Of a DNA stretch of 64,000 nt, positions 1 to 64,000 are shown in pieces. The first letter of the stretch is position 1; each line of letters opens with the position of its first letter. Both the position numbers and the translations under genes were made by a program. The DNA is from Pseudomonadota bacterium (GTDB lineage: Bacteria; Bdellovibrionota; FAC87; UBA2466): positions 129,409-193,408 of the forward strand of contig RFNO01000106.1 of the NCBI GenBank assembly GCA_009927165.1, written 5' to 3'. The notes under the pieces were generated by a model. The model searched no databases. It was not told the origin of the DNA and saw only the letters and a program-made list of their open reading frames with translations.

Positions 1-536
1 CCCGCTGCCCACCAAGGTTGAGTCACTGACCAACTGCCGACTGCGAATAAAATCAACACTTGTAAAACATTCAAAAAGAAAATTCCAATCAATAAGCAAG
101 GAAGACCGGTCCAACGACCCGAACGGTGCAAATAGAATCGAGCAGCAAAAAAAATATGAAGGCCGGAAAAAATAATTCCTCCCAGAGTAGCAAACCAAGC
201 AGCTTTACAGACAGAATTCGAGAATAGTCCAAGAGAGTGAAGAGCGAGAGTGAGAGCAATGAGTAGCACTTGGAAACTCAAGTGAATACTCAGCATTTTT
301 TTTTCAAAGTGAATTTTAAAGGTTGGTGTGTGAGTGAGAGCGTGAAAAAAAGCAAAGAACGCAACTGTGAAAGGCATGGCTAGATCGAAGTCAGTGGTTC
401 CGGGCCAACCAATCTGAATGTTTAAAAAGTGGTGAAATAACACCCTAAGCGACACGAGCTCAAAAGCAATGAGACTATATAGAGGAAATAGTTTTCGAAG
501 GGTTGAGCCCAATGATGGATGCGACATCGATTTCAT
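1..536 (-). CDS. Multi-pass membrane protein, C-terminus cut off by window edge
   Basis: An open minus-strand frame runs off the left edge. It starts at an ATG at 536 (MKSMSHPS...) or at 527, with an in-frame stop at 549-551 just upstream. About 178 residues are visible. They form several hydrophobic segments of membrane-spanning length (for example LYSLIAFELV, MPFTVAFFAFFHAL, FQVLLIALTLALHSLGL, LIGIFFLNVLQVLILFAV) separated by short basic loops. No family motif is visible in this N-terminal part, so I give no function. The gene diverges from the decayed glycosyltransferase-like sequence to its right. No good Shine-Dalgarno sequence fits either start, so the start is uncertain, but the reading frame is convincing because it stays open and strongly hydrophobic across the whole interval. 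Confidence 0.6.
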   Translation of the reverse strand, partial: MKSMSHPSLGSTLRKLFPLYSLIAFELVSLRVLFHHFLNIQIGWPGTTDFDLAMPFTVAFFAFFHALTHTPTFKIHFEKKMLSIHLSFQVLLIALTLALHSLGLFSNSVCKAAWFATLGGIIFSGLHIFFAARFYLHRSGRWTGLPCLLIGIFFLNVLQVLILFAVGSWSVTQPWWAA

Positions 537-570
537 TATGAGATTTACTTATTTTCCTATGGTTCGACGC

Positions 571-1031
571 TCGGGTCAAAAAACTTGCAAAGGCGTGGCG
601 CGTCAGCGTGCTTTTGTGAGAAACAGGATAGTGTTGGCTTTGGGCTCGACAGGAATCGCGCTTCCGCAGAAACTCGTTTTGATTTTAGGCACATGTGTTC
701 AGTTGTTGCTGGGGTCAACTCATTATTTCTCGCTCTGCCTCTTTGGGCCCTAACCTCATCATGGATGATGGGAGCTGTTGGCTCGGTACTGTATCTTAAT
801 CTTAACAGTGTTCGATCGTTTGGTTTTCAGATCCGCCCAGATATCTACGTGGGATGGTTTTCTTTGTTGGGTTTATTTTTTCTTCTTCAGAATCATTGAG
901 TTTAGGCTGGGATGGTGTGGGGCATTGCGCTGGCATTTCAGCCCAAATTTCTACCTCTTTATATTCTCTTAGTGCTTTTTGATCTTCTCCTGAGCAAGCA
1001 GCAGGGAAAAAAGAAGTGGGAGGTAATTTAA
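571..1031 (+). pseudogene. Decayed GT87 (DUF2029)-like membrane glycosyltransferase remnant
   Basis: This stretch has no intact gene, but pieces of one can be stitched together. One frame up to about 750 gives hydrophobic sequence (IALPQKLVLILGTCVQLLL). A second frame from about 690 to 899 gives LFLALPLWALTSSW and then FGFQIRPDIYVGWFSLLGLF. After two in-frame stops (897-899 and 903-905) the same frame resumes as AGMVWGIALAFQPKFLPLYI and ends at 1031. The order FGQ-like loop, membrane helix, AG..WG.ALA..PKFLPL resembles the conserved central part of GT87 polyprenyl-phosphate-dependent glycosyltransferases. At least one frameshift and two stops are needed, so this is read as a relic. From 1032 to 1180 I see nothing convincing beyond possible further debris. 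The family assignment is inferred from pattern alone. Confidence 0.4.
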
Positions 1032-1180
1032 GGGGAGTTGGGAGTTATGTTTATCATCTTTGGAAGGATTCAGCAGCGTGCTCAACAAAAGTCTCCAACA
1101 TTATGCAATCAGAGTAGATCGGGATTATCTACGAGCAAATTTCAATCAGCAAGGTTGTTTTTGGTCGAGAAAAAGACTTC

Positions 1181-1381
1181 CTAACAGTCCGAAGCTCCAG
1201 AGAAGCGAATCGGACCGGAACTAGCAGGAGCTGGTGCTTGAGCTGAAGCAGGAGGATTCGGAGACGAGGGGTTAGGTGTGCTGATAGCCGAACCTGTATC
1301 TCCACTTATCGGGATACTGATATTTGCAGTGCAAGCACTCACAAAAAGCCCTAGGATAAAGAGATAGAAGGTAGATTTCAT
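1181..1381 (-). CDS. Small Ser/Pro/Ala-rich lipoprotein
   Basis: A 66-residue protein. It opens with a short hydrophobic signal peptide ending in a lipobox (LFVSAC, Cys17), so it is predicted to be lipidated and membrane-anchored. The mature part is a low-complexity linker rich in Ser, Pro and Ala, with no folded domain and one more Cys at the C-terminus. No function can be assigned. It lies downstream of the duplicated-domain secreted protein on the same strand, separated by about 96 bases. It could be a tether, a toxin-antidote type small lipoprotein, or the remains of a larger lipoprotein; nothing in the sequence decides between these. Confidence 0.6.
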   Translation of the reverse strand: MKSTFYLFILGLFVSACTANISIPISGDTGSAISTPNPSSPNPPASAQAPAPASSGPIRFSGASDC

Positions 1382-1477
1382 ACGTCCTACACATTTTCCA
1401 AGTTTGATCCTTACTCTCTTCCGGTAACACTTTCAAACAAGGCTGATCGCTAAGTATCAGAAAAGGGATAAGAAAAT

Positions 1478-2695
1478 TTATTCGACTGGCGTAGCGGTGT
1501 AGTCGTGGACCAGCTGAAACGTATCGCCTAAATTATTCGATGTAGAAAACCCACCCGTTTGATGAATCAGTCTAAAGAAACTTTCGGCACTGCCTTCTTT
1601 AAGTTCACTGGTAATCTTGGTGCGGTAATTTTGACAGCCTTCTGCAGTATTTTCCATGAGGTGTCGCTGTTCAACCCGTGCGTATTGGGGGGCTTCTTTT
1701 GAGCGCAGAGTAACACGTTCAAAAATCCAGTGTTCGATAGTGCAGCCGGTTCCAGCTTCTTCTTCTTTAGCTCGGAACAAAGTGCAGGCATAAACTTCCT
1801 CAGGCGAACCTGCAGTGGAAATATTTTTACATTCCCTCATTTTGTTTACACCACCGCCAGAAACTTTGAGTTCTTGTTTGTTGTGGTCATGGAAAAGAAG
1901 AACGGTATCTAATTTCTCAACTTTTGTTTTTCCATCTGCATTGAAAGCTTCGCTTATTTGCAAGTCTCTTTTCTCCTCTCCTGTCCAAGATGCAGTTTGA
2001 GAGGATTGCGCATATTCTAGATCATACGCCCCCGTTTGATTTCCTTCTGGATAGTCGAAAACTTTTTTATCTGAAGGGGAAGTCTCATAAATATGTGCTA
2101 GAGCGAACAGGTCGGGTATTTGCTCGTTATCTGAAATAATTCCGGCCGCTTTCATGGCTTTATAGAAATCGGGACCAGCTTCTTTTTCTAGCTCTTCTGT
2201 GAGTTGCCTTTTATATTGGGTACATTCTTTCGGTGTTTCATCACTGAGTACGACAATTTCAGTCCTAGAATAACGAAGGCCAGTGGTTAGTTTGAAAAGA
2301 ACATGTTCTACAAATACTTTGCTAATTTTACATTTCGATTGTTCATCCACCCAAGTTTCCTCTGCCATGGGAGCACACTCGAGATCTTGCGATAGCAGTG
2401 CAGCTTCTCCTTCACAAACACGAGGACTGTCAGACCCTCCTCCGATAATAGTTGCGGAGGGGCCTTGGGGATTATGGAGTAAAAAAATAGGAGCCGGAAT
2501 TTGGGGAGGGGCTATTTTTTTGTAATTAAAAGAATCTGCTTCCGGAGTTTTGGTTTCATCGTTTCGGTAGCGTCCGTACAGCTGCGATTCGACGTAGCCC
2601 AATTTGTAATTACCGGTCAGTCCAGTTTTCAGTGTGAGGGGCCCGGCTAAACACCATTGAGTAAGAAACAGAGCAACTAGAACAGCAACTTTCAT
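1478..2695 (-). CDS. Secreted protein made of two tandem copies of one four-cysteine domain
   Basis: A 405-residue protein with an N-terminal signal peptide (cleavage probably after CLA, about residue 17). The mature protein is an internal duplication: residues about 27-207 align with about 220-403. Matching landmarks are TGNYKLGYV with TGAYDLEYA, IFLLHN with VLLFHD, GGG with GGG, DLFALAHIYETSP with DTFQLVHDYTATP, and four cysteines in each copy (C94, C107, C122, C158 against C289, C304, C318, C354). The last spacing is exactly 36 in both copies. Conserved paired cysteines in an exported protein suggest two disulfides per domain. I do not recognise the family. It is transcribed divergently from the AlkZ-related gene across a 129-base intergenic region. 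The location is periplasm or cell surface by inference. Confidence 0.75.
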   Translation of the reverse strand: MKVAVLVALFLTQWCLAGPLTLKTGLTGNYKLGYVESQLYGRYRNDETKTPEADSFNYKKIAPPQIPAPIFLLHNPQGPSATIIGGGSDSPRVCEGEAALLSQDLECAPMAEETWVDEQSKCKISKVFVEHVLFKLTTGLRYSRTEIVVLSDETPKECTQYKRQLTEELEKEAGPDFYKAMKAAGIISDNEQIPDLFALAHIYETSPSDKKVFDYPEGNQTGAYDLEYAQSSQTASWTGEEKRDLQISEAFNADGKTKVEKLDTVLLFHDHNKQELKVSGGGVNKMRECKNISTAGSPEEVYACTLFRAKEEEAGTGCTIEHWIFERVTLRSKEAPQYARVEQRHLMENTAEGCQNYRTKITSELKEGSAESFFRLIHQTGGFSTSNNLGDTFQLVHDYTATPVE

Positions 2696-2824
2696 AGTAA
2701 CCTCGATTGTGGTGCGAAACCATAGGATAAATAACGCAAGGAGTCAATTGCTTCTGTGCTCGGTTGGCGGACTTTTAAAGAGGGCCTTTCAATTAGGCAC
2801 CAACTATAATAAAAACAATAAGTT

Positions 2825-3541
2825 ATGAGCCTAAAAAAAGCAGTACAAAAAATCGAAAAGTGCGGAGCACTGCTGGTGTTTCCCATCGATAATCGAAAGG
2901 AGCCTTATTCTCTTTGGTCCGAACTCTATCCCAAAAGCGAAATGCGATGGGAATGGGACGAAAGTGGTGATAATCGCGTTGCTGAGCTTTGGCATCTGCG
3001 AACCGAGCTTTCGTTGTGTAAAAAAGTAGTCTACTCAAAGTGGTACAAAGGCCGAGCTACTTTTTTTTCAAGACTTGTTTTTTCAGCGCTGCTTAGGGAG
3101 CTTGCTTTTCATTCATCCAGCACACGTTCTTTGAGTGAAACCGCCCAGCAAGTGCTTCAAGTATTAGAACAAGAATCCCCACTTTCTACTAAAGTCCTTA
3201 AACGCGAGACTGGGTTAAAAGGGAAAGATCAAGAAGGTGCTTACACCAAAGCGCTAAAGGTCCTCTGGGACCGAATGCTCATTGTGGGTTTCGGAGAAGT
3301 TGAGGATGGAGCTTTTCCTTCTTTGGCAATGGGAGCAACTGCGCTTCTTTTTGATGATTTATGGGAAGAGGCAAAAACCATGCGGGCTGAAGAATCACAA
3401 AGCCGACTTCATTTGCTTTTTTCAGAACAGCCCCTCTACCGAAAAGAATTTCAAAAAATTAAGCAAGGATTAGAAAAAAGCTGCTTGGAAAGCACTCGGA
3501 AGGGAATTCTCCGAGGGAGTGATATCTTTCTTCGGCGATAG
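2825..3541 (+). CDS. AlkZ-related winged-helix protein
   Basis: A 238-residue soluble protein with no signal peptide. The N-terminal half has the pattern of AlkZ-related proteins: a LLVFPI segment, then SLWSELYP, W..W, and a YSKWYKGRATFFSR segment. The middle (residues about 105-160) looks like a winged-helix repeat, with LSTKVLKRETGLKG as the likely helix-turn-helix and RALKVLWDRMLIV-like sequence as the wing. AlkZ proteins are HTH_42-type DNA glycosylases that unhook alkylated or crosslinked bases. The related short forms have no established activity, so a DNA-repair role is inference. It lies 22 bases upstream of kdsB and is probably co-transcribed. The assignment rests on remembered pattern, without a profile search. 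Confidence 0.55.
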   Translation: MSLKKAVQKIEKCGALLVFPIDNRKEPYSLWSELYPKSEMRWEWDESGDNRVAELWHLRTELSLCKKVVYSKWYKGRATFFSRLVFSALLRELAFHSSSTRSLSETAQQVLQVLEQESPLSTKVLKRETGLKGKDQEGAYTKALKVLWDRMLIVGFGEVEDGAFPSLAMGATALLFDDLWEEAKTMRAEESQSRLHLLFSEQPLYRKEFQKIKQGLEKSCLESTRKGILRGSDIFLRR

Positions 3542-3563
3542 CCTTGTGATATAGGATTTTCCT

Positions 3564-4295
3564 ATGACTTCTTACGGTATTATTCCGGCTAGGTTAGGTT
3601 CATCCCGATTTCCTGCCAAAGTCATTGCCTCCGTTTGTGGAAAACCGTTGGTTCAGTATATTTGGGAAGCGGCAAAAAAATCCAAAAAGCTGAAGAAAGT
3701 TTTAATAGCAGTCGACAGTTCTGAAGTGATGAAACGGGTTCAGAGCTTTGGGGCTGAAGCAGTGATGACTCCAAGTGATTTGCCGAGCGGTTCGGATCGA
3801 GTGGCTTTCGTGGCCAAAGATTTATCGGCAGACATTATTGTGAATTTACAAGCTGATGAACCGCTACTTCCCGCAGACGCTATTGATGAGCTAGTGCAAG
3901 CAATCGAAGAGGACCCTGAGCTAAGCTTGGGAACCTTGGCTATTTTGAAAAAAGATCCAACATCGTTTCAAGACCCCAATATTGTTAAATGTGTCATGGA
4001 TAGTCGCCGCCGAGCGCTCTACTTTTCTCGAAAGCCCTTGGGTTCAAGTCCCGAAGGGGATTTTTATAAGCACGTGGGCATTTATGCGTATCGGAAAGAG
4101 GCTCTTTTGAAACTCTCTCATTTACCGCCGAGTCCTCTTGAGAGAACTGAAAAGCTTGAACAATTAAGAGCACTTGAAAATGGGTTCTCGATTGGAGTTC
4201 GGCTTTTAACCCAAGACACCTATGCGGTGGATCTTCCTACTGACATTCCCACAGTGGAAAGCATTTTGAGAGCCCTTCAGGGAATGGTAAATTAG
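3564..4295 (+). CDS. kdsB: 3-deoxy-manno-octulosonate cytidylyltransferase (CMP-Kdo synthetase)
   Basis: A 243-residue cytoplasmic enzyme that activates Kdo as CMP-Kdo for the inner core of lipopolysaccharide, using CTP. The nucleotide-binding signature [13 protein letters not shown] is at residues 7-19. The SGSDRV motif (75-80) and the metal-binding LQADEP (95-100, Asp98) follow, with YKHVGIYAY and the [13 protein letters not shown] helix typical of KdsB near the C-terminus. Length matches the family. An AGGA sequence lies about 6 bases before the ATG. The stop codon is 20 bases before the chosen pyrG start, so its product enzyme and the CTP producer sit in one transcript, a sensible pairing because KdsB consumes CTP. 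Confidence 0.95.
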
Positions 4296-4315
4296 TGAGA
4301 ACTGGGAAATCATTC

Positions 4316-5995
4316 ATGAAAACCAAATACATTTTTGTTACTGGGGGTGTCCTAAGTTCTTTAGGAAAAGGTCTCAGTGCAGCGTCACTGGCAGCTCTTC
4401 TTGAAAATCGTGGTCTCAAAATATCATTGATGAAAATGGATCCTTACCTCAACGTGGATCCGGGAACGATGAATCCGTTTCAGCACGGTGAAGTATTTGT
4501 TACAGAAGATGGCGCTGAGACTGATCTTGATTTGGGTCACTATGAACGCTTCACAAATGTAAATTTAAAAAGGGAAAATAGTATTACAGCTGGGCAAGTT
4601 TACGAAACTGTGATTGCAAAAGAACGAAGAGGGGAATTTTTGGGGGGAACTGTCCAAGTCATTCCCCATATCACCGACGAAATTAAAGAGCGCATACGAA
4701 AAATTGGAAAAGAAAAAGATGTTGCCATTGTGGAAATTGGAGGAACAGTAGGAGACATTGAATCGCTTCCGTTTTTAGAAGCGATTCGTCAGTTTCGTTT
4801 TGATGTTGGTGAAGAGAATGTATGTTTCATCCATTTGACTTTGGTTCCCTATCTCGGAACTTCTGGAGAGTTAAAAACCAAGCCCACCCAACATAGTGTG
4901 CAAAAACTGCGGGAAATTGGGATTCAGCCAGACTTCTTGCTTTGCCGAACCGATCGAATTCTTCCTCCCGATATTCGTGGGAAAATCGCTCTGTTCTGTA
5001 ACTTACAAGCTGAAAGAGTCATAACTGCAAAAGACGTATCCAATATTTATGAAGTTCCACTGGTTTATTTTGAGCAAGGATTAGATGAAAAAGTCTGCAA
5101 GCGATTGGGGCTCAAAGCTAAATCAAAAGGATTAGAGAAGTGGGCGAAGATTGTTCAGACTCTCACTTCTCCATCCAAAGGCCCGACCGAAATCGGAATT
5201 GTGGGAAAGTATGTTGATTTAACTGAGTCTTACAAAAGTGTATCTGAAGCTTTAGTGCACGGAGCGATAGCGAATAACTGCAAGTTGTCCTTGCGGTACA
5301 TTGATTCCGAAAAGCTGGAGAAAGAAACAGACCTGTCTGTTCTAAAAGGACTTTCCGGAATTTTAGTTCCGGGTGGATTTGGTAATCGCGGAGTTGAGGG
5401 GAAAATCAGAGCGATTCAATACGCTAGAGAGAATAAGATTCCTTATTTTGGCATTTGTATTGGGTTGCAATTAGCGATTATTGAATACTCTCGGCACGTT
5501 TGTGGATTAAACAAGGCAACCAGTCGCGAGTTTTCTACGACGGGTGAATTTGTGATTGATCTCATGGAAGATCAAAGACGTGTAGAGCGAGTCGGAGGGA
5601 GCATGCGACTTGGCTCTTATGCTTGTGAGCTCAAAATGGGTTCCCAAGCTGAGAAAGCCTACGGAAAATCTAAAATTTCGGAGCGACACCGCCATCGCTA
5701 CGAATTTAATAATCATTACAAGACTATCTTAGAAGACTCCGGAATGGTGTTTTCAGGAATGAATCCTGAGACTGGTTTGGTTGAGATGATGGAAATTCCC
5801 AATCACCCCTGGTTTGTGACTTGTCAGTTTCACCCCGAGTTTAAATCTAAACCCTTTCTCCCTCATCCCCTTTTTGTTGGGTTTGTAAAAGCGGCTGTAG
5901 GTTTGTCATTACAAAAGAGAAAAGAACCAAAAACCAAAATCCCCATTCTTAAGAAAAAAAGTCGTTCTGACTTTCGTATTTCGGCAAGAAACTAA
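4316..5995 (+). CDS. pyrG: CTP synthase
   Basis: A 559-residue enzyme that aminates UTP to CTP with glutamine as ammonia donor. The start at 4316 is chosen because CTP synthases begin (M)[17 protein letters not shown]; an upstream GTG at 4295 would add seven atypical residues. The P-loop-like [10 protein letters not shown] is at residues 10-19, followed by the synthetase motifs [11 protein letters not shown] and [12 protein letters not shown]. The glutaminase domain has PGGFGNRG, catalytic Cys381 in GICIGLQ, and CQFHPEF supplying His and Glu. The last 25 or so residues are a basic tail ([13 protein letters not shown]) not needed for the fold. The gene ends just before a strong bidirectional hairpin. 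Confidence 0.97.
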
Positions 5996-6010
5996 GAATA
6001 GCCCAAAAAA

Positions 6011-6050
6011 AAGCCCCACAGAGCTTTCGCTCTGCAGGGCTTAATAGCTT
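6011..6050. terminator. Bidirectional intrinsic terminator between pyrG and the DsbA-like gene
   Basis: An inverted repeat with arms AAGCCC..CAGAGC and GCTCTG..GGGCTT closes a TTTC loop. It has two six-base-pair blocks separated by a 2 x 2 mismatch. An A-run precedes it on the plus strand (a T-run on the minus strand), and a T-rich tail follows. It sits between convergent genes, 16 bases after the pyrG stop and a few bases from the stop of the minus-strand gene, so it can serve both. Confidence 0.8.
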
Positions 6051-6057
6051 TTTACCA

Positions 6058-7065
6058 TTAACCTTTTTTCAAGGCTCTTTCGATTTTCTCTTTGAAGCGC
6101 TCAAAAGGTTGGGCTCCTTGAAGAAGCACACCGTTGATCACAAAAGAGGGAGTTGCGGAAATTCCCACCCGTTCTCCTTCTTTCTTGCTAGCTTCAATTT
6201 TGTCCATGTGTACCTTTTTATCGTAACACTCAGCAAATTTAGTACCGTCCAAGCCCAGCGTCTTTGCGTACGCTTTGAGATCAGAATCTTCTAGTTTTGC
6301 CTGGTTTTCAAAAAGTAGATTGTGCATTTCCCAGAACTTACCTTGTTCGTTAGCACAAGCTGCCGCTAAAGAAGCAGGAAGCGCTCGATTGTGATTGGGA
6401 AGTGGTAAGTGATGAAAAACCAATCGTACTTTGTCAGGACCGTATTCTTTTTTGATTTGATCCAGAGTGGGGACCGCTCTTGCACAGAAAGGGCACTGAA
6501 AATCCGAGAACTCCACGATAGTGACAGGAGCTTTGGCATTACCCCAAGTCGGCTGACCTTCAGTTGCAACTGAAAGTTTGGGAGACTCAGGTTCAGTAAC
6601 AAGAATTTTTACTTTAGCTGTTTCACGAAGTTTGGCCACATACTGTTGTTGCTTTTCAAACTTCTGACGAAATTTCAAATATTCTTTTACATCGTCTTTT
6701 TTGATTCTCTTATCAGATAGAGAAAGGCCTTTAGAGGCAAGGAAAGCTTCGATCTCTTTGTCCGAAATTTCAGCAGCAGCTCCCGCACCAGCTTCCTTTT
6801 CTAGCAGTTGTTCTTTAGAAAGCTTTTGTTTTTGGGCTTCCATGTCCAAGATCTTCTGATCGACGTACTCGTTAATGGCTTGCTCTTTGGTTCGATAGAC
6901 TTCTTCCTCTAAGTCAATGAGGCGGCTCTTTACTTGACCAAACGCTTCGGAAGCTTTTACCGATTTTCCATTAAATTCGGCGACGACTGGGTCACTGCCT
7001 CCGCCGGTGCAACCGGAAATGGCTAAGAGGAGTAAAGGGATGATGATTAAGCTTTGGCGTAACAT
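6058..7065 (-). CDS. Lipoprotein with SurA_N-like helical domain and DsbA-type thioredoxin domain
   Basis: A 335-residue exported lipoprotein with lipobox AISGC (Cys19). Residues about 25-150 are helical and charged and look like the N-terminal chaperone region of SurA/PrsA-type proteins (VVAEFNGKSVKASEAF, QAINEYVDQKIL). Residues about 165-335 form a DsbA-like domain (Thioredoxin_4 type) with the redox motif CPFC at 191-194 and the cis-proline loop SATPSF (Pro306). It is predicted to work in the periplasm as a thiol oxidase or isomerase anchored to a membrane. The spacing of an AGGAG before the ATG supports the start. It is separated from lipB by about 50 bases, so it may belong to the same transcript. 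Confidence 0.85.
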   Translation of the reverse strand: MLRQSLIIIPLLLLAISGCTGGGSDPVVAEFNGKSVKASEAFGQVKSRLIDLEEEVYRTKEQAINEYVDQKILDMEAQKQKLSKEQLLEKEAGAGAAAEISDKEIEAFLASKGLSLSDKRIKKDDVKEYLKFRQKFEKQQQYVAKLRETAKVKILVTEPESPKLSVATEGQPTWGNAKAPVTIVEFSDFQCPFCARAVPTLDQIKKEYGPDKVRLVFHHLPLPNHNRALPASLAAACANEQGKFWEMHNLLFENQAKLEDSDLKAYAKTLGLDGTKFAECYDKKVHMDKIEASKKEGERVGISATPSFVINGVLLQGAQPFERFKEKIERALKKG

Positions 7066-7114
7066 GATTTCAGATCTCCTGTTTAAGACAAACTTTGCTA
7101 AAGGTTAACGGTCT

Positions 7115-7756
7115 TTAGAGTGATTTGAAACCTTTTTCGATGGAATTTGCTAAGAGGACTGCCGCGTCGTACCATTTGACTTGAGGATGGAAGTCGTGGA
7201 TGCAAGTGAAAGTTTGTTGGGCAACACCACAGGGATGGATTCCTGTAAAAAAATCCTCTTGGGGTGTCAAGTAGAGGGCCATACCGTGAGACGAAATTCC
7301 CGCTGAAAAAGACAAACCAAAAGATGCTAACTTCTTGTTTCCGACAAAAATGCCAAAGGGTTCATCTTGAGCTTGGGCTGGAATCTTCAAGTCCAAGCAA
7401 GCCGAAAGAGCCGCTGAACGGAACGTATCCGAAAACAACCGAACTTGTTTTTTTTGAAGGCCCAGTCCTTGAAGGGATACGATGGGATAACACAGGATTT
7501 GGCCGGGGCCGTGATAGGTCCAGCGGCCGCCTCGAGTGACTCGCTCCACGCCCACTTGGTTCTCTAAACAAACAGATTCCGACCAAACCAAATCGGCAGC
7601 CGGGGCATTTCTTCCCGAAGTAAAAGTAGAATGGGGCTCTGACAACAGGAGAAAACCAGTTGAAGGGACGGTTTGTGCTTGAACAACGAAATCTTGCTGG
7701 AGTTTTTCCAGCTCGTTCCAAGCAATGTTGCGTTTGAAAATAACTGTCCAATTCAT
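7115..7756 (-). CDS. lipB: Lipoyl(octanoyl) transferase
   Basis: A 213-residue enzyme that moves octanoyl from acyl carrier protein to lipoyl domains, the first step of lipoate synthesis. The family signature RGGRWTYHGPGQ is at residues 75-86. The catalytic lysine region is GNKKLAS (Lys141/142), SSHGMALYL follows, and the nucleophile lies in HPCGV (Cys176). Length is normal. It starts two bases after the stop of the upstream phosphatidyltransferase gene (TAAAATG arrangement), so translation is likely coupled and both sit in the long minus-strand array that begins at lepB/dnaE. Confidence 0.93.
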   Translation of the reverse strand: MNWTVIFKRNIAWNELEKLQQDFVVQAQTVPSTGFLLLSEPHSTFTSGRNAPAADLVWSESVCLENQVGVERVTRGGRWTYHGPGQILCYPIVSLQGLGLQKKQVRLFSDTFRSAALSACLDLKIPAQAQDEPFGIFVGNKKLASFGLSFSAGISSHGMALYLTPQEDFFTGIHPCGVAQQTFTCIHDFHPQVKWYDAAVLLANSIEKGFKSL

Positions 7757-7757
7757 T

Positions 7758-8342
7758 TTAACTTCTTTCCGACAAACTAAATCCTGAGGGACGTCGCAAA
7801 TGAATCATTCTGAGGACATATTGAAAAAAAACCCAGATTTGAAGAAGCCCCAGTCCCAAGAAACCAGAAAAATGAAGTATCTCGATTACGTTGTTTTGTA
7901 ACGGGTTTTTCAGGAAAACATTTTCCAGCAAAATCCAACCAATCCACAAATACTGTAAAGCAGTACTCCATTTACCGATTCTGAGACTGGGCTGCGGTCC
8001 TGAGGAAAAATGAAAAACATGTAAAAAGAAATAACCCAACGTTAAGAGCAGGGTAATGCTAGAGATAAGACCGACAAACCAAACAGGACAAAGACCGAGA
8101 AACATAAGCCCCATAAAAAAACCTAGGCCTACCAGCTTGTCGCATACTTGGTCTAAAATAACCCCGAGACTAGAAGTAACTTTCCAGCGGCGAGCAAAAA
8201 AACCATCCCAATAGTCGGTAAGCGCAATAAAAATGTAAGTAATAAAAGCGAGCTCTTTTGCCCCTTCAGCAAACCAGTAAAGGCTCATGGGCATGAGACA
8301 GACTCTTGAGAGAGTCAGTAAATTGGGTACAACTGCCTTCAC
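7758..8342 (-). CDS. CDP-alcohol phosphatidyltransferase (PgsA-like)
   Basis: A 194-residue membrane enzyme. It has the complete signature D-x2-DG-x2-AR-x8-G-x3-D-x3-D, with Asp43, Asp46, Gly47, Arg51, Gly60, Asp64 and Asp68. The N-terminus VPNLLTLSRVCLMP is typical of phosphatidylglycerophosphate synthase. Several hydrophobic helices follow. It transfers a phosphatidyl group from CDP-diacylglycerol to an alcohol, probably glycerol 3-phosphate, at the inner membrane. The substrate cannot be fixed from the motif, so phosphatidylserine or cardiolipin-type activity remains possible. The start is GTG, preceded by AGGAG at good spacing. Confidence 0.85.
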   Translation of the reverse strand: MKAVVPNLLTLSRVCLMPMSLYWFAEGAKELAFITYIFIALTDYWDGFFARRWKVTSSLGVILDQVCDKLVGLGFFMGLMFLGLCPVWFVGLISSITLLLTLGYFFLHVFHFSSGPQPSLRIGKWSTALQYLWIGWILLENVFLKNPLQNNVIEILHFSGFLGLGLLQIWVFFQYVLRMIHLRRPSGFSLSERS

Positions 8343-8361
8343 TTCTACTCCTGGCGGGATA

Positions 8362-9363
8362 CTAAGGCTGAGGAGGAATATAGGCTTCTACGCGGTCTTT
8401 CTCTAAAAAGCCGGCACCAGAATGAACAACGGCAATGGCTCCATCATCCCCAAAAAAATCGACTACTTTGAGGATCCCTTTGAATCGTCCGGGAGCCATT
8501 CCAATCACAAGCCCAGATTCCTGATCCACCACTGGCTGGGCATCTCCAAACACTCTCAATAGCTGATTTTTGGTGATGCCGCTCATCTCTCCCGCGTTGA
8601 TATAGTAGCGATGGATGTCAATTTTAGCAATTCTGCCGGTCCAGCCAATGCGCCGGCTTTCTGAAATAAAATTAGGCATTGCTTTTTCAATGGCCTCGGA
8701 GATTGCGCCTTCGGAACGATTCGATTCCATGGAAGCGGGGGCACGATGTCCAAAAAATTTGGTATGTTCTTCAGTAACTTCTGCTTCGGAGTCTTTGTCC
8801 AACATGACTTTTTGAGTAGCTACATCGTAGAGTTTGAAGTTGAGGGAGGTTTGGACTGTATTGTATCGAGTTTGGAACAGACCGACTTGGTTTCCTCGTT
8901 CTTGTACTTTAACGGTCTTCACCGAACCAACCACAAAAGCCACAATACCCAAAGCTCGAGTTTTCTCAAAAATGAGAGGGTAGTTGGGGGTTCCTACTGC
9001 TGGAATGAGGGTTTCATAACCTTGAAGTTCAGCTTCCGGAACAACAATAAACTCGTCCAACTGAGACAGTTTATCTTTCAATTCTTCAGCGGCATATTTA
9101 CCGGTTTCCTCACCCCCCATACCGCTCATATTTTGAAAGGGAAAAACTAAAATACGCTTTCGCAAAGCTTGAGAAGCAGAATCCCCTGGTTGAAATCGAA
9201 TCTTTTCTTTGAGGTTGGCTTCCTGACGGCGGGTAATCGGATCTCCTGGGTTCTCCTCGATAGAGGCCAATTCTCTGTCTTCCGACGACGAGTTGGATTT
9301 TTGCAAATCCAATAGTGCACAGGACGTAAGCAGCAAGAGAGACAAAAGCATCGCATATTTCAT
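8362..9363 (-). CDS. CsgG/FlgT-like outer-membrane lipoprotein
   Basis: A 333-residue protein with a signal peptide ending in TSC (lipobox LLTSC, Cys15). Residues about 68-235 resemble the CsgG-type domain: ILVFPFQNMSG, then a helix leading to a strand EFIVVPEAEL, and YNTVQTSLNFKLYDVAT. The C-terminal part (about 240-333) looks like the FlgT C-terminal module, with YINAGEMSGI, LLRVFGD and a final AVVHSGAGFLEKDRVE strand-turn pattern. Such proteins sit at the outer membrane and either form pores or support an assembled machine, for example the flagellar H ring. The exact role is unknown. It lies 22 bases downstream of another exported protein and is probably made with it. Confidence 0.65.
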   Translation of the reverse strand: MKYAMLLSLLLLTSCALLDLQKSNSSSEDRELASIEENPGDPITRRQEANLKEKIRFQPGDSASQALRKRILVFPFQNMSGMGGEETGKYAAEELKDKLSQLDEFIVVPEAELQGYETLIPAVGTPNYPLIFEKTRALGIVAFVVGSVKTVKVQERGNQVGLFQTRYNTVQTSLNFKLYDVATQKVMLDKDSEAEVTEEHTKFFGHRAPASMESNRSEGAISEAIEKAMPNFISESRRIGWTGRIAKIDIHRYYINAGEMSGITKNQLLRVFGDAQPVVDQESGLVIGMAPGRFKGILKVVDFFGDDGAIAVVHSGAGFLEKDRVEAYIPPQP

Positions 9364-9385
9364 AAAAATAGCCTCGAATGAGTCG

Positions 9386-10510
9386 TTAACGAGAGTATCT
9401 CATGACAATGTTACGAGAATCAACGCGGATGGGGCTGAGCTTAAATTCTGCTGCTAGAGACTCTTGGACGCGACGAGCCACTTCTTCGGTGCTGAGCACA
9501 CTGAGCATTTCAAATTGAGCAGTATTTTGAACAAAAGCTCGAGGAATAATTTGGGATAAAAAGCTTTGTTTTCCAAGTGAATATTCCAGTTTTCGATAGC
9601 CCGAGTAGCTGTCAATGCCTTCGATAGTTAAGGTGAGAGGCGCTGAACTTAGTTTGGCTTCTGCTATCGCTCGTTCAAATTCCTGATGAAACTCCTTAAA
9701 AATGGGAGCCAGGCCTGTTTTCAGTTTATCGCTGTTGCCCAATTCTTTGATGGATAAGTTCAGATCGTCGCTTTGCACAGAAACTAACCGAGGGTTTAAA
9801 AAAGAGTAGAGATAAATATCGATTCTGGGAAACTCACACGTTTTGCACTGGTTGAGATAAACCCAAATAGCAGCATTGCTACCGCCTTGACCACAGGAGT
9901 CGCGGAAACTGATGATGTCACGTTCCGAACGTGGGGGTGTTGTTGGAACAACTCCGGAAGCCGGGCTCAGTCCTAAATTGAATTTTTGAAGTTCCTGATT
10001 GAGGAGTTGATTCACTTGTTGAGTGAATGGAGAGTTCCCGGTTTGTGTGAAGTAATCTGAAGATGGCAAACTAATGCCAGATAAATTAGCTGAAATGACG
10101 TAAACAGGTTTAATCTGATTGGAGCCTTTTCCTTTGGTTTCCGAAATTCGAAGCCAGCCTTTGAGAGATTCATCATCCAAGTGTCCAGAGAGCTGAATGA
10201 TTTCTTTGTTAGCGCCTGATCGAGAGAGTTTGTAATCCAAAATGTAATTCTCTGCGAACGCTGGGGTTACCCACTTTTCAAAAGCTGCAGATCGATTTCC
10301 TAAGTAATTCCTGAGCCATTGAATGATGGCGTCTTGTTTTAAACGAGAAAGCAAAGGAGTGGATTCATCCTCTGCAGAGGGAGTAGCTGAAGTAACCGGA
10401 GCAGGAGCTGCTACAGAAAAAGCTACTTCTGCACGAAGAGAAGTGCTCATGAAACAAATCAAAAAAGCAAAAATAAGAGTTTTAACGGAATTCAACTCGG
10501 ACCCTTTCAT
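9386..10510 (-). CDS. Exported protein of unknown function, partner of the CsgG/FlgT-like lipoprotein
   Basis: A 374-residue protein with a signal peptide (hydrophobic stretch TLIFAFLICFMSTSL, cleavage after LRA about residue 27). An Ala/Pro/Thr-rich spacer follows, then a mixed alpha/beta region with two close Cys (QCKTCEF) that could form a disulfide. The C-terminal strand-rich region ends in SPIRVDSRNIVMRYSR. No family is recognised. Translation begins within the last 29 bases of dnaE, which suggests coupling. A TTG at 10495 is an alternative start. Its neighbour downstream is a CsgG/FlgT-like lipoprotein, so an envelope-assembly role shared with that protein is a reasonable guess, not a demonstrated one. 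Confidence 0.7.
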   Translation of the reverse strand: MKGSELNSVKTLIFAFLICFMSTSLRAEVAFSVAAPAPVTSATPSAEDESTPLLSRLKQDAIIQWLRNYLGNRSAAFEKWVTPAFAENYILDYKLSRSGANKEIIQLSGHLDDESLKGWLRISETKGKGSNQIKPVYVISANLSGISLPSSDYFTQTGNSPFTQQVNQLLNQELQKFNLGLSPASGVVPTTPPRSERDIISFRDSCGQGGSNAAIWVYLNQCKTCEFPRIDIYLYSFLNPRLVSVQSDDLNLSIKELGNSDKLKTGLAPIFKEFHQEFERAIAEAKLSSAPLTLTIEGIDSYSGYRKLEYSLGKQSFLSQIIPRAFVQNTAQFEMLSVLSTEEVARRVQESLAAEFKLSPIRVDSRNIVMRYSR

Positions 10511-13500
10511 CTAAAAGACTTCGAATAAAGTGTACCGTTTCTCGACGTAATGGAACAGTCCCCTTCCAACGCAATGTAGTAGTAGTGTTGGGATGAGTTT
10601 GAATGTGGAAAAACAGTGGGCCAAAACCTTGTCCGTCTGCAGGCGCCTGACGCGCTAAAAATTGCTGGAGTTGCTCAACGCTTTTGGAGTCTTGCAGAAA
10701 ATCTTTTTCCGGATCTTCAAAAAACAAGTGCATTTCTCGAGCAAGTACTTCAAATGCATAACGAAGTGGCAGAGCCTGTGATTGGCTCTTTCTCTTTGAA
10801 AGAAGAAGCTTAGCGCCATTCTCATCTCGTTCAAGTCGAGCTTTAACCCAAATAGGTTCGTCACTTTTAAAAGTCCCTTCGCTCTCTAAATAAATATCGG
10901 AGAAAACAACGGCTTCGATCTCACCCGTTTTGTCCCCGAGTGTCAGAAAAGCCATGCGATCACCTCGTTTGGTGATGATTTCCCTTCGAGCAACGATAGA
11001 GGCTGCCAAAAACACTTCTTTGTTACTGGGAAACGAAAGGCAGTCCTGAATGGTTGCAGTCGTGTAGCGCTGGACTTCCCATGAGAAGTCATCCAGAGGA
11101 TGACCTGTCACGTAAAACCCAATGGTCTCTTTTTCGTATTTAAGCTTCTCAAGCAACGTCCACGGTTTGGTTTCGGGGTATGAAAAATGATGATGAGTGA
11201 ATGAATTTTCCTCTTCGCCGAAAAGATCAGAAAAGCTGTGTTGTTGTTCATCTCTCAATTTTTGGGAGCTCGCTCCTAACTCGAGGGCATCATCGATTCC
11301 CTTAAATAAAGAAGCGCGATGAACTCCAAAACTATCAAAAGCCCCTGCTTTGACTAAAGCTTCGACCACTCTTTTATTCACCACTCGATTGCTAGTTCTT
11401 GAGCAAAATTCAAACAGGTCTTTAAAAGGGCCATCTTTTTTTCGTGTCTCCAAAATATTATCAATGGCAATTTGTCCAACCCCTTTGATGGCGCCGAGCC
11501 CAAAACGAATTTGATTTTCATTTAAAGCCGTGAAATCAGTTTCTGATTCGTTAATATCGGGAGCTAATACAGAAATGCCATGTTTGTTTGCGTCGGCAAC
11601 ATATTTGGTGATGTTGTCTGTGTTCTCACGCTCAATGGACAACAAGCTTGCATAAAAAATGATGGGGTAATGGGCTTTGAGGTATGCCGTTTGACAAGTA
11701 ATAACCGAATAAGCAGCTGCATGAGATTTATTAAAGCCATATCCGGCAAAATTCGCCATCAGATCAAAAAGCTTTTCTGCTTTTGCTTGGTCGTGACCAT
11801 TTTTAATGGCACCCTCAAGAAAGACTGCTTTTTGTTTGGCCATTTCTTCAGGAATCTTTTTTCCCATTGCTCGACGAAGAAGATCGGCACCCCCAGCAGT
11901 ATAGCTAGCTAGTCGCATAGCAATTTGCTGTACTTGTTCCTGGTACACCATGATTCCGTAAGTTTCAGCAAGGATGGGACGCAATTCTTCAAAATCATAT
12001 TCAATGGGTATTTGACCGTGCTTGCGACCGACGTAATCATCAAGCATTTCCATTGGACCCGGTCGATAGAGCGATGTGATGGCCACAATGTCCGCAAAGA
12101 GATTGGGTTTAACTCTTCGCAAAAGATCTTGCATGCCAGAACTTTCAAGCTGAAAAATTCCGTTAGTGTCGCCGCGAGAGAGTAGCTCAAAAACCTTGGC
12201 ATCTCTTAAATCAATCTTATCCAACTGGAGCTGGACTGTAGGATGACTTTGATTTACCAGCTCTTCCGCTTTTTTAAGGAAAGTAAGTGTTTTTAATCCC
12301 AAGAAATCGAATTTGATGAGGCCGATTTCTTCGGCCTTTTTCATGTCGAATTGAATGACAAGTTCGTCGTTTTTTCCCCGATAAAGCGGGCAGTGCTCAA
12401 CCATGGGGCGATTAGAAATAACCAGACCAGCAGCGTGAATGCCTGCATGTCGATAAAGACCTTCAATTCGTTTGCAGATTTCAAAAAGCGTATGAACTTG
12501 AGGATCTGATTCAGTCAGAGATTTCAGTCGAGGCTCTTTTTCAAAAGCTTCTTTCAAAGTGATGTTAATTTCTTCTGGGATAAGCTTTGCAATAGGGTCT
12601 ACTTCTTGGGCTTGCATTCCCATGACCCGGCCCACATCTCGGGTAACTCCCCGAGCCTTTAAGTTCCCAAAAGTGATAATTTGCGCAACACAATCTTTCC
12701 CGTACTTGTTTGAAACGTAATCAATGACTTCCGGACGACGATCCATGCAAAAGTCGATGTCAAAATCCGGAAGAGAGACGCGTTCGGGATTCAAAAATCT
12801 TTCGAAAAGAAGTCCGTGCTCAATGGGATCCAGATCGGTAATGCGCAAACAGTAGGCAACTAAACTTCCCGCTCCAGACCCACGGCCTGGCCCTACTGGT
12901 ATTCCTTTGCTTTTTGCAAAACCGATAAAGTCTTGAACAATCAGAAAGTAACCGGTGAACCCCATGGAATTAATGATTCCCAGCTCTTTGTTCAATCGTT
13001 CCTGGTAACGGTGAAGTTCAGTATCGGTAAATTTGCGGTTGCGGTACTGTCGAGTCTCTTCTAAGCGTTGTTCAAGGCCTTGCTTGGCTAGTTCAATCAA
13101 ATGCTCTTGTTGGGTAAATCCTTTGGGTGCTTCGTACTTTGGAAAATGATAAATTTTCTTTCCAGATTCATCTTTGAAGCGGAATTCAAAATGGCAAGAG
13201 TCAACGATCTTCATCGTGTTCTCAATCGCTTCTGGACAAAAAGAAAAATCCTCTTTCATCGTCTGCTGCGACTTAAAATAGAATTCTTGGCTCACTATCG
13301 AAGCTCCGGACATGTCTTCCATTTTATGTCCGGTTTGAATGGACATCAGAACCTCTTGTGAAATGGCATCTTCTTTTCGGAGGTAATGACAATCGGCAGT
13401 GGCTAAAAGAGGGAGTTCTAGATCTCGAGCTAATTCTTGAAAACGACCGTTAACCATCATTTGTTGATGCAAGCCGTTTTGTTGCATTTCTAAATAAAAT

Positions 13501-14042
13501 CGACCCGGAAAAACTTTTTTGAACCAAAGGGCTGCTTCTCGAGCCCGATCCATATCTCCGTTGAGAGCTGCGCTTGTAACTTCGCCTTTTAAACAAGCAG
13601 TAGTGGCAATGAGACCTTCAGCGTGTTGTGCTAAAAGTTCTTTGTCGATTCTTGGCCGATAGTAGAACCCTTCGAGATAACCCGAGCTTACTAATTTACA
13701 AAGGTTCTGATATCCAATTTCATTCTGAACCAGAAGTACTAAGTGTTGCAGACCCGAGCGCCCCGTCGCATAAGGGGCGATTTCATTGTCACCACTTCCG
13801 GTGTTTCCACGCAGCAGTCGCCCTCCAGGGGCTACATATACTTCACAGCCAAGAATGGGCTTCAGGCCATGTTTTTTTGCCTTCAAGTAGAAATCGACTG
13901 CACCAAACATATTGCCATGGTCGGTAAGCCCCACTGCTGACATTTTGTCTTCCACAGCCACTTTGAAGAGCTCATCTAAACGAATAGAGCTCTCCAATAA
14001 GCTGTACTGAGAATGCAAATGTAAGTGTGCAAAATCAGACAT
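10482..14042 (-). CDS. dnaE: DNA polymerase III alpha subunit
   Basis: A 1186-residue replicative polymerase of the DnaE class. The N-terminal PHP domain opens with FAHLHLHSQYSLLES and TDHGNMFGAVDFY. The palm has the catalytic motif PDFDIDF with Asp426 and Asp428, and the third acidic residue lies in KFDFLGLKT (Asp579). GPGRGSGAGSLVAY and the RPGPM and YQEQVQ motifs are present. The C-terminal third carries the HhH and OB regions (FLTLGDKTGEIEAVVFSD). Length fits the proteobacterial form. It begins two bases after the lepB stop. The PHP domain keeps several metal-binding residues, so residual exonuclease function cannot be excluded from sequence. Confidence 0.97.
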   Translation of the reverse strand: MSDFAHLHLHSQYSLLESSIRLDELFKVAVEDKMSAVGLTDHGNMFGAVDFYLKAKKHGLKPILGCEVYVAPGGRLLRGNTGSGDNEIAPYATGRSGLQHLVLLVQNEIGYQNLCKLVSSGYLEGFYYRPRIDKELLAQHAEGLIATTACLKGEVTSAALNGDMDRAREAALWFKKVFPGRFYLEMQQNGLHQQMMVNGRFQELARDLELPLLATADCHYLRKEDAISQEVLMSIQTGHKMEDMSGASIVSQEFYFKSQQTMKEDFSFCPEAIENTMKIVDSCHFEFRFKDESGKKIYHFPKYEAPKGFTQQEHLIELAKQGLEQRLEETRQYRNRKFTDTELHRYQERLNKELGIINSMGFTGYFLIVQDFIGFAKSKGIPVGPGRGSGAGSLVAYCLRITDLDPIEHGLLFERFLNPERVSLPDFDIDFCMDRRPEVIDYVSNKYGKDCVAQIITFGNLKARGVTRDVGRVMGMQAQEVDPIAKLIPEEINITLKEAFEKEPRLKSLTESDPQVHTLFEICKRIEGLYRHAGIHAAGLVISNRPMVEHCPLYRGKNDELVIQFDMKKAEEIGLIKFDFLGLKTLTFLKKAEELVNQSHPTVQLQLDKIDLRDAKVFELLSRGDTNGIFQLESSGMQDLLRRVKPNLFADIVAITSLYRPGPMEMLDDYVGRKHGQIPIEYDFEELRPILAETYGIMVYQEQVQQIAMRLASYTAGGADLLRRAMGKKIPEEMAKQKAVFLEGAIKNGHDQAKAEKLFDLMANFAGYGFNKSHAAAYSVITCQTAYLKAHYPIIFYASLLSIERENTDNITKYVADANKHGISVLAPDINESETDFTALNENQIRFGLGAIKGVGQIAIDNILETRKKDGPFKDLFEFCSRTSNRVVNKRVVEALVKAGAFDSFGVHRASLFKGIDDALELGASSQKLRDEQQHSFSDLFGEEENSFTHHHFSYPETKPWTLLEKLKYEKETIGFYVTGHPLDDFSWEVQRYTTATIQDCLSFPSNKEVFLAASIVARREIITKRGDRMAFLTLGDKTGEIEAVVFSDIYLESEGTFKSDEPIWVKARLERDENGAKLLLSKRKSQSQALPLRYAFEVLAREMHLFFEDPEKDFLQDSKSVEQLQQFLARQAPADGQGFGPLFFHIQTHPNTTTTLRWKGTVPLRRETVHFIRSLLDERVRVEFR

Positions 14043-14044
14043 AA

Positions 14045-14860
14045 TTATTGAATCAAAGTTCCGATTTTTTCATAGCGGACCCAAGCTTTTCCTTGAGCCC
14101 AGTCTCCAATAAATCTGAAAAAATCCACTACGAAGTAAAAAAGCTGCATGGGTAGTGAGTGTTCTTTCACCATGTTTTCTTTCAAGAGAGGGTCCCATCC
14201 CGAAAACCAAATAAAAAGAGCTTTTCCTTTTAGATTTGGCATAGGAACAAAACCCCAAGCCCGACTGTCGTAACTATTATCTCGATTGTCTCCTACTGCG
14301 AAGAGGTGTCCTGGTGGAACCGTGGTGGGCTCCAGATATCGGCTTGGGTTTCCATCCAGCATCGAATCTAAAATAACAAAATGTTTTCGACCAGTGAGGT
14401 CTTCAACATACAAGCGCTTGTCAGAATTTCTTTCGATGTCATAGAGAACGGATCGATCGGGATATTCGGATTTAGAAATTTCCTGGCCGTTGACATAAAG
14501 TACTCCGTTTTGAATTTCCAGTTTATCTCCTGGCAGGCCAACCGCTCTTTTTACATAAGTCATTTCAGGTCGATGGGGAGCTTGGAAAAGAATGACATCT
14601 CCTCGCTTCACATCGCCGAATTTCAACAACGTATAATTTGTAAAAGGGAACTTGAGCTCATAGGCGCATTTCAAAGCATAGAGTCTATCCCCTGTTTTTA
14701 AAGTGGGTTCCATTGAGCCGGTAGGAACAACATAGGGTTCTACTAACGAGGAACGCAGCGCAAAAAGTCCGATGATTAAGTAGAGAAGCGGTAACGAATT
14801 TTTTAAGGATTGATAAAAAGATTTCTTGTCTTCTGGACTCACTCGAGAACCCCCCACCAT
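14045..14860 (-). CDS. lepB: Signal peptidase I
   Basis: A 271-residue inner-membrane serine protease that removes signal peptides from exported proteins. A membrane anchor (LPLLYLIIGLFAL) leads into the catalytic Ser49 in PTGSMEPTL; the general-base Lys104 is in YVKRAVGLPGD, and the box GDNRDNSYDSRAWGFVP follows. The frame stays open upstream to 15160, but that extension overlaps the divergent gene and has no homology to the family, so the ATG at 14860 is preferred. The 141-base gap to the divergent CRP-like gene should hold promoters for both. lepB heads the minus-strand array lepB-dnaE and onward. Confidence 0.9.
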   Translation of the reverse strand: MVGGSRVSPEDKKSFYQSLKNSLPLLYLIIGLFALRSSLVEPYVVPTGSMEPTLKTGDRLYALKCAYELKFPFTNYTLLKFGDVKRGDVILFQAPHRPEMTYVKRAVGLPGDKLEIQNGVLYVNGQEISKSEYPDRSVLYDIERNSDKRLYVEDLTGRKHFVILDSMLDGNPSRYLEPTTVPPGHLFAVGDNRDNSYDSRAWGFVPMPNLKGKALFIWFSGWDPLLKENMVKEHSLPMQLFYFVVDFFRFIGDWAQGKAWVRYEKIGTLIQ

Positions 14861-15001
14861 AGGAATATTACTGGTCTGAATGATAGGGAAAGCAGGTCTC
14901 GAAGACAAGAAAACTGAGGTGTTTACGCGGCGGGCCACGCCTGTTTTTTCTTCGTAAGGGTTAAGCCGAGGGGTTCCGATAAGGAAACAGGGAGAAAAAC
15001 T

Positions 15002-15691
15002 ATGAAAATGCATGATTTTTTTTGGGAAACCCCGGAACTCAATTGCTTTCGCAAAGAAGCCAAAGGAGGAGATTTTCTCTTCCAACAGGGATTCCCTGCC
15101 AATAGTTTTATTATCATTGTCAAAGGCATAGTAGCTCTCGTCGCTAAAAAGAATAATCAAACGTGTACGGTAAACTACTTGGGCTCAGGAAATGTTCTGG
15201 GAGAGCAAGCTTTAGTAGATGAAAAAATCTATGCTCGCGTCTTTGGTGCGAAGGCCTTGGGAGATGTTTCCTATATTGAAATTACAAAAGAGTCTGTGGA
15301 AGAACTGAAACAAAACCATCCGAAATTGATGATTGATATTTTAGAAGCTACTCTCAAAATTTCAGCGGATCGCCTCAATCGTATGAACCGTTTATTGGCC
15401 CAACTCAGGTCGGCGAACCCAACCGAGCGATTTTTATACTTGTTACTCCATTTTTCGGCTCACCATGGTCAAGTGGTCCCTGAAGGAAAAGAAGTGGTTC
15501 TCGATTTCGAAACAGTAAATTTTTATTTAGATTTGAGTGACTACCAGTTCGAGGAAATGTTGAAAGATTTGTGTGAGCGAAAAACACTTCTTAAAAAAGC
15601 CGAAAATGTTTTTGTGATTCGAAATGAGAAAGCCCTGCAGGACGACATTCCAAAACTCAAAGAGGAAATTAATCCGATTGGATTTATTTGA
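15002..15691 (+). CDS. CRP/FNR-like cyclic-nucleotide-binding-domain protein
   Basis: A 229-residue protein. Residues about 15-115 form a cNMP-binding-type beta roll (GGDFLFQQGFPANSFIIIVKG, LGSGNVLGEQALVDEK). A long helix follows (LEATLKISADRLNRMNRLLA), then a C-terminal part with PTERFLYLLLHF. The arginine expected in the cAMP phosphate cassette is not obvious: the segment reads GEQALVDEKIYARVF. The C-terminal helix-turn-helix is degenerate (LSDYQFEEMLKDL), so it may not bind DNA or may bind with unusual specificity. It stops six bases before fumC and is probably in the same transcript. Whether it senses a nucleotide is open. Confidence 0.75.
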   Translation: MKMHDFFWETPELNCFRKEAKGGDFLFQQGFPANSFIIIVKGIVALVAKKNNQTCTVNYLGSGNVLGEQALVDEKIYARVFGAKALGDVSYIEITKESVEELKQNHPKLMIDILEATLKISADRLNRMNRLLAQLRSANPTERFLYLLLHFSAHHGQVVPEGKEVVLDFETVNFYLDLSDYQFEEMLKDLCERKTLLKKAENVFVIRNEKALQDDIPKLKEEINPIGFI

Positions 15692-15697
15692 TCGATT

Positions 15698-17095
15698 ATG
15701 GGGTTTCGAAAAGAAAAAGATTCCATGGGAGAAATGACCATTCCCCAGAATAAGCTTTATGGAGCGAGCACTCAGCGAGCGATTGAAAATTTCCCGATCA
15801 GTTCTTTGCGATTTTCGCGATATTTTCTTCAGGTCTTTTCTTGGGTTAAAGAAGCTTGCGCTCAAGCTAACTTGGAATTGGGAACTCTGGACCCAAAATT
15901 AGCTAATGCAATTCTAGAAGCTTGCGCAGAAATTGAAAGTGGCAAAAGAGACGACCACTTTGTGGTGGACGTCTTCCAGACGGGCTCTGGTACGAGCACC
16001 AATATGAACTTTAATGAGGTGGCAGCGAACTTGGCCAATATCAAGTTGGGCAGCAAAGTAGGATCCCATCATCCTATTCATCCCAACGACCATGTTAATT
16101 TGGAGCAATCGAGCAATGATATATTCCCCACTGTCACCCATGTTGCGGCTGCTTGTTTAGTGAAGGTACAACTCATTCCTAATCTCAAGAAACTTGAGAG
16201 AACATTACATAAAAAAACAAAAGAATTTGAATCAATCGTAAAAGTAGGAAGAACTCATTTACAGGATGCAACTCCCATTTCCTTGGGGCAAGAGTTCTCA
16301 GGATACGAAGAGCAAATTCGAAAGTGTATTGAAAGAATCGAGAAGGCTCTGCCAGCGCTTTTTGAGCTAGCAATCGGAGGAACAGCGGTTGGCACTGGCA
16401 TTAATACCCATCGCGATTTTGGCAAAAGAGTCACTGCCCATTTAGCAGCAAAATTGAAACTTCCTTTTATAGAAGCGTCCAATCACTTTGAGGCACAAGC
16501 AACCAAAGATGGTTGCTTGGAAATGAGTGGAGCACTTCGTTCGTTGTCTGTGTCGTTCACTAAAATTGCGAACGACATTCGTTGGATGGCTTGCGGTCCG
16601 CGTGCAGGCTTTTCCGAACTGTTTCTGCCAGAAGTTCAACCAGGCAGTAGTATTATGCCCGGCAAAGTGAATCCTGTGATTCCTGAGTCTCTACTTCAAG
16701 TGTGTGCGAAAGTGGTTGGGAACGATTCGACGATTGTGTGGGGCTGTGCTTCGGGAAGTTTTGAATTAAATACCATGATGCCAGTGATTGCTTTTTGTCT
16801 TTTGGAATCGGCTGAAATCCTTTCGAATGCGACTGAGACATTTGATCGTCTCTGCATCCAGGGATTGCGAGCAAATTCGCTCAGAATAGCAGAGCTTCTG
16901 GAGCGGAATCTGATGCTGGCAACTCCTCTGGCCAGAGTGGTGGGATACGACCAAGCTGCGGAAATTGCAAAAAAAGCCTATCAAGAGAATAAAACGATTC
17001 GGGAAGTAGCGTTGAAAGTACTGACGATTTCTGCAGAAAAATTAGATGAGATTTTAGATCCTCATCAAATGGTGAGGCCCGCCAAGAAAAAATAA
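15698..17095 (+). CDS. fumC: Fumarate hydratase, class II
   Basis: A 465-residue iron-independent fumarase that interconverts fumarate and malate in the TCA cycle. The family signature GSSIMPGKVNP is near residue 317. Substrate-site motifs SGTSTNMNFNEV, SSNDIFPT and GRTHLQDATP are also present. The N-terminus DSMGEM is typical of FumC. It follows the CRP-like gene with a six-base gap. A second, iron-sulfur fumarase (class I) lies at 27.3-28.9 kb, so the organism appears to hold both types, an arrangement often linked to switching under oxidative or iron stress. Confidence 0.95.
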   Translation: MGFRKEKDSMGEMTIPQNKLYGASTQRAIENFPISSLRFSRYFLQVFSWVKEACAQANLELGTLDPKLANAILEACAEIESGKRDDHFVVDVFQTGSGTSTNMNFNEVAANLANIKLGSKVGSHHPIHPNDHVNLEQSSNDIFPTVTHVAAACLVKVQLIPNLKKLERTLHKKTKEFESIVKVGRTHLQDATPISLGQEFSGYEEQIRKCIERIEKALPALFELAIGGTAVGTGINTHRDFGKRVTAHLAAKLKLPFIEASNHFEAQATKDGCLEMSGALRSLSVSFTKIANDIRWMACGPRAGFSELFLPEVQPGSSIMPGKVNPVIPESLLQVCAKVVGNDSTIVWGCASGSFELNTMMPVIAFCLLESAEILSNATETFDRLCIQGLRANSLRIAELLERNLMLATPLARVVGYDQAAEIAKKAYQENKTIREVALKVLTISAEKLDEILDPHQMVRPAKKK

Positions 17096-17108
17096 CGTTT
17101 TTTTCGAT

Positions 17109-18518
17109 TTACTCAAGAATAAAAAACTCAACTCGTCGGTTCTGACTACGCCCTTTTTCAGTGGCGTTGCTGGCTTTTGGTTTTCTTTTGCCAAAGCCCT
17201 GAGTGACCAAACTATCTTCTGGTATCCCCTTAGTAACCAAATACGCTTTTACTGAATTAGCTCGAGCAAGGGAAAGTTGCAGATTGTAAGATTCAGTATG
17301 CGTGGAATCGGTGTGTCCTGAAATAAGAAGTTTTCTGACCTTGTTTTCCTTGATCACTTCGGCAATTTGATCGAGCAGACCCGTGCTTTGTCGGAGAATA
17401 TCGGCTTTGCCGACTTTGAAGAGAATGTTCTTGCGAATCACAAACTTTCTGTCGACTACATTCACGTCGGCAGTAGTGAAGTAATGTTTGCGTTCAGTCT
17501 GAGTGAGTCCAAAAGTATAACTTACCTGACCCAGCACTTGGTAATCGGGCATAAAGGGGACTCCCGCTACGGGAAGACCTGCGACTAAAGCACGGTTGAT
17601 TGCGACATCGGCTCCCAAGAGAAGAGCAAGGCTTTTATTGTCCAAGGGAGTGAAGCGAGTTCCTACACTCAAACGGACTGGAGAGTTGCCCCAGCTTAAA
17701 GGACTATCGATATAACTGGTGTGTTGAAACTCTAAAAACGGAATGAAGTCTCCTATTTTATATTCAGCTGCCAGAGAAAAATTGACAGTGGAAAAACGAC
17801 TGAATTCATAAAAAGTTTCAGAAGCTAAAAGGCCGGAGCTGTTCGAACGAATTTGTGGCATGTGATACAGCAGGTTTCCGTGAATAAAGAACGGCAAGCC
17901 AGTAGCAGGGAAGAGGGACAGTGTGGCGGCAACTCCCAACCCAGCACTGAGAGTGCTGACCGAAGGAGAAAGACTATTGAAATTGGAAGCAATGAGAAAG
18001 TTACCCAGAGGCGCTAAAACGAGAGAACTGTTGATGGGAAATGAATAAAGCCCAGAAAAATTGAAATCCCCCAGTGAAGAAATAAGTTGTCGAGGCACTC
18101 CAAAAGTAGTTGAGGAGTTTCTTCGAACGACAGAAAAAGTGAGGCGATCTGTAGGGGCATAGCCCACAAACAAATTCTCAGCAATAGAATTGGCTTGAGA
18201 ACCGGTTCCGAAATCCGGGGCATTGCTAATCGAGTAGAACTCTCCTCCAATTCCAAATGATAAAGCTCCTTGAGGGTAGCTTTCCGCAGAGCGAACTCTG
18301 AAAATACCGGCTGTTCCCCAATTTGAAGGATAAATATATTCCTTCCGATCAACCGAAGATACTTCGTAGGTTTCGGATGCTCCTTCCTCTTCTTCCGAAA
18401 TCTCAATTCCTTTTTCCTCGGTAGAAGCATTAGAGTTGGCTTCACTGGCTAAAGGAATAGCCCAGGCCGGTCGAAGCAACCCTGCAATCATGATCAAAAT
18501 GACAAAATAAGATTTCAA
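17109..18518 (-). CDS. OmpA-family outer-membrane protein
   Basis: A 469-residue exported protein with a signal peptide cleaved after AWA (residue 20). An acidic spacer is followed by a long region of alternating short strands (about residues 70-340) with many Gly, Ser and aromatic residues, as expected for a beta-barrel. The C-terminal OmpA-like peptidoglycan-binding domain (about 365-469) has LLISGHTDSTHT, NLQLSLARANSVKAYL and the end motif KGRSQNRRVEFFI. It is predicted to link the outer membrane to the cell wall. The gene is convergent with fumC, with 13 bases between stops, and diverges from the FliL-like gene. Confidence 0.9.
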   Translation of the reverse strand: MKSYFVILIMIAGLLRPAWAIPLASEANSNASTEEKGIEISEEEEGASETYEVSSVDRKEYIYPSNWGTAGIFRVRSAESYPQGALSFGIGGEFYSISNAPDFGTGSQANSIAENLFVGYAPTDRLTFSVVRRNSSTTFGVPRQLISSLGDFNFSGLYSFPINSSLVLAPLGNFLIASNFNSLSPSVSTLSAGLGVAATLSLFPATGLPFFIHGNLLYHMPQIRSNSSGLLASETFYEFSRFSTVNFSLAAEYKIGDFIPFLEFQHTSYIDSPLSWGNSPVRLSVGTRFTPLDNKSLALLLGADVAINRALVAGLPVAGVPFMPDYQVLGQVSYTFGLTQTERKHYFTTADVNVVDRKFVIRKNILFKVGKADILRQSTGLLDQIAEVIKENKVRKLLISGHTDSTHTESYNLQLSLARANSVKAYLVTKGIPEDSLVTQGFGKRKPKASNATEKGRSQNRRVEFFILE

Positions 18519-18661
18519 AGTATTGGTGGAGTTAGGATTTTGAATTCACTATTTAATCTTATCACGAGTAGCCTTTCGTCCCTGGCTCAATCTTGAAGTT
18601 TTCTTCACAAATAAACGCAGCGCGTTGTTTTGGGGTATACTGAGAGTGTTTGGGGGGAATC

Positions 18662-19270
18662 ATGTTGAAAAAACTCTTTATCGCTTTGGGCCTATTGGGC
18701 GCGTTGGCCAGTGGTTTTCTGGTTTATCAGAGCGCTTCTACTTTTAAGCAATTATCTTCCGCCGTACCTGTTTCTGAGCATTCTTCTGAGGAAGTCAAAG
18801 GGGAACATGCGAGTAATTCACATGAAGCGAGTGGGGGACACGAGTCTGGTAGTCACGAAGCTGCTTCTTCCCATGAATCCGGAGGCCACGAATCCAGCGC
18901 AGGCCACGAAGCTTCGACTGCTCACGAAGGAGGACACCAGGGCCGTTCTCCTGCGAGTATGAAAGGCATTGTTCCTTTTGTAAGCATGGACGAAGTTTTT
19001 GCGAATATTAGCGACGATAAAACCAACCACACCATTGCCATTAAATTGGACATTGAGTTTTTTGATGACAAAGCTAAGCAGGTTTTCAAAACAAGCCAGC
19101 CGGGTGTGAAGCACATGATCATTCAAACTTCGAGGGAACAAAACTACGATCAATTAGCGACTTTATCGGGAAAGCTTTATTTTAAGGAGTTACTGATTAG
19201 AAAAATGAATGAGTACTTTCAAAAACCATTAGTGAGAGACATTCATTTTGCTTCTTTCTTTCTACAGTAA
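18662..19270 (+). CDS. FliL-like membrane protein with a His/Glu-rich linker
   Basis: A 202-residue protein. An N-terminal membrane anchor (residues about 3-22) is followed by a low-complexity linker (about 40-100) in which ten histidines occur in repeated GGHES/SHEA-type steps, then a periplasmic FliL domain ending in the typical RDIHFASFFLQ. FliL proteins are stator-associated factors at the flagellar basal body; this copy stands outside any flagellar cluster. The start at 18662 is preferred over an upstream TTG because a G-rich ribosome binding site (18652-18657) is correctly spaced. The His/Glu run could bind metal or respond to pH; that is inference. Confidence 0.8.
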   Translation: MLKKLFIALGLLGALASGFLVYQSASTFKQLSSAVPVSEHSSEEVKGEHASNSHEASGGHESGSHEAASSHESGGHESSAGHEASTAHEGGHQGRSPASMKGIVPFVSMDEVFANISDDKTNHTIAIKLDIEFFDDKAKQVFKTSQPGVKHMIIQTSREQNYDQLATLSGKLYFKELLIRKMNEYFQKPLVRDIHFASFFLQ

Positions 19271-19306
19271 CTTTACACATGTTGAGACAAAGATTATCGT
19301 GCAACC

Positions 19307-20752
19307 GTGAATAGAAAAGTCAAAATCATATGTACTGTCGGACCTGCCTCAAACACTCCTGAAATGTTGGACCAGCTCGCTCGAGCGGGAATGGATATTG
19401 CTCGTCTCAATTTTTCCCATGGAAACCACGCCGAATTTGCTCGAATGATTGGGTATATCAGAGAAATGGAGCCTCGAATTGGAAAGCCAATCGGGATCAT
19501 GGCCGACATACAAGGACCCAAAATAAGAGTAGGTAAGTTTAAAGATGGCTCAGTTAACTTGGTGAATGGAAAAGAAGCGCTTGTCACTACGGAGCCTGTT
19601 TTTGGTGGAATGGAAGGCGAAGTAGCTATCATTCCGACAGGCTACAAGGACTTTATTAAAGACGTGAGTCCTGGGCATACCATTTTACTAGATGATGGCC
19701 TCATCGAACTGAAAGCTGTTGAAAAAAACAACCGCGGTCTTCGGTGTGTGATTGTAAATGGGGGAATTCTTACAGCGAATAAAGGGATCAATTCACCGGA
19801 AAGTTCGTTCTCTGCTAGAAGTATCACTGAAAAAGATTACGATGATATTTTGTTTTGTATCGAACAGAGTGTGGATTTTATAGCGATGTCTTTTGTTCGT
19901 ACTGCCCAAGAAGTCCGGCATTTGAAGAGTTTTATAGAGTCCCGTGGCAAAAATATTTTGGTGTTAGCAAAAATTGAAAAGCATGAATCGCTGGCCAACT
20001 TAGATGACATTATTGATGCTTCTGATGGGATTTTGGTAGCTCGAGGTGACCTTGCTGTCGAAGTGGGTAACGAACGAGTCCCAGTAATTCAAAAGAAAAT
20101 TGTTAAACGCTGCAATTTGCGAGGAAAATCCGTCATCATTGCAACCCAGATGCTTTCCTCAATGATCGACAATCCTCGACCCACTCGAGCCGAAGCTTCT
20201 GATGTGGCAAATGCGATTGTCGATGGGACTGATGCTGTGATGCTTTCCAACGAAACAGCGGTGGGCAAATTCCCCGTTGAGACAGTCAAAATGATGGTAA
20301 AAATAATTGAGGAAATGGAAGCTGAGCCTCCCATTTGGGGAATTACTGCTTTCAATGAATGGCTTTTACCGCCTCAAGGACAACTCGCCATTGCGCTTCT
20401 TCAAAGCGCTGTTCGATTAGCTTCAGTGGTGAAAGCCAAACTTTTTGTGGTGATTACCCAATCTGGTCAATCAGCTCTTCTGACTTCCAAGTGTCGACCC
20501 GCTAATCGGTTGATTGCCATGACTGCCAGTAAAGAAACTTATCGCCAATTGAGTTTGAAGTGGGGCGTCGAAGCCGTGCTCATACAGGATCCTAGGGATT
20601 TGGGCTCGGAGTCAGCCACTTTTGACGCTATTGGGCGTGAGCTTCTTAAATTGAACCTCTGTCAAAGAGGAGATAGAATAGTAATAACTGCAGGACTTCC
20701 GATTTTGGCCCCCGGGTCCACCAACACGATTAAAGTCCATCAAATTCAGTAA
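19307..20752 (+). CDS. pyk: Pyruvate kinase
   Basis: A 481-residue glycolytic enzyme converting phosphoenolpyruvate and ADP to pyruvate and ATP. Motifs in order are KIICTVGPASNT at the N-terminus, MADIQGPKIRVGKF, VLAKIEKHE carrying the catalytic Lys, SDGILVARGDLAVEV, and ATQMLSSM..NPRPTRAE, the classic signature region. The start codon is GTG (MNRKVKI). The C-terminal regulatory domain is complete. It lies 36 bases after the FliL-like gene and 56 before the FtsB-like gene, all on the plus strand. Confidence 0.96.
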   Translation: MNRKVKIICTVGPASNTPEMLDQLARAGMDIARLNFSHGNHAEFARMIGYIREMEPRIGKPIGIMADIQGPKIRVGKFKDGSVNLVNGKEALVTTEPVFGGMEGEVAIIPTGYKDFIKDVSPGHTILLDDGLIELKAVEKNNRGLRCVIVNGGILTANKGINSPESSFSARSITEKDYDDILFCIEQSVDFIAMSFVRTAQEVRHLKSFIESRGKNILVLAKIEKHESLANLDDIIDASDGILVARGDLAVEVGNERVPVIQKKIVKRCNLRGKSVIIATQMLSSMIDNPRPTRAEASDVANAIVDGTDAVMLSNETAVGKFPVETVKMMVKIIEEMEAEPPIWGITAFNEWLLPPQGQLAIALLQSAVRLASVVKAKLFVVITQSGQSALLTSKCRPANRLIAMTASKETYRQLSLKWGVEAVLIQDPRDLGSESATFDAIGRELLKLNLCQRGDRIVITAGLPILAPGSTNTIKVHQIQ

Positions 20753-20808
20753 GACAAGCAAGCCGGTTTCTTGAGATCGTGCTGCTCGTTTTGGGCCGTT
20801 ACACTCCC

Positions 20809-21108
20809 ATGATTCCAAAAAAACCCCAATCTGTTCAGAAAACTGCGCGTTTTTTGCGCCATACACTGGTGATGGTCCTTTTCGTTCTCGTAGTGATGGG
20901 TCTCTTCGGAAAACGAGGACTCTACGATTTGCGGCGCATGCGAAACGAGAATCAGCGCTTGTCTCAAGAAATCCATGAAACTCGTCAGCAGAATGAGGCT
21001 TTGAAAAATCAGATCATTGCTTTACAGAAAGATCCTCAAGAGCAGGAGCATATCATTCGTCGATTTTTAGGGTATATTAAGCCCCATGAAACAGTCATTG
21101 AGTTTTAG
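20809..21108 (+). CDS. FtsB/DivIC-like septum formation protein
   Basis: A 99-residue bitopic membrane protein. A basic N-terminus precedes one membrane helix (TLVMVLFVLVVMGLFG), followed by a coiled coil (LRRMRNENQRLSQEIHETRQ) and a short tail with EHIIRRFLGYIKPHET. That layout, with the post-coil segment ending in a hydrophobic turn, is typical of FtsB/DivIC, which bridge FtsL and FtsQ in the divisome. The ATG at 20809 is chosen; a GTG at 20779 would add ten residues before the basic region. It stops nine bases before the next start. The assignment rests on architecture, because the sequence of this family is poorly conserved. Confidence 0.7.
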   Translation: MIPKKPQSVQKTARFLRHTLVMVLFVLVVMGLFGKRGLYDLRRMRNENQRLSQEIHETRQQNEALKNQIIALQKDPQEQEHIIRRFLGYIKPHETVIEF

Positions 21109-21117
21109 GAGTCCTAT

Positions 21118-22188
21118 TTGAAACTGGTTGATCAATTTCAAGTAATTGCTCCCACGCGTGCCGATTTAGCTGGCGGTACTCTTGATCTTTGGCCACTGTA
21201 TTGCCTGATCCCCTCCTCCTGTACTCTGAACATTGCATTGGATCTTTTTGCCAGTGTCGATTTTGAAGTGTTTGAAAGCGATGAATGCGAAGTTGAAGTT
21301 CAAACTGGGCAATTTTCGTATTCAATGAAGAACATCAAACAAGAGATCAATTGGGAACGAGTCCCTGCTGCTCTGAAATTCCCAGTTTTTGTTGTCCGAC
21401 AGTTTTTGCTTTTACAAGAATCTCTGCCTAAAAATTTAATTCGTATCAAGTTTCGTTCTTCTGTTCCCCAGGGCAGTGGCTTAGGAGGATCCTCAACTCT
21501 TTTGGTGGCTATCGGTAGAGGGCTATGCCGAGTGTGTACCGATTATGTTGAGCAAGGCTGGCAGTGGAGATTTCTGAATTGGGCTAAAGATACAGAAGGT
21601 GCTTTTTTAAAAGTACCTACTGGTACACAAGATTATTTGGCGGCTATTTTTGGTGGGCTTCATGGCTATCGCTTTGAATTGGGAAGAATCCAAAAGACTT
21701 CTTTTCATCCTTCCGTGTTTGAACAAATCAATGATCGCATGCTGGTTGTTTTTTCTGGGGAACAGCATCACAGCGGAATCAGCAATTGGGAAGTTTATAA
21801 AAAGGCAGTAGAGGGAAATAAGGATGTCTTGGCTGGACTTAAAACGATTAGTGAAATCGCAATCAGTCTTGATAAAGAATTTCGGCAAGATTCAGTTGCA
21901 TGGTCCCAAGTTGGAAAACTCCTCGATGAAGAGTGGAAAGTAAGAAAAACTACTTTTCAAGTTAATACGCCCACTCTTGATAAAGTTCTCGAACAAATCA
22001 GAAAACACGGTGCTATGGGATTAAAAGTGTGCGGAGCGGCTCAAGGTGGCAGTGTTTTGGTTTTAGTGGAACCATCTCGAAAACAAAAAATGATAGAAGG
22101 GCTAAATCAACAGGGGTTACAGATTTTGAAAACAACCGGAACAAGAGTGGGAGTAACAATCCGAGAAGAATCGTTCGATATGGATTAA
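21118..22188 (+). CDS. GHMP-family sugar kinase (heptose-7-phosphate kinase-like)
   Basis: A 356-residue cytoplasmic kinase. The N-terminal motif APTRADLAGGTLDLWP matches the GHMP substrate-binding start, and the ATP-binding motif PQGSGLGGSS is at about residues 118-127. GTQDYLAAIFGG and the C-terminal GLKVCGAAQGGS motif complete the family. The LAGGTLD form is closest to D-glycero-D-manno-heptose 7-phosphate kinases and fucokinase-type enzymes, so a role in surface-sugar activation is likely but the substrate is not determined. The start is TTG, supported by a GGAG immediately after the FtsB-like stop. Confidence 0.8.
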   Translation: MKLVDQFQVIAPTRADLAGGTLDLWPLYCLIPSSCTLNIALDLFASVDFEVFESDECEVEVQTGQFSYSMKNIKQEINWERVPAALKFPVFVVRQFLLLQESLPKNLIRIKFRSSVPQGSGLGGSSTLLVAIGRGLCRVCTDYVEQGWQWRFLNWAKDTEGAFLKVPTGTQDYLAAIFGGLHGYRFELGRIQKTSFHPSVFEQINDRMLVVFSGEQHHSGISNWEVYKKAVEGNKDVLAGLKTISEIAISLDKEFRQDSVAWSQVGKLLDEEWKVRKTTFQVNTPTLDKVLEQIRKHGAMGLKVCGAAQGGSVLVLVEPSRKQKMIEGLNQQGLQILKTTGTRVGVTIREESFDMD

Positions 22189-22198
22189 TTGTTAAGTC

Positions 22199-23326
22199 AT
22201 GGGTAAAGAGAGATTTGATTGTATCGTATTGGGCTTGGGTGCAATGGGAAGCAGCACCGTTTATCAACTAGCCAAAAAAAACAAAAAGGTCCTGGGCTTA
22301 GAGCAGTTTACTTGTGCTCATTCCATGGGAAGTTCCCATGGAGAAAACCGCCTCATCCGGAAAGCTTACTTCGAACATTCGGATTATGTGCCTCTTTTGG
22401 AGCGGAGTTATGAGCTCTGGAAAGAAATTGAAAAAAACAGTGGGAGAAAGCTTCTACACGAAACAGGATTAGTTATTTTGGGGGATCCCTCAAACAGTTA
22501 TGTTTTAAAGGGAGTTAAAACCAGTTCAGAGACTTATGGAATTCCAGTGGAGCTGTGGGATTCAGCAGAAATCAAAAGTCGTTTTCCGCAAGCCAACGTC
22601 CCCAGTTTTTTTAGAGGAATTTTCGAGAAAACGGGGGGATTTCTCGAAGTTGAAAACTGTGTTCGCACACAATGCGAACTGGCAAGTTCACTCGGGGCAG
22701 AACTGAGGTTTGAGGAACCGGTTGTTCGATGGAAACAACTTGAATCTGGATTCGAAGTGGTGAGCGCTAAGGAAACTTATTACTGCGAATCATTGGTGAT
22801 TACAGCAGGTCCCTGGATGTCTCAGTGGTTGAGGAGCTTAACGGACAAATTTAAAGTACATCGAGCTCCCCTTTTTTGGTTTAAGTCATCTGGAGCTTTT
22901 CGAAGCGAATTAGGGACACCATGCTATGCGTTTGATACTCCTACTGGGTTTTTCTACGGATTTACAGAGAAAGAGGGTCTGATAAAAATTGCTCTCCATT
23001 TACCGCTGGAGGAAGTTTCGGAAATGGATACAGTGAATCGAGAAATAAAGCCAACAGACTTAAAACCGGTAGCTGATTTCGTGAAGAATTACTTAAAAGG
23101 AATTTCTCCCGAACCCCAAAAAAGTGGACTTTGTTTTTATACAATGTCGCCAGACACTCATTTTATTGTTGATAAAGTTCCGGATTCTCAGAATGCCTTT
23201 TTTGCTGGAGGTTTTTCTGGACATGGATTTAAATTTTCAAGTTTGATCGGAGAAGTGTTGTCTGACTGGGTCGTTGGAGGAAAAACACGAAATCCAGTAG
23301 ATTTTTTATCTGTTAAACGGTTTTAG
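22199..23326 (+). CDS. FAD-dependent amine oxidase, monomeric sarcosine oxidase/N-methyltryptophan oxidase-like
   Basis: A 375-residue flavoprotein of the DAO/MSOX family, oxidising N-methyl amino acids or related amines with release of hydrogen peroxide. The Rossmann start CIVLGLGAMGSSTVYQLA is at residues about 8-25. The MSOX-typical SSHGENRLIRKAYFEH follows, and Cys312 in LCFYTMSPDTHFIVD is placed as the covalent FAD attachment Cys of MSOX. GGFSGHGFKFS near the end closes the FAD site. The true substrate is not known. It starts ten bases after the GHMP kinase gene and ends 15 before the next. Confidence 0.85.
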   Translation: MGKERFDCIVLGLGAMGSSTVYQLAKKNKKVLGLEQFTCAHSMGSSHGENRLIRKAYFEHSDYVPLLERSYELWKEIEKNSGRKLLHETGLVILGDPSNSYVLKGVKTSSETYGIPVELWDSAEIKSRFPQANVPSFFRGIFEKTGGFLEVENCVRTQCELASSLGAELRFEEPVVRWKQLESGFEVVSAKETYYCESLVITAGPWMSQWLRSLTDKFKVHRAPLFWFKSSGAFRSELGTPCYAFDTPTGFFYGFTEKEGLIKIALHLPLEEVSEMDTVNREIKPTDLKPVADFVKNYLKGISPEPQKSGLCFYTMSPDTHFIVDKVPDSQNAFFAGGFSGHGFKFSSLIGEVLSDWVVGGKTRNPVDFLSVKRF

Positions 23327-23341
23327 AAGGGAAGAATACCC

Positions 23342-23914
23342 ATGACAGTTGCTTTAGAAAACTCTAGCTCCTCCTATCGGTTCTTTCCTAACAATCGATT
23401 CTCTTGGAAAGCGATTCAGCATACTTATCGGGAATGCCTCAAGTTCAATGTGTCCTTTTGGACTGAACAAAACTACGACATAGCTTATCGAACTACGCTC
23501 CCAGTGTTGTTAAGTTTGATTTTTTTAGAAAGTCTGATTGGCGGTTGTTTGAATGCTCGGTTTAATTTTATGGGGCAGTTTGTTGGACGAATTGCCATTT
23601 TGTCCCTTCAGTGTGGTTTTTTGGGATTCATTGTTTTGATGAAAGAATGGTTGGAAGCCAGAGGAGATTTTAAGCAATATTTGGCTTTTTCAACTTATGC
23701 CCATTTTGTTTTACTACCATTTGTTTTGATAGCTGGTGTGCCTCAAATAGGGGCCCTCATTAAGTTATGCGCAACTTTATGGATACTCTATGGTTTTTAT
23801 CGAGCTTTTAGTTTGTTTTGGTCTCGTTTTCTCGTTCTCATGGGAATTCTTTTCGGAATAGGTCTTCTCGGATTTCTTGCCGCACTGTTCGCAGGTCTCA
23901 AGTTCTTCGTTTGA
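23342..23914 (+). CDS. Yip1-like multi-pass membrane protein
   Basis: A 190-residue protein with a soluble N-terminus of about 45 residues and then four to five membrane helices (for example LPVLLSLIFLESLIGGCL, IAILSLQCGFLGFIVL, FVLLPFVLIAGVPQIG, FLVLMGILFGIGLLGFLAA). The layout and the central LWILYGFYRAFSLFW are those of bacterial Yip1-domain proteins, which have no settled function. It sits between the amine oxidase and the C25 protease on the same strand. The family call is tentative; a generic membrane protein is the alternative. Confidence 0.5.
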   Translation: MTVALENSSSSYRFFPNNRFSWKAIQHTYRECLKFNVSFWTEQNYDIAYRTTLPVLLSLIFLESLIGGCLNARFNFMGQFVGRIAILSLQCGFLGFIVLMKEWLEARGDFKQYLAFSTYAHFVLLPFVLIAGVPQIGALIKLCATLWILYGFYRAFSLFWSRFLVLMGILFGIGLLGFLAALFAGLKFFV

Positions 23915-23952
23915 TACAATTAAGTTATTCCAATCAATAAGGAGGCTTCGGC

Positions 23953-25644
23953 ATGAAGCACTTACTTTTCTTGACTGGGTTTTTCTCTGTTTTCGGATTT
24001 TCCCAATCCATCCGGATTCCTTACGATTTATCTAAAGTGAGATCCTTCAGAGATTGGCAGGGAGAATTTTTAGTAGTTCCTGGACAACCAAAAGTCCCCA
24101 AAATAACAGCTAGGATTTTGGTGCCCTACGGCCAAACCGTTAAAAAAGTCGAATTCGTTTTTGATTCAACTCAAGTCCTATTTGAGAAAAGAAGACTCGA
24201 GCGTGTTTCCTTTCCATTAGCTACTTGTTTGGATAAAAGTTCTCAGAGCAGATTGCCATCCCCTATTGAAAATTCCGCCTGGTATCCTCAAAAACCCTGG
24301 AGTGAACCTTCCATTATTCAAAAATACGGCTATCAGGTTCTTTATGTGGATCTCTACCCCGCGCAATACCAATCTGAGTTGGAAGTCATTTCCTGGTTGC
24401 CATCAGGCGATCTTCAAATTGAATTCACTGACAGTAGAGCGTTTTTTTTGGAAAATCTTCGAAGCGATGAGCAAGACGAGAGAGAAGCTCTCTTACTAGC
24501 CGATGATATTTCCGCCCAAAGCACTTATCCTCCAGTTTCAGCAAAAGGGGGACTTGCCGAATACCTTATTATTGGTCCCAAAGAATTTTTAGCTGACCAG
24601 AGTGAGTATTCCATTAATGGATTAATGAGAGAAAAAGCATCGCGTGGAATCACCAGTAAATATCTCACTCTTGAAGATATTGGAACGCAGTTCGCTGGAT
24701 CCAGCACGCAGGAAAAAATACGGGCAGCAGTAAAAAAGAGCTACAAAGAAGAAGGAACTCGATATCTCTTATTAATTGGGAATGGGTATTCCAAAACTCC
24801 AACGAAAATCCTGACAGTAGAGTTAAGCGAGGGGTCTTTGCCTTCGGATCTCTATTTTGGTTGCTTGGATGGTGACTTTAAAACAAGACCTTATGATTTA
24901 GCTTGCGAAGTGGCAGTGGGGCGGGCTCCCGCTAGTACTGTGGCCGAGCTGAGAGCCTTTGTGAAAAAATCGCTCGTGTTACAGAGCTTAAAAGTGGGAG
25001 ATCCTTTAGTCTGGAGAACGATAAACTTCGGAGAAAAAATGGATTCATCGACCTATGCCTCTTCAAGTTTAAAGATGCTAGCTGAAGGGGGAATTGCTGG
25101 TGAAGGCAATCCCACAGTGGGTTATCCCTCCCAAGCTCTTATATTCAATTTTTATGAGACACCACAAAAAACGTATAGCTCCTCACAGTTTCTTCAAGGA
25201 ATGAATTTGGGTCCCTTTTACACTCTCAATCACTTGGGGCACTGTCAAAATACTTACTGTTTGAAATTGAACTTGGATGCTATCCCCAAAATAAAAACGT
25301 CTTTGCCTTTTGTGGGGTTCACTCAAGGATGTTTCCCTGGAAATATGCGACAAACGAACTGGGCGAGTAAAATGGTGCTGCAGTCAGAAGGAGGAGCCGG
25401 AGCCTTTATTGCTAATTCTAATTATGGCTGGTACGAGCCAGGGGGGGGGGATGGTCATTCGAATCGGCTTCATACGATGTTTTACGATACGGTATTTCGA
25501 GAAGGTTCTCGAGTTTTAGGTAAAACGCTTTATCGAGCAAAAGAACGGCTCATTAGCCAAGCGCTGAATGATTCCTATATGCTTTGGGTTCTCTTTGAGA
25601 CCAACCTATTCGGTGATCCAGAAATCAATCTAAAATTTCCCTAG
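23953..25644 (+). CDS. Secreted gingipain-like cysteine protease (peptidase family C25)
   Basis: A 563-residue exported protease. A signal peptide (to about residue 18) is followed by an N-terminal strand-rich region resembling the C25 propeptide. The catalytic region starts at AEYLIIGPKEFL; it has RYLLLIGNGY, then PSDLYFGCLDGD and VAVGRAPA, both typical of gingipains. The catalytic pair is His430 in NHLGHCQN and Cys460 in TQGCFPGN, with a separation close to that in known gingipains. No C-terminal sorting domain of the type IX pathway is visible, so the export route after the inner membrane is unclear. A ten-G tract interrupts the gene at residue 497. An AAGGAGG site precedes the ATG. Confidence 0.85.
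   Translation: MKHLLFLTGFFSVFGFSQSIRIPYDLSKVRSFRDWQGEFLVVPGQPKVPKITARILVPYGQTVKKVEFVFDSTQVLFEKRRLERVSFPLATCLDKSSQSRLPSPIENSAWYPQKPWSEPSIIQKYGYQVLYVDLYPAQYQSELEVISWLPSGDLQIEFTDSRAFFLENLRSDEQDEREALLLADDISAQSTYPPVSAKGGLAEYLIIGPKEFLADQSEYSINGLMREKASRGITSKYLTLEDIGTQFAGSSTQEKIRAAVKKSYKEEGTRYLLLIGNGYSKTPTKILTVELSEGSLPSDLYFGCLDGDFKTRPYDLACEVAVGRAPASTVAELRAFVKKSLVLQSLKVGDPLVWRTINFGEKMDSSTYASSSLKMLAEGGIAGEGNPTVGYPSQALIFNFYETPQKTYSSSQFLQGMNLGPFYTLNHLGHCQNTYCLKLNLDAIPKIKTSLPFVGFTQGCFPGNMRQTNWASKMVLQSEGGAGAFIANSNYGWYEPGGGDGHSNRLHTMFYDTVFREGSRVLGKTLYRAKERLISQALNDSYMLWVLFETNLFGDPEINLKFP
25441..25450 (+). repeat. Homopolymer G10 tract inside the C25 protease gene
   Basis: Ten consecutive G residues encode three glycines and the first base of the following Asp codon. 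A tract this long is prone to slippage. A one-base change would shift the frame after the catalytic Cys and remove the last 65 or so residues; one of the alternative frames stops at 25519. The gene is intact (in frame) in this sequence. Confidence 0.85.
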
Positions 25645-25715
25645 CCCGAAGCGAGGATAAGAATCATGAAGCCACCGATCGTCCAGTAAAATAAGTTTTG
25701 GCTCAGTCTCAGCAT
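25641..25715 (-). pseudogene. Truncated twin of the adjacent lipoprotein's signal peptide (24 codons)
   Basis: A 24-codon frame (ATG at 25715) follows directly after the lipoprotein gene on the minus strand. Its product MLRLSQNLFYWTIGGFMILI.. aligns with the lipoprotein's own signal peptide MIRLLRTFCFWVIPTVIGLT..: M, R, L, W, I, L, L, S and G match at the same positions. A stop replaces the lipobox Cys. The translation-initiation context AGGTGCATCATG is identical in both. It therefore looks like the 5' end of a duplicated lipoprotein gene, cut short; it could still be expressed as a one-helix membrane peptide. Its stop overlaps the stop of the C25 protease gene on the other strand. Confidence 0.5.
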
Positions 25716-25731
25716 GATGCACCTTCAAAAA

Positions 25732-27096
25732 TTAATAAGAATAAAATAGAGGAATCTGCTCAATATTCACTAGGAAGTAACCCGAATTGTCCGAAGCACA
25801 ATTTGAATCATTCACAATCAAGTAAAGTCTTCCTGCAGAAGTAGAGGAGGCTCTATAATCACTGCCCACTATAAATGGGGTTCCATTGGCGCCAATTTTC
25901 CCAATGAGCGCGATATTATTAAAGCTAGTGGCTCCTGCTGTTTTACAGGCGGTAACTCCCAGTGCTCTTCCATTGGGTCCAGAAAATGCAGAAGAACCGC
26001 TTCCATATCTAACTTCACCAGTTGCGGTAATTGATAAATGTGAAGGTTGGAATACGTCTACTCCCGTATCGACCCATGAAGTGGATCTGGAATCGATTGC
26101 GGCAGTGACTCTTAAGGGAAAAGTTGCTGGGCTAGTGCCTCCGCATCGGCCAGAAGAAACAGCCGTTTGGCATTCGCTCAAACTTTGAAAGGGTCCTCGA
26201 GGTTCACACCCATTCATGCCTAGGTTCTGTCGGCACTGGGAACCGTCAAAATAATAGGAATAAACCAATGCTTGAGTGCAATAACCAGCACCCGTGTAAC
26301 CTCTCAGCCCGCAAGAACCACTGGGAGTTGGAGCGGGATTAGGAAGATTAACTTGGAATTGCAGTTGAGCTTCACAAGTAGCTCTCGTGTTAAGTGAAAT
26401 CGCTCTCGCGTAAATAGTTCGAGTGCCAGCAGAAAGAAACTGCACTGTAAAATTATCCCACTGAGTGTAGTAATTCGCTTGTTCTCTTGAATCTGAAGTC
26501 CAAGCGTTCGTAATTTGAAGTTGATCGCCTCGATTGCTTTGAATCGTAAAAAACCCAGCCGGACCTGTGCTCTGGGAAAAATAATTAATGCTTGAATAGT
26601 AGAGTGAACAAGCCATGGCACTTGGGGTAGGAGTAACAGCAGCCCCAGTAAACGTGAGAGTGATGGTTGCAGTAAGAGAAGGGTTACTGGTTGGACTTGC
26701 AACTACAGTTACATTGGCTGCTTGTGAACTTGTGACTCCTACTTGTTGAACTCCCGATGAAGCTCCCGAGAAGCTCACTCCCGTAACTTGTGACTGAAAC
26801 TGAAAGTTAAAACTGGTTTGACCATTGTAATTAGCGACTAAATAAATCGTATTCCCCGCTGCAGCCGTAAGTGAAGGCACAGCAGTAATCGTGGGAACTC
26901 CCGTGGTATTAATTGGCGTGACGGGTACAGCTCCAAAATCTGGATTCAAGCCGGGAATGACAGTTTGATTGTTAACGGGAGGAAGAGTGCTGTAAAGATT
27001 AGAATCCTTTTTCGCATTCCCACAACCTGACGTAAGCGTTAACCCAATAACCGTAGGAATTACCCAAAAGCAGAATGTTCTCAGTAGCCGGATCAT
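25732..27096 (-). CDS. Lipoprotein with a Kunitz-like domain and a LecA (PA-IL)-like lectin domain
   Basis: A 454-residue surface-type lipoprotein with lipobox LTSGC (Cys25). Residues about 65-255 are Ser/Thr-rich and strand-rich, possibly Ig-like. Residues 262-318 carry six Cys (262, 273, 288, 297, 309, 318) in a BPTI/Kunitz-like order, with YYFDGSQC, NGC and FQSLSEC as in Kunitz inhibitors. Residues about 325-446 match the PA-I galactophilic lectin fold: WVDTGVDV, ITATGEVRYG, LIGKIG, and LIVNDSNCASDNSGYFLVNI, where Asp430, Asp436 and Asn437 line up with calcium/sugar ligands of PA-IL. A role in binding surface sugars and perhaps inhibiting a protease is inferred. It lies tail to tail with the C25 protease gene. 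Confidence 0.75.
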   Translation of the reverse strand: MIRLLRTFCFWVIPTVIGLTLTSGCGNAKKDSNLYSTLPPVNNQTVIPGLNPDFGAVPVTPINTTGVPTITAVPSLTAAAGNTIYLVANYNGQTSFNFQFQSQVTGVSFSGASSGVQQVGVTSSQAANVTVVASPTSNPSLTATITLTFTGAAVTPTPSAMACSLYYSSINYFSQSTGPAGFFTIQSNRGDQLQITNAWTSDSREQANYYTQWDNFTVQFLSAGTRTIYARAISLNTRATCEAQLQFQVNLPNPAPTPSGSCGLRGYTGAGYCTQALVYSYYFDGSQCRQNLGMNGCEPRGPFQSLSECQTAVSSGRCGGTSPATFPLRVTAAIDSRSTSWVDTGVDVFQPSHLSITATGEVRYGSGSSAFSGPNGRALGVTACKTAGATSFNNIALIGKIGANGTPFIVGSDYRASSTSAGRLYLIVNDSNCASDNSGYFLVNIEQIPLFYSY

Positions 27097-27321
27097 GATG
27101 CACCTCTCACGTTGTGTTTCAAAGTCTAGGGCGTCTTTAGGAGATTAGGAGTGCAAGCAAAGCGCCAAGGTCTTTTAGGCATAAGCGATTGTCTAGGTTT
27201 TGAAAGCGCTTTTACCGACGGCCGTAAGTATTTAAGTATATTGATAAAAAACTGTATACCCGATGAATAGACAGTTTAGTCATCACCCGGTAAAAGCTAA
27301 CTGGTTGAAACCGTGAACGAA

Positions 27322-28938
27322 TTATTCTTCGCCGCCGCGGCCTCCGAAGAAATCATGGCCTTTGTCATCCACAATAATAAAGGCTGGAAAATCCTTTACT
27401 TCGATTTTCCAGATAGCTTCCATTCCCAGCTCGGGATACTCCAGCACTTCGACTTGAGTAATACAATCTTTGCCGAGGCGAGCTGCGGGACCTCCAATGG
27501 ATCCTAAATAAAATCCCCCATGTTTTTTACAGCTCTCCGTGACTTCTTTCGTTCGATTTCCTTTACCCAACATGATCAGCGAGCCTCCCTCTTTTTGAAA
27601 GAGCGGAACATAAGGATCCATTCTTTGAGCAGTTGTAGGCCCAAAACTTCCCGAAGCATGACCTTGGGGGGTTTTGGCAGGGCCAGCATAGTAAACGGGG
27701 AATTGCTTAAAGTACTCCGGCATTCCTTTTCCCGCTTTCATTCGCTCAAGGACTTTTGCATGAGCAATATCGCGCGCAACAATTAGAGGACCATTGAGCA
27801 TCACTCGGGTTGAAACTGGAAGTTTGGAAAGTTCGGCTAAAATCTCATTGATTGGCCGATTCAAATTAAGGGAAAGTCCTTTGTCGGCTTCTGTAAGAGA
27901 GCTGGGTAAAAATTGAGCTGGGTGTTCCTCAAGTTGCTCTAAAAACACACCGTCTGCCGTAATTTTTGCTTTGATTTGGCGGTCGGCTGAGCAAGAAACT
28001 CCAATGCCAATGGGACAGCTAGCTCCGTGTCGAGGAAGGCGAAAAACCCGGACATCGTGGACAAAATATTTACCACCGAATTGAGCTCCAATTTTAGTTT
28101 CTCTAGCCCATTTTTCGATCAGTCTTTCCATTTCCAGATCTCGATAAGCCCGTCCAAGATTGTTACCGGAAGTAGGCAGATCATCGTAGTAACCACAACT
28201 CGCTAATTTAACCGTTTTCAGATTCATTTCTGCAGAAGTACCCCCCACTACAAACGCAAGGTGATAGGGGGGACAAGCAGCTGTTCCCAATTGCAAAATA
28301 ATTTCTTTTACAAAAGTTTCCATCGACTCGGGGTTAAGAACAGATTTGGTTTTCTGAAAAATATAGCTCTTGTTGGCACTTCCTCCGCCCTTAGCAATAA
28401 ATAAAAACTCGTAAGTTTCTCCAGGAACAGAAAAAACATCAATTTGAGCGGGTAGATTTGTGCCTGTGTTTTTTTCTTCGTACATGCTGAGAGGAGCAAG
28501 TTGAGAGAAGCGCAAATTTTTTTTTTGATATGTCTGAAAAACACCTCTGCTTAAAAGTTCTGCATCGTCCGATTCAGTCAGCACTTGTTCCCCTTTTTTG
28601 GCGAGGACTAACGCCGTTCCCGTGTCTTGACAGGATGGGAATACCCTTTCGGCTGCAATGACCGCATTTTTTAAAAGCTCAATTGCGACAAATCGATCAT
28701 TACTGCTGGCTTCGGGATCTTTCAGAATAGCTGCCAGCTTTTCCAAATGGCTTGTTCTAAGCAAATGAGATACGTCATCAAAAGCTTCTTCACAGAGAAA
28801 AACTAAACTTTGGGGATCCACTTTCAAGAAACGTTTCCCTTTCCACTCCTCAACCTGAGGTGCGGGAAGATTTAACTTACGATACTGAGTGTGATCGGCG
28901 TGAGATTCAAAGAGTGGTTGGTATTTAAAGTCGGCCAT
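27322..28938 (-). CDS. Fumarate hydratase, class I (iron-sulfur)
   Basis: A 538-residue [4Fe-4S] fumarase (FumA/FumB type). It opens with [12 protein letters not shown], characteristic of the family. Cluster and substrate motifs include [25 protein letters not shown] and GVSCSAD; the C-terminal domain has [20 protein letters not shown]. The start at 28938 is chosen over an in-frame upstream start at 28983 because it has GGAG at six bases and matches the family N-terminus. A ten-A run in the coding strand near codon 145 encodes Lys-Lys-Asn. It diverges from the SulP gene with 95 bases between. The 225 bases beyond its stop (27097-27321) hold no gene, only the upstream region of the lipoprotein. 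Confidence 0.94.
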
Positions 28939-29033
28939 CGAATTCTCCGTTGATGCTGCGAGTTTACACACTTCTAGTGGCAAGTAAACTGTGCTACTCT
29001 ATAGCCCGGTCAAAATCCACAGAAAGGAAACTA

Positions 29034-30401
29034 ATGAAGTCTACTCGCAATCGGTCTTCTGTGTTGAGAACAGGACGCTTTATCCTTTCCGCTGCCAAAA
29101 GAAGTGTTACAGAACGGTTTAGATCGGGAGAGCTCAAGTGGGATCTGGGATTGCGTAAGCTCTGGCCTGAGTGGAAGGATTTTTTTTCTGTTGACGGTAT
29201 TCGCGAAGATTTATTGTCCGGCCTGATTTTAAGCAGTGTAGCCATTCCCCTCTCACTCGCTATTGCTTTGGAATCAAAAGTGGATCCTGGGGCGGGACTG
29301 GTGAGTGCTATTGTAGCTGGAATTGTCTGTGCACTTTTTGGCGGAAGCAAATTTTCCGTAAGTGGACCCGCCAACGCCATGCCCATTTTAATTGCTTACA
29401 CGGTCGAACAGTTTGGTGTCCAAGGACTTCTCTTTGTGGGGATTGTCTGTGGGGTTCTTCAGATCCTGGGTGGTTTAATAGGCTTAGGAAAGCTATTCAG
29501 ATACATCCCTTTTCCTTTGGTAGCAGGTTTTACTGCGGGAATCGGAGCGATTATTTTTGTGGGGCAATTACCCCGAGCTTTGGGGCTTGAAGCACCCCCT
29601 GCGGGAGATATATGGACGGTTCTTTCTCACTTGGGCCAAGAGCTCCATGATAGTAAGCCACTTACGGTAGTTATTGCTCTGATAACGATTGCCATTTCTC
29701 AATTGTTGCCTAAGATGTATCCGAAACTCCCTGCTTCGCTGTTAGCGATTGTTGTTCCCACAGTTTTAGTTTCTTTTGCTGAATGGAATGTTCCGACGAT
29801 CGGAGTTACCCCCCATAATCTTCCTTGGCCCCATTTCCCTGGTGTTCCCAGTCAAGGAATAGGTGGGATTCTCGAAGCAAGTATCCTGATATTTGGTTTG
29901 GCTTCTTTAGAGACACTGCTAACTTCCTCAGCCATTGATCGTCTGGTTCCTGGAGAGAAGCACGATCCGGACCAGGAACTCATCGGACAAGGTTTAGGTA
30001 ATGTCGCCGTAGCGCTTTTCGGAGGGATTCCTGTCACTGGAGTAATCGCTCGATCCACTCTCAATGTGAAGTCTGGGGCAAAAAGCAGAAGAGCTTCTAT
30101 CTTTCATGCCCTTTTTATTTGGATAGTGATTGTTGGGATGGCGTCATGGATTGATGCAATTCCCATAGCGGCTTTATCGGGCATCTTATTATCGATTGCT
30201 CTCAATATGATGAATCCAAAAAGCCTGTTTAAAATGTGGAAAAATACGCCTGCGGAAAGCATTGTTTATTGGGTAACATTTGCCACAGTAGTGCTTGTTG
30301 ATTTAGTGGCGGGTGCTCAAATGGGGATCTTCGCAGCTTTGTTGCTGGCACTGTGGAATTTAGGAAAGGCTCAAGTACTTTTTTCATGCCACGGGCAGTG
30401 A
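29034..30401 (+). CDS. SulP-family anion transporter lacking its STAS domain
   Basis: A 455-residue inner-membrane carrier with about a dozen helices. The SulP consensus is clear: GLILSSVAIPLSLAIA, GSKFSVSGPANAMPILIA, FPLVAGFTAGIGAIIFVGQL and NVAVALFGGIPVTGVIARS. It ends at QVLFSCHGQ just after the last helix, without the cytoplasmic STAS domain normal for the family. The STAS domain is encoded by the next gene, fused to a carbonic anhydrase. The start at 29034 is supported by AAAGGAA upstream; starts at 28950 add residues unlike the family. Bicarbonate uptake is the likely job, given the carbonic anhydrase partner; sulfate is the alternative. Confidence 0.88.
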   Translation: MKSTRNRSSVLRTGRFILSAAKRSVTERFRSGELKWDLGLRKLWPEWKDFFSVDGIREDLLSGLILSSVAIPLSLAIALESKVDPGAGLVSAIVAGIVCALFGGSKFSVSGPANAMPILIAYTVEQFGVQGLLFVGIVCGVLQILGGLIGLGKLFRYIPFPLVAGFTAGIGAIIFVGQLPRALGLEAPPAGDIWTVLSHLGQELHDSKPLTVVIALITIAISQLLPKMYPKLPASLLAIVVPTVLVSFAEWNVPTIGVTPHNLPWPHFPGVPSQGIGGILEASILIFGLASLETLLTSSAIDRLVPGEKHDPDQELIGQGLGNVAVALFGGIPVTGVIARSTLNVKSGAKSRRASIFHALFIWIVIVGMASWIDAIPIAALSGILLSIALNMMNPKSLFKMWKNTPAESIVYWVTFATVVLVDLVAGAQMGIFAALLLALWNLGKAQVLFSCHGQ

Positions 30402-30405
30402 AAGC

Positions 30406-31377
30406 ATGCATCGGGTTTCTTTGGCTGGAAATCTAACATTTCTCTCAACGAGAAATTTTGATTTTTTGAGGAAAAAAGTTGCGAGAATGGGGCAGTTAGC
30501 TTCTTTGGTCATTGATATGGGTGAAGTTCGTCTGATTGATAGTACGGGGGCAGCTTTCTTAATCGACTTTATCAAAGAGCTCAATTCTAAAGGAATAAAA
30601 GTAGTATTGAAGTCATTAAACAGAGATTGTCGTGACGTACTGTCCTCAGCAGATTCCGAAGGAGTCACCCGTGGCAGCTTTGTCACATCTGAATCTGATA
30701 TCGCAAACGTTTTAGATTCTACGGATTCTTACAGTCCAAGAAGTCGTCTTCTTTTTGGAGTGGAGCAGTATCGTAAGGAGCGTAGAAAAGCTTACGAAGA
30801 GCTCTTTAACCAGTTAGGACAACAACAGAAACCCCACACTCTCTTTATCACCTGTAGCGATAGTCGAATTAATCCCACTTTGATTACTTCGAGTGAACCG
30901 GGAGAGCTTTTTATTGTTAGGAATGTAGGAAATATTATTCCGCCACTGGGTGCCGATCAAATGCCTGCCGAAGGGGCTGCAGTTGAGTTTGCTTTGGGAG
31001 CTCTGGGAGTTCGCCAGATTATTCTTTGTGGCCACACTCGATGCGGGGCTCTTAAAGGAGCTTTTGACGGAATCGACTCCAAGAAGTTTCCAAGTGTTGC
31101 CAAATGGGTTGAACCAGTGGTGCGCGAGAGAAAACTTTATCCAGACATCAATGATCCGGAAATGTTCACTCGAGTTCATGTGATTGAGCAAGCAAAAAAT
31201 TTACTCACTTATCCTGTCGTAGATCAAATGGTGCGTGAAGAAAAGCTCAGCATTCACTGTTGGATTTATGATGTTCAAAGTGGAGAGTTTTTTGAATGGA
31301 CAGGACAGGGAAGAGAGTTTCTAACAGTGGGGCCCAATTCGCTCCATGGAAATCTAGGCGATATTTTTAAAGTCTAA
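30406..31377 (+). CDS. STAS domain-beta-carbonic anhydrase fusion
   Basis: A 323-residue cytoplasmic protein. Residues 1-103 form a STAS domain (HRVSLAGNLTFLS, LVIDMGEVRLIDSTGAAFL with the usual Ser at 46). Residues about 115-315 form a beta-class carbonic anhydrase with zinc ligands Cys150, His210 and Cys213 and the Asp152-Arg154 dyad (FITCSDSRI, CGHTRCGALKG). It hydrates carbon dioxide to bicarbonate. It begins four bases after the SulP stop in the next frame. Removing the single T at 30399 would join the two frames as ..CHGQESMHRVSLAGN.., giving a SulP-STAS-carbonic anhydrase chain of the kind known elsewhere. So the split is either natural, with tight coupling, or a recent frameshift. Confidence 0.9.
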   Translation: MHRVSLAGNLTFLSTRNFDFLRKKVARMGQLASLVIDMGEVRLIDSTGAAFLIDFIKELNSKGIKVVLKSLNRDCRDVLSSADSEGVTRGSFVTSESDIANVLDSTDSYSPRSRLLFGVEQYRKERRKAYEELFNQLGQQQKPHTLFITCSDSRINPTLITSSEPGELFIVRNVGNIIPPLGADQMPAEGAAVEFALGALGVRQIILCGHTRCGALKGAFDGIDSKKFPSVAKWVEPVVRERKLYPDINDPEMFTRVHVIEQAKNLLTYPVVDQMVREEKLSIHCWIYDVQSGEFFEWTGQGREFLTVGPNSLHGNLGDIFKV

Positions 31378-31478
31378 CAATCAGGCAGTTGCATCCTCAC
31401 TAATGCTGTATTCTGAAAGTTACTATGGCTAGTTGGGCGTAGCTTATTCGGAATAGAGATTGCTTTCATAAGATCCCC

Positions 31479-32204
31479 ATGAAGACACCAGTCGCTTTGA
31501 TTATCTCGATTTATGCTTTTCTTCTGAGTGCCCCTTTGTGGGGAGAGATCTCTAGTCACACTTCCTCAAAAGATAAGTCTCGTCCAGTGGCTCCAAGTGG
31601 GGTGAGATCACCTACCGAATATGTTGAAGGGAGATGGGTCGAGGGTAGTTTTCAGTATAAAAGTGCTCGAGGAAGTTGGGAGCCCACTTCCAGTGCTTAT
31701 CGCGCCGATAAAGATGGAATGTTTCTCAACGCCCAAGGAGCAGCTATTGATTATAAGAAAGGTGATATTCTCTTCAAAGTAAGAGATTCTGGCTGGTTTA
31801 AAGCCAAGAAAGATAGTCCAGTAAGTGATGTGAGTGAAGATCCAGCCATTCCCAATCCCCAAGGAGTGGAACTCAGTGAAACGGAACGATTGATTGTTCG
31901 CTTTACTAATCTGGAGAGAATGAAGCGGGGTCTTGCACCACTTAAAGTGTCTCCGCAATTGCAGACCCTTACCGAAAGAAAAGCTGAAAACATGGCAAAG
32001 AGCCGAAATCTCAGTCACTCGGTTGCTCCACTACCCCCAGGAGGAGAGAACATTGCTTGGAATCAAGCATCAGCTCGGGAAGTGGTAAATTCTTGGATGA
32101 ACTCAGATGGCCATCGCGCTAATATTTTAAATCGCAATTACACTACCATTGGTGTAGGAGTGGCTCAAGGTAACGGTCCTTATTGGGCTCAAATGTTTAA
32201 GTGA
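31479..32204 (+). CDS. Secreted CAP (SCP/YkwD-like) domain protein
   Basis: A 241-residue exported protein with a signal peptide ending near APLWG. Residues about 45-110 form a repeat-poor region with WVEGSFQYKSARGSW, and the CAP domain follows at about 130-241: LSETERLIVRFTNLERMKRGLAPL, SRNLSHS, GGENIAWN, VVNSWMNSDGHRANILNRNY and VGVAQGNGPYWAQMF. The conserved His and Glu of the CAP cavity are present (H in NLSHS, E in GGENIA, H in DGHRA). CAP proteins are extracytoplasmic and of varied role (lipid binding, protease-like, wall-related). The next gene overlaps its end by four bases. Confidence 0.88.
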   Translation: MKTPVALIISIYAFLLSAPLWGEISSHTSSKDKSRPVAPSGVRSPTEYVEGRWVEGSFQYKSARGSWEPTSSAYRADKDGMFLNAQGAAIDYKKGDILFKVRDSGWFKAKKDSPVSDVSEDPAIPNPQGVELSETERLIVRFTNLERMKRGLAPLKVSPQLQTLTERKAENMAKSRNLSHSVAPLPPGGENIAWNQASAREVVNSWMNSDGHRANILNRNYTTIGVGVAQGNGPYWAQMFK

Positions 32205-33073
32205 AAAAGTTCCGAGTCATTTTGGGAGTTGATCAAACGGGAGCAGCCATTTCAAAAGGGCAAAAAGCCAAGCCCCTTCCTTTGACCGTTGCGGTTTCTG
32301 AAGCTCACAATCATTGGTACTTCCGAACTTGCTTAAAGCAGAAGCCCCTTTTTCTGAGTGAATTTAAACCTCAAGCCGTAGCAGAAATTTTAGACGCTCT
32401 TGAAATCAGAATTGATTTAGCAGACCTGGCTATTGTAGCGGATTGCGTATTGGGTCTTCCCCAATCAGTTTGGGGGACTCGGCGAGGAGGAAGTTCATCT
32501 TTGTGGAATTTGTTTAGTGAAGCCGCTTCCTTTCAGCGATCAGGTAAAGAGTTTGGTAGAGAAGTGGCGGAAGCATTCTTTCAACAGTTGTTAAAGCCAA
32601 GAAATAGAAACGTGCCCAAACGAAAATGTGAAATGCTTTCTGGGTCTAATTCTCTTTTCCAAATTCGACCTTATCAAAAAAATATTCAGACTGGAACTTT
32701 TCGGTTTTGGAAAGAACTGGGACAAGCCAGTGAACAGTGGGTCCATATTTGGCCTTTTGATGGCGCTCCCCGGGGGGACCAATTGAAGCCTTGGTTGTTT
32801 GAAGGGTATCCCAGTTTGTTCTGGAGGGAGGAATTGAATCTGACCCATCGAAACCCCGAACTATTGCGTCGGGCAGTGAAATCAAAAGAGTGGAAATTTG
32901 AGATGGATACGTGGAACATTGTCGAAAGCAGTCCTGATCATGCGGATGCCTTCGTGCTCACCTATGGAGCAGTTAGTCTACAGCATCGAGTTCGGCTCTG
33001 CCCATCGCTCAATTCCTGGATTCCACGGACAGCGCTTCAACGGGAGGGCTGGATTTTGGGATTAAAAAGCTAA
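32201..33073 (+). CDS. DUF429-like predicted RNase H-fold protein
   Basis: A 290-residue soluble protein starting at a GTG that overlaps the CAP gene stop. The pattern fits DUF429: a first strand VILGVDQTG with Asp11, a second acidic strand IVADCVLGLP with Asp81, then FEGYPSLFW, and a last acidic helix DHADAFVLTYGA. Those four acidic positions match an RNase H-like catalytic set. The gene is hypothetical in function; a nuclease role is a fold-based inference only. It is followed by 48 bases and the RND exporter gene, with a separate promoter between. Confidence 0.6.
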   Translation: MKKFRVILGVDQTGAAISKGQKAKPLPLTVAVSEAHNHWYFRTCLKQKPLFLSEFKPQAVAEILDALEIRIDLADLAIVADCVLGLPQSVWGTRRGGSSSLWNLFSEAASFQRSGKEFGREVAEAFFQQLLKPRNRNVPKRKCEMLSGSNSLFQIRPYQKNIQTGTFRFWKELGQASEQWVHIWPFDGAPRGDQLKPWLFEGYPSLFWREELNLTHRNPELLRRAVKSKEWKFEMDTWNIVESSPDHADAFVLTYGAVSLQHRVRLCPSLNSWIPRTALQREGWILGLKS

Positions 33074-33080
33074 TAGAAGT

Positions 33081-33110
33081 TTGACGCTGCGGGCATCTCC
33101 TCGATAGAAT
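33081..33110 (+). promoter_or_regulatory. Sigma70-type promoter with almost no leader before the RND exporter gene
   Basis: A TTGACG -35 (33081-33086) and a TAGAAT -10 (33105-33110) are separated by 18 bases. Each hexamer differs from consensus at one position. A transcript would start about 33117, only some five bases before the ATG at 33122, with no Shine-Dalgarno sequence in between. Confidence 0.4.
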
Positions 33111-33121
33111 TTGCCCACCTT

Positions 33122-35491
33122 ATGAAAAAAATCTTAGTAAATTGGTCTTTGGCACTGACTTGCGTGTTGGGAACTCTGTCCGTGGTGGGCTACTACTTGG
33201 GTTCCAGCATCCAGCTGAAACTATCATTAACCGATTTGCTCCCGCAAAATCATCCAGCAGTCGTCAAGTTTGAGAAGCTAACCGATGTCGTAGGAGGAGT
33301 GGGATATTTTGCGATGGTTCTTCACGCAGAGGACCACAAGTCTCATTTAGAAATTGCACCTTCCTTAACCGAGGAACTTAAAAAATCGGATTTAGTAAGA
33401 AGTGCTTTCTTTCATCGAGAGCAACACTATTTCACCGATCGGCTTCTTTATTACGTCGACCTGCCTAAGCTTAAGGAATTGGAAGAAAACATTTCCAAAG
33501 AAATAACACGCCTGAAGCGCTCCACTTTCGATTTGGGATTGTGGGATGAGCAAGAAAGTGAAAAATCCGAAGAAAAATCTGAGAAATCCATTTTCGACGG
33601 GGAACTAAAAAAAATGGCCAAGAAATCGGCCGACGAGTCTCCCTACTTGATTTCGAAGGATAAAAAAGATCTTCTCATCATGGTCAAACCTAGTTTTGAT
33701 TCCATGGATTTGGCCAAAACGAAAGAGTTGATTGCTTTTTCTGAAGGAGTACTCACAAAGATGTTGCCTTCACAGGTGACTTACGATTTTGCAGAGCGTT
33801 ACTACACCAAAATTGTTGAAAGTGAGATGATCCAATCCGATATTTTCATGTTGGGTACGCTCTCCATTCTTATTATTGCTGGGATTATTTATTTGTACTT
33901 AAGAAGTGTCAGAGCTTTGCTGATTATTTTTCTTCCTGTGATGATGGGAATGGGAATAACGGTCGGAATAACTCGTTTAGTAATTGGGCATATCAATATC
34001 ATTACCGGATTCTTAATGGGAATCGTTTCGGGGTTAGGAGTGGATTATGGGATCCACTTATTGCTGCGATTAAGACTTGAAAAAGATGAACCTTCAAGTT
34101 CTGAGCCAGATCCTGTTTGGAGAGTTCTTGCTAGCAGCGGACACTCTGTTTTTGTGGGAGCAGTAGCAGCTTCGGTTTCGTTTTTGCTTTTATGTTTTAG
34201 TTCCTTTCGCGCTTTTTCTGAATTTGGATTTATCTGCGGAATAGGTATTACAGCAGTTTTAATGTGTCTTCTCGCTTCATTTTCGACATTTGCAAAGCTG
34301 TTTAAAATGGATATTGCACCTCATCGAAAAAGTTTAATTCCTTGGACCCCCAAATTACCTGTTCTTTCATTGCCGAAAGGATTCATGGTAGGGACTTTAG
34401 TGTCAGTGATTCTGTTGGGACTCGCTAGTAAAGTCCAATTTGAGTACGACTTCGACAAAATGCTTCAGCATTCAAAGAAGATGAAAGCACTCGGTGATCT
34501 CGTTGATGCAATTTATGATCGTTCCAATACGCCCTCGGCTATTTCTGTTCCAAGTAAAGAGGAAGCGCTTGCCGTCGAGAAACTTATTAACGAACACTAT
34601 AAGCCACATTTAGTGAGCGAAATGATCAGCGCTGCCAGCATTATTCCGGAGCAACAAGCTGAGAAGCGCCAAGTCCTGCTGAGAATTAAAGAAAAAATAA
34701 AGCCGTTCAAGGACAAATGGATTGAAAAAAGTTTAGATGTACCGGCTTCAGTGGTGAGAGATTGGGTCGATGCTGAACCTTTTACTTTTAATGATCTTCC
34801 GCTCTATATCCAAGATCCGCTGCGCGGGACTCAGAAGGGTGGTTTCTTAATTTACTTGTATCCGGCCATTAAATTGAGCGAACTGGTTGGAGTGAGAAAG
34901 TATGCGGCAATGATACGAGATGTGGAAAACCGTTTTCCAAATGCGCTTACCGGTTCAGATGCTGTCATTTTTTCCGATATTCTCGATCTGATTGGGAAAG
35001 ACGGCGTTATTATTTTAATAGTGATCTTTGTCTCTGTAGGGTTGTTCATCTGGGCCAATGTGAGGAAGACAAGCGATACCCTTTTGAGCTATTTGCCGCT
35101 CCTGTTCGCTTTGCCAGTTGGAATGGGTCTAATGACTTTATTTGGAGTCAAATTTAACATCTTCAATATTTGTATCATTCCTACATTTGTTGCTATGGGG
35201 ATCGATGTCCCTATTCATATTGTGCATCGTACGAGAGAGTGTGGGTCGGGTTTCAAAGCTGCTCGCGATCTAGCTACCAGTATCAATTTGGCTCTGATGA
35301 CTGCAGCAGTGGGTTTTGGAGTATTAATTTTCGCAAGAGCTGGAGTTCTAAAAAGTTTAGGTTGGATTGCACTTCTTGGAACAGCGGCTATTTGGTGGGT
35401 GGGGCTTTTTATGTTGCCTGCGTTCTTGGAGAAGTACGCTTCTGGAAAGTCAGAAAACTCCGAATCTGATCCCAACGCGGTGGAAGTTTAA
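33122..35491 (+). CDS. RND-superfamily (MMPL/HpnN-like) exporter
   Basis: A 789-residue inner-membrane protein with the RND layout: helix 1 at the N-terminus, a large periplasmic loop (about 40-235), helices 2-6, a second loop (about 430-620) and helices 8-12. SSD-like stretches occur in both halves: FLMGIVSGLGVDYGIHLLLR in the first, FVAMGIDVPIHIVHR in the second. The GLGVDYGIH and MGIDVPIHI pairs match the predicted exporters related to hopanoid-transport HpnN. It probably moves a lipid to the outer membrane; the substrate is not known. Its 3' end overlaps the convergent VanZ-like gene by 83 bases. Confidence 0.85.
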   Translation: MKKILVNWSLALTCVLGTLSVVGYYLGSSIQLKLSLTDLLPQNHPAVVKFEKLTDVVGGVGYFAMVLHAEDHKSHLEIAPSLTEELKKSDLVRSAFFHREQHYFTDRLLYYVDLPKLKELEENISKEITRLKRSTFDLGLWDEQESEKSEEKSEKSIFDGELKKMAKKSADESPYLISKDKKDLLIMVKPSFDSMDLAKTKELIAFSEGVLTKMLPSQVTYDFAERYYTKIVESEMIQSDIFMLGTLSILIIAGIIYLYLRSVRALLIIFLPVMMGMGITVGITRLVIGHINIITGFLMGIVSGLGVDYGIHLLLRLRLEKDEPSSSEPDPVWRVLASSGHSVFVGAVAASVSFLLLCFSSFRAFSEFGFICGIGITAVLMCLLASFSTFAKLFKMDIAPHRKSLIPWTPKLPVLSLPKGFMVGTLVSVILLGLASKVQFEYDFDKMLQHSKKMKALGDLVDAIYDRSNTPSAISVPSKEEALAVEKLINEHYKPHLVSEMISAASIIPEQQAEKRQVLLRIKEKIKPFKDKWIEKSLDVPASVVRDWVDAEPFTFNDLPLYIQDPLRGTQKGGFLIYLYPAIKLSELVGVRKYAAMIRDVENRFPNALTGSDAVIFSDILDLIGKDGVIILIVIFVSVGLFIWANVRKTSDTLLSYLPLLFALPVGMGLMTLFGVKFNIFNICIIPTFVAMGIDVPIHIVHRTRECGSGFKAARDLATSINLALMTAAVGFGVLIFARAGVLKSLGWIALLGTAAIWWVGLFMLPAFLEKYASGKSENSESDPNAVEV

Positions 35492-35858
35492 GTCGGAGAA
35501 AACTCCACTTCCAGCCCACGAGGATTCCCGAAGAGTTTGCTAGAAAATCTGGCCAGCTGGACCATCTGCCCGGAATGAACCCTTGGAGGTATTCGCAGAT
35601 TCCTCCGTGAAAAAGGGCGAGAAGGAAGAGAAACCAGTATCCGCGTTTCCGTTTGGGGCTCACTTGCTCAATCAAAGCCAGTAACAACCAGTAGGCCAAA
35701 AAATGGGTGACCCAAGAAAAGGGCTCAAAAGATAAGTCAACGGGTGGATGTTCCGCCAAGTGTCGTGAAAAAAGTAACCAGGGGCTGGCCAAGAGCAACG
35801 ACCGAGTGAGAGCCAGCCAATACCCAATTAGGAAAAATGGTTTAATGGATTTGAGCAT
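35409..35858 (-). CDS. VanZ-like membrane protein
   Basis: A 149-residue protein with about four membrane helices. VanZ-family landmarks are VTHFLAYWLLLALI, ALFHGGICEYLQGFIPGRWSSWPDFLANSSGILVG, which hold the conserved Glu-x2-Gln, Pro-Gly-Arg and Asp-x2-Ala-Asn residues. The last 27 codons lie antisense to the end of the RND exporter gene. VanZ-like proteins are small envelope proteins of unknown mechanism. From 35859 to 36034 I see no gene and no convincing control site. Confidence 0.8.
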   Translation of the reverse strand: MLKSIKPFFLIGYWLALTRSLLLASPWLLFSRHLAEHPPVDLSFEPFSWVTHFLAYWLLLALIEQVSPKRKRGYWFLFLLALFHGGICEYLQGFIPGRWSSWPDFLANSSGILVGWKWSFLRLKLPPRWDQIRSFLTFQKRTSPRTQAT

Positions 35859-36034
35859 TAAAAGTTGGAGATTTCTACACTTTTCGGTTTCTAAACCGAG
35901 GGCTTAAGGAGTTTTAATAGGGTTCTAAACTACTGAAAAATATGAACATATCACTGGCTGGCGCCACGCGTTGACTTGGGATCCGGTGGATGGTACTCCC
36001 ACCTCTATTTTAACCATCAAGGGAAGAGCGTGTT

Positions 36035-36523
36035 ATGCGAAATGTTTTAGTTCACATGGGTAGCTTATTGGCGAGTCTCTCTTTGTCTAGCCTTCTGGGA
36101 TTGTCTCAGTCAGCATGGGGCGATTCCAAAGACCATCTTTCACTGATCCACATAGGTAAAGGAACAAAACTGGTTTTTAAAAAGGATCTCGTGATTCCTG
36201 CTAATAGCGCAGCAATGGTTTTTAAAATGTTGCCACCCAACAAATACAACGATGTTTGTTATTTAAACGTTGAGCCTTCCACTGAGGATCGTAAATTAAG
36301 CGCGGGAAGAGAAGTTGTGTTTTCTGGAAATGTGTTGGAAGGGCTTCCGCCTCAAGAGACCATTTCTGTTACGTTAGCAGTGAGCTCCCCCTCGGGCGTT
36401 CGCTCCATCCGATGTTCAAAAGCGTGGGATGGCAAACCATTAATCGGAGAGATGCGAGCAGCTTTTTCTGAAATAGCAGATTTAGTCTTTCCAGAACCCA
36501 GCGAACTAGAATCTTTCGAATAA
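36035..36523 (+). CDS. Exported hypothetical protein
   Basis: A 162-residue protein with a long signal peptide ending near SAWG (about residue 30). The mature part is mostly short strands (TKLVFKKDLVIPANSAAMVF, REVVFSGNVLEGL, TISVTLAVSSPSGVRSI) with two Cys (in DVCYLN and IRCSKA) that could pair. No family is recognised. It stops five bases before the SSS symporter start and is probably co-transcribed. A periplasmic location is predicted from the signal peptide. Confidence 0.65.
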   Translation: MRNVLVHMGSLLASLSLSSLLGLSQSAWGDSKDHLSLIHIGKGTKLVFKKDLVIPANSAAMVFKMLPPNKYNDVCYLNVEPSTEDRKLSAGREVVFSGNVLEGLPPQETISVTLAVSSPSGVRSIRCSKAWDGKPLIGEMRAAFSEIADLVFPEPSELESFE

Positions 36524-36528
36524 AAAAT

Positions 36529-38172
36529 ATGAACCATTTGCAGAACGTTGATGTCTTAGTCATCCTTCTTTACTTCGCTGCGGTTATCCTCGTTGCTTGG
36601 TGGGCTTTTCGTCGAAATGACAATGAAAGTGAAAGCTATTTTCTTGCGGGAAGAGACTTGGGCTGGTTTGCAGTGGGGGCAAGCCTGTTTGCTTCCAATA
36701 TTGGGAGCGAACATCTTGTAGGCCTCTCAGGAACAGGAGCTGCTTCGGGACTTGCGGTGGGCCATTTTGAGTGGCTGGCCGCTTTGATTCTTCTTCTTTT
36801 AGGGTGGCTTTTTGTGCCTTTTTATTTGCGCAGTGGAGTTTTCACGATGCCAGAGTTTTTGGGGCGTCGATACAACCCAGCTTGCCGTTGGTACTTTACT
36901 GCTATTTCAGTCATTGGTTACGTGCTGACCAAAATCAGTGTTTCCCTGTACGCTGGGGGAATCATTATTAAGGAAGTAGCTGGATTGGACATGTGGATTA
37001 GCGCTGGAGTGATTGTGGTTTTCACGGGAATTTACACTGTTTTGGGAGGACTGCGAGCCGTAGTTTACACAGACATGCTCCAAACCGTAGTTTTGCTTTT
37101 GGGGTCCGCTCTACTGGTATTTACCGGATTGGGAGCAGTTGGCGGTTGGTCTGAATTAGTTCATCGAGCTCCCGATGGGTTTTTCTCCATGTGGAAAGCA
37201 GCTAGCCATCCTCAGTTTCCATGGACAGGCATCGTCTTTGGCGCTCCAATTTTGGGAATTTGGTATTGGTGTACTGATCAGTGCATTGTTCAACGTACTC
37301 TCTCTGCCAAGAACCTTGGCCACGCTCGGGGAGGAACGATTCTCGCTGGATACTTGAAAATTCTCCCGGTATTTCTCTTTGTTCTTCCTGGGATAATTGC
37401 TCGTGTTTTGTTTGCGGATATGAACGCTAGCAATTCGGACCAGGCGCTTCCTCGGATAGTTCTTCATTTGTTGAGTCCAGGCATGCGAGGACTGTTTTTG
37501 GCTGCTTTACTGGCAGCTTTGATGGGTTCTTTGAGTGCAGTATTTAATTCCTGTTCTACATTGATCACGTGGGATGTATTTAGGAAGTTGAAACCTGATG
37601 CCAGTGAAGCAACTTTGGTTTCGGTGGGACGTTGGACCACCGTTCTTTTGGCTGTGCTTGGGCTTCTTTGGATCCCCTTCATGAAATATATTTCTTCGCA
37701 GCTCTACGTTTATTTGCAGAGTGTTCAGGGCTATATTGCTCCTCCCATAGCTGCTTGTTTTCTTTTGGGTCTTTTTATTTCCCGTCTCAATGGTACCGGC
37801 GCGATTTCAGCGCTGGGGATTGGTTTTATTTTAGGTTTTGCTCGATTGGGATTAGAGCTTCTGAATGGTCCCAATAAGACTGGGCTTCCTGCTGGCACAT
37901 TTTGGGAATGGATAGCGGAAATCAACTTCCTTCATTTTGCTGTAATTTTATTTGTGATTTGTTCCATGATTTTAGTCGGAGTGAGTTTCTTAACTCCAGC
38001 TCCTACTGCTGAGAGCCTTGCAGGACTAACGTGGGAACATCGAAGCAAAGGAGTTTCCACTCAAGGGGATTTGACCATGGCACAGGAATCTCGGTTGAGT
38101 CATCGTTTGAATCAAGTGCTCAGTCTGCTCTTAGTGGGAGTAATGTTTGCTCTTTGGTTCTGGTTAGGTTGA
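36529..38172 (+). CDS. Sodium:solute symporter (SSS/SLC5 family)
   Basis: A 547-residue carrier with about 13-14 membrane helices. Family landmarks are YFLAGRDLGWFAVGASLFASNIGSEHLVGLSGTGAASGL, GGLRAVVYTDMLQTVVLLLG, WYWCTDQCIVQRTLSAK, and FNSCSTLITWDVFRKL. These are closest to the sodium/glucose-type branch (SGLT, SglT), so a sugar is the likely substrate, driven by sodium. That is inferred from the branch motifs, not proven. The C-terminal helix follows a short charged loop. No neighbouring gene confirms the substrate. Confidence 0.9.
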   Translation: MNHLQNVDVLVILLYFAAVILVAWWAFRRNDNESESYFLAGRDLGWFAVGASLFASNIGSEHLVGLSGTGAASGLAVGHFEWLAALILLLLGWLFVPFYLRSGVFTMPEFLGRRYNPACRWYFTAISVIGYVLTKISVSLYAGGIIIKEVAGLDMWISAGVIVVFTGIYTVLGGLRAVVYTDMLQTVVLLLGSALLVFTGLGAVGGWSELVHRAPDGFFSMWKAASHPQFPWTGIVFGAPILGIWYWCTDQCIVQRTLSAKNLGHARGGTILAGYLKILPVFLFVLPGIIARVLFADMNASNSDQALPRIVLHLLSPGMRGLFLAALLAALMGSLSAVFNSCSTLITWDVFRKLKPDASEATLVSVGRWTTVLLAVLGLLWIPFMKYISSQLYVYLQSVQGYIAPPIAACFLLGLFISRLNGTGAISALGIGFILGFARLGLELLNGPNKTGLPAGTFWEWIAEINFLHFAVILFVICSMILVGVSFLTPAPTAESLAGLTWEHRSKGVSTQGDLTMAQESRLSHRLNQVLSLLLVGVMFALWFWLG

Positions 38173-38280
38173 GCAATACTGAATCGCGTCAGGCGTGCCG
38201 CTCCATTCCATAAAATTGTTTTAAGATCATCAAAATTTATTCCGATCTCACTAATGAGCTAAAGGAAGAGGAGAATTTCT

Positions 38281-38907
38281 ATGTTTGGCAGAAAAGCACC
38301 CGAAAGACAAACCGTCCCCGTTGATTCGAGAGAAACAAATTTGCGAGGTCTCTCCCAGGAAGATTTAACGAGTGGGGTGCCAGAGCCCAAAGCTCCCGTG
38401 AGTAAATCCAATACTCTTTTGAGAGGGAGCAAGCTGATTGGGAACATCCATGTTATTTGCGATTTAGAACTGAGTGGGGATGTAGTTGGAAATATTTTTT
38501 CCAAAGAGAAAGCAAACATCACCATTAAGGGGAGTTGCAAAGGAAATATCGAAACAGTAGCAGGAAACGTAACGATTGAAGGCGAGCTGCTGACTGGAAA
38601 TATTGTTACGGGTAATGACGTTCGAGTAACCGGTAAGTTTTTTGGCGGAGAAATCCGCGCTAAAGGGAAAATTTATATCAATGGAGAATTTAGCGGCAAG
38701 TTAGAAGCAAATGAAATTGAGTTGGGGCCCAATGCAAACGGCGAAGGAGAGCTCTCATACCGAGAAGCTATAGCCATTGCTCGTGGCGCCCAAGTAGAGG
38801 TGAAAATCAATCGAAGCGCACACGAAGTAAAAATGGTATCGGGACCTGCGGAAGATAATGTGGTCGAAATGATCCCCGCTTCAAACGTGCTGCAGTTAGG
38901 GCGTTAA
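38281..38907 (+). CDS. Bactofilin-family cytoskeletal protein
   Basis: A 208-residue protein. A disordered N-terminus (to about residue 40) precedes the bactofilin core: TLLRGSKLIGNIHVICDLELSG, VVGNIFSKEKANITIKGSCKGNI, NVTIEGELLTGNIVTG, VRVTGKFFGGEIRAKGKIYINGEFSGKL. These regular G-x-V/I repeats build the beta-helix that polymerises without nucleotide. A C-terminal tail is variable. Bactofilins localise envelope enzymes or stiffen cell shape. A strong GGAAGAGGAG site precedes the ATG. It is convergent with the next minus-strand gene, nine bases between stops. Confidence 0.92.
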   Translation: MFGRKAPERQTVPVDSRETNLRGLSQEDLTSGVPEPKAPVSKSNTLLRGSKLIGNIHVICDLELSGDVVGNIFSKEKANITIKGSCKGNIETVAGNVTIEGELLTGNIVTGNDVRVTGKFFGGEIRAKGKIYINGEFSGKLEANEIELGPNANGEGELSYREAIAIARGAQVEVKINRSAHEVKMVSGPAEDNVVEMIPASNVLQLGR

Positions 38908-38916
38908 TACCCTCCT

Positions 38917-39492
38917 TTAGTCATTTACAGCTTTTCCGGGCAGCGATTCCGCTTTTCTGTCTAGCCGCAAGCTAAAAGTAAATCCACTAAAGCCATTTGT
39001 GCGAGGCATGTAGAGATAGCCTGGGAGAAAACTCAAGCGGTATCCGTTTACTAAAACAAATCCCAAGCCCACTTGAGGCTGAATCGTAAAGCCATCTCCT
39101 GAGACGCCTAAATTATCACTCTTGCCGTATCCATAACCCACTAGAACATCAAATTCATAAGTCAAAATTTTGAGAAACGACTGGTCCCAACCGAGAGTCA
39201 GTCCAGTATAAAAAACATTATTGTCGACGATAGAGCCATCTTGAGGGGCTCCAGCCACTGCTTCAATTCCTAAACTGAAACCTTTATAGAGGTAGCGACT
39301 GCTTCGGTATCCCACCATCAAACCTTGGGTGCCGCTATCAGTATTGCCCCCTTTGAACCGCTGAACTTGGAATCCGGAGCGAATAATGGTTCGATTATCG
39401 GTGGTGCTGTACGACTCAGCAAAAGCTAATACAGACACCAGCGACAAAATAATACTAAGCAGACAGACCGAAAGTTTCTGGGCATAATTCAT
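38917..39492 (-). CDS. Small outer-membrane beta-barrel-like protein
   Basis: A 191-residue exported protein. The start at 39492 gives a clean signal peptide (MNYAQKLSVCLLSIILS.., cleaved after AFA) and has GAGG upstream; the frame is open to 39630, but that would add 46 non-signal residues and overlap the cyclase gene. The mature part is a series of amphipathic strands (FSLGIEAVAGAP, VFYTGLTLGWD, YEFDVLVGYGYG, FTIQPQVGLGFVL, GFSGFTFSLRLD), as in eight-stranded barrels. No specific family is recognised. It lies 89 bases after the cyclase gene on the same strand. Confidence 0.75.
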   Translation of the reverse strand: MNYAQKLSVCLLSIILSLVSVLAFAESYSTTDNRTIIRSGFQVQRFKGGNTDSGTQGLMVGYRSSRYLYKGFSLGIEAVAGAPQDGSIVDNNVFYTGLTLGWDQSFLKILTYEFDVLVGYGYGKSDNLGVSGDGFTIQPQVGLGFVLVNGYRLSFLPGYLYMPRTNGFSGFTFSLRLDRKAESLPGKAVND

Positions 39493-39581
39493 AAACACCT
39501 CGTTCACTCTTGAATTATCGGCGGCGCGTCGTAAAAGTTGAGCGGAGTTTAGGCAGGGAATTGTGAAATTTTTTTCAAAAA

Positions 39582-41699
39582 TTAAGCTGCTTTCTGTTCG
39601 GAAATGTTGGGAAGGTCTTCCACTCGCCAAAGGGGAACGGGAGTCGATTTTCCTTTTAAAAGAAAGTTACCCATGGACCGGGCTTTCACCAGTCTTTTGA
39701 CGAGTTCATAGGTTTCTTCCGTAATGAGAATGGTGTTCGCAGAAGCTTTTCCTTCTACCCGTTGGGCAGTGTTTACGACATCCCCAATAACTGTGTATTC
39801 CATTCGGTCATTGCTTCCTAAACTTCCCGCTACGACACTGCCAAAATTAATACCTACACCCATCGCAAGCGGAGCAAGCCCTGTTTGTTGAAATTCCTGG
39901 TTCAGCAAATGAAGTTCCTGCTGCATTTTCCAGGCACATCGGACAGCTAATTCAGGCCCATTGGGAATGGATTGGGGAACTCCCCAAACACAAAGCATGG
40001 CATCTCCGATGAATTTATCGATCACTCCACCATGATTTTTTACGATGGCAACCATCTTACTAAAGTAAGTGTTCAGAATTTTGATCACTTCTTCGGGGGG
40101 AATCTGCTCCGAAAAAGTAGTGAATCCGCGGATGTCTGAAAAAAGAACAGTGGCAGTCATTCGTTGTCCTGCAATGTTCACTTCATCTTCGTTGCCGCTT
40201 AAAATACGCCTTGCGACTTTTGAGTCAATATAGCGGGAAAACGTTTTTTCAATATATTCTCTTCGTTGGAGCCCTTCAGCCATGTGATTTACAGCAATGG
40301 CCAGAGTTCCTAACTCATCTCGAGAAGAGGGGGTAGTTCGGACAGAGAAGTTTCCACTTTCAATAGCTTGAACTTTACTGAGAATCTCGTTCATGGGCTG
40401 TACAATCGCATCTGCAAGAATTTTACTTAAATGCAGTGCCAGCACGACTGAGAAAGACCAGAAAATAAGATAGTTAGCTAAGGCCTGAACAGCGTGTCCT
40501 GAGGGGAGCCTAGTATGCATGAATGGCTGACCCAAGTCATTCCAGTGGGAGAGAATATAAGAGAAAACGAAAGGCAAAGTAGCTGCAATTCCAATCCATC
40601 TCATGGAGTTTTTTAGGCTCTTACTGGAACGAATAAAAACAATGATTAAAGAACCCACGGTTCCATAAAAAAGGAACAAAGAAATAGCAGAAACAGCGTA
40701 TCGCAAATCTGCATTTGGGATGAGTGGAACTACGGTCCCCAATACGAAAAGAGTGCTCAATGAAATCAAAACTTTTGTTCCTGTCGAAACGGACCCAATG
40801 AGTCGTACGAATTTTACTCCACTGAGAATCGAAGAAAGAATTCGAAATCCTTGTCCCACACCATGAGATAGCCAACGTTTCCAAAGCGGAATGGCCATCC
40901 AGAGAAAACATGATCCAGTGGCCAAAACAAAAAGTAGACCCAGTGGGATAACAGATCCCGTTGAGTAAAACTCGTAAGCGAGTAATCCGGGCAAAAAGCC
41001 ACAGGCTAAGATGATCAGAGACTTAGAAACTTTGTTCAAAACGATTTGAGTTTTTTCTAATGTGGTTCGAAATTGATCTCTCAGCAAGAAGCCAAAGCTC
41101 CAAGTGAATAGCAAAAGAGCTATTAAGACGGGAATCGGATAAGCCATTGCTGTTACATAGGCAATAAAATAGAGTCGGTCCGAGTGTTGTTCACTTAAAT
41201 GCAAGTATTCCCGAAAAGACTTTTGAGCACCTTTCCGATTTCCTGAGGCAAACTGGCTTCGAGCAATAATGAGTTTTAATCTAGGGTCATTTTTGTTGAG
41301 GCTCAGCGCTTCTTCGAGCATTTGAAGCTCTTTATCGGGTTCTCCCAGTTCCTGATACAGCTCGCTCAAAGCGAGATAATCTTCCACTTCCAGTTTTTTT
41401 TGCGCTCCTCGAAATGAAAAAAGATTGGGAATCAAAGAGAGGATTTTGGAGTTCTTAAAAATCTCACTTGCTTTATGGGTGTACCGGTTCGCACTTTCTT
41501 CACGAGTACATTGTTCAATAGCCTTGAGAGCCTCTAAGTTAGAGGGCTCTTGTTTCAGGATTTCTCGAGCCAATGCGGGAACTGTATTGCAATTATGGTT
41601 GGCAGTTAATCCCTGCAGTTGTTTCTTCAGGGGAGGGAGTTGTGAGTCGGCGAGAGAGGGGGAACTCCACAACAACAGTGAAATAAACAAAATTATCAC
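39582..41699 (-). CDS. Membrane-bound class III adenylate cyclase with periplasmic TPR-like domain and HAMP
   Basis: A 705-residue protein. A signal peptide (SPSLA) is followed by helical TPR-like repeats (about 25-170, e.g. LSELYQELGEPDKELQMLEEAL), then about seven membrane helices (180-430), a HAMP region (ILADAIVQPMNEILSKVQAI) and a class III cyclase domain (about 515-690). The cyclase has both metal Asp residues (VLFSDIRGFTT and KFIGDAMLC), the Lys in DKFIGD, YTVIGDVVNTAQRVEG supplying Asn and Arg, and GINFGSVVAGSLG. It should make cAMP in response to a periplasmic signal. A CRP-like protein occurs 26 kb away in the window; any link is speculative. Confidence 0.88.
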   Translation of the reverse strand: MIILFISLLLWSSPSLADSQLPPLKKQLQGLTANHNCNTVPALAREILKQEPSNLEALKAIEQCTREESANRYTHKASEIFKNSKILSLIPNLFSFRGAQKKLEVEDYLALSELYQELGEPDKELQMLEEALSLNKNDPRLKLIIARSQFASGNRKGAQKSFREYLHLSEQHSDRLYFIAYVTAMAYPIPVLIALLLFTWSFGFLLRDQFRTTLEKTQIVLNKVSKSLIILACGFLPGLLAYEFYSTGSVIPLGLLFVLATGSCFLWMAIPLWKRWLSHGVGQGFRILSSILSGVKFVRLIGSVSTGTKVLISLSTLFVLGTVVPLIPNADLRYAVSAISLFLFYGTVGSLIIVFIRSSKSLKNSMRWIGIAATLPFVFSYILSHWNDLGQPFMHTRLPSGHAVQALANYLIFWSFSVVLALHLSKILADAIVQPMNEILSKVQAIESGNFSVRTTPSSRDELGTLAIAVNHMAEGLQRREYIEKTFSRYIDSKVARRILSGNEDEVNIAGQRMTATVLFSDIRGFTTFSEQIPPEEVIKILNTYFSKMVAIVKNHGGVIDKFIGDAMLCVWGVPQSIPNGPELAVRCAWKMQQELHLLNQEFQQTGLAPLAMGVGINFGSVVAGSLGSNDRMEYTVIGDVVNTAQRVEGKASANTILITEETYELVKRLVKARSMGNFLLKGKSTPVPLWRVEDLPNISEQKAA

Positions 41700-41909
41700 G
41701 GTGCGTTACCCATCTTTTGTTTTAAGGGTTAATAACTTCTACTTATCGGCAACTATTGAGAAATGTTTCATTCTGGAATCGTTTGGGAAGTGGGCAAAGT
41801 AACGCCAGACGCCAATTGAACTCAAGCGGGTGAATCCGACGTTTACAACCTCTGCTCAGACACGATACAAAGCGGTCGATTTTTTCTAGAAATCTGCAAG
41901 GAGTTTTTC

Positions 41910-43406
41910 ATGGCGGTAGGCTTAGTCACCCTGACCCTCTTTTCCGTGGTTTTTTTGTATTTTCAGTACAATCCCTTGAAGCATGGTCGCAAGTTCATGT
42001 TTCGCCGGTTTGTTAACTGGTTCCCCATGGGGATGAGTTATGCATTTTTGTATATGGCTCGCTACAACTTGAATGTAACCAAAAATGCTTTAGGTCCCTT
42101 GATGAACAAAGAAAGTTTCGGACTCATTTTTGGAGCCGGAACCATTATCTACGGGCTTTCATTTTTAGTGAACGGTCCTTTAGTTGATAAAATTGGTGGC
42201 AAAAGAGGAATTATCATAGCGACAGTGGGGTCATCCATTGCGAACATTCTCATGGGAGTGATTACTTTTCTCTTGTTGCACAAGAGATGGCCTTTTGATT
42301 TAACGCTCACTTTTGCGCTGCTTTATTCACTCAATATGTTCTTTCAAAGTTATGGGGCCGTTTCCATTATAAAAGTAAAAGCTTACTGGTTTCATGTTCG
42401 GGAGCGAGGTATTTTTGGGGCTATATTTGGCACTCTCATTTCTTTTGGGGTGTATTTCGCTTTTGATTGGGGACAAGCCATTGCGGATGCTGCTGCTTCT
42501 CAAGTGAAAGATCCTACTCCTTTTCAACTCGCTTTTCGTCAGATTTTTGCTTTAGAAGGAAAAACGACCGATGCAACTTGGTTGGTGTTTTTTATCCCAG
42601 CTACCATCTTATTGACTTGGACTTTATTAGACGCGTGGCTGATTAAGGACACTCCTCGTGAAGCTAAGTTTGAAGATTTTGATACTCATGATGCTTCATC
42701 GGGTGAAATGCACGTGGAATACACCATGGTGGAAACCCTGAAGTTAGTATTTAAAAATCCAGTGTTGATGATGATTGCAGTGGTTGAGTTTACCACTGGA
42801 GTTATCCGAAATGGGGTGATGCAGTGGTATTTTATTTTTGCTAAGGAAGTGCCCCAACCGGGAGCGGAAGTGTTTCTTCGGCATTGGGGTCTTTTACTTT
42901 GCATATCGGGAATCGTAGGAGGATTTGCGATTGGTTATGCGTCCGATCACATTTTTCATTCGCGCAGAAGTCCCCCGGTAGCCATTGCGGGAGTCGGAAT
43001 TTTTGTCTTGTCTGTTATTTTGTTCACCACGTTGTACTCCAACCCATTTCTCGTTGGAGTTTGTGCCGTGCTGATTTGTTTGCTTTCGATTTCAATTCAC
43101 TCTTTGATGTCGGGCACTGCAGCTGCTGATTTCGGAGGAAGAAAACTCACAGCAACGGCTTCTGGAATTACGGACGGGTTTGTTTACTTGGGAACGGGCC
43201 TTCAATCCGTATCTTTAGGGTACCTCACCAACCATAGCTGGCGTTATTGGCCTGCTTTTTTGATCCCTTTTGCTCTGCTGAGTATTTATATTGCCGTTCG
43301 AATGTGGGGACATTTACCAGAGGCAACAAAAAAATACTTAGTCAGTGTAGAGAAAGTAAGTCTCGAAAAAATTACTGTCGTCAAAGTAAAAGATATCAAC
43401 AGCTAA
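41910..43406 (+). CDS. MFS transporter of the organophosphate:phosphate antiporter (GlpT/UhpT) type
   Basis: A 498-residue carrier with 12 membrane helices. The N-terminal region FVNWFPMGMSYAFLYMARYNLNVTKNALG is typical of the OPA family, with the Arg-x2-Asn following helix 1. FGLIFGAGTIIYGLSFLVNGPLVDKIGGKRG carries the standard MFS loop. Other landmarks are WFHVRERGIFGAIFGTLISFGVY and LMSGTAAADFGGRK. An insertion of about 40 residues sits in the central loop (AASQVKDPTPF.., ALEGKTTDATW). A glycerol 3-phosphate or hexose phosphate substrate is likely but not determined. AAGGAG precedes the ATG. The stop overlaps the convergent protease gene by four bases. Confidence 0.88.
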   Translation: MAVGLVTLTLFSVVFLYFQYNPLKHGRKFMFRRFVNWFPMGMSYAFLYMARYNLNVTKNALGPLMNKESFGLIFGAGTIIYGLSFLVNGPLVDKIGGKRGIIIATVGSSIANILMGVITFLLLHKRWPFDLTLTFALLYSLNMFFQSYGAVSIIKVKAYWFHVRERGIFGAIFGTLISFGVYFAFDWGQAIADAAASQVKDPTPFQLAFRQIFALEGKTTDATWLVFFIPATILLTWTLLDAWLIKDTPREAKFEDFDTHDASSGEMHVEYTMVETLKLVFKNPVLMMIAVVEFTTGVIRNGVMQWYFIFAKEVPQPGAEVFLRHWGLLLCISGIVGGFAIGYASDHIFHSRRSPPVAIAGVGIFVLSVILFTTLYSNPFLVGVCAVLICLLSISIHSLMSGTAAADFGGRKLTATASGITDGFVYLGTGLQSVSLGYLTNHSWRYWPAFLIPFALLSIYIAVRMWGHLPEATKKYLVSVEKVSLEKITVVKVKDINS

Positions 43407-44314
43407 TCGTTGCAGGTCTTGTCTGAATTGAGCGGTTGAGAGCTGGGCACTTCTTGGGTTGGGTCGTTAGACATTCCAAAAAGTTCAAGATGAATGCTGA
43501 GTCTCGCGATGGCTCGGCTATCGCAAGAAACATCGAAAGGATCTACAGGCCGATTCGATTTCCCATCGGGTTCAGGGTGTTTCAATTTTTGCTCGATTCT
43601 CAAGTATTCGTAACTGGATCCCATCATGGGGCACAGTAAGCGTCCTTTGGCATCAAAAATAGGTCCGCCCGAATCTCCTCCCACAATAGCAGAACCTTGG
43701 GGTGTGGGTGCATGAAAGTGATAAATCTTTCCTGAGCTTTCTTGGATATCTGCTTGAATTCTCTTTCCACCCCCTGGGTTTTCGGGGGCTGGGCTGGATC
43801 GCTTTTGTAAAAAGAATGGAGGATGGTCGAGAGCTGCTTTTCTTTCTTCATTCAGAGGAGCTAAGCGTGCCGGGCGGAGAACCGAATTATTATCGCAAGG
43901 AATTTCAAAAATAAGAGTTGCTGAGTCGCCTGGAACCGAAGGGTTATCTTTCCAAAATCGCGCTTTGTTGCGTGCGTACTCTCTTGGGCGGCACAACTTG
44001 AGTTGACTCTTTTTAATCTCTCCAAAACCAGAAAATTCAATCGCATCAAATGAGGAATCTACACAGTGAGCAGCAGTGAGAAAGGCAACTCTACAAATAG
44101 ATTTGTGTTCTTTTAGCGGGTTTCTGGCAACCAGCGTGCTTTGACAGAGGTGGGTGGAACCATCGTCCGATTTCATAGTGATATCGGTTGCTCCTGAGAA
44201 AGTGACTTGGTCTTGTGGCGGTCGAATCAGTGTTTCAGATGAGTGATTGTGTTCCGCTCTCAGTTGCAAAAAACAGTGTCCTACTAAAATTAAAGTCAGA
44301 ATGTTTAGTTTCAC
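43403..44314 (-). CDS. Secreted trypsin-like serine protease (family S1)
   Basis: A 303-residue exported protein with a signal peptide (cleavage near LRA, residue 20). The catalytic triad is visible: His83 in LTAAHCVD, Asp130 in PGDSATLIFE, Ser215 in VGGDSGGPIF. Extra Cys residues (57, 74, 84, 108, 140 and later) suggest disulfides. The segment after Asp130 is longer than in trypsin and includes an unusual Pro-rich loop (SSPAPENPGGGKRIQ). It is probably secreted or periplasmic. Secreted S1 proteases are common in predatory relatives such as Bdellovibrio, but function here is not shown. Confidence 0.9.
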   Translation of the reverse strand: MKLNILTLILVGHCFLQLRAEHNHSSETLIRPPQDQVTFSGATDITMKSDDGSTHLCQSTLVARNPLKEHKSICRVAFLTAAHCVDSSFDAIEFSGFGEIKKSQLKLCRPREYARNKARFWKDNPSVPGDSATLIFEIPCDNNSVLRPARLAPLNEERKAALDHPPFFLQKRSSPAPENPGGGKRIQADIQESSGKIYHFHAPTPQGSAIVGGDSGGPIFDAKGRLLCPMMGSSYEYLRIEQKLKHPEPDGKSNRPVDPFDVSCDSRAIARLSIHLELFGMSNDPTQEVPSSQPLNSDKTCND

Positions 44315-44347
44315 TGACTGGGCCTCGGTAATTGTCTTATTATTTCA

Positions 44348-44376
44348 GTTGTTTAGATGGTTCTCAACTCTTAAAA
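44348..44376 (+). promoter_or_regulatory. Candidate promoter for the urate-degradation operon
   Basis: TTGTTT (44348-44353) and TAAAAT (44371-44376) are 17 bases apart, 65 bases before the puuD start. The -10 is one base from consensus; the -35 keeps only the TTG. No operator or riboswitch is evident in the leader. Confidence 0.3.
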
Positions 44377-44440
44377 TCCCTCAGCTCAATCTCGTTAAAT
44401 GAGTTAAATCCAGTCGTTGGCGTTGCTTCCTATTAGGCTT

Positions 44441-46033
44441 ATGATTCTCCCCATGCTTGACTCGTTGCGCGATTGGCTCGGCTACTTTTTGCGTTGGGGC
44501 CATCTGATTGCTGGGATCTCCTGGATTGGGAGTTCTTTTTATTTTATTTGGTTGGATAAAGCTCTCACTCCTCCAGAAAAAACCACTGAAGACGTAGAAG
44601 GCGAAGTTTGGATGGTCCACAGCGGGGGTTTTTACCAAGTAGAACGAAGAAAAATCGGTCCCGGTTCAATGCCGCGAACCCTTCATTGGTTTAAGTGGGA
44701 AGCTGCTTTTACTTGGATCACAGGCGTTCTGCTCATGGCTGTGGTTTATTATGCTGGAGGGGGCGCTCTTCTTTTTGATGCGCCTCAAACGTCTGCCAGT
44801 GTTCCTCAAGCAATTGGTTTTTCGCTTTTACTGTTGCCGCTCTCTTGGTTCATCTATGACGGGTTGTGGAATTCTTCGATTGGAAAAAACACCAAAGTCG
44901 CTACGGTTATTTCATTTTTACTCATGGTCGCTTTGGTTTGGGGGCTTTCTCAGTTTTTTGGTGGTCGGGCTGCTTACATGCATGTCGGAGCCGTTTTTGG
45001 CACTCTCATGGTTGCCAATGTTTGGGTAAGAATTTTGCCTGCCCAACAAAAAATGATTGATGCAACAAAAGCTGGAAAAAAGCCTGACTTTACTTTGAGC
45101 GGAAAAGCAAAACTGCGTTCTGTCCACAATAGTTATTTAACTCTTCCGGTCCTGTTTCTCATGTTGAGCAATCACTATCCTATGACTTATGGCAGTGAAA
45201 AAAGCGTTTTGATCCTTCTTCTCTTATTTGTACTAGGGGCGTGTGCTCGGCACTATAAAATCACTAAGGAAAAAGTGGGAATAGTCCCTCCAGCGCTTAT
45301 CGCTTTATCTGTGCTGGGACTTTTTTATTTAACGGTAGAAAAAAACACGGATGAAACTCTTTCCGTTCAAAGTTCAGTTGGTAAAGCGGCGCCTGTTGAT
45401 CTGTCTCAATCAGGTTCGCTCTCTCTACAAGTGCTTTTTACTGGGACTATTTCAGCTCCTAAGAAAATTAAGGTTACTCCTGAGTGCCAATCAGGAAATC
45501 AGGGGGGCTTAATTTCTGAAGAGCTCATCTCTCAAGAAGGTCGCCTGAAAAATGTTTTTCTTTGGATTAGTCAAGGTCTTGAAGGGAAACAGTTTCCGAT
45601 TCCCAATGAAGAAGTAGTGGTGGATCAACGTCAATGTGCGTATCGACCGCATGTGATTGGAGTGAGAGCTGGACAACCGATCACTTTTCTCAATAGTGAT
45701 GCTTTTTTACACAATATCCATACACTCTCAAAACATAACGATAAGTTTAATCTCAGTCTCACTCAGAAAGATCAGAAAGTGACCAGAAAACTCATGAAAC
45801 CTGAAATCATGTTTCGTTCAAAATGTGATCTCCATCCTTGGATGTCAGGATATATCGGAGTAATGGAGCATCCCTATTTCGGAGTAAGTAATGAAAAGGG
45901 TGAAGTGAAGTGGGATCAAATCCCGCCTGGGGTTTACACCCTTTCTGCTTGGCACGAGACTCTAGGAGAAAAACATCAAAAAATAGAAATAAAACCTCAG
46001 ACCCAACATAAAGTGGAGTTTAGTTTTCCTTAG
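44441..46033 (+). CDS. puuD: Membrane-bound urate oxidase (PuuD type) fused to a cupredoxin domain
   Basis: A 530-residue protein. The first 300 residues match PuuD urate hydroxylase: LRWGHLIAGISWIGSSFYFIWLD at the start, MPRTLHWFKWEAAFTWITG, SWFIYDGLWNS and LTLPVLFLMLSNHYP, with about eight to nine membrane helices. Known PuuD proteins then carry a cytochrome c domain. Here there is no CxxCH motif; instead residues about 325-475 form a cupredoxin-like domain with type-1-copper ligands His424, Cys462, His465 and Met468 (DAFLHNIHT and SKCDLHPWMSGYIGV). It is followed by a small Ig-like module (YFGVSNEKGEVKWDQIPPGVY, SAWHETLG). It would oxidise urate to 5-hydroxyisourate and pass electrons through copper. 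ATG at 44453 is an alternative start that begins exactly at the family N-terminus. Confidence 0.85.
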   Translation: MILPMLDSLRDWLGYFLRWGHLIAGISWIGSSFYFIWLDKALTPPEKTTEDVEGEVWMVHSGGFYQVERRKIGPGSMPRTLHWFKWEAAFTWITGVLLMAVVYYAGGGALLFDAPQTSASVPQAIGFSLLLLPLSWFIYDGLWNSSIGKNTKVATVISFLLMVALVWGLSQFFGGRAAYMHVGAVFGTLMVANVWVRILPAQQKMIDATKAGKKPDFTLSGKAKLRSVHNSYLTLPVLFLMLSNHYPMTYGSEKSVLILLLLFVLGACARHYKITKEKVGIVPPALIALSVLGLFYLTVEKNTDETLSVQSSVGKAAPVDLSQSGSLSLQVLFTGTISAPKKIKVTPECQSGNQGGLISEELISQEGRLKNVFLWISQGLEGKQFPIPNEEVVVDQRQCAYRPHVIGVRAGQPITFLNSDAFLHNIHTLSKHNDKFNLSLTQKDQKVTRKLMKPEIMFRSKCDLHPWMSGYIGVMEHPYFGVSNEKGEVKWDQIPPGVYTLSAWHETLGEKHQKIEIKPQTQHKVEFSFP

Positions 46034-46034
46034 T

Positions 46035-47384
46035 ATGAATTTTGCTCTCAAAAGTCAGCGAGTATTATTGCCCAAAAAAGGCCAAAGTCTGGGAGAGTTG
46101 AGCCCAGCTATTGTCTTTATCGAAAGTGGAATCATTCGATCGATTGAGGGACAACTCCCCGCTGAGTATTCGGGCAAGCTGATTGATTTGGGAGAGAAAG
46201 TTCTGATGCCAGGGCTTTGTGATTCTCATGTTCATATGAACGAACCGGGCAGAACTGAGTGGGAAGGTATCGCAACAGCAACCCAAGCAGCTGCTGCTGG
46301 GGGTATTACGACTTTAATTGATATGCCCTTAAACTCCATTCCCCCAACAGTAACCGTAGATGCGCTTCAGCTTAAGCGAAAATCTGCAGAGAAGACTGCT
46401 TATGTGGATTATGGTTTTTGGGGGGGAGTGATTCCCGGAAACGAGAAAGATTTAGAGCCCCTCATTGATGCGGGGATCATGGGTTTTAAAGCATTCATGA
46501 TTGATTCTGGCGTTTCAGAGTTCCCAATGGCCTCAGAAAAAGTTTTGCGGGAAAGCATGCCGGTTTTAGCTAAAAAGGGCGTGCCTTTTCTTGTGCACGC
46601 AGAATTAGAAAGTCCTGTTTCAATAAAGATTGACTCTCATCGAGAATATCATCGCTACTTACAATCTCGGCCCGATCAATGGGAAGTTGAAGCAATTCGT
46701 TTGATGATCCGGTTAGCCCGAGAAACCGGTTGCCGTGTGCATATCGTTCACTTGTCTTCGGCGAAAGCGCTCCAAGATATTCAACAGGCTAAAAAAGAGG
46801 GATTGAAGTTTACTGTGGAAACTTGTCCCCATTATTTGAGCCTTCTTGCGGAAGAGGTGCCTGAAGGGGCCACTCACTTTAAATGTGCTCCCCCCATTCG
46901 AGAACGGAGCAATCAAGAAGCATTATGGCAAGGTCTATCTCAGGGAGTTATCGATTTTATTGTTTCAGATCACTCTCCCTGTACTCCTCAACTTAAAAAC
47001 TTGGAGACCGGGGATTTTGATTCTGCTTGGGGAGGAATTGCTGGCCTCCAATTCAGTTTGTCGGTTATTTGGACTGAAATGACGAAACGACATTTGGCTT
47101 TGCCACTCTTAAGTCATTGGATGGCCGAATCCACTTCTAAATTTCTAAATATTCAAAATAAAACTGGAAGAATTGAAAGTGGCACAGACGCGGATTTAGT
47201 TGTTTTTGATCCCGAAGCTGAGTTTAAACTTAATGTTCGGGATATTTTACATCGTCACCCCGTAACGCCCTATCTCGGAAAAACACTGAAAGGCAAAGTG
47301 GAAAAGACATTTGTTCGTGGCCAGTGTGTATTTGACTCAGGAACATTAAATGGACCTTTAGGAAAAGAAGTGAGGAGAAACTAA
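46035..47384 (+). CDS. allB: Allantoinase
   Basis: A 449-residue cyclic amidohydrolase that opens the ring of allantoin to give allantoate. Metal-binding motif CDSHVHMNEPGRTEWEG is at about residues 63-79, the carboxylated Lys is in GFKAFM, and further His ligands are in FLVHAE and VHIVHLSSA, with the last Asp in VSDHSPC. The SDHSPCTP and ECT-type pattern favour allantoinase over dihydroorotase or hydantoinase. Its ATG follows the puuD stop by one base, and its stop overlaps the next start (TAATG). Position in the operon fits the pathway order. Confidence 0.93.
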   Translation: MNFALKSQRVLLPKKGQSLGELSPAIVFIESGIIRSIEGQLPAEYSGKLIDLGEKVLMPGLCDSHVHMNEPGRTEWEGIATATQAAAAGGITTLIDMPLNSIPPTVTVDALQLKRKSAEKTAYVDYGFWGGVIPGNEKDLEPLIDAGIMGFKAFMIDSGVSEFPMASEKVLRESMPVLAKKGVPFLVHAELESPVSIKIDSHREYHRYLQSRPDQWEVEAIRLMIRLARETGCRVHIVHLSSAKALQDIQQAKKEGLKFTVETCPHYLSLLAEEVPEGATHFKCAPPIRERSNQEALWQGLSQGVIDFIVSDHSPCTPQLKNLETGDFDSAWGGIAGLQFSLSVIWTEMTKRHLALPLLSHWMAESTSKFLNIQNKTGRIESGTDADLVVFDPEAEFKLNVRDILHRHPVTPYLGKTLKGKVEKTFVRGQCVFDSGTLNGPLGKEVRRN

Positions 47385-48424
47385 TGGAAACAAAAATAAA
47401 TGCCCAAAATCCCTTCAATGGATTGATAGATTTGGTTTCAGAGCGAATTGGAGGCAGAGCGCTTCTGACCAATGATGACTTTTTTGCGTCCAAGAATAAT
47501 TTAGTGAAATCTACAGAGCCAGTTTTTATTCCTGGGAAATATACTTCAAAAGGAAAGTGGATGGATGGTTGGGAATCCAGACGGAGACGAACTCCGGGGT
47601 TTGATTGGTGCATCTTAAAGTTGGGCATTCCCGGAAAAATCCAGGGGGTCAACGTGAGTACGATGCACTTCACCGGGAACTATCCTGAGCATTTTTCTTT
47701 AGAAGCAGCTTATTGCCCCAAAGCAGATGCCCCTTCCAATCTGTTGAAGAGCTCTGTCAAGTGGGTCGAGCTGATCGGAAAAACTGCATTAAAAAGTTCA
47801 TGCGATAATTTTTTTTCAGTCTCCAATGAACAATCTTGGACACACGTGCGTTTAAATATCTTCCCAGATGGGGGCGTGGCAAGATTACGACTTTACGGAG
47901 AAGTTACTCCGGATTGGGAAAAACTCAGAAAAACAAAGACTCCTTTCGATCTTTCTGCAATTGCCAATGGAGCAAAAGTCATAACTTGTAATGATAATTT
48001 CTACGGACCCATGAACAACCTGATTTTGCCCGGAAGAGCAGTGAACATGGGAGATGGCTGGGAAACACAAAGAAAGCGAGTTCCAGGACATGATTGGATT
48101 GTCGTAAAACTGGGAACCACTGGGCTGATACGAAAGATTGAAGTAGATACAAATCATTTCAAAGGAAATTACCCTGACACTTGTTCTATTGAAGGATGTG
48201 CTTACCCGGAACGAAATTTAACCCCAGAGCAACTAGCGAAAAAGACTGACCTCAAATGGGTTGAGATACTTCCTCAAACCAAATTGAAGGCCCATTTCCG
48301 CCATTATTTTGATAAAGCGCTTACAGAAGCGGCAAAAAAGAATGGTTTTGATTATGTGCGATTAAACATTTTCCCAGATGGGGGAATAAGTCGCTTGCGA
48401 GTTCATGGGTTGCCATTCAAATGA
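47384..48424 (+). CDS. alc: Allantoicase
   Basis: A 346-residue enzyme that hydrolyses allantoate to (S)-ureidoglycolate and urea. It is made of two related jelly-roll halves: NDDFFASKNNL..WMDGWESRRRRTPGFDWCILKLG..HFTGNYPEHFSLEA in the first and NDNFYGPMNNL..MGDGWETQRKRVPGHDWIVVKLG..HFKGNYPDTCSIEG in the second. Both end in a VRLNIFPDGG(V/I)(A/S)RLR repeat. This double structure is diagnostic of the family. The ATG overlaps the allB stop and the stop overlaps uraD by four bases, so the genes are translationally coupled. Confidence 0.95.
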   Translation: METKINAQNPFNGLIDLVSERIGGRALLTNDDFFASKNNLVKSTEPVFIPGKYTSKGKWMDGWESRRRRTPGFDWCILKLGIPGKIQGVNVSTMHFTGNYPEHFSLEAAYCPKADAPSNLLKSSVKWVELIGKTALKSSCDNFFSVSNEQSWTHVRLNIFPDGGVARLRLYGEVTPDWEKLRKTKTPFDLSAIANGAKVITCNDNFYGPMNNLILPGRAVNMGDGWETQRKRVPGHDWIVVKLGTTGLIRKIEVDTNHFKGNYPDTCSIEGCAYPERNLTPEQLAKKTDLKWVEILPQTKLKAHFRHYFDKALTEAAKKNGFDYVRLNIFPDGGISRLRVHGLPFK

Positions 48425-48936
48425 AAACGTTTTCTTTATCTGAGTTCAACCTGCTTGATAGGCAAGAAGTCCGAAAATCGCTTGTCCATTGTTGCGGTTC
48501 CTCAAGCTGGGTTTCTCAGATGGAAGAGCAACGCCCTTTTGCGAGCATCATGGAAATGCATAAACAGGCATTGCAGATTTGGAGAAAGCTAAACGTTACC
48601 GATTGGAAAGAAGCTTTTGAACACCATCCTAAAATAGGGGATCTGAAAAGTTTGCAGGAGAAGTTTTCTAGCACAAAAGCGTGGGCGGAACAGGAGCAAA
48701 AAGGGAGTGAAGGAGCTTCTTCCACTGTTTTACAGGCACTTGCTTTGGGAAATAAAAACTACGAGAATCGGTTTGGGTATATTTTCATTGTTTGTGCTAC
48801 CGGAAAAAGTGCAGAAGAAATGTTGAGCTTATTGAAACAACGATTAAGCCACGATCCTGAAGTTGAAATCCAAATTGCAGCTCAAGAGCAGGAAAAAATC
48901 ATGATCCTTCGATTGGAGAAACTCATTCATGAATAA
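48421..48936 (+). CDS. uraD: OHCU decarboxylase (2-oxo-4-hydroxy-4-carboxy-5-ureidoimidazoline decarboxylase)
   Basis: A 171-residue enzyme that decarboxylates OHCU to S-allantoin, the third step after urate oxidation. The catalytic His is in FEHHPKIGD, the family signature at about residues 60-68; ENRFGYIFIVCATGKSAEEML is the second conserved block. Length is typical for the single-domain form, with no fused HIU hydrolase. ATGA overlap with alc at the start and an eight-base overlap with the following gene place it firmly in the operon. Confidence 0.92.
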   Translation: MKTFSLSEFNLLDRQEVRKSLVHCCGSSSWVSQMEEQRPFASIMEMHKQALQIWRKLNVTDWKEAFEHHPKIGDLKSLQEKFSSTKAWAEQEQKGSEGASSTVLQALALGNKNYENRFGYIFIVCATGKSAEEMLSLLKQRLSHDPEVEIQIAAQEQEKIMILRLEKLIHE

Positions 48937-49276
48937 ACGAAGTCCAATAACAACCCACGTCTTGGATGTCAGCAGTGGAAGACCAGCAAGCGGCCTACGA
49001 TGTATATTGGAGCGGCAAAACTCTCAAGGAACTTGGGATAAATTGGGGGAATCAAGTACTAATGAAGATGGCAGAATTGAAGATTGGTGGAGCGGCCCAA
49101 TTCAGGGGGGAGTCTATCGGATTGAGTTTTTTACCCAAGCTTATTTTGAAGCTAAAAAGATCTCCACTTTTTACCCTTCAGTGCTAGTTCAGTTTGAAAT
49201 TACGGAACTCAATCAACACTATCATGTCCCTTTGCTTTTGAGCCCGTTTGGATATTCAACTTACCGAGGAAGCTGA
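48929..49276 (+). CDS. uraH: 5-hydroxyisourate hydrolase (transthyretin-like)
   Basis: A 115-residue enzyme that hydrolyses 5-hydroxyisourate to OHCU. The N-terminal motif TTHVLDVSSGRPASGLRCIL and the C-terminal YSTYRGS (the canonical YRGS end) are both complete, and His in QHYHVPLLLSPFGYSTYRGS completes the active site. It is a tetrameric transthyretin-fold protein; no signal peptide is seen, so it should be cytoplasmic, although the PuuD catalytic side may also face the cytoplasm. Starts within uraD and ends four bases before the next chosen start. Confidence 0.94.
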   Translation: MNKRSPITTHVLDVSSGRPASGLRCILERQNSQGTWDKLGESSTNEDGRIEDWWSGPIQGGVYRIEFFTQAYFEAKKISTFYPSVLVQFEITELNQHYHVPLLLSPFGYSTYRGS

Positions 49277-49280
49277 AACT

Positions 49281-50630
49281 ATGAAAACTTCGTTTACTCA
49301 AGAACTGATCCAATCAACTTTAAAAAACTTAACTGAGGCCAATCTTAAACATGCCCACTGTTATCCGGGAGGGTCTCACGATCGCCAGCCCGTCCATACG
49401 GTTTATGGGGGCGCCCAAATCTTCTCCAGTGATACTGCCAAAAAGATGAGCGGAGTCGCTTTGAGGACGTTAAAAGAATACGCCCCTGATGCCCTTATGT
49501 TGAGACAAGCTTTGGGAGAGGAACAGGGAAATCCAGAGCTGTGGAACACAATTTACCAACGGATTGTGAAAAAATTGGAAGACGAAGCAGTCGAGGATTT
49601 TAGAATCGACTATGAAGATGGGTATGGTACACGACCTGATTCCGAAGAAGACGGCCATGCTGAAAGCGGCGCTAAAGAAGTAGCCAAGGGTATGAACCAG
49701 AGCTCGTTGCCTCCTTTTATTGGGATCCGTATCAAACCGTTCTCTGAGGAATGTCACCGGCGAAGTATTCGAACGTTAGACATTTTCGTTTCCACGCTAT
49801 TAAGTGAAACATCTGGAGAATTGCCTTCCCACTTTGTCGTCACTTTGCCCAAAGTAACCCATCCGGAGCAGTGTGCTGCTCTAGTTGAGCTATTTGAAGC
49901 ATTGGAAAAAAAGCATCGATTAGAGCCCGGGAGTTTGAAGTACGAATTCATGGTGGAAACAACGCAAGCTATTTTGAATGTTGAAGGTCAGTCACCCTTA
50001 AGAAGTTTTGTGGAAGCTGGGAAGGGCCGGTGTGTTGGCGCTCACTTTGGAACTTATGATTACACTGCTGGGTGTGGGATTACCGCTCATTATCAGACCA
50101 TGGTGAATCCGGTTTGTGACTTTGCAAAACATGTCATGCAAGTGTCTCTCATGGGATTACCCATTCTTCTGTCCGATGGGGCTACGAATGTGATGCCTGT
50201 CGGACCTCATCGCGCCCAAGAGGGAGGGGTCCTTACTGCCAGTCAATTAAAAGAGAACCGAGCTGTGGTGCATCGGGCCTGGAAATTAAGTTATGATCAT
50301 ATCCGCCATTCTCTTGCCACAGGCTTTTACCAGGGATGGGATCTTCATCCAGCTCAGCTTCCTATTCGTTATGCTGCTACTTATGCCTTCTTCTTAGAGT
50401 CCTTGGGATCAGCGTCCGATCGTTTGAAAGGCTTTGTAGAAAAAGCAGCTAAAGCAACTCTGTTAGGAGATGTCTTTGATGACGCTGCGACTGGTCAGGG
50501 ATTGCTGAATTTCTTTTTGAGAGGGCTCAGTTGTGGAGCTATTACTTCGGAGGAAGCTCTCAACACAGGATTAACTTTGAAAGAAATTCAAAGTCGATCG
50601 TTTATGAAAATTGTAAAAGGTAGAAGTTAA
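49281..50630 (+). CDS. CitE/HpcH-like (DUF6986-type) TIM-barrel lyase or synthase, last gene of the urate operon
   Basis: A 449-residue soluble protein, start chosen at 49281 because GAGGAAG lies eight bases before it. The fold is that of the CitE/malate-synthase superfamily: DFRIDYEDGYGTRP, IGIRIKPFSEE with an Arg, FVVTLPKVTHPEQ, a Glu in MVETTQAIL and an Asp in HFGTYDYTAG, which are placed like the two magnesium ligands of that superfamily. The closest pattern I recall is the DUF6986 family found in actinobacterial purine-catabolism clusters. It is not a standard malate synthase. In this operon it could condense glyoxylate with an acyl-CoA or act on ureidoglycolate; both are inference. It overlaps the convergent xdhC by four bases. 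Confidence 0.7.
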   Translation: MKTSFTQELIQSTLKNLTEANLKHAHCYPGGSHDRQPVHTVYGGAQIFSSDTAKKMSGVALRTLKEYAPDALMLRQALGEEQGNPELWNTIYQRIVKKLEDEAVEDFRIDYEDGYGTRPDSEEDGHAESGAKEVAKGMNQSSLPPFIGIRIKPFSEECHRRSIRTLDIFVSTLLSETSGELPSHFVVTLPKVTHPEQCAALVELFEALEKKHRLEPGSLKYEFMVETTQAILNVEGQSPLRSFVEAGKGRCVGAHFGTYDYTAGCGITAHYQTMVNPVCDFAKHVMQVSLMGLPILLSDGATNVMPVGPHRAQEGGVLTASQLKENRAVVHRAWKLSYDHIRHSLATGFYQGWDLHPAQLPIRYAATYAFFLESLGSASDRLKGFVEKAAKATLLGDVFDDAATGQGLLNFFLRGLSCGAITSEEALNTGLTLKEIQSRSFMKIVKGRS

Positions 50631-51445
50631 GAGCGTTCTTTACTCAGTTCATCTCGCTTTTGGAGAAGCTGAGCAGCAATGCTGACTGCAATTTCACTCG
50701 GAGCATTGGTTCCTATCGGAAGTCCTACCGGACAATGGATTAATTGGACTTGAGAATCCAAAAATCCTTCTTCTTTTAAAGTGTTTCGTAATGTTTTGGC
50801 TTTTTGAACACTTCCAATTACACCTAAAAAGAGGGGATTTCCTCTCTTTAGAATTTCTCTCACAATCGGCAAGTCAGTAAAGTGTCCTTGAGTAATGCAC
50901 AAATAAAACATGTTTTCTGGAAGCTGACTCACATAAGCAGGCAAATCCGGAGTGCACACTTTTTTCAGGTTTGATTTATTCGGTAGTTTGCTAAGCCATT
51001 CTTCACGAGTATCAATGCACCAAAGATTGCATTCGAATGATGCAACTAAAGGAATAACTGCTTGCACTACGTGACCCGCTCCAAACACGGCAATGTTCCA
51101 ACTTCGTCGGGAGGCAGTTTCATAAAAAAGAGTGGCAAAGCCCCCACAAACCATATTTAAGTCTTGTTTCAAATCGTAGCGAATCAGTTGCGGAGCAACC
51201 GGAGTTTTCAAATCGGTGTTTGAAGCTTGTTCAAGAAGGGTTTTAGAATGCTGGATGGCTTGGGCTTCTAAGCGGCCGCCCCCCACGGTGCCCCAAGCAA
51301 TCCCCTCATGAGTAATGATGGCTTTGGCTCCCATATCTTGCGGAACATGCCCTTCCGGTTGAACCAGTGTCACTGTTACGAAGGGGGTGCCTTGAATAGA
51401 AAGTTCGTGTGCTTTCAACAAGTATTCCTGAATGAAACGGCTCAT
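50627..51445 (-). CDS. xdhC: Xanthine dehydrogenase accessory protein XdhC
   Basis: A 272-residue protein that inserts the sulfurated molybdenum cofactor into xanthine dehydrogenase. The N-terminal XdhC/CoxI domain has FVTVTLVQPEGHVPQDMGAKAII, WGTVGGGRLEAQAI and DLNMVCGG with the Cys that binds the cofactor. A Rossmann-like half follows (IAVFGAGHVVQAVIPLVASF, CIDTREEWLSKL). Its start overlaps the end of xdhB (ATGA type overlap) and its stop overlaps the urate operon's last gene by four bases on the opposite strand. Confidence 0.93.
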   Translation of the reverse strand: MSRFIQEYLLKAHELSIQGTPFVTVTLVQPEGHVPQDMGAKAIITHEGIAWGTVGGGRLEAQAIQHSKTLLEQASNTDLKTPVAPQLIRYDLKQDLNMVCGGFATLFYETASRRSWNIAVFGAGHVVQAVIPLVASFECNLWCIDTREEWLSKLPNKSNLKKVCTPDLPAYVSQLPENMFYLCITQGHFTDLPIVREILKRGNPLFLGVIGSVQKAKTLRNTLKEEGFLDSQVQLIHCPVGLPIGTNAPSEIAVSIAAQLLQKRDELSKERS

Positions 51446-53835
51446 AGAGACGAAAAATCCTCCGGGCTTAGGGCTCGTAAAACTCTTTCGGCAGTGGCGG
51501 GTATAGCGAGAGGAATAACTTGGTTTCCTCTAAAACTCATGATGGCGTCTCGAATTGCTGTCCAAACTGAAAGACATAACAGAAGAGGAGGTTCACCTAC
51601 CGCTTTAGTGCCTTTGACATTAACTGTGTTCCCATCGTTGTGAACTAAATTTGCATTAAAAATTCGGGGTGTGTCTTGAATACTGGGAATTTTATAAGTG
51701 CTGGGAGAGTGGCTAAGAAGGAACCCGTCATCGTTGTAAACCAAGTTTTCGGTGGTTACCCAGCCCATTCCTTGAATGAATCCGCCCGTTACTTGCCCTA
51801 AATCCAGGCCATAGTTAATGGGACGTCCTAGATCCATCAGGATATCTACTCGGCGAACTTTTACTTCTCCAGTCCAACGGTCGATCTCTACTTCGCTGGC
51901 TGCGACTCCTTGGGTAAAGTAAAGAAAAGCGCGTCCTTGTCCCTTAATCTTGTCAAAGCCCAAGTGGGGAATTCTAAAATGCCCATATTCGCTTAAGGAA
52001 ATACGATTCAAATAGGCTTCCCTCACTAACTCAACAAAAGGAATACTGAAAGAAGTCTTCCGAATCTGTACATGAGAGTTATGAAAGCTCACTTCAGAGA
52101 GCGCAGTTTCAATGTCATTTCCCAATACGACCTCGGGCATCGTCCCTAGTCCAGCAGTTTTGTAAGCCCAGGACTCCTTTGGAATGGTTTCCAGTCGAAG
52201 AGCTAGAGCGGCTAAGCGTTTTTTGATTTCAAGACAAGCTTTCTGAGCAGCAGCACCATTGATGTCTGTGCCGCTGGAGGCAGCAGTTGGAGAAGTGTTG
52301 GCATTTTTCTCTGTTGTAGTGGGCATCATGCGCACTGAGCTGATGGGGAGTCCTAATTCCTCCGCTACAATGGTGGCGATCCGTGTGTTCACTCCTTGCC
52401 CCATTTCCACAGCTCCGGTAGAAACTTGGACACTTCCGTCCGTGTGAACAATCACTAACGCATTTCCTTGGTTTAAGAATTTTGTCGTGAAAGAAATGCC
52501 AAACTTAACGGCAGTTAAGGATAGGCCTCTGGGATTTCCACTTTCTAAAAGTGCTTTTTGATTCCACTTTTGAATCTCTGTTCTTCTGGCTCGGTAATCG
52601 CAATCATTTTCCAGTTTTTCAAAAAGACCCGGTAGAAGATTGTTTTCCAAAGCTTGCCCGTAATGAGTGGTGTCTTCCCCGGGTTTGTAACAGTTCAGTT
52701 TTCGGATATCGAGAGCATCTTTTTGAGTTGCTCTAGCAATATCCTCCATGATTGATTCGATCAGAGCCACTCCTTTGGGCCCACCAAATCCTCTGAAAGC
52801 AGTATGGGGATGATAATTTAGTTTACAAACTTGTCCTTTCACCCGCATGTGAGCAACGTAATAGGCATTGTCACTATGAAGCATTGCTCTTTCCATGATA
52901 GCAGTGGAAAGATCCGCATAAGCTCCGCCATCAGAAAATAATTGGGCATCTAATGCCATTAGCTTTCCTTCCGATGTAAAACCTACTTCATAGTGAATCT
53001 GGAAAGGATTTCTTTTCCCAGTGATGATCATGTCGTCATCTTTGGTAAGAACCAATCTAGCGGGACGACCGGTTTTTTGAGAAATAAGAGCCGCATACGC
53101 TGCAATAGGGGCTGCTTGGGATTCCTTTCCTCCAAAGCCACCACCTAAGCGTTTTGCAATACAGACAACATCTTTAAAGGCGAGACCGCAAGCTTTGGCC
53201 ACCACATGCTGGGTTTCTGTCGGATGTTGAGTGGAGGAGTGAACTTCCAATTGACCGTCTTCTTTCGGATAAACAACGGCCGCCTGACTTTCCAAATAAA
53301 AGTGATCAGCTCCTTGGATCTGAACCACACCTTTCAATTTATGAGGCGAATTTTTTAAGGCCTCTTCAACATTTCCTCTTGCTATCGTCCGCTGTTCGCC
53401 AATGAAGCTTTTTTGAGTAATGGCTTCATCAATAGTTTTAATGGCAGGAAGCTTTTCCCACTTCACTTCAACGGCTCTTAATCCCTCTGCTAGCGCTGAT
53501 TTGGTCTCAGCTGCTAGTACTGCAACTACTTCTCCTGCATACTGAACTTCCTCTGTAGCAAGAATAGGCTGATCTTGAAAAATTGTTCCCCAATGATTGT
53601 GAACAACATCTTGAGCTGTAACTGCAGCAACAACTCCTGGAACTTTTAGCGCAAAGTTCAAATTCAGCGTCTTCATTTTAGCATGAGCATAAGGGCTAAA
53701 AACAAGTCCGCACCAGAGTTCGTGTTTTAAAAGAGGACGGTCATCCACGTATTCTGAACGTCCCGTCACATGGGTCCAAGAAGAATCATGAGATGCGCTA
53801 CCGGAATCTTTAAGAGTGTGAAGCGAGTCAGCCAC
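51442..53835 (-). CDS. xdhB: Xanthine dehydrogenase, molybdopterin-binding subunit
   Basis: A 797-residue large subunit that oxidises hypoxanthine and xanthine to urate at a molybdenum centre. Cofactor motifs are GGGFGGKES, FRGFGGPKG, EMGQGVNTRIA and the catalytic Glu in KAVGEPPLLL. A GTG start at 53835 is preferred: GAGG sits six bases before it and MADSLH matches neither a longer start nor an overlap problem; ATG at 53847 is the alternative. It overlaps xdhA by eight bases (GTGGCTGA), indicating coupled translation. Confidence 0.94.
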   Translation of the reverse strand: MADSLHTLKDSGSASHDSSWTHVTGRSEYVDDRPLLKHELWCGLVFSPYAHAKMKTLNLNFALKVPGVVAAVTAQDVVHNHWGTIFQDQPILATEEVQYAGEVVAVLAAETKSALAEGLRAVEVKWEKLPAIKTIDEAITQKSFIGEQRTIARGNVEEALKNSPHKLKGVVQIQGADHFYLESQAAVVYPKEDGQLEVHSSTQHPTETQHVVAKACGLAFKDVVCIAKRLGGGFGGKESQAAPIAAYAALISQKTGRPARLVLTKDDDMIITGKRNPFQIHYEVGFTSEGKLMALDAQLFSDGGAYADLSTAIMERAMLHSDNAYYVAHMRVKGQVCKLNYHPHTAFRGFGGPKGVALIESIMEDIARATQKDALDIRKLNCYKPGEDTTHYGQALENNLLPGLFEKLENDCDYRARRTEIQKWNQKALLESGNPRGLSLTAVKFGISFTTKFLNQGNALVIVHTDGSVQVSTGAVEMGQGVNTRIATIVAEELGLPISSVRMMPTTTEKNANTSPTAASSGTDINGAAAQKACLEIKKRLAALALRLETIPKESWAYKTAGLGTMPEVVLGNDIETALSEVSFHNSHVQIRKTSFSIPFVELVREAYLNRISLSEYGHFRIPHLGFDKIKGQGRAFLYFTQGVAASEVEIDRWTGEVKVRRVDILMDLGRPINYGLDLGQVTGGFIQGMGWVTTENLVYNDDGFLLSHSPSTYKIPSIQDTPRIFNANLVHNDGNTVNVKGTKAVGEPPLLLCLSVWTAIRDAIMSFRGNQVIPLAIPATAERVLRALSPEDFSSL

Positions 53836-55282
53836 GAAGAACCTCATCACCAAATTTCTTGAACAGATTTTTTACCAATACTTTTCGGTATTGTTGACTT
53901 CCCCGTAAATCACTTTGGGGCTTTACTGAATTTGCAAGAAGTTGGGCCACATCCTGAAAAAGTTGAGGCGTCATGATTTGCTGTTTTAACGCCAGTTCAG
54001 CAGCAGGTACTCGAATAGGTGTGGCAGCTACTCCGCCCAAAGCAATTCGAGCTTCTTGTACTTTTATAATTCCTTTATCTTGGGTCGTGACAAGTGAAAA
54101 TGCCCCGCTGACTGTGCTAATATCCAGGTCCTTTCTTTGGCTTGATTTGTAAAGTCTCACAATCTCATTTTTCAAGTGGGGTCGGAAGGAAACGTGGGTG
54201 ATAATTTCGTTCGGTTTAAGGGAAAGGCTTTTATAACCCAAGTAGAGTTCGGTTAGGGGAATCAGTCGTTTTTCAATAGTACCGTTTTTAGGGCCTTGAC
54301 TAGCTACGTGCACTTGGCCGTCTGAAATCAATAGGAAAGGGAGGGTGTCGCCAATGGGAGAAGCATTCGCAATATTTCCGACTAAAGTTGCTACGTTTTT
54401 AATTTGAGGCGATGCGAACAGATCGAGAAACTTCGAAAATTCAGGATTGGTGCTGGAAACCGCTCGGCGCAGCTCAGCAAGGGGAACTCGAGCTCCCACA
54501 GTAATACAACCGGGCGTTTCCTGAATTTCATAAAGGTCCGGTATCAAGTGCAGACTCAACAAAGCTTTTGGAATGGGTTTTCCTTTGTTGGTTTGGACAC
54601 CAAAATCCGTAGCGGCCCCTAACACTCGAAAACCGGGGTTTTCGTTGGTGAAAGCCACAGCCTCACTGAGTGAGGCCGGAGCAAAGAAAGTATGAGTTTG
54701 AGTTGTGATGAGAAGGCTTTTTGTCTGAGCCGAGATCAAGTCGGCAGTGAAATCAGGTTTTAAGTAACGCTGGGAAAGAGAATGAGAACTAGAAGTCTGA
54801 GTAGCAAGAGCTGCATCAATAATGGGTTGATATCCCGTGCATCGACAGAGATTTCCCGTGAGATAGTTCTGTGCAGTTTTGGCACTGAGTTGTTTGTGTT
54901 TTTCAAAAGCGCCACTCAAAGCCATGATGAAACCAGGGGTGCAGAAACCACATTGGGAACCATGGCATTCTCTCATGGCCTTTTGGACCGGTGAAAGTTC
55001 ATTTCCCCTTTGAATTCCCTCAACTGTAACTAAGTGCGATCCATCCATTTGGGCGACAGTGGCGATACAAGAATTCATGGCTTCAAAAACTAGAGGAGAT
55101 TCTTTAAACTTAGGAAAAGCTCTGAGAACAGTACAAGCGCCGCAATCCCCTTCCGCGCAGACGATTTTGGTACCGGTTAATCCCGCTTCTTTTCTCAGCC
55201 AATCCCCCAACATCAGAAGAGTTTCCGGACCCCGAACTTCTTTACGAAGACCATTGAGGTAAATTAAACAATAATCGCGCAT
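53828..55282 (-). CDS. xdhA: Xanthine dehydrogenase, 2Fe-2S/FAD subunit
   Basis: A 484-residue small subunit carrying both [2Fe-2S] clusters and FAD. Cluster I is bound by CAEGDCGACTVLR, cluster II by CHGSQCGFCTPGF and NLCRCTGYQPI. The FAD domain (about 185-365) has LGAATDFGVQ and ATLVGNIANASPIGD. The CO-dehydrogenase flavoprotein C-terminal domain follows. The start at 55282 is chosen because AGGGG sits at the right distance; the open frame extends to 55321 but has no homology there. It opens the minus-strand operon xdhA-xdhB-xdhC and diverges from an unknown membrane protein gene. Confidence 0.93.
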   Translation of the reverse strand: MRDYCLIYLNGLRKEVRGPETLLMLGDWLRKEAGLTGTKIVCAEGDCGACTVLRAFPKFKESPLVFEAMNSCIATVAQMDGSHLVTVEGIQRGNELSPVQKAMRECHGSQCGFCTPGFIMALSGAFEKHKQLSAKTAQNYLTGNLCRCTGYQPIIDAALATQTSSSHSLSQRYLKPDFTADLISAQTKSLLITTQTHTFFAPASLSEAVAFTNENPGFRVLGAATDFGVQTNKGKPIPKALLSLHLIPDLYEIQETPGCITVGARVPLAELRRAVSSTNPEFSKFLDLFASPQIKNVATLVGNIANASPIGDTLPFLLISDGQVHVASQGPKNGTIEKRLIPLTELYLGYKSLSLKPNEIITHVSFRPHLKNEIVRLYKSSQRKDLDISTVSGAFSLVTTQDKGIIKVQEARIALGGVAATPIRVPAAELALKQQIMTPQLFQDVAQLLANSVKPQSDLRGSQQYRKVLVKNLFKKFGDEVLRG

Positions 55283-55371
55283 GTGGACCCCTTTTATACC
55301 ATGGGAATCCGAGAAATCCATGGTGGGGAGCTGCTAATTCTGATAAACGAAGTGAAATTTGGGCCTATAAC

Positions 55372-56310
55372 ATGGATTCAAGAACTACAGGGGTTTACGC
55401 TGGCATTTTGAGCTTGATTGAAGTGGGTTTGGGGGGGCTTTTACATGGTTTAAAAGTACCCCTAGCAGGAACCCTCTTATCTCTCAATCAATCCTTGTTT
55501 TTGACTCGGGTCGTGAAACTCAATCAAGGGAGTCGCGGGGTTCGTACCTTAGGGTTTCGAGTTTCAAATATTACTTCTATTTTGAAATCGCTTTCTCCGA
55601 GTGGAAAAAAACTTTTGCCGATGTTGGCGATATCTGCCCAAGGACTTTTGTTTTCGTTGGGGACCTTACTTTTCGGGCCTTCGATATTGGGGTGTGTGTT
55701 GGGGGCAGGGCTTTCGTCGTTTTGGGGCGTGGTTCAACCTTTGGCCATACTTTTCGTGGTTTATGGTGCGGCTTTAGGAGAGAAAGAAACTCAGAGAATA
55801 ATTCTCTACTTCAACCAGTTGTTGGGGGGATTAATCGGGTTGGACTCTCATGACTTATGGCGGGTTGTGGTGGGATTTGCTGTTCTGAAGTGCCTCATTG
55901 CGATGACTCTCGCAGCAGTGGGTTGGAGAGCTTCAGTCAATGAGCAGGACTTGCTTAATCACCGACTTCTGAAATGGGGGCTCCAATGTCTTCCCAGCGC
56001 TTCCACAAAAAACAAAATGGCAAACCCATTTTCTGCAGCTCTTCGAGAGCTGTTTCGTCCCTTGTTTCTCATTCCTTTTGTGATGACGGGTGTTTTTTTG
56101 TGGTTTGCTGAAGATTCGATTGGAGTATTTATTCGCAAGCTTTTGCAACCGATTGCTTTTGCTTATCTCATTCTCATTGTTGCTAGAATGTTACCTGTCG
56201 ACCGGTGGATTAAAGAAAAAGGTTGGGGAGGAACGGCTTTAGCTACGGCACTTAAATTCCTAAGTGATAAATCACAAGAAAAGTCATCGTCAGTTGAGAA
56301 AGAGAGCTAA
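55372..56310 (+). CDS. Multi-pass membrane protein of unknown family
   Basis: A 312-residue protein with about seven hydrophobic helices (GILSLIEVGLGGLLHGL, LAISAQGLLFSLGTLLFG, LAILFVVYGAALG, FAVLKCLIAMTLAAVGW, LFLIPFVMTGVFLWF, AFAYLILIVARMLPV). No signature was recognised. The organisation of glycine-rich helices near the start resembles small vitamin or ion carriers, but that is weak. It is divergent from xdhA with an 89-base gap, so it may share control with purine degradation. The final segment is charged (SDKSQEKSSSVEKES). The stop is four bases from the convergent gene's stop. Confidence 0.55.
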   Translation: MDSRTTGVYAGILSLIEVGLGGLLHGLKVPLAGTLLSLNQSLFLTRVVKLNQGSRGVRTLGFRVSNITSILKSLSPSGKKLLPMLAISAQGLLFSLGTLLFGPSILGCVLGAGLSSFWGVVQPLAILFVVYGAALGEKETQRIILYFNQLLGGLIGLDSHDLWRVVVGFAVLKCLIAMTLAAVGWRASVNEQDLLNHRLLKWGLQCLPSASTKNKMANPFSAALRELFRPLFLIPFVMTGVFLWFAEDSIGVFIRKLLQPIAFAYLILIVARMLPVDRWIKEKGWGGTALATALKFLSDKSQEKSSSVEKES

Positions 56311-56314
56311 AGGA

Positions 56315-56878
56315 TTATGGTTCTAGTGAAGCCAGTTTTTTGGGCAGGTCTTTTGAGTGTGTGTTCACGTCACTGAAAACCCTAATTTCCACTTCTTGTT
56401 TGGTGATTTTATCTTCTCTGATGTGCTGCTGATTCAACTGAAAGTTTACGTCGGTTCGGCAAAAGTAAGTTCGATTGAACTGTGAAAGTTCTTTGACTTC
56501 AAAATGGCAAGGCTGAATAGTTTTACCCTTTTTGACCATCGTGACGTCGAACTGAAAACCATCATTTTGAATAACTGCGTAGGGTATCTCAAACGTCTGT
56601 TCTACTTTCTGAGACTCGCTTTTTCGAAGTGTCCAAAACTTATTCTTTTCGGGCAGAAAGACTGGTTTTCTTCCGGGGAGTTGAAGCTCAAGTCGAATTT
56701 GGGCGCTCTCCTCCGCCTTCTTGAGAGGTTGTTCCTGATTAACTGCTTTTATAGTGATAAAAGTCCGATATGGTTTACTCGTGACAAGTTTTGTGTTTTC
56801 TGGAGTTTCAGAAATGGCGGTGCTCGACAGAAAGAAAAGTCTGAGCAGAATGAGTGAAATCGGTTTAACGTGTTTCAT
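56315..56878 (-). CDS. Exported hypothetical protein
   Basis: A 187-residue protein with a signal peptide (LILLRLFFLSSTAISE, cleaved about residue 23). The mature part is strand-rich and basic, with lines such as YRTFITIKAVNQEQPL, AQIRLELQLPGRKPVFLP and VEQTFEIPYAVIQNDGFQFDVTMVKKGK, which resemble an immunoglobulin-like or beta-sandwich fold. Two Cys (PCHFEV, YFCRTD) may pair. No family is recognised. It is convergent with the preceding membrane protein. Between its start and 57078 there are 199 bases with no gene and no clear promoter. Confidence 0.6.
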   Translation of the reverse strand: MKHVKPISLILLRLFFLSSTAISETPENTKLVTSKPYRTFITIKAVNQEQPLKKAEESAQIRLELQLPGRKPVFLPEKNKFWTLRKSESQKVEQTFEIPYAVIQNDGFQFDVTMVKKGKTIQPCHFEVKELSQFNRTYFCRTDVNFQLNQQHIREDKITKQEVEIRVFSDVNTHSKDLPKKLASLEP

Positions 56879-57077
56879 GTTGTCCTCCTGACCATGAATT
56901 TTTCTCTTTTCTGAGAGTACTCTCCCACTTTGCTAAAAAGATGCCTTGAAAGTGATTTTAAGAGCACAATTTAAGTATTTGATTTTACTTTGTTTATTGT
57001 GACAATTCACGCTCTGAGCCAACGAAAAAGACGTGTTATCATAGATAAATATCCCCCCAAACAAGGACCGCTACTCC

Positions 57078-57962
57078 ATGATGACTCTAGAGACCCAGTC
57101 GTTTAAGAGTTTCTCCGGCAGCCCAAAGTCTTCGAACCTGCCATGGGATTTGTTGCCGAATACCCACGAGCTAATCACTCTAGCCGATGAGCGGAGTGAT
57201 GATTATCAAGCGAATCAGCCTTTTGCACATATTGTTTTAGACAATTTTTTGAACACCACTGCAGCACGCACTTTGGCGAATTGTTTTCCAAAACCGGAAG
57301 AAGACTTTTGGGTTCGCACTCACATTAGCGATGAAATTAAATCTGCTTCTGCAGTGGAATCGGTATTTCCGAGTCCGATTCGCAGTGTGCTTTACGGGCT
57401 CAATTCAGGACCGATGCTTCAATTTCTGGAACGATTGACGGGAATTTCTGGACTTATACCGGACCCGTATTTCAATGGGGGAGGAGTTCATCAAACTCTC
57501 CCAGGTGGAAAGCTTGGGGTACATGTGGATTTCAATCAGTTGCCACAACTGAATCTTTATCGTCGACTGAACCTTCTTTTGTATCTCAACGAAAACTGGG
57601 AAGAAAAATTTGGTGGGCATTTAGAGCTTTGGGATTATCAGGGAAAACAGTGCCACAAAAAAGTAGCACCCGTTTTTAATCGGTGTGTGATTTTTACGAC
57701 AACGAGCAATTCGTATCATGGGCATCCGCAACCTTTAACCTGTCCCGTAGGACGAAGCCGAAATAGCTTAGCACTTTATTACTATACGGCTCTTCCCCCT
57801 GAAGGGAAAAAGTCTTTTGTACACGGCACTGTTTTCATGGATACTTCAGAGAAGAGACATGGTTTTGTTAGTATTGCCCGCCGATGGTTTTCATTGATTT
57901 GTCCTCCCATTTTTCTCAAAGGGATAAAAGGCTGTCTAGCTCAATGGGGCTTGGATAGGTAA
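57078..57962 (+). CDS. 2-oxoglutarate/Fe(II)-dependent oxygenase
   Basis: A 294-residue soluble protein of the prolyl-4-hydroxylase-type (2OG-FeII_Oxy_3) fold. The iron triad is His149 and Asp151 in LGVHVDFNQ and His214 in SYHGHPQPL; an Arg in GRSRNSLALYYYT (about 226-228) would bind 2-oxoglutarate. The N-terminus has a FAHIVLDNFLN opening typical of the group. It hydroxylates an unknown substrate, possibly a protein or a sugar. It is followed by a methyltransferase gene after 18 bases, so the pair may modify one molecule. Confidence 0.8.
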   Translation: MMTLETQSFKSFSGSPKSSNLPWDLLPNTHELITLADERSDDYQANQPFAHIVLDNFLNTTAARTLANCFPKPEEDFWVRTHISDEIKSASAVESVFPSPIRSVLYGLNSGPMLQFLERLTGISGLIPDPYFNGGGVHQTLPGGKLGVHVDFNQLPQLNLYRRLNLLLYLNENWEEKFGGHLELWDYQGKQCHKKVAPVFNRCVIFTTTSNSYHGHPQPLTCPVGRSRNSLALYYYTALPPEGKKSFVHGTVFMDTSEKRHGFVSIARRWFSLICPPIFLKGIKGCLAQWGLDR

Positions 57963-57980
57963 GAAAAGAGAGAAGCGCTC

Positions 57981-58643
57981 ATGACTTCCAATGATATCAA
58001 TTTCTTTAAGTATTGTTTCACTCGTGGATGGGTGCACGAATCTCTCCTCGATGTGGGCTCATCCACTTTTGGTGGGGCTCAATTGTCTATCAGTATGGTT
58101 GCCAAAGACTTAGGGCTCAAACAAGTGACAGGAGTAGATTTAGCCAAAAATACGGGTGTTGATGTAGTGTTTGATTTTTCCGTCAAAGATGAAACATTTG
58201 AAGGGGGCTGGGAAGCAGGAAGTTTTAATACAGTCGTGGTTTTTAATGTTTTAGAACATACGTTTGATCCGTACCAGGTATTAAAGAACGCTGCGAAGTG
58301 TTTAAAGCCAGGCGGAACACTTTTGGTAGTAGTTCCTGTTGTTTGGCCAATCCATTCGTTTCCAAAAGATCACTGCCGACTGCTTCCGGATTGGTTTGAA
58401 GAGTTTGCCCGGCGAGAGGGACTGAGCTTAGTGAAAGAGGGTTTTGTGTGGCTGTCCGAATTTGAAATGAGTCCAGTAGATGGAGTCATCAAAGAAGGCG
58501 AGAGACAGTATCCCAATTTTCTCAATCAAGGCAAGCTTAAGAGTCCCCTGCGTTATTGGTCTTCTCGGATTACCCACCGGATTCTAAATACTTTTGGTAG
58601 AAGTCATTCTTTTAACCCATACGGCTTTGGGTGTCGTTTTTAA
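57981..58643 (+). CDS. Class I SAM-dependent methyltransferase
   Basis: A 220-residue protein. Motif I is LLDVGSSTFGGAQL (the glycine loop is unusual, GSSTFGG rather than GxGxG), a VTGVDLAKN acidic end to strand 2 follows, and NTVVVFNVLEHTFDPYQVL with LKPGGTLLVVVPV gives the later core motifs of Methyltransf_11. The last 60 residues are a variable cap. The acceptor is unknown. It is probably co-transcribed with the 2OG oxygenase. No signal peptide is seen, so it is cytoplasmic. Confidence 0.82.
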   Translation: MTSNDINFFKYCFTRGWVHESLLDVGSSTFGGAQLSISMVAKDLGLKQVTGVDLAKNTGVDVVFDFSVKDETFEGGWEAGSFNTVVVFNVLEHTFDPYQVLKNAAKCLKPGGTLLVVVPVVWPIHSFPKDHCRLLPDWFEEFARREGLSLVKEGFVWLSEFEMSPVDGVIKEGERQYPNFLNQGKLKSPLRYWSSRITHRILNTFGRSHSFNPYGFGCRF

Positions 58644-58658
58644 AAAACAATAATTCCT

Positions 58659-59030
58659 TCAATTAAATTGTCTGATTTTTTCGGAAATATCTTCGAAGGA
58701 AAACGGTTTTCCGATCCAACTGCTAGCTTGAACTTCTTTCGCTCGTTGCTCAGCATCGGCTGCTGCTGTCATGATGATCACAGGAGCTTGATGATTATAG
58801 ATGTTATGGAAAGTGCGAAGAAATTCCCATCCGTTCATTACAGGCATTTTCATGTCGAGCAAAATCAAGTGTGGCAACTTAAACTTATTCAGAACCTCTA
58901 AAGCTTCGTTCCCATTAGTTGCAGTGAACACTTTGTACCCTTCTGATTCCAAAAATGTTTTCACGGAAAATAAAATGTCTGGTTCATCTTCCACAACAAG
59001 TATGGTCTTTTTGTTAATCAGATGGGTCAT
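58659..59030 (-). CDS. Single-domain response regulator
   Basis: A 123-residue receiver domain only, with no output domain. Acidic pocket Glu14/Asp15, phosphoacceptor Asp59 in LILLDMKMPVMNG, Thr in IIMTAAADAE and Lys in IGKPFSFED are all present. It overlaps the start of... rather, begins within the last four bases of the upstream histidine kinase gene, so it is the natural partner. As a stand-alone receiver it would act by protein contact or in a phosphorelay. Confidence 0.93.
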   Translation of the reverse strand: MTHLINKKTILVVEDEPDILFSVKTFLESEGYKVFTATNGNEALEVLNKFKLPHLILLDMKMPVMNGWEFLRTFHNIYNHQAPVIIMTAAADAEQRAKEVQASSWIGKPFSFEDISEKIRQFN

Positions 59031-60898
59031 GTTCCGGTGAGTTTCAGCACTTGTTTCTTGGGGATTTCAAAATAAAAAGTACATCCGTTGCCAAGACTGC
59101 TTTTCACTCCAATGATCCCTTGGTGAAGCGTAACAATCCCACGGCAAATGAATAGCCCTAAGCCTAAACCAGTTGATTTGTCGTGGGCATTCGCTCTTTC
59201 AAAAGCTGAAAACAGTTTTTTCTGCGATTCTTCGCTTAGACCCGGACCATAATCATGAATAGAAAATCTGACGTAATCGGGTTCGTCTTCGAGTCTTAAT
59301 TCAACAGGAGAATATTCAGGACTATACTTGACGGCATTATCGATTAAATTAGCGATGACTTCATAAATACGAGTGGGGTCCAGGAAAAGTTTGACCGGGG
59401 TTTTTGGCGGAATAAACCTGATTTCACGTTCAGGGAATTGAATCCGGAAAGTGGCTCCACATTCAGAAATGAGTTCACCGAGATCGGTCAATTCATAACG
59501 AAGTGCGAGTACGCCCCGGTCGAGTTTGGAAACTTCGAGAAGATCCACAACGAGTCGGGATAATCTGTCGAGCTGTACAGTCATGCGATTGAGAGTGTTG
59601 ATGTCGATGGATTGCCCAGCTTTCAGTTGTCTTTGAGTGAGTTGGGCTAGAAGCGAAGCCGCTGTTACAGGGGTTCTAAGCTCATGAGCTGCAATATCTA
59701 GAAATTTTGCCTTAGCTTTCATTGCGACTTCCGCAGCTTCTCTAGCCTTATCTAGTTCTTCCATTAGTTTGTGTTGCTCTGTAACATCCACAATAACTGT
59801 GATTCCAGACATTATGCTCCCGTCTTCCCTTCTAATAGGGGCTGTCTGACAGTAGCTGACTCTTTTTTCTCCATTGGGACGGACAAAGATCAAGCGTTTG
59901 GAACTGGTTTCGCCCCATTTAATAGCTCTAGCCAGAGGGAGGTCTTCATTAGGAATGGGGCGTCCGTCTATATCATTAATGGTCCAACGTGCATAGCGAC
60001 TGATATCTACATCTTTCACTAGCTCGCTCTCTGTTCGATTTACAATCTGTAAAGCTGCGGGGTTGACGAATCTGAGTAGACCGTTGGGCGCGTCAGCGAT
60101 AACAATCCCTGCCTGGCTCTGGATCAGGGCAGCTTCAAAATAAGCTTTTAGTTCCTCAAGCCTTTTGATCGTTTGTCTTTCTTCTGAGATATCACGATTA
60201 AGTCCAAACATTTTTGTGGGGTTACCCTGTTCATCTCTAAAGACTAAGCCATGTGCTTTGATAGTTCTAACTTCTCCAGTGGGATGAAGAACTCTGAATT
60301 CGAGGTCGAAGTCTCCTTTTCCTGAAAGAGCTTCTTTAAGAACATGATTGGCATGCTCTGTATCTTCTGGGTGAATGCCTTTTTGCCAAGCTTCAACTCG
60401 GCCGGAAAAGGATTCGCGGGTGATTCCGTAAAACCGTAGCATTTGATCATCCCAAGTGAGTTGATCATGTTGAATGTCCCATTCCCAAATGCCCAGTTGT
60501 GCAGACGCAGCTGCAAACGTAAGTCGTTGCGCATCGCTAGCTCTGGCTTCGGCGCCGGCCAAGGATCGAATCCGCTTTTGGACCTGATCAATAACGACGG
60601 TAGCTAGAACGCCGGTAAGCAAAAATAGAGTTTGTGGAATCCATTTATGAAGTTGAGGGAAACTAAAGCTGTACAGAGCCAGAGTCAAAGAGGCAGTAAA
60701 GCCTGCTACAAGCCCGCCTCCCATTAAGGTGGCAAAGATTATTGCCATGGGTAAGATGACAAAGGGAGTAGACGCCAACCAATGCCAGAGAAGCAGTTCA
60801 ATGCCCATAATTAGGGCAGAAAAGCCCAATCCGAGAAAAAATTGAACTACAGGAGTTCTCGAGCGGGCCAGAGACTGTATGAAGTTCATGTTGTCCAT
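59027..60898 (-). CDS. PAS-domain sensor histidine kinase
   Basis: A 623-residue inner-membrane kinase. Four short N-terminal helices (about 18-110, DUF4118-like) lead to a coiled linker, a first PAS/PAC domain (about 125-240; LGIWEWDIQHDQLTWDDQMLRFYG), a second PAS (about 255-375; GLLRFVNPAALQIVNRTE), a HisKA dimerisation helix with the phospho-His in FLDIAAHELRTP, and an HATPase_c domain (DNAVKYS, DYGPGLSEE, GLGLGLFICRGI). It overlaps the response regulator gene by four bases. The signal is unknown. Confidence 0.93.
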   Translation of the reverse strand: MDNMNFIQSLARSRTPVVQFFLGLGFSALIMGIELLLWHWLASTPFVILPMAIIFATLMGGGLVAGFTASLTLALYSFSFPQLHKWIPQTLFLLTGVLATVVIDQVQKRIRSLAGAEARASDAQRLTFAAASAQLGIWEWDIQHDQLTWDDQMLRFYGITRESFSGRVEAWQKGIHPEDTEHANHVLKEALSGKGDFDLEFRVLHPTGEVRTIKAHGLVFRDEQGNPTKMFGLNRDISEERQTIKRLEELKAYFEAALIQSQAGIVIADAPNGLLRFVNPAALQIVNRTESELVKDVDISRYARWTINDIDGRPIPNEDLPLARAIKWGETSSKRLIFVRPNGEKRVSYCQTAPIRREDGSIMSGITVIVDVTEQHKLMEELDKAREAAEVAMKAKAKFLDIAAHELRTPVTAASLLAQLTQRQLKAGQSIDINTLNRMTVQLDRLSRLVVDLLEVSKLDRGVLALRYELTDLGELISECGATFRIQFPEREIRFIPPKTPVKLFLDPTRIYEVIANLIDNAVKYSPEYSPVELRLEDEPDYVRFSIHDYGPGLSEESQKKLFSAFERANAHDKSTGLGLGLFICRGIVTLHQGIIGVKSSLGNGCTFYFEIPKKQVLKLTGT

Positions 60899-61033
60899 AA
60901 ATTAAAATCGCTCGGCCGTTTTGCATGCCACGTGCCAAGTCAGATTGAGAGGGATCTCAGCGGGAGAAAAACAAAGGGGGTTCAGGGAGATCGTGCAAAA
61001 GGCACAGGATGTCTTGCAGTTTGCCTTAAGGGC

Positions 61034-62692
61034 TCATGGAATATCGTTGGCTGTCCAAATTTCGTAATGGGCTGTTTTAATCAAGGTGCCTGTTCTTCCA
61101 TTAAGCTTTTCAGTAAGTGCTGGACAAGTTTGCGGCCATAAACCTAATTTCGAGTAGGTCGAATCATAAATACGAACCACCGTAGTTACTTCAGGAGCAA
61201 TCTGAGTGAGGGGGGGGGCAGCCCAAAGAAAATCAACCCCTGCTGAAAGGGGGGAGATAAGGTACCCAGCCGGAAAAAAACATGAAAACACAATCCGGCC
61301 TTTTCCTTTTGAAAGAGAACGGAGTTGTTGCTCAAGCTCCTCAATAAAAAATTTCTTGAATTCGGTGGTTTGGAGCCCTTGGTAAACTCCACTTTGGACG
61401 GGAAAGTGTAGTTCGGAAATATCTTTTTCCCTCATGGCGGACTGACCAGTCGAGCGGACAAGAACTAGGATAAAAAATAATGCCGGAACAACGCTGAGAA
61501 AAGTAAATGCTTTTGTTTTACGCAAATACAAAGCTCTTTCAATGCCTGTGCTCAAAGCTCCAATTGAAAAAGGAAATAGAGGAAGTAATCCCGTTGCAGA
61601 GGAACTCATTCCACCAGTGCTGATGAGGACAAGAAAAAAAGTTGCCAAAAAACAGGGGATCCAATATCCGAAAAAGAAAGTGCGAGTAGCTGTTGTGGGA
61701 AAAAACTTCAGAAAAAGTAACGGTCCAAGCCAGGCTAAAACAATTAAATAGCTAGCATTGCCTTGTCCACCTTGGCTAGTTCTAGCATTAAGGAAAATCA
61801 TCGGCAGCAAAAGCAGAAGCAACGTGATTACCCAGAGGCAGTTTCTTTGAGAAGTTAACCGAAACTTCAAAATACCAAGAACGACTGCGATAATCCCTAA
61901 GAAGTAAGGCCCCTGAATAGCAAGGGCACCTAAAGTTCTCAAGAGGGATGCCCCATTAATTGATACCCCGAGTTCATCGGTTCTTGCCTTGCTGAGACGA
62001 AGGGTTTCGAAAACATCCTGGAAAGAAAAACCATACCCCCATTTAAATGCGCAAAGAATGCTGCAAAAAATGAAAAAAGATATCAATACGTGCCGAGTGA
62101 TGCGAAATGACTGTTTGAAAAGTTCATAAAAGAAGAGATAGGCCGCTGGTATCAAAAGGACAGGGTGAGCCACACAGCTCAGCGCTAATAAAAGACTAGC
62201 CGCAACATTCTGATTTGTGGTTCTTGAAGTGGCGTCAAATGGAGAAAAAAAAGTGAGAGCTAAGCCCAACAGTCCCATGCCCAAGTTAACGTAAAAGAGG
62301 CTGTACATGTTGAGAGGGATAAAAGAAAAATAAGCTAGAGTCGCTGTGAGAGCGATAGCAGGCGAAAATAGGGCTCTTAGAGTTCTCCAAATCCAAATAC
62401 TACAAAGCGCATGAAAAAGCAGAAACAGCCAACGCATTTTCAAAACAATGCCATCAGGGGAGTGAACCCATCCTATGATTAACTTCAGGAAGGGAGAGGT
62501 CATGAGAGCAAAACTTTGTGTGAGATTATGTTCATCTCGAAAAGGGATAGCTCCTTGTGAAAATTTTTTGGCTAGAGCCAAGTGATAGCTCTCATCCGCA
62601 AAATCTACTCCGGTCTGTGTCCGCAAAGCAAAGAAGCTCATAAGGAAAAGAAGTGCCACCGACAGGAAGAGCTTTTGCTGAGATAAGGACAT
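61034..62692 (-). CDS. GT-C-type integral-membrane glycosyltransferase
   Basis: A 552-residue protein with about a dozen membrane helices. The GT-C hallmark is an acidic motif in the first external loop: GVDFADESYHLALAKKF, followed by IPFRDEHNLT. Later helices alternate with short loops, and a soluble C-terminal region of about 150 residues ends the protein. The donor is probably a polyprenyl-phosphate sugar. The start ATG at 62692 is chosen; the frame stays open to a TTG at 62734. A C9 run lies in the C-terminal region. It diverges from the acyltransferase gene, so both may act on the same surface polymer. The 135 bases between its stop and the kinase start hold nothing recognisable. Confidence 0.72.
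   Translation of the reverse strand: MSLSQQKLFLSVALLFLMSFFALRTQTGVDFADESYHLALAKKFSQGAIPFRDEHNLTQSFALMTSPFLKLIIGWVHSPDGIVLKMRWLFLLFHALCSIWIWRTLRALFSPAIALTATLAYFSFIPLNMYSLFYVNLGMGLLGLALTFFSPFDATSRTTNQNVAASLLLALSCVAHPVLLIPAAYLFFYELFKQSFRITRHVLISFFIFCSILCAFKWGYGFSFQDVFETLRLSKARTDELGVSINGASLLRTLGALAIQGPYFLGIIAVVLGILKFRLTSQRNCLWVITLLLLLLPMIFLNARTSQGGQGNASYLIVLAWLGPLLFLKFFPTTATRTFFFGYWIPCFLATFFLVLISTGGMSSSATGLLPLFPFSIGALSTGIERALYLRKTKAFTFLSVVPALFFILVLVRSTGQSAMREKDISELHFPVQSGVYQGLQTTEFKKFFIEELEQQLRSLSKGKGRIVFSCFFPAGYLISPLSAGVDFLWAAPPLTQIAPEVTTVVRIYDSTYSKLGLWPQTCPALTEKLNGRTGTLIKTAHYEIWTANDIP
61210..61218. repeat. Homopolymer tract of nine (G on plus, C in the coding strand)
   Basis: Nine consecutive C residues in the coding strand of the GT-C gene encode Ala-Pro-Pro-Leu. 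A single-base slip would truncate the C-terminal soluble region. Confidence 0.8.
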
Positions 62693-62800
62693 GGTTTTTT
62701 TTGAGATAAATAGAATAACTCGCCTTGCTCTCAATTACTATTCCAGGAAAAAGGCGCAGTGTGTAACCGTTTCTTCTTCGCGAGACGCTTCGATGATAAA

Positions 62801-63916
62801 ATGAAAAGAATGTCAGCTCTTTTGCGAAATCGTGAACTAGATAGCCTAAGAGGAGCTTCAATTCTTTTAGTGCTTCTGGGACACTCAGTTCTCAAAACTT
62901 ATAAACTTCATCCGCTTTTAATTCCATTCTTTGATGCTGCGTTGGGTGTCCGGATGTTTTTTGTTTTGAGCGGGTTCATAATCACGTCGCTTCTTCTTCG
63001 AGAAAAAGAAACAAAAGGTACGATTGATTGGAAAAATTTTTTACTCAAAAGATTCTCAAAACTAATCCCCAGTTTGATTCTCTTGATTGTCATTGTCCAA
63101 GTGCTCAACCGGACAAAAGCGTTTGGATGTTCAGTCAGAGACTATTTAACTTCCTTATTCTTTGTTTCTGAACTTTTTGGCATCCAGTGTTGGCCACTGG
63201 CGCACACTTGGTCGTTGTCGGTTGAGGAGCTTTTTTACCTGACTTGGCTTCCCTGCATGATCTTTCTTACGAGAAAATCCGTTTTAAGGGTTCTCGGGGG
63301 GGTCGTTGTAATAGCCCCTTTCGTGCGTTCTTATAATCATCTTCTTAATTCTCATGCCGAATGGTTTCAGCAAGGACTCTATTTTTCCATTCCCTGGATT
63401 TCCCACTTAGACTTGATTGCTTGGGGTTCTTTGGGGGCTTTTTATAAGCAGTCGTCGAGATTGAAAAGTTATTGGGGGATTTCCGTGTTACTCATTTTTG
63501 GTCTGTTTGCGACAGCCATTCCTTTTGGAGAAATTTCCTTTTTGAAATGGTTAGACTATTTGGCTATTCCTTTTCGTTCTACTGTTCAGGGGATGACCAT
63601 TGCCTTTTTGATTTGCTTCCTCGTTTCAAAGAAACAGAGTAGGAGATCACTTCGGCTTATCAATAGTTTGGGTTATTTAGGCACCATTTCCTACAGTCTC
63701 TATTTGGTTCAGCAAGTGGTGATTCCCAATCCTTATTTGACGACAACACAGAATGAATGGACGGCAGCACGATCAGTCTTTTACTTCCTATTAGCCTTAG
63801 GAGTCGGGGTTCTCAGTTTTCATTTGATAGAAAAACCGTGTATGGCGTTTTTACGTCGCAAGTGCAAGATCCCCTCAAGCGAACTTATTTTTTCTTCAGG
63901 GACCAATCACCGGTAA
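62801..63916 (+). CDS. Acyltransferase-3 family membrane protein
   Basis: A 371-residue protein with about ten helices. The N-terminal block RELDSLRGASILLVLLGHSV contains the conserved Arg and His of acyltransferase 3; VRMFFVLSGFIITSLLLREKE and HTWSLSVEELFYLTWLP are the next conserved blocks. Such proteins O-acylate sugars of lipopolysaccharide, peptidoglycan or exopolysaccharide. The start at 62801 (MKRMSALL) is a choice; ATG at 62810 and a GTG at 62759 remain possible. It diverges from the GT-C gene. The 3' end probably overlaps the next, minus-strand gene by about 20 bases. Confidence 0.85.
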   Translation: MKRMSALLRNRELDSLRGASILLVLLGHSVLKTYKLHPLLIPFFDAALGVRMFFVLSGFIITSLLLREKETKGTIDWKNFLLKRFSKLIPSLILLIVIVQVLNRTKAFGCSVRDYLTSLFFVSELFGIQCWPLAHTWSLSVEELFYLTWLPCMIFLTRKSVLRVLGGVVVIAPFVRSYNHLLNSHAEWFQQGLYFSIPWISHLDLIAWGSLGAFYKQSSRLKSYWGISVLLIFGLFATAIPFGEISFLKWLDYLAIPFRSTVQGMTIAFLICFLVSKKQSRRSLRLINSLGYLGTISYSLYLVQQVVIPNPYLTTTQNEWTAARSVFYFLLALGVGVLSFHLIEKPCMAFLRRKCKIPSSELIFSSGTNHR

Positions 63917-64000
63917 AGATTGTACAACGGGAACTGGTCTAGCCAAGAGTTCTCTATCAAGAGCCAGAAGTCCTTCAGGGGAGGCACCAATGATTTTTAA
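63896..64000 (-). CDS. C-terminal end of a gene cut off by the window edge
   Basis: A minus-strand frame enters at the right edge and stops at 63896-63898, giving 34 codons (..KIIGASPEGLLALDRELL.. ending PVIGP). It is a plausible protein C-terminus, with no family motif. It would overlap the end of the acyltransferase gene by about 20 bases, which fits other tail-to-tail overlaps in this window. A plus-strand ATG at 63990 with GGGGAGG upstream is a competing reading of the same bases. Confidence 0.4.
   Translation of the reverse strand, partial: LKIIGASPEGLLALDRELLARPVPVVQSLPVIGP

Follow-up and report, generated by a model that had tools for sequence, protein, structure and literature searches.

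A PuuD-type membrane urate oxidase with a predicted type-1 copper domain in place of cytochrome c

The window analysed here is a stretch of 64,000 nucleotides from contig RFNO01000106.1 (assembly GCA_009927165.1) of a bacterium of the Bdellovibrionota. An open reading frame with its ATG at 44441 and its stop at 46033 encodes a protein of 530 amino acids, and the genes that follow it belong to urate breakdown. The features of the protein and its surroundings, in window coordinates, are these:

44441-46033, + strand: puuD-type urate oxidase with a C-terminal cupredoxin, 530 aa (open reading frame; PF06181; fusion kept in relatives)
44441-45334, + strand: 8-helix membrane domain, DUF989/Urate_ox_N, residues 1-298 (PF06181; model helices; retained invariant residues)
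45335-45412, + strand: linker, residues 299-324 (pLDDT lower at about 301-320; alignment variable)
45413-45865, + strand: cupredoxin (predicted type-1 copper) domain including its N-terminal part, residues 325-475 (amicyanin match; Foldseek; high pLDDT)
45485-45637, + strand: Cys349 (45485-45487) and Cys399 (45635-45637), possible disulfide pair (conserved in 37/38 and 38/38)
45710-45712, + strand: His424, predicted copper ligand (38/38; aligns with the first His ligand of amicyanin, PHNV)
45824-45844, + strand: CDLHPWM loop with predicted copper ligands Cys462, His465 and Met468 (38/38; spacing of amicyanin CTFHPFM)
45866-46030, + strand: C-terminal beta module, residues 476-530, with invariant WHE at 504-506 (model; CarboxypepD_reg/fn3_3 in homologues)
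46035-47384, + strand: allB, allantoinase (TIGR03178, E=1.3e-165)
47384-48424, + strand: alc, allantoicase (TIGR02961, E=1.8e-130)
48421-48936, + strand: uraD, OHCU decarboxylase (TIGR03180, E=4.8e-52)
48929-49276, + strand: uraH, 5-hydroxyisourate hydrolase (TIGR02962, E=4.1e-41)
49281-50630, + strand: DUF6986 (aldolase/malate-synthase-like) protein of the urate operon (PF22484, E=1.8e-176)
50627-55321, - strand: xdhC, xdhB and xdhA, xanthine dehydrogenase, the urate source (Pfam XdhC, MoCoBD, FAD_binding_5/Fer2)

The N-terminal part of the protein is the full-length DUF989/Urate_ox_N domain of PuuD. The PF06181 profile covers most of residues 1-300 (E=4.6e-104), and the AlphaFold model of the whole chain (pLDDT 89.7, pTM 0.85) contains eight helices (residues 4-41, 85-104, 121-144, 151-172, 175-210, 217-243, 255-274 and 282-298). 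Every residue that at least 95% of cytochrome-c PuuDs conserve is present, among them R18, H21, H60, K85, E87, R176, R226, N230 and H245; other copper forms keep nearly all of these. H21, H181, H229 and H245 are conserved histidines that could conceivably serve a haem b in the membrane domain. The chain contains no CxxCH haem motif after the membrane domain, where PuuD has its cytochrome c, and no haem c motif was found elsewhere in the chain. An earlier note, made from the letters of the DNA, had described a PuuD-like domain of about 300 residues followed by a part with no CxxCH but with His424, Cys462, His465 and Met468 arranged as type-1 ligands. Both observations hold: the numbering from the ATG is correct (codons at 45710, 45824, 45833 and 45842), and the ligands align with those of amicyanin. 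The small Ig-like module that the note placed at the end of the protein is real, although it is no separate fusion piece and corresponds to a C-terminal beta module that freestanding homologues of the copper domain also carry. Its Trp504-His505-Glu506 motif (45950-45958) is invariant in the fusions examined, and His477 is nearly so.

The C-terminal region matches the amicyanin profile TIGR02657 weakly (E=0.0014) and amicyanins of the PDB at E~0.002 in sequence searches. Its score of 19 against the curated TIGR02657 cut-off of 110.2 bits does not place it among amicyanin equivalogs; to judge by the sequence, the domain may work like amicyanin, and it is not amicyanin itself. The Pfam Copper-bind score (16.6) also falls under its cut-off (21.2 bits). 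A Foldseek search with the AlphaFold model, the modelling that the earlier note had proposed, bears out the beta-barrel of cupredoxins: amicyanins, plastocyanins and other copper proteins of this fold are retrieved with a best E of 6.7e-7, and target-normalised TM scores are about 0.7 for amicyanins and reach 0.82 for one plastocyanin. The order and spacing of the His-Cys-His-Met set are those of a type-1 site. All four ligands are invariant in the 38 aligned copper-type sequences, which reach down to about 34-40% identity, and the nearby His404, His427 and His432 vary across the same set. A CuA-type site is ruled out by the single Cys in the ligand loop. Sequence and fold together make a strong case for a copper domain that is predicted to bind the metal at these four residues; the conserved Cys349 and Cys399 could form a disulfide.

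The gene set around puuD spans the steps from xanthine to ureidoglycolate and includes uraH and uraD, the genes with which PuuD is associated. Classical uricase (PF01014) was not found in the assembly, which is 95.9% complete. Most of the fusion loci examined lie among urate or allantoin genes, and distant copper-type fusions also adjoin uraH or other genes of urate metabolism. Urate as the substrate, of which the earlier note had little doubt, is therefore well supported by the operon, the retained PuuD residues and the lack of a PF01014 uricase. The DUF6986 protein (49281-50630), which has weak similarity to malate synthase and aldolase, recurs in these operons, and its recurrence suggests a role in glyoxylate or ureidoglycolate handling. 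A further arrangement of purine-breakdown genes is seen at locus L113, where a frame of 1536 aa (L113:7285-11895) downstream of puuD and uraH joins malate synthase, OHCU decarboxylase, a beta-lactamase-fold domain and two allantoicase repeats (Pfam assignments for L113 only), and thus several steps of purine breakdown and glyoxylate use in one chain; similar frames occur at L116-L119, L122-L124 and L127-L129 in Bdellovibrionaceae-type genomes.

The fusion is a lineage feature and no oddity. Six close homologues, found by contig search, are full-length fusions (five in Bdellovibrionota-like bins and one in a Myxococcales bin), and with dozens of distant homologues in independent assemblies they rule out a chimeric assembly, an artefact or chance. 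Both domains occur in one open frame in at least 62 of 369 Bdellovibrionota genomes, other genomes encoding a PuuD with cytochrome c or only the membrane domain, and in 7 of 331 Myxococcota genomes, where two more loci encode the two parts in neighbouring but separate genes. The search for fused domains that the earlier note suggested shows that they are not rare. No fusion was seen in the sampled Pseudomonadota (399 genomes), Gemmatimonadota (150) or the phylum of genome G375 (195); the two long Gemmatimonadota frames that were examined both lack a PuuD domain. PuuD membrane domains that lack both a cytochrome c and a cupredoxin are found at L115:5775-6647, L113:6038-6958, L114:5260-6168, L126 and L031, several of them in urate operons.

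On the unrooted tree of the membrane domain, the window protein belongs to a clade of six members (support 100/100) nested in a group of cytochrome-c PuuDs (100/96), and the nearest relative of this clade, L009, is a cytochrome-c form (84/79). A large Bdellovibrionaceae-type copper clade and the copper forms of Myxococcota lie elsewhere. The AU test rejects a tree that unites all copper forms in one clade (p=0.0027), which indicates that the C-terminal carrier has changed more than once; for a union of just the window clade with the Bdellovibrionaceae-type copper clade the rejection is not firm (p=0.07). The copper-domain tree, also unrooted, does not reject a single clade of fused forms (p=0.47), which share the HPWM loop, so that the module may have spread by recombination of PuuD genes or by repeated recruitment from close freestanding genes. 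Because the trees are unrooted, any direction given to a particular change would be interpretive. The earlier note spoke of a different branch of membrane urate oxidation; the difference is supported, but it is not one branch: copper forms have originated or been swapped on more than one occasion, and the window clade stands nearest to cytochrome-c PuuDs.

Gene order is kept across these changes. The order puuD, allB, alc, uraD, uraH, DUF6986 occurs with the copper form in the window, L003 and L005, with no C-terminal domain at all in L115, a member of the same family, and with cytochrome c in L009 and L045; L011 has cytochrome c and the order from puuD to uraH, with no DUF6986 gene detected. 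The simplest reading is that the C-terminal part was replaced within a standing operon. A host devoid of cytochrome c is ruled out as the cause of the swap, since the window's genome has several cytochrome c candidates, one of them on the window's own contig.

Freestanding homologues share the whole module of about 215 residues, including the C-terminal beta module (PF13620/PF14686), and their neighbours are genes of cytochrome oxidase or of haem-A assembly. Among the best-scoring loci, which are no random sample, the gene lies directly upstream of COX2-COX1 in 10 of 10 Gemmatimonadota cases, with COX3 next wherever the stretch reached that far. At L207 a cytochrome b/c complex stands on one side of it and COX1-COX3-COX2-CtaA on the other. 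In the genome of the window (L120) and at seven other Bdellovibrionota loci it comes before ctaA-ctaB, with SCO1 in the stretch except at L173. Cupredoxin and beta-module genes upstream of COX2-COX1 in Gemmatimonadota were recorded at L188-L197, L201-L206, L208 and L209, and apparently encode an uncharacterised oxidase-linked copper protein. The only haem-copper oxidase match in the window's genome is of the aa3 type and has a subunit II with the CuA motif. The adjacency of freestanding homologues to genes of cytochrome oxidase and haem-A assembly favours electron delivery to the aa3 oxidase, and lends indirect support to the earlier suggestion that the copper leads to a cupredoxin-coupled oxidase. 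The same link could reflect copper handling, given that oxidase-linked loops mostly read HGWM and fused ones HPWM, and that the neighbours in Bdellovibrionota are assembly genes.

We consider it likely, with a probability of roughly 75%, that the protein is a PuuD-type membrane urate oxidase that has a type-1 copper domain substituted for its cytochrome c and feeds electrons into the respiratory chain, most likely at the aa3 oxidase. The neighbouring xanthine dehydrogenase would make urate, which the eight-helix domain would oxidise to 5-hydroxyisourate on the cytoplasmic side, and UraH, UraD, allantoinase and allantoicase would carry the pathway onward. The electrons would travel through the membrane domain and reach the copper at His424, Cys462, His465 and Met468. 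The eight helices of the model and the Nout-Cout topology published for PuuD (PMC4562309) would put the C terminus on the side where cytochrome c lies, which makes the copper domain presumably periplasmic. From the copper, electrons would pass to the aa3-type oxidase directly or via a small carrier. Copper binding, activity on urate, the route and the terminal acceptor are all predicted from the combined sequence, model and neighbourhood data. A bolder version, put forward tentatively at somewhat less than even odds, sees PuuD as modular, its exit swapped repeatedly between haem c and a cupredoxin of an aa3-linked family; the urate oxidase would then require no c-type haem itself and would pass electrons directly into CuA.

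An alternative keeps the copper as the exit and has it reduce a soluble cytochrome c, not the oxidase itself; ordinary PuuD presumably passes electrons on from its cytochrome c domain in the same way. In sequence, the nearest relative of solved structure is amicyanin, which donates electrons to a cytochrome c in methylotrophs, and with cytochrome c candidates in the genome direct donation from the copper to CuA is not required. The oxidase genes beside the freestanding homologues weigh against this route, which we regard as possible but less likely than not. Placing the cupredoxin-like domain off the electron path, as a device for copper storage or delivery or as a structural part, with another acceptor or oxygen used for urate, would fit the ctaA, ctaB and SCO1 genes of haem-A and copper assembly that adjoin freestanding homologues in Bdellovibrionota, and also the L115 protein, which does without the domain in an identical operon. 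It accords poorly with four invariant ligands, with a domain that takes the place of a redox domain and with Gemmatimonadota homologues that precede structural COX2 genes, and is unlikely.

The sub-threshold Copper-bind score would fit a degenerate cupredoxin fold without copper, yet the ligands persist over all 38 sequences despite their divergence and the best fold matches are amicyanin and plastocyanin, which makes such a fold very improbable. A substrate other than urate is also very improbable. Short DUF989 proteins at L154:4026-5671 and L155:3950-5552, each followed by a separate gene for a copper lipoprotein-like protein and situated outside purine clusters, offer a precedent, and that pairing probably serves a different substrate; these relatives, however, lack the loop bearing H60, K85 and E87, which the window protein keeps at the head of a urate operon in a genome with no PF01014 uricase found.

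PuuD was assigned by genetics, and its cytochrome c served as its defining feature. The copper-type PuuD is a real and recurrent architecture of this known enzyme, and apparently an undescribed one: the searchable literature, with subscription journals and preprints outside its reach, holds no mention of a cupredoxin-type PuuD. The earlier note named as fatal to its reading a haem c in another part of the chain, or a record of many PuuD-cupredoxin fusions already described. Neither was encountered, the latter within that literature. The 2015 study reported CxxCH as strictly conserved in all PuuD sequences, with CxxCH and Met of the C-terminal cytochrome c invariant, and found that azide, a classical respiratory inhibitor, did not specifically inhibit PuuD (PMC4562309). 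CxxCH is not universal in PuuD: the rule breaks down in a large part of one phylum, where annotation as a cytochrome c enzyme would consequently be wrong. Production of the copper form could dispense with the machinery of cytochrome c maturation. One operon that occurs with cytochrome c, with copper or with no domain is a natural set for testing the electron route from PuuD to the respiratory chain, and the finding also points to an apparently undescribed cupredoxin family beside cytochrome oxidase genes.

Among known systems, the window protein is closest to PuuD itself (COG3748, DUF989/Urate_ox_N), represented by Atu2314 of Agrobacterium fabrum (PMC4562309). The two have in common the membrane domain with its conserved residues and eight helices, the urate operon and a C-terminal redox domain that should lie in the periplasm; that domain is a cytochrome c with CxxCH in Atu2314 and a cupredoxin with predicted type-1 copper ligands here. 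With amicyanin (TIGR02657; PDB 1aac, 1sfd, 1id2) the C-terminal domain shares the fold, the upstream His and the Cys-x2-His-x2-Met loop, CDLHPWM against CTFHPFM. It differs in its low sequence identity, its tether to a urate oxidase in the membrane, a longer N-terminal part, the extra C-terminal beta module and a possible conserved disulfide. The freestanding cupredoxin and beta-module proteins (for example L120:7971-8630, L201 and L207) are about 30-40% identical over the module of about 215 residues and unfused, and mostly carry CDVHGWM where the fusions have CxxHPWM.
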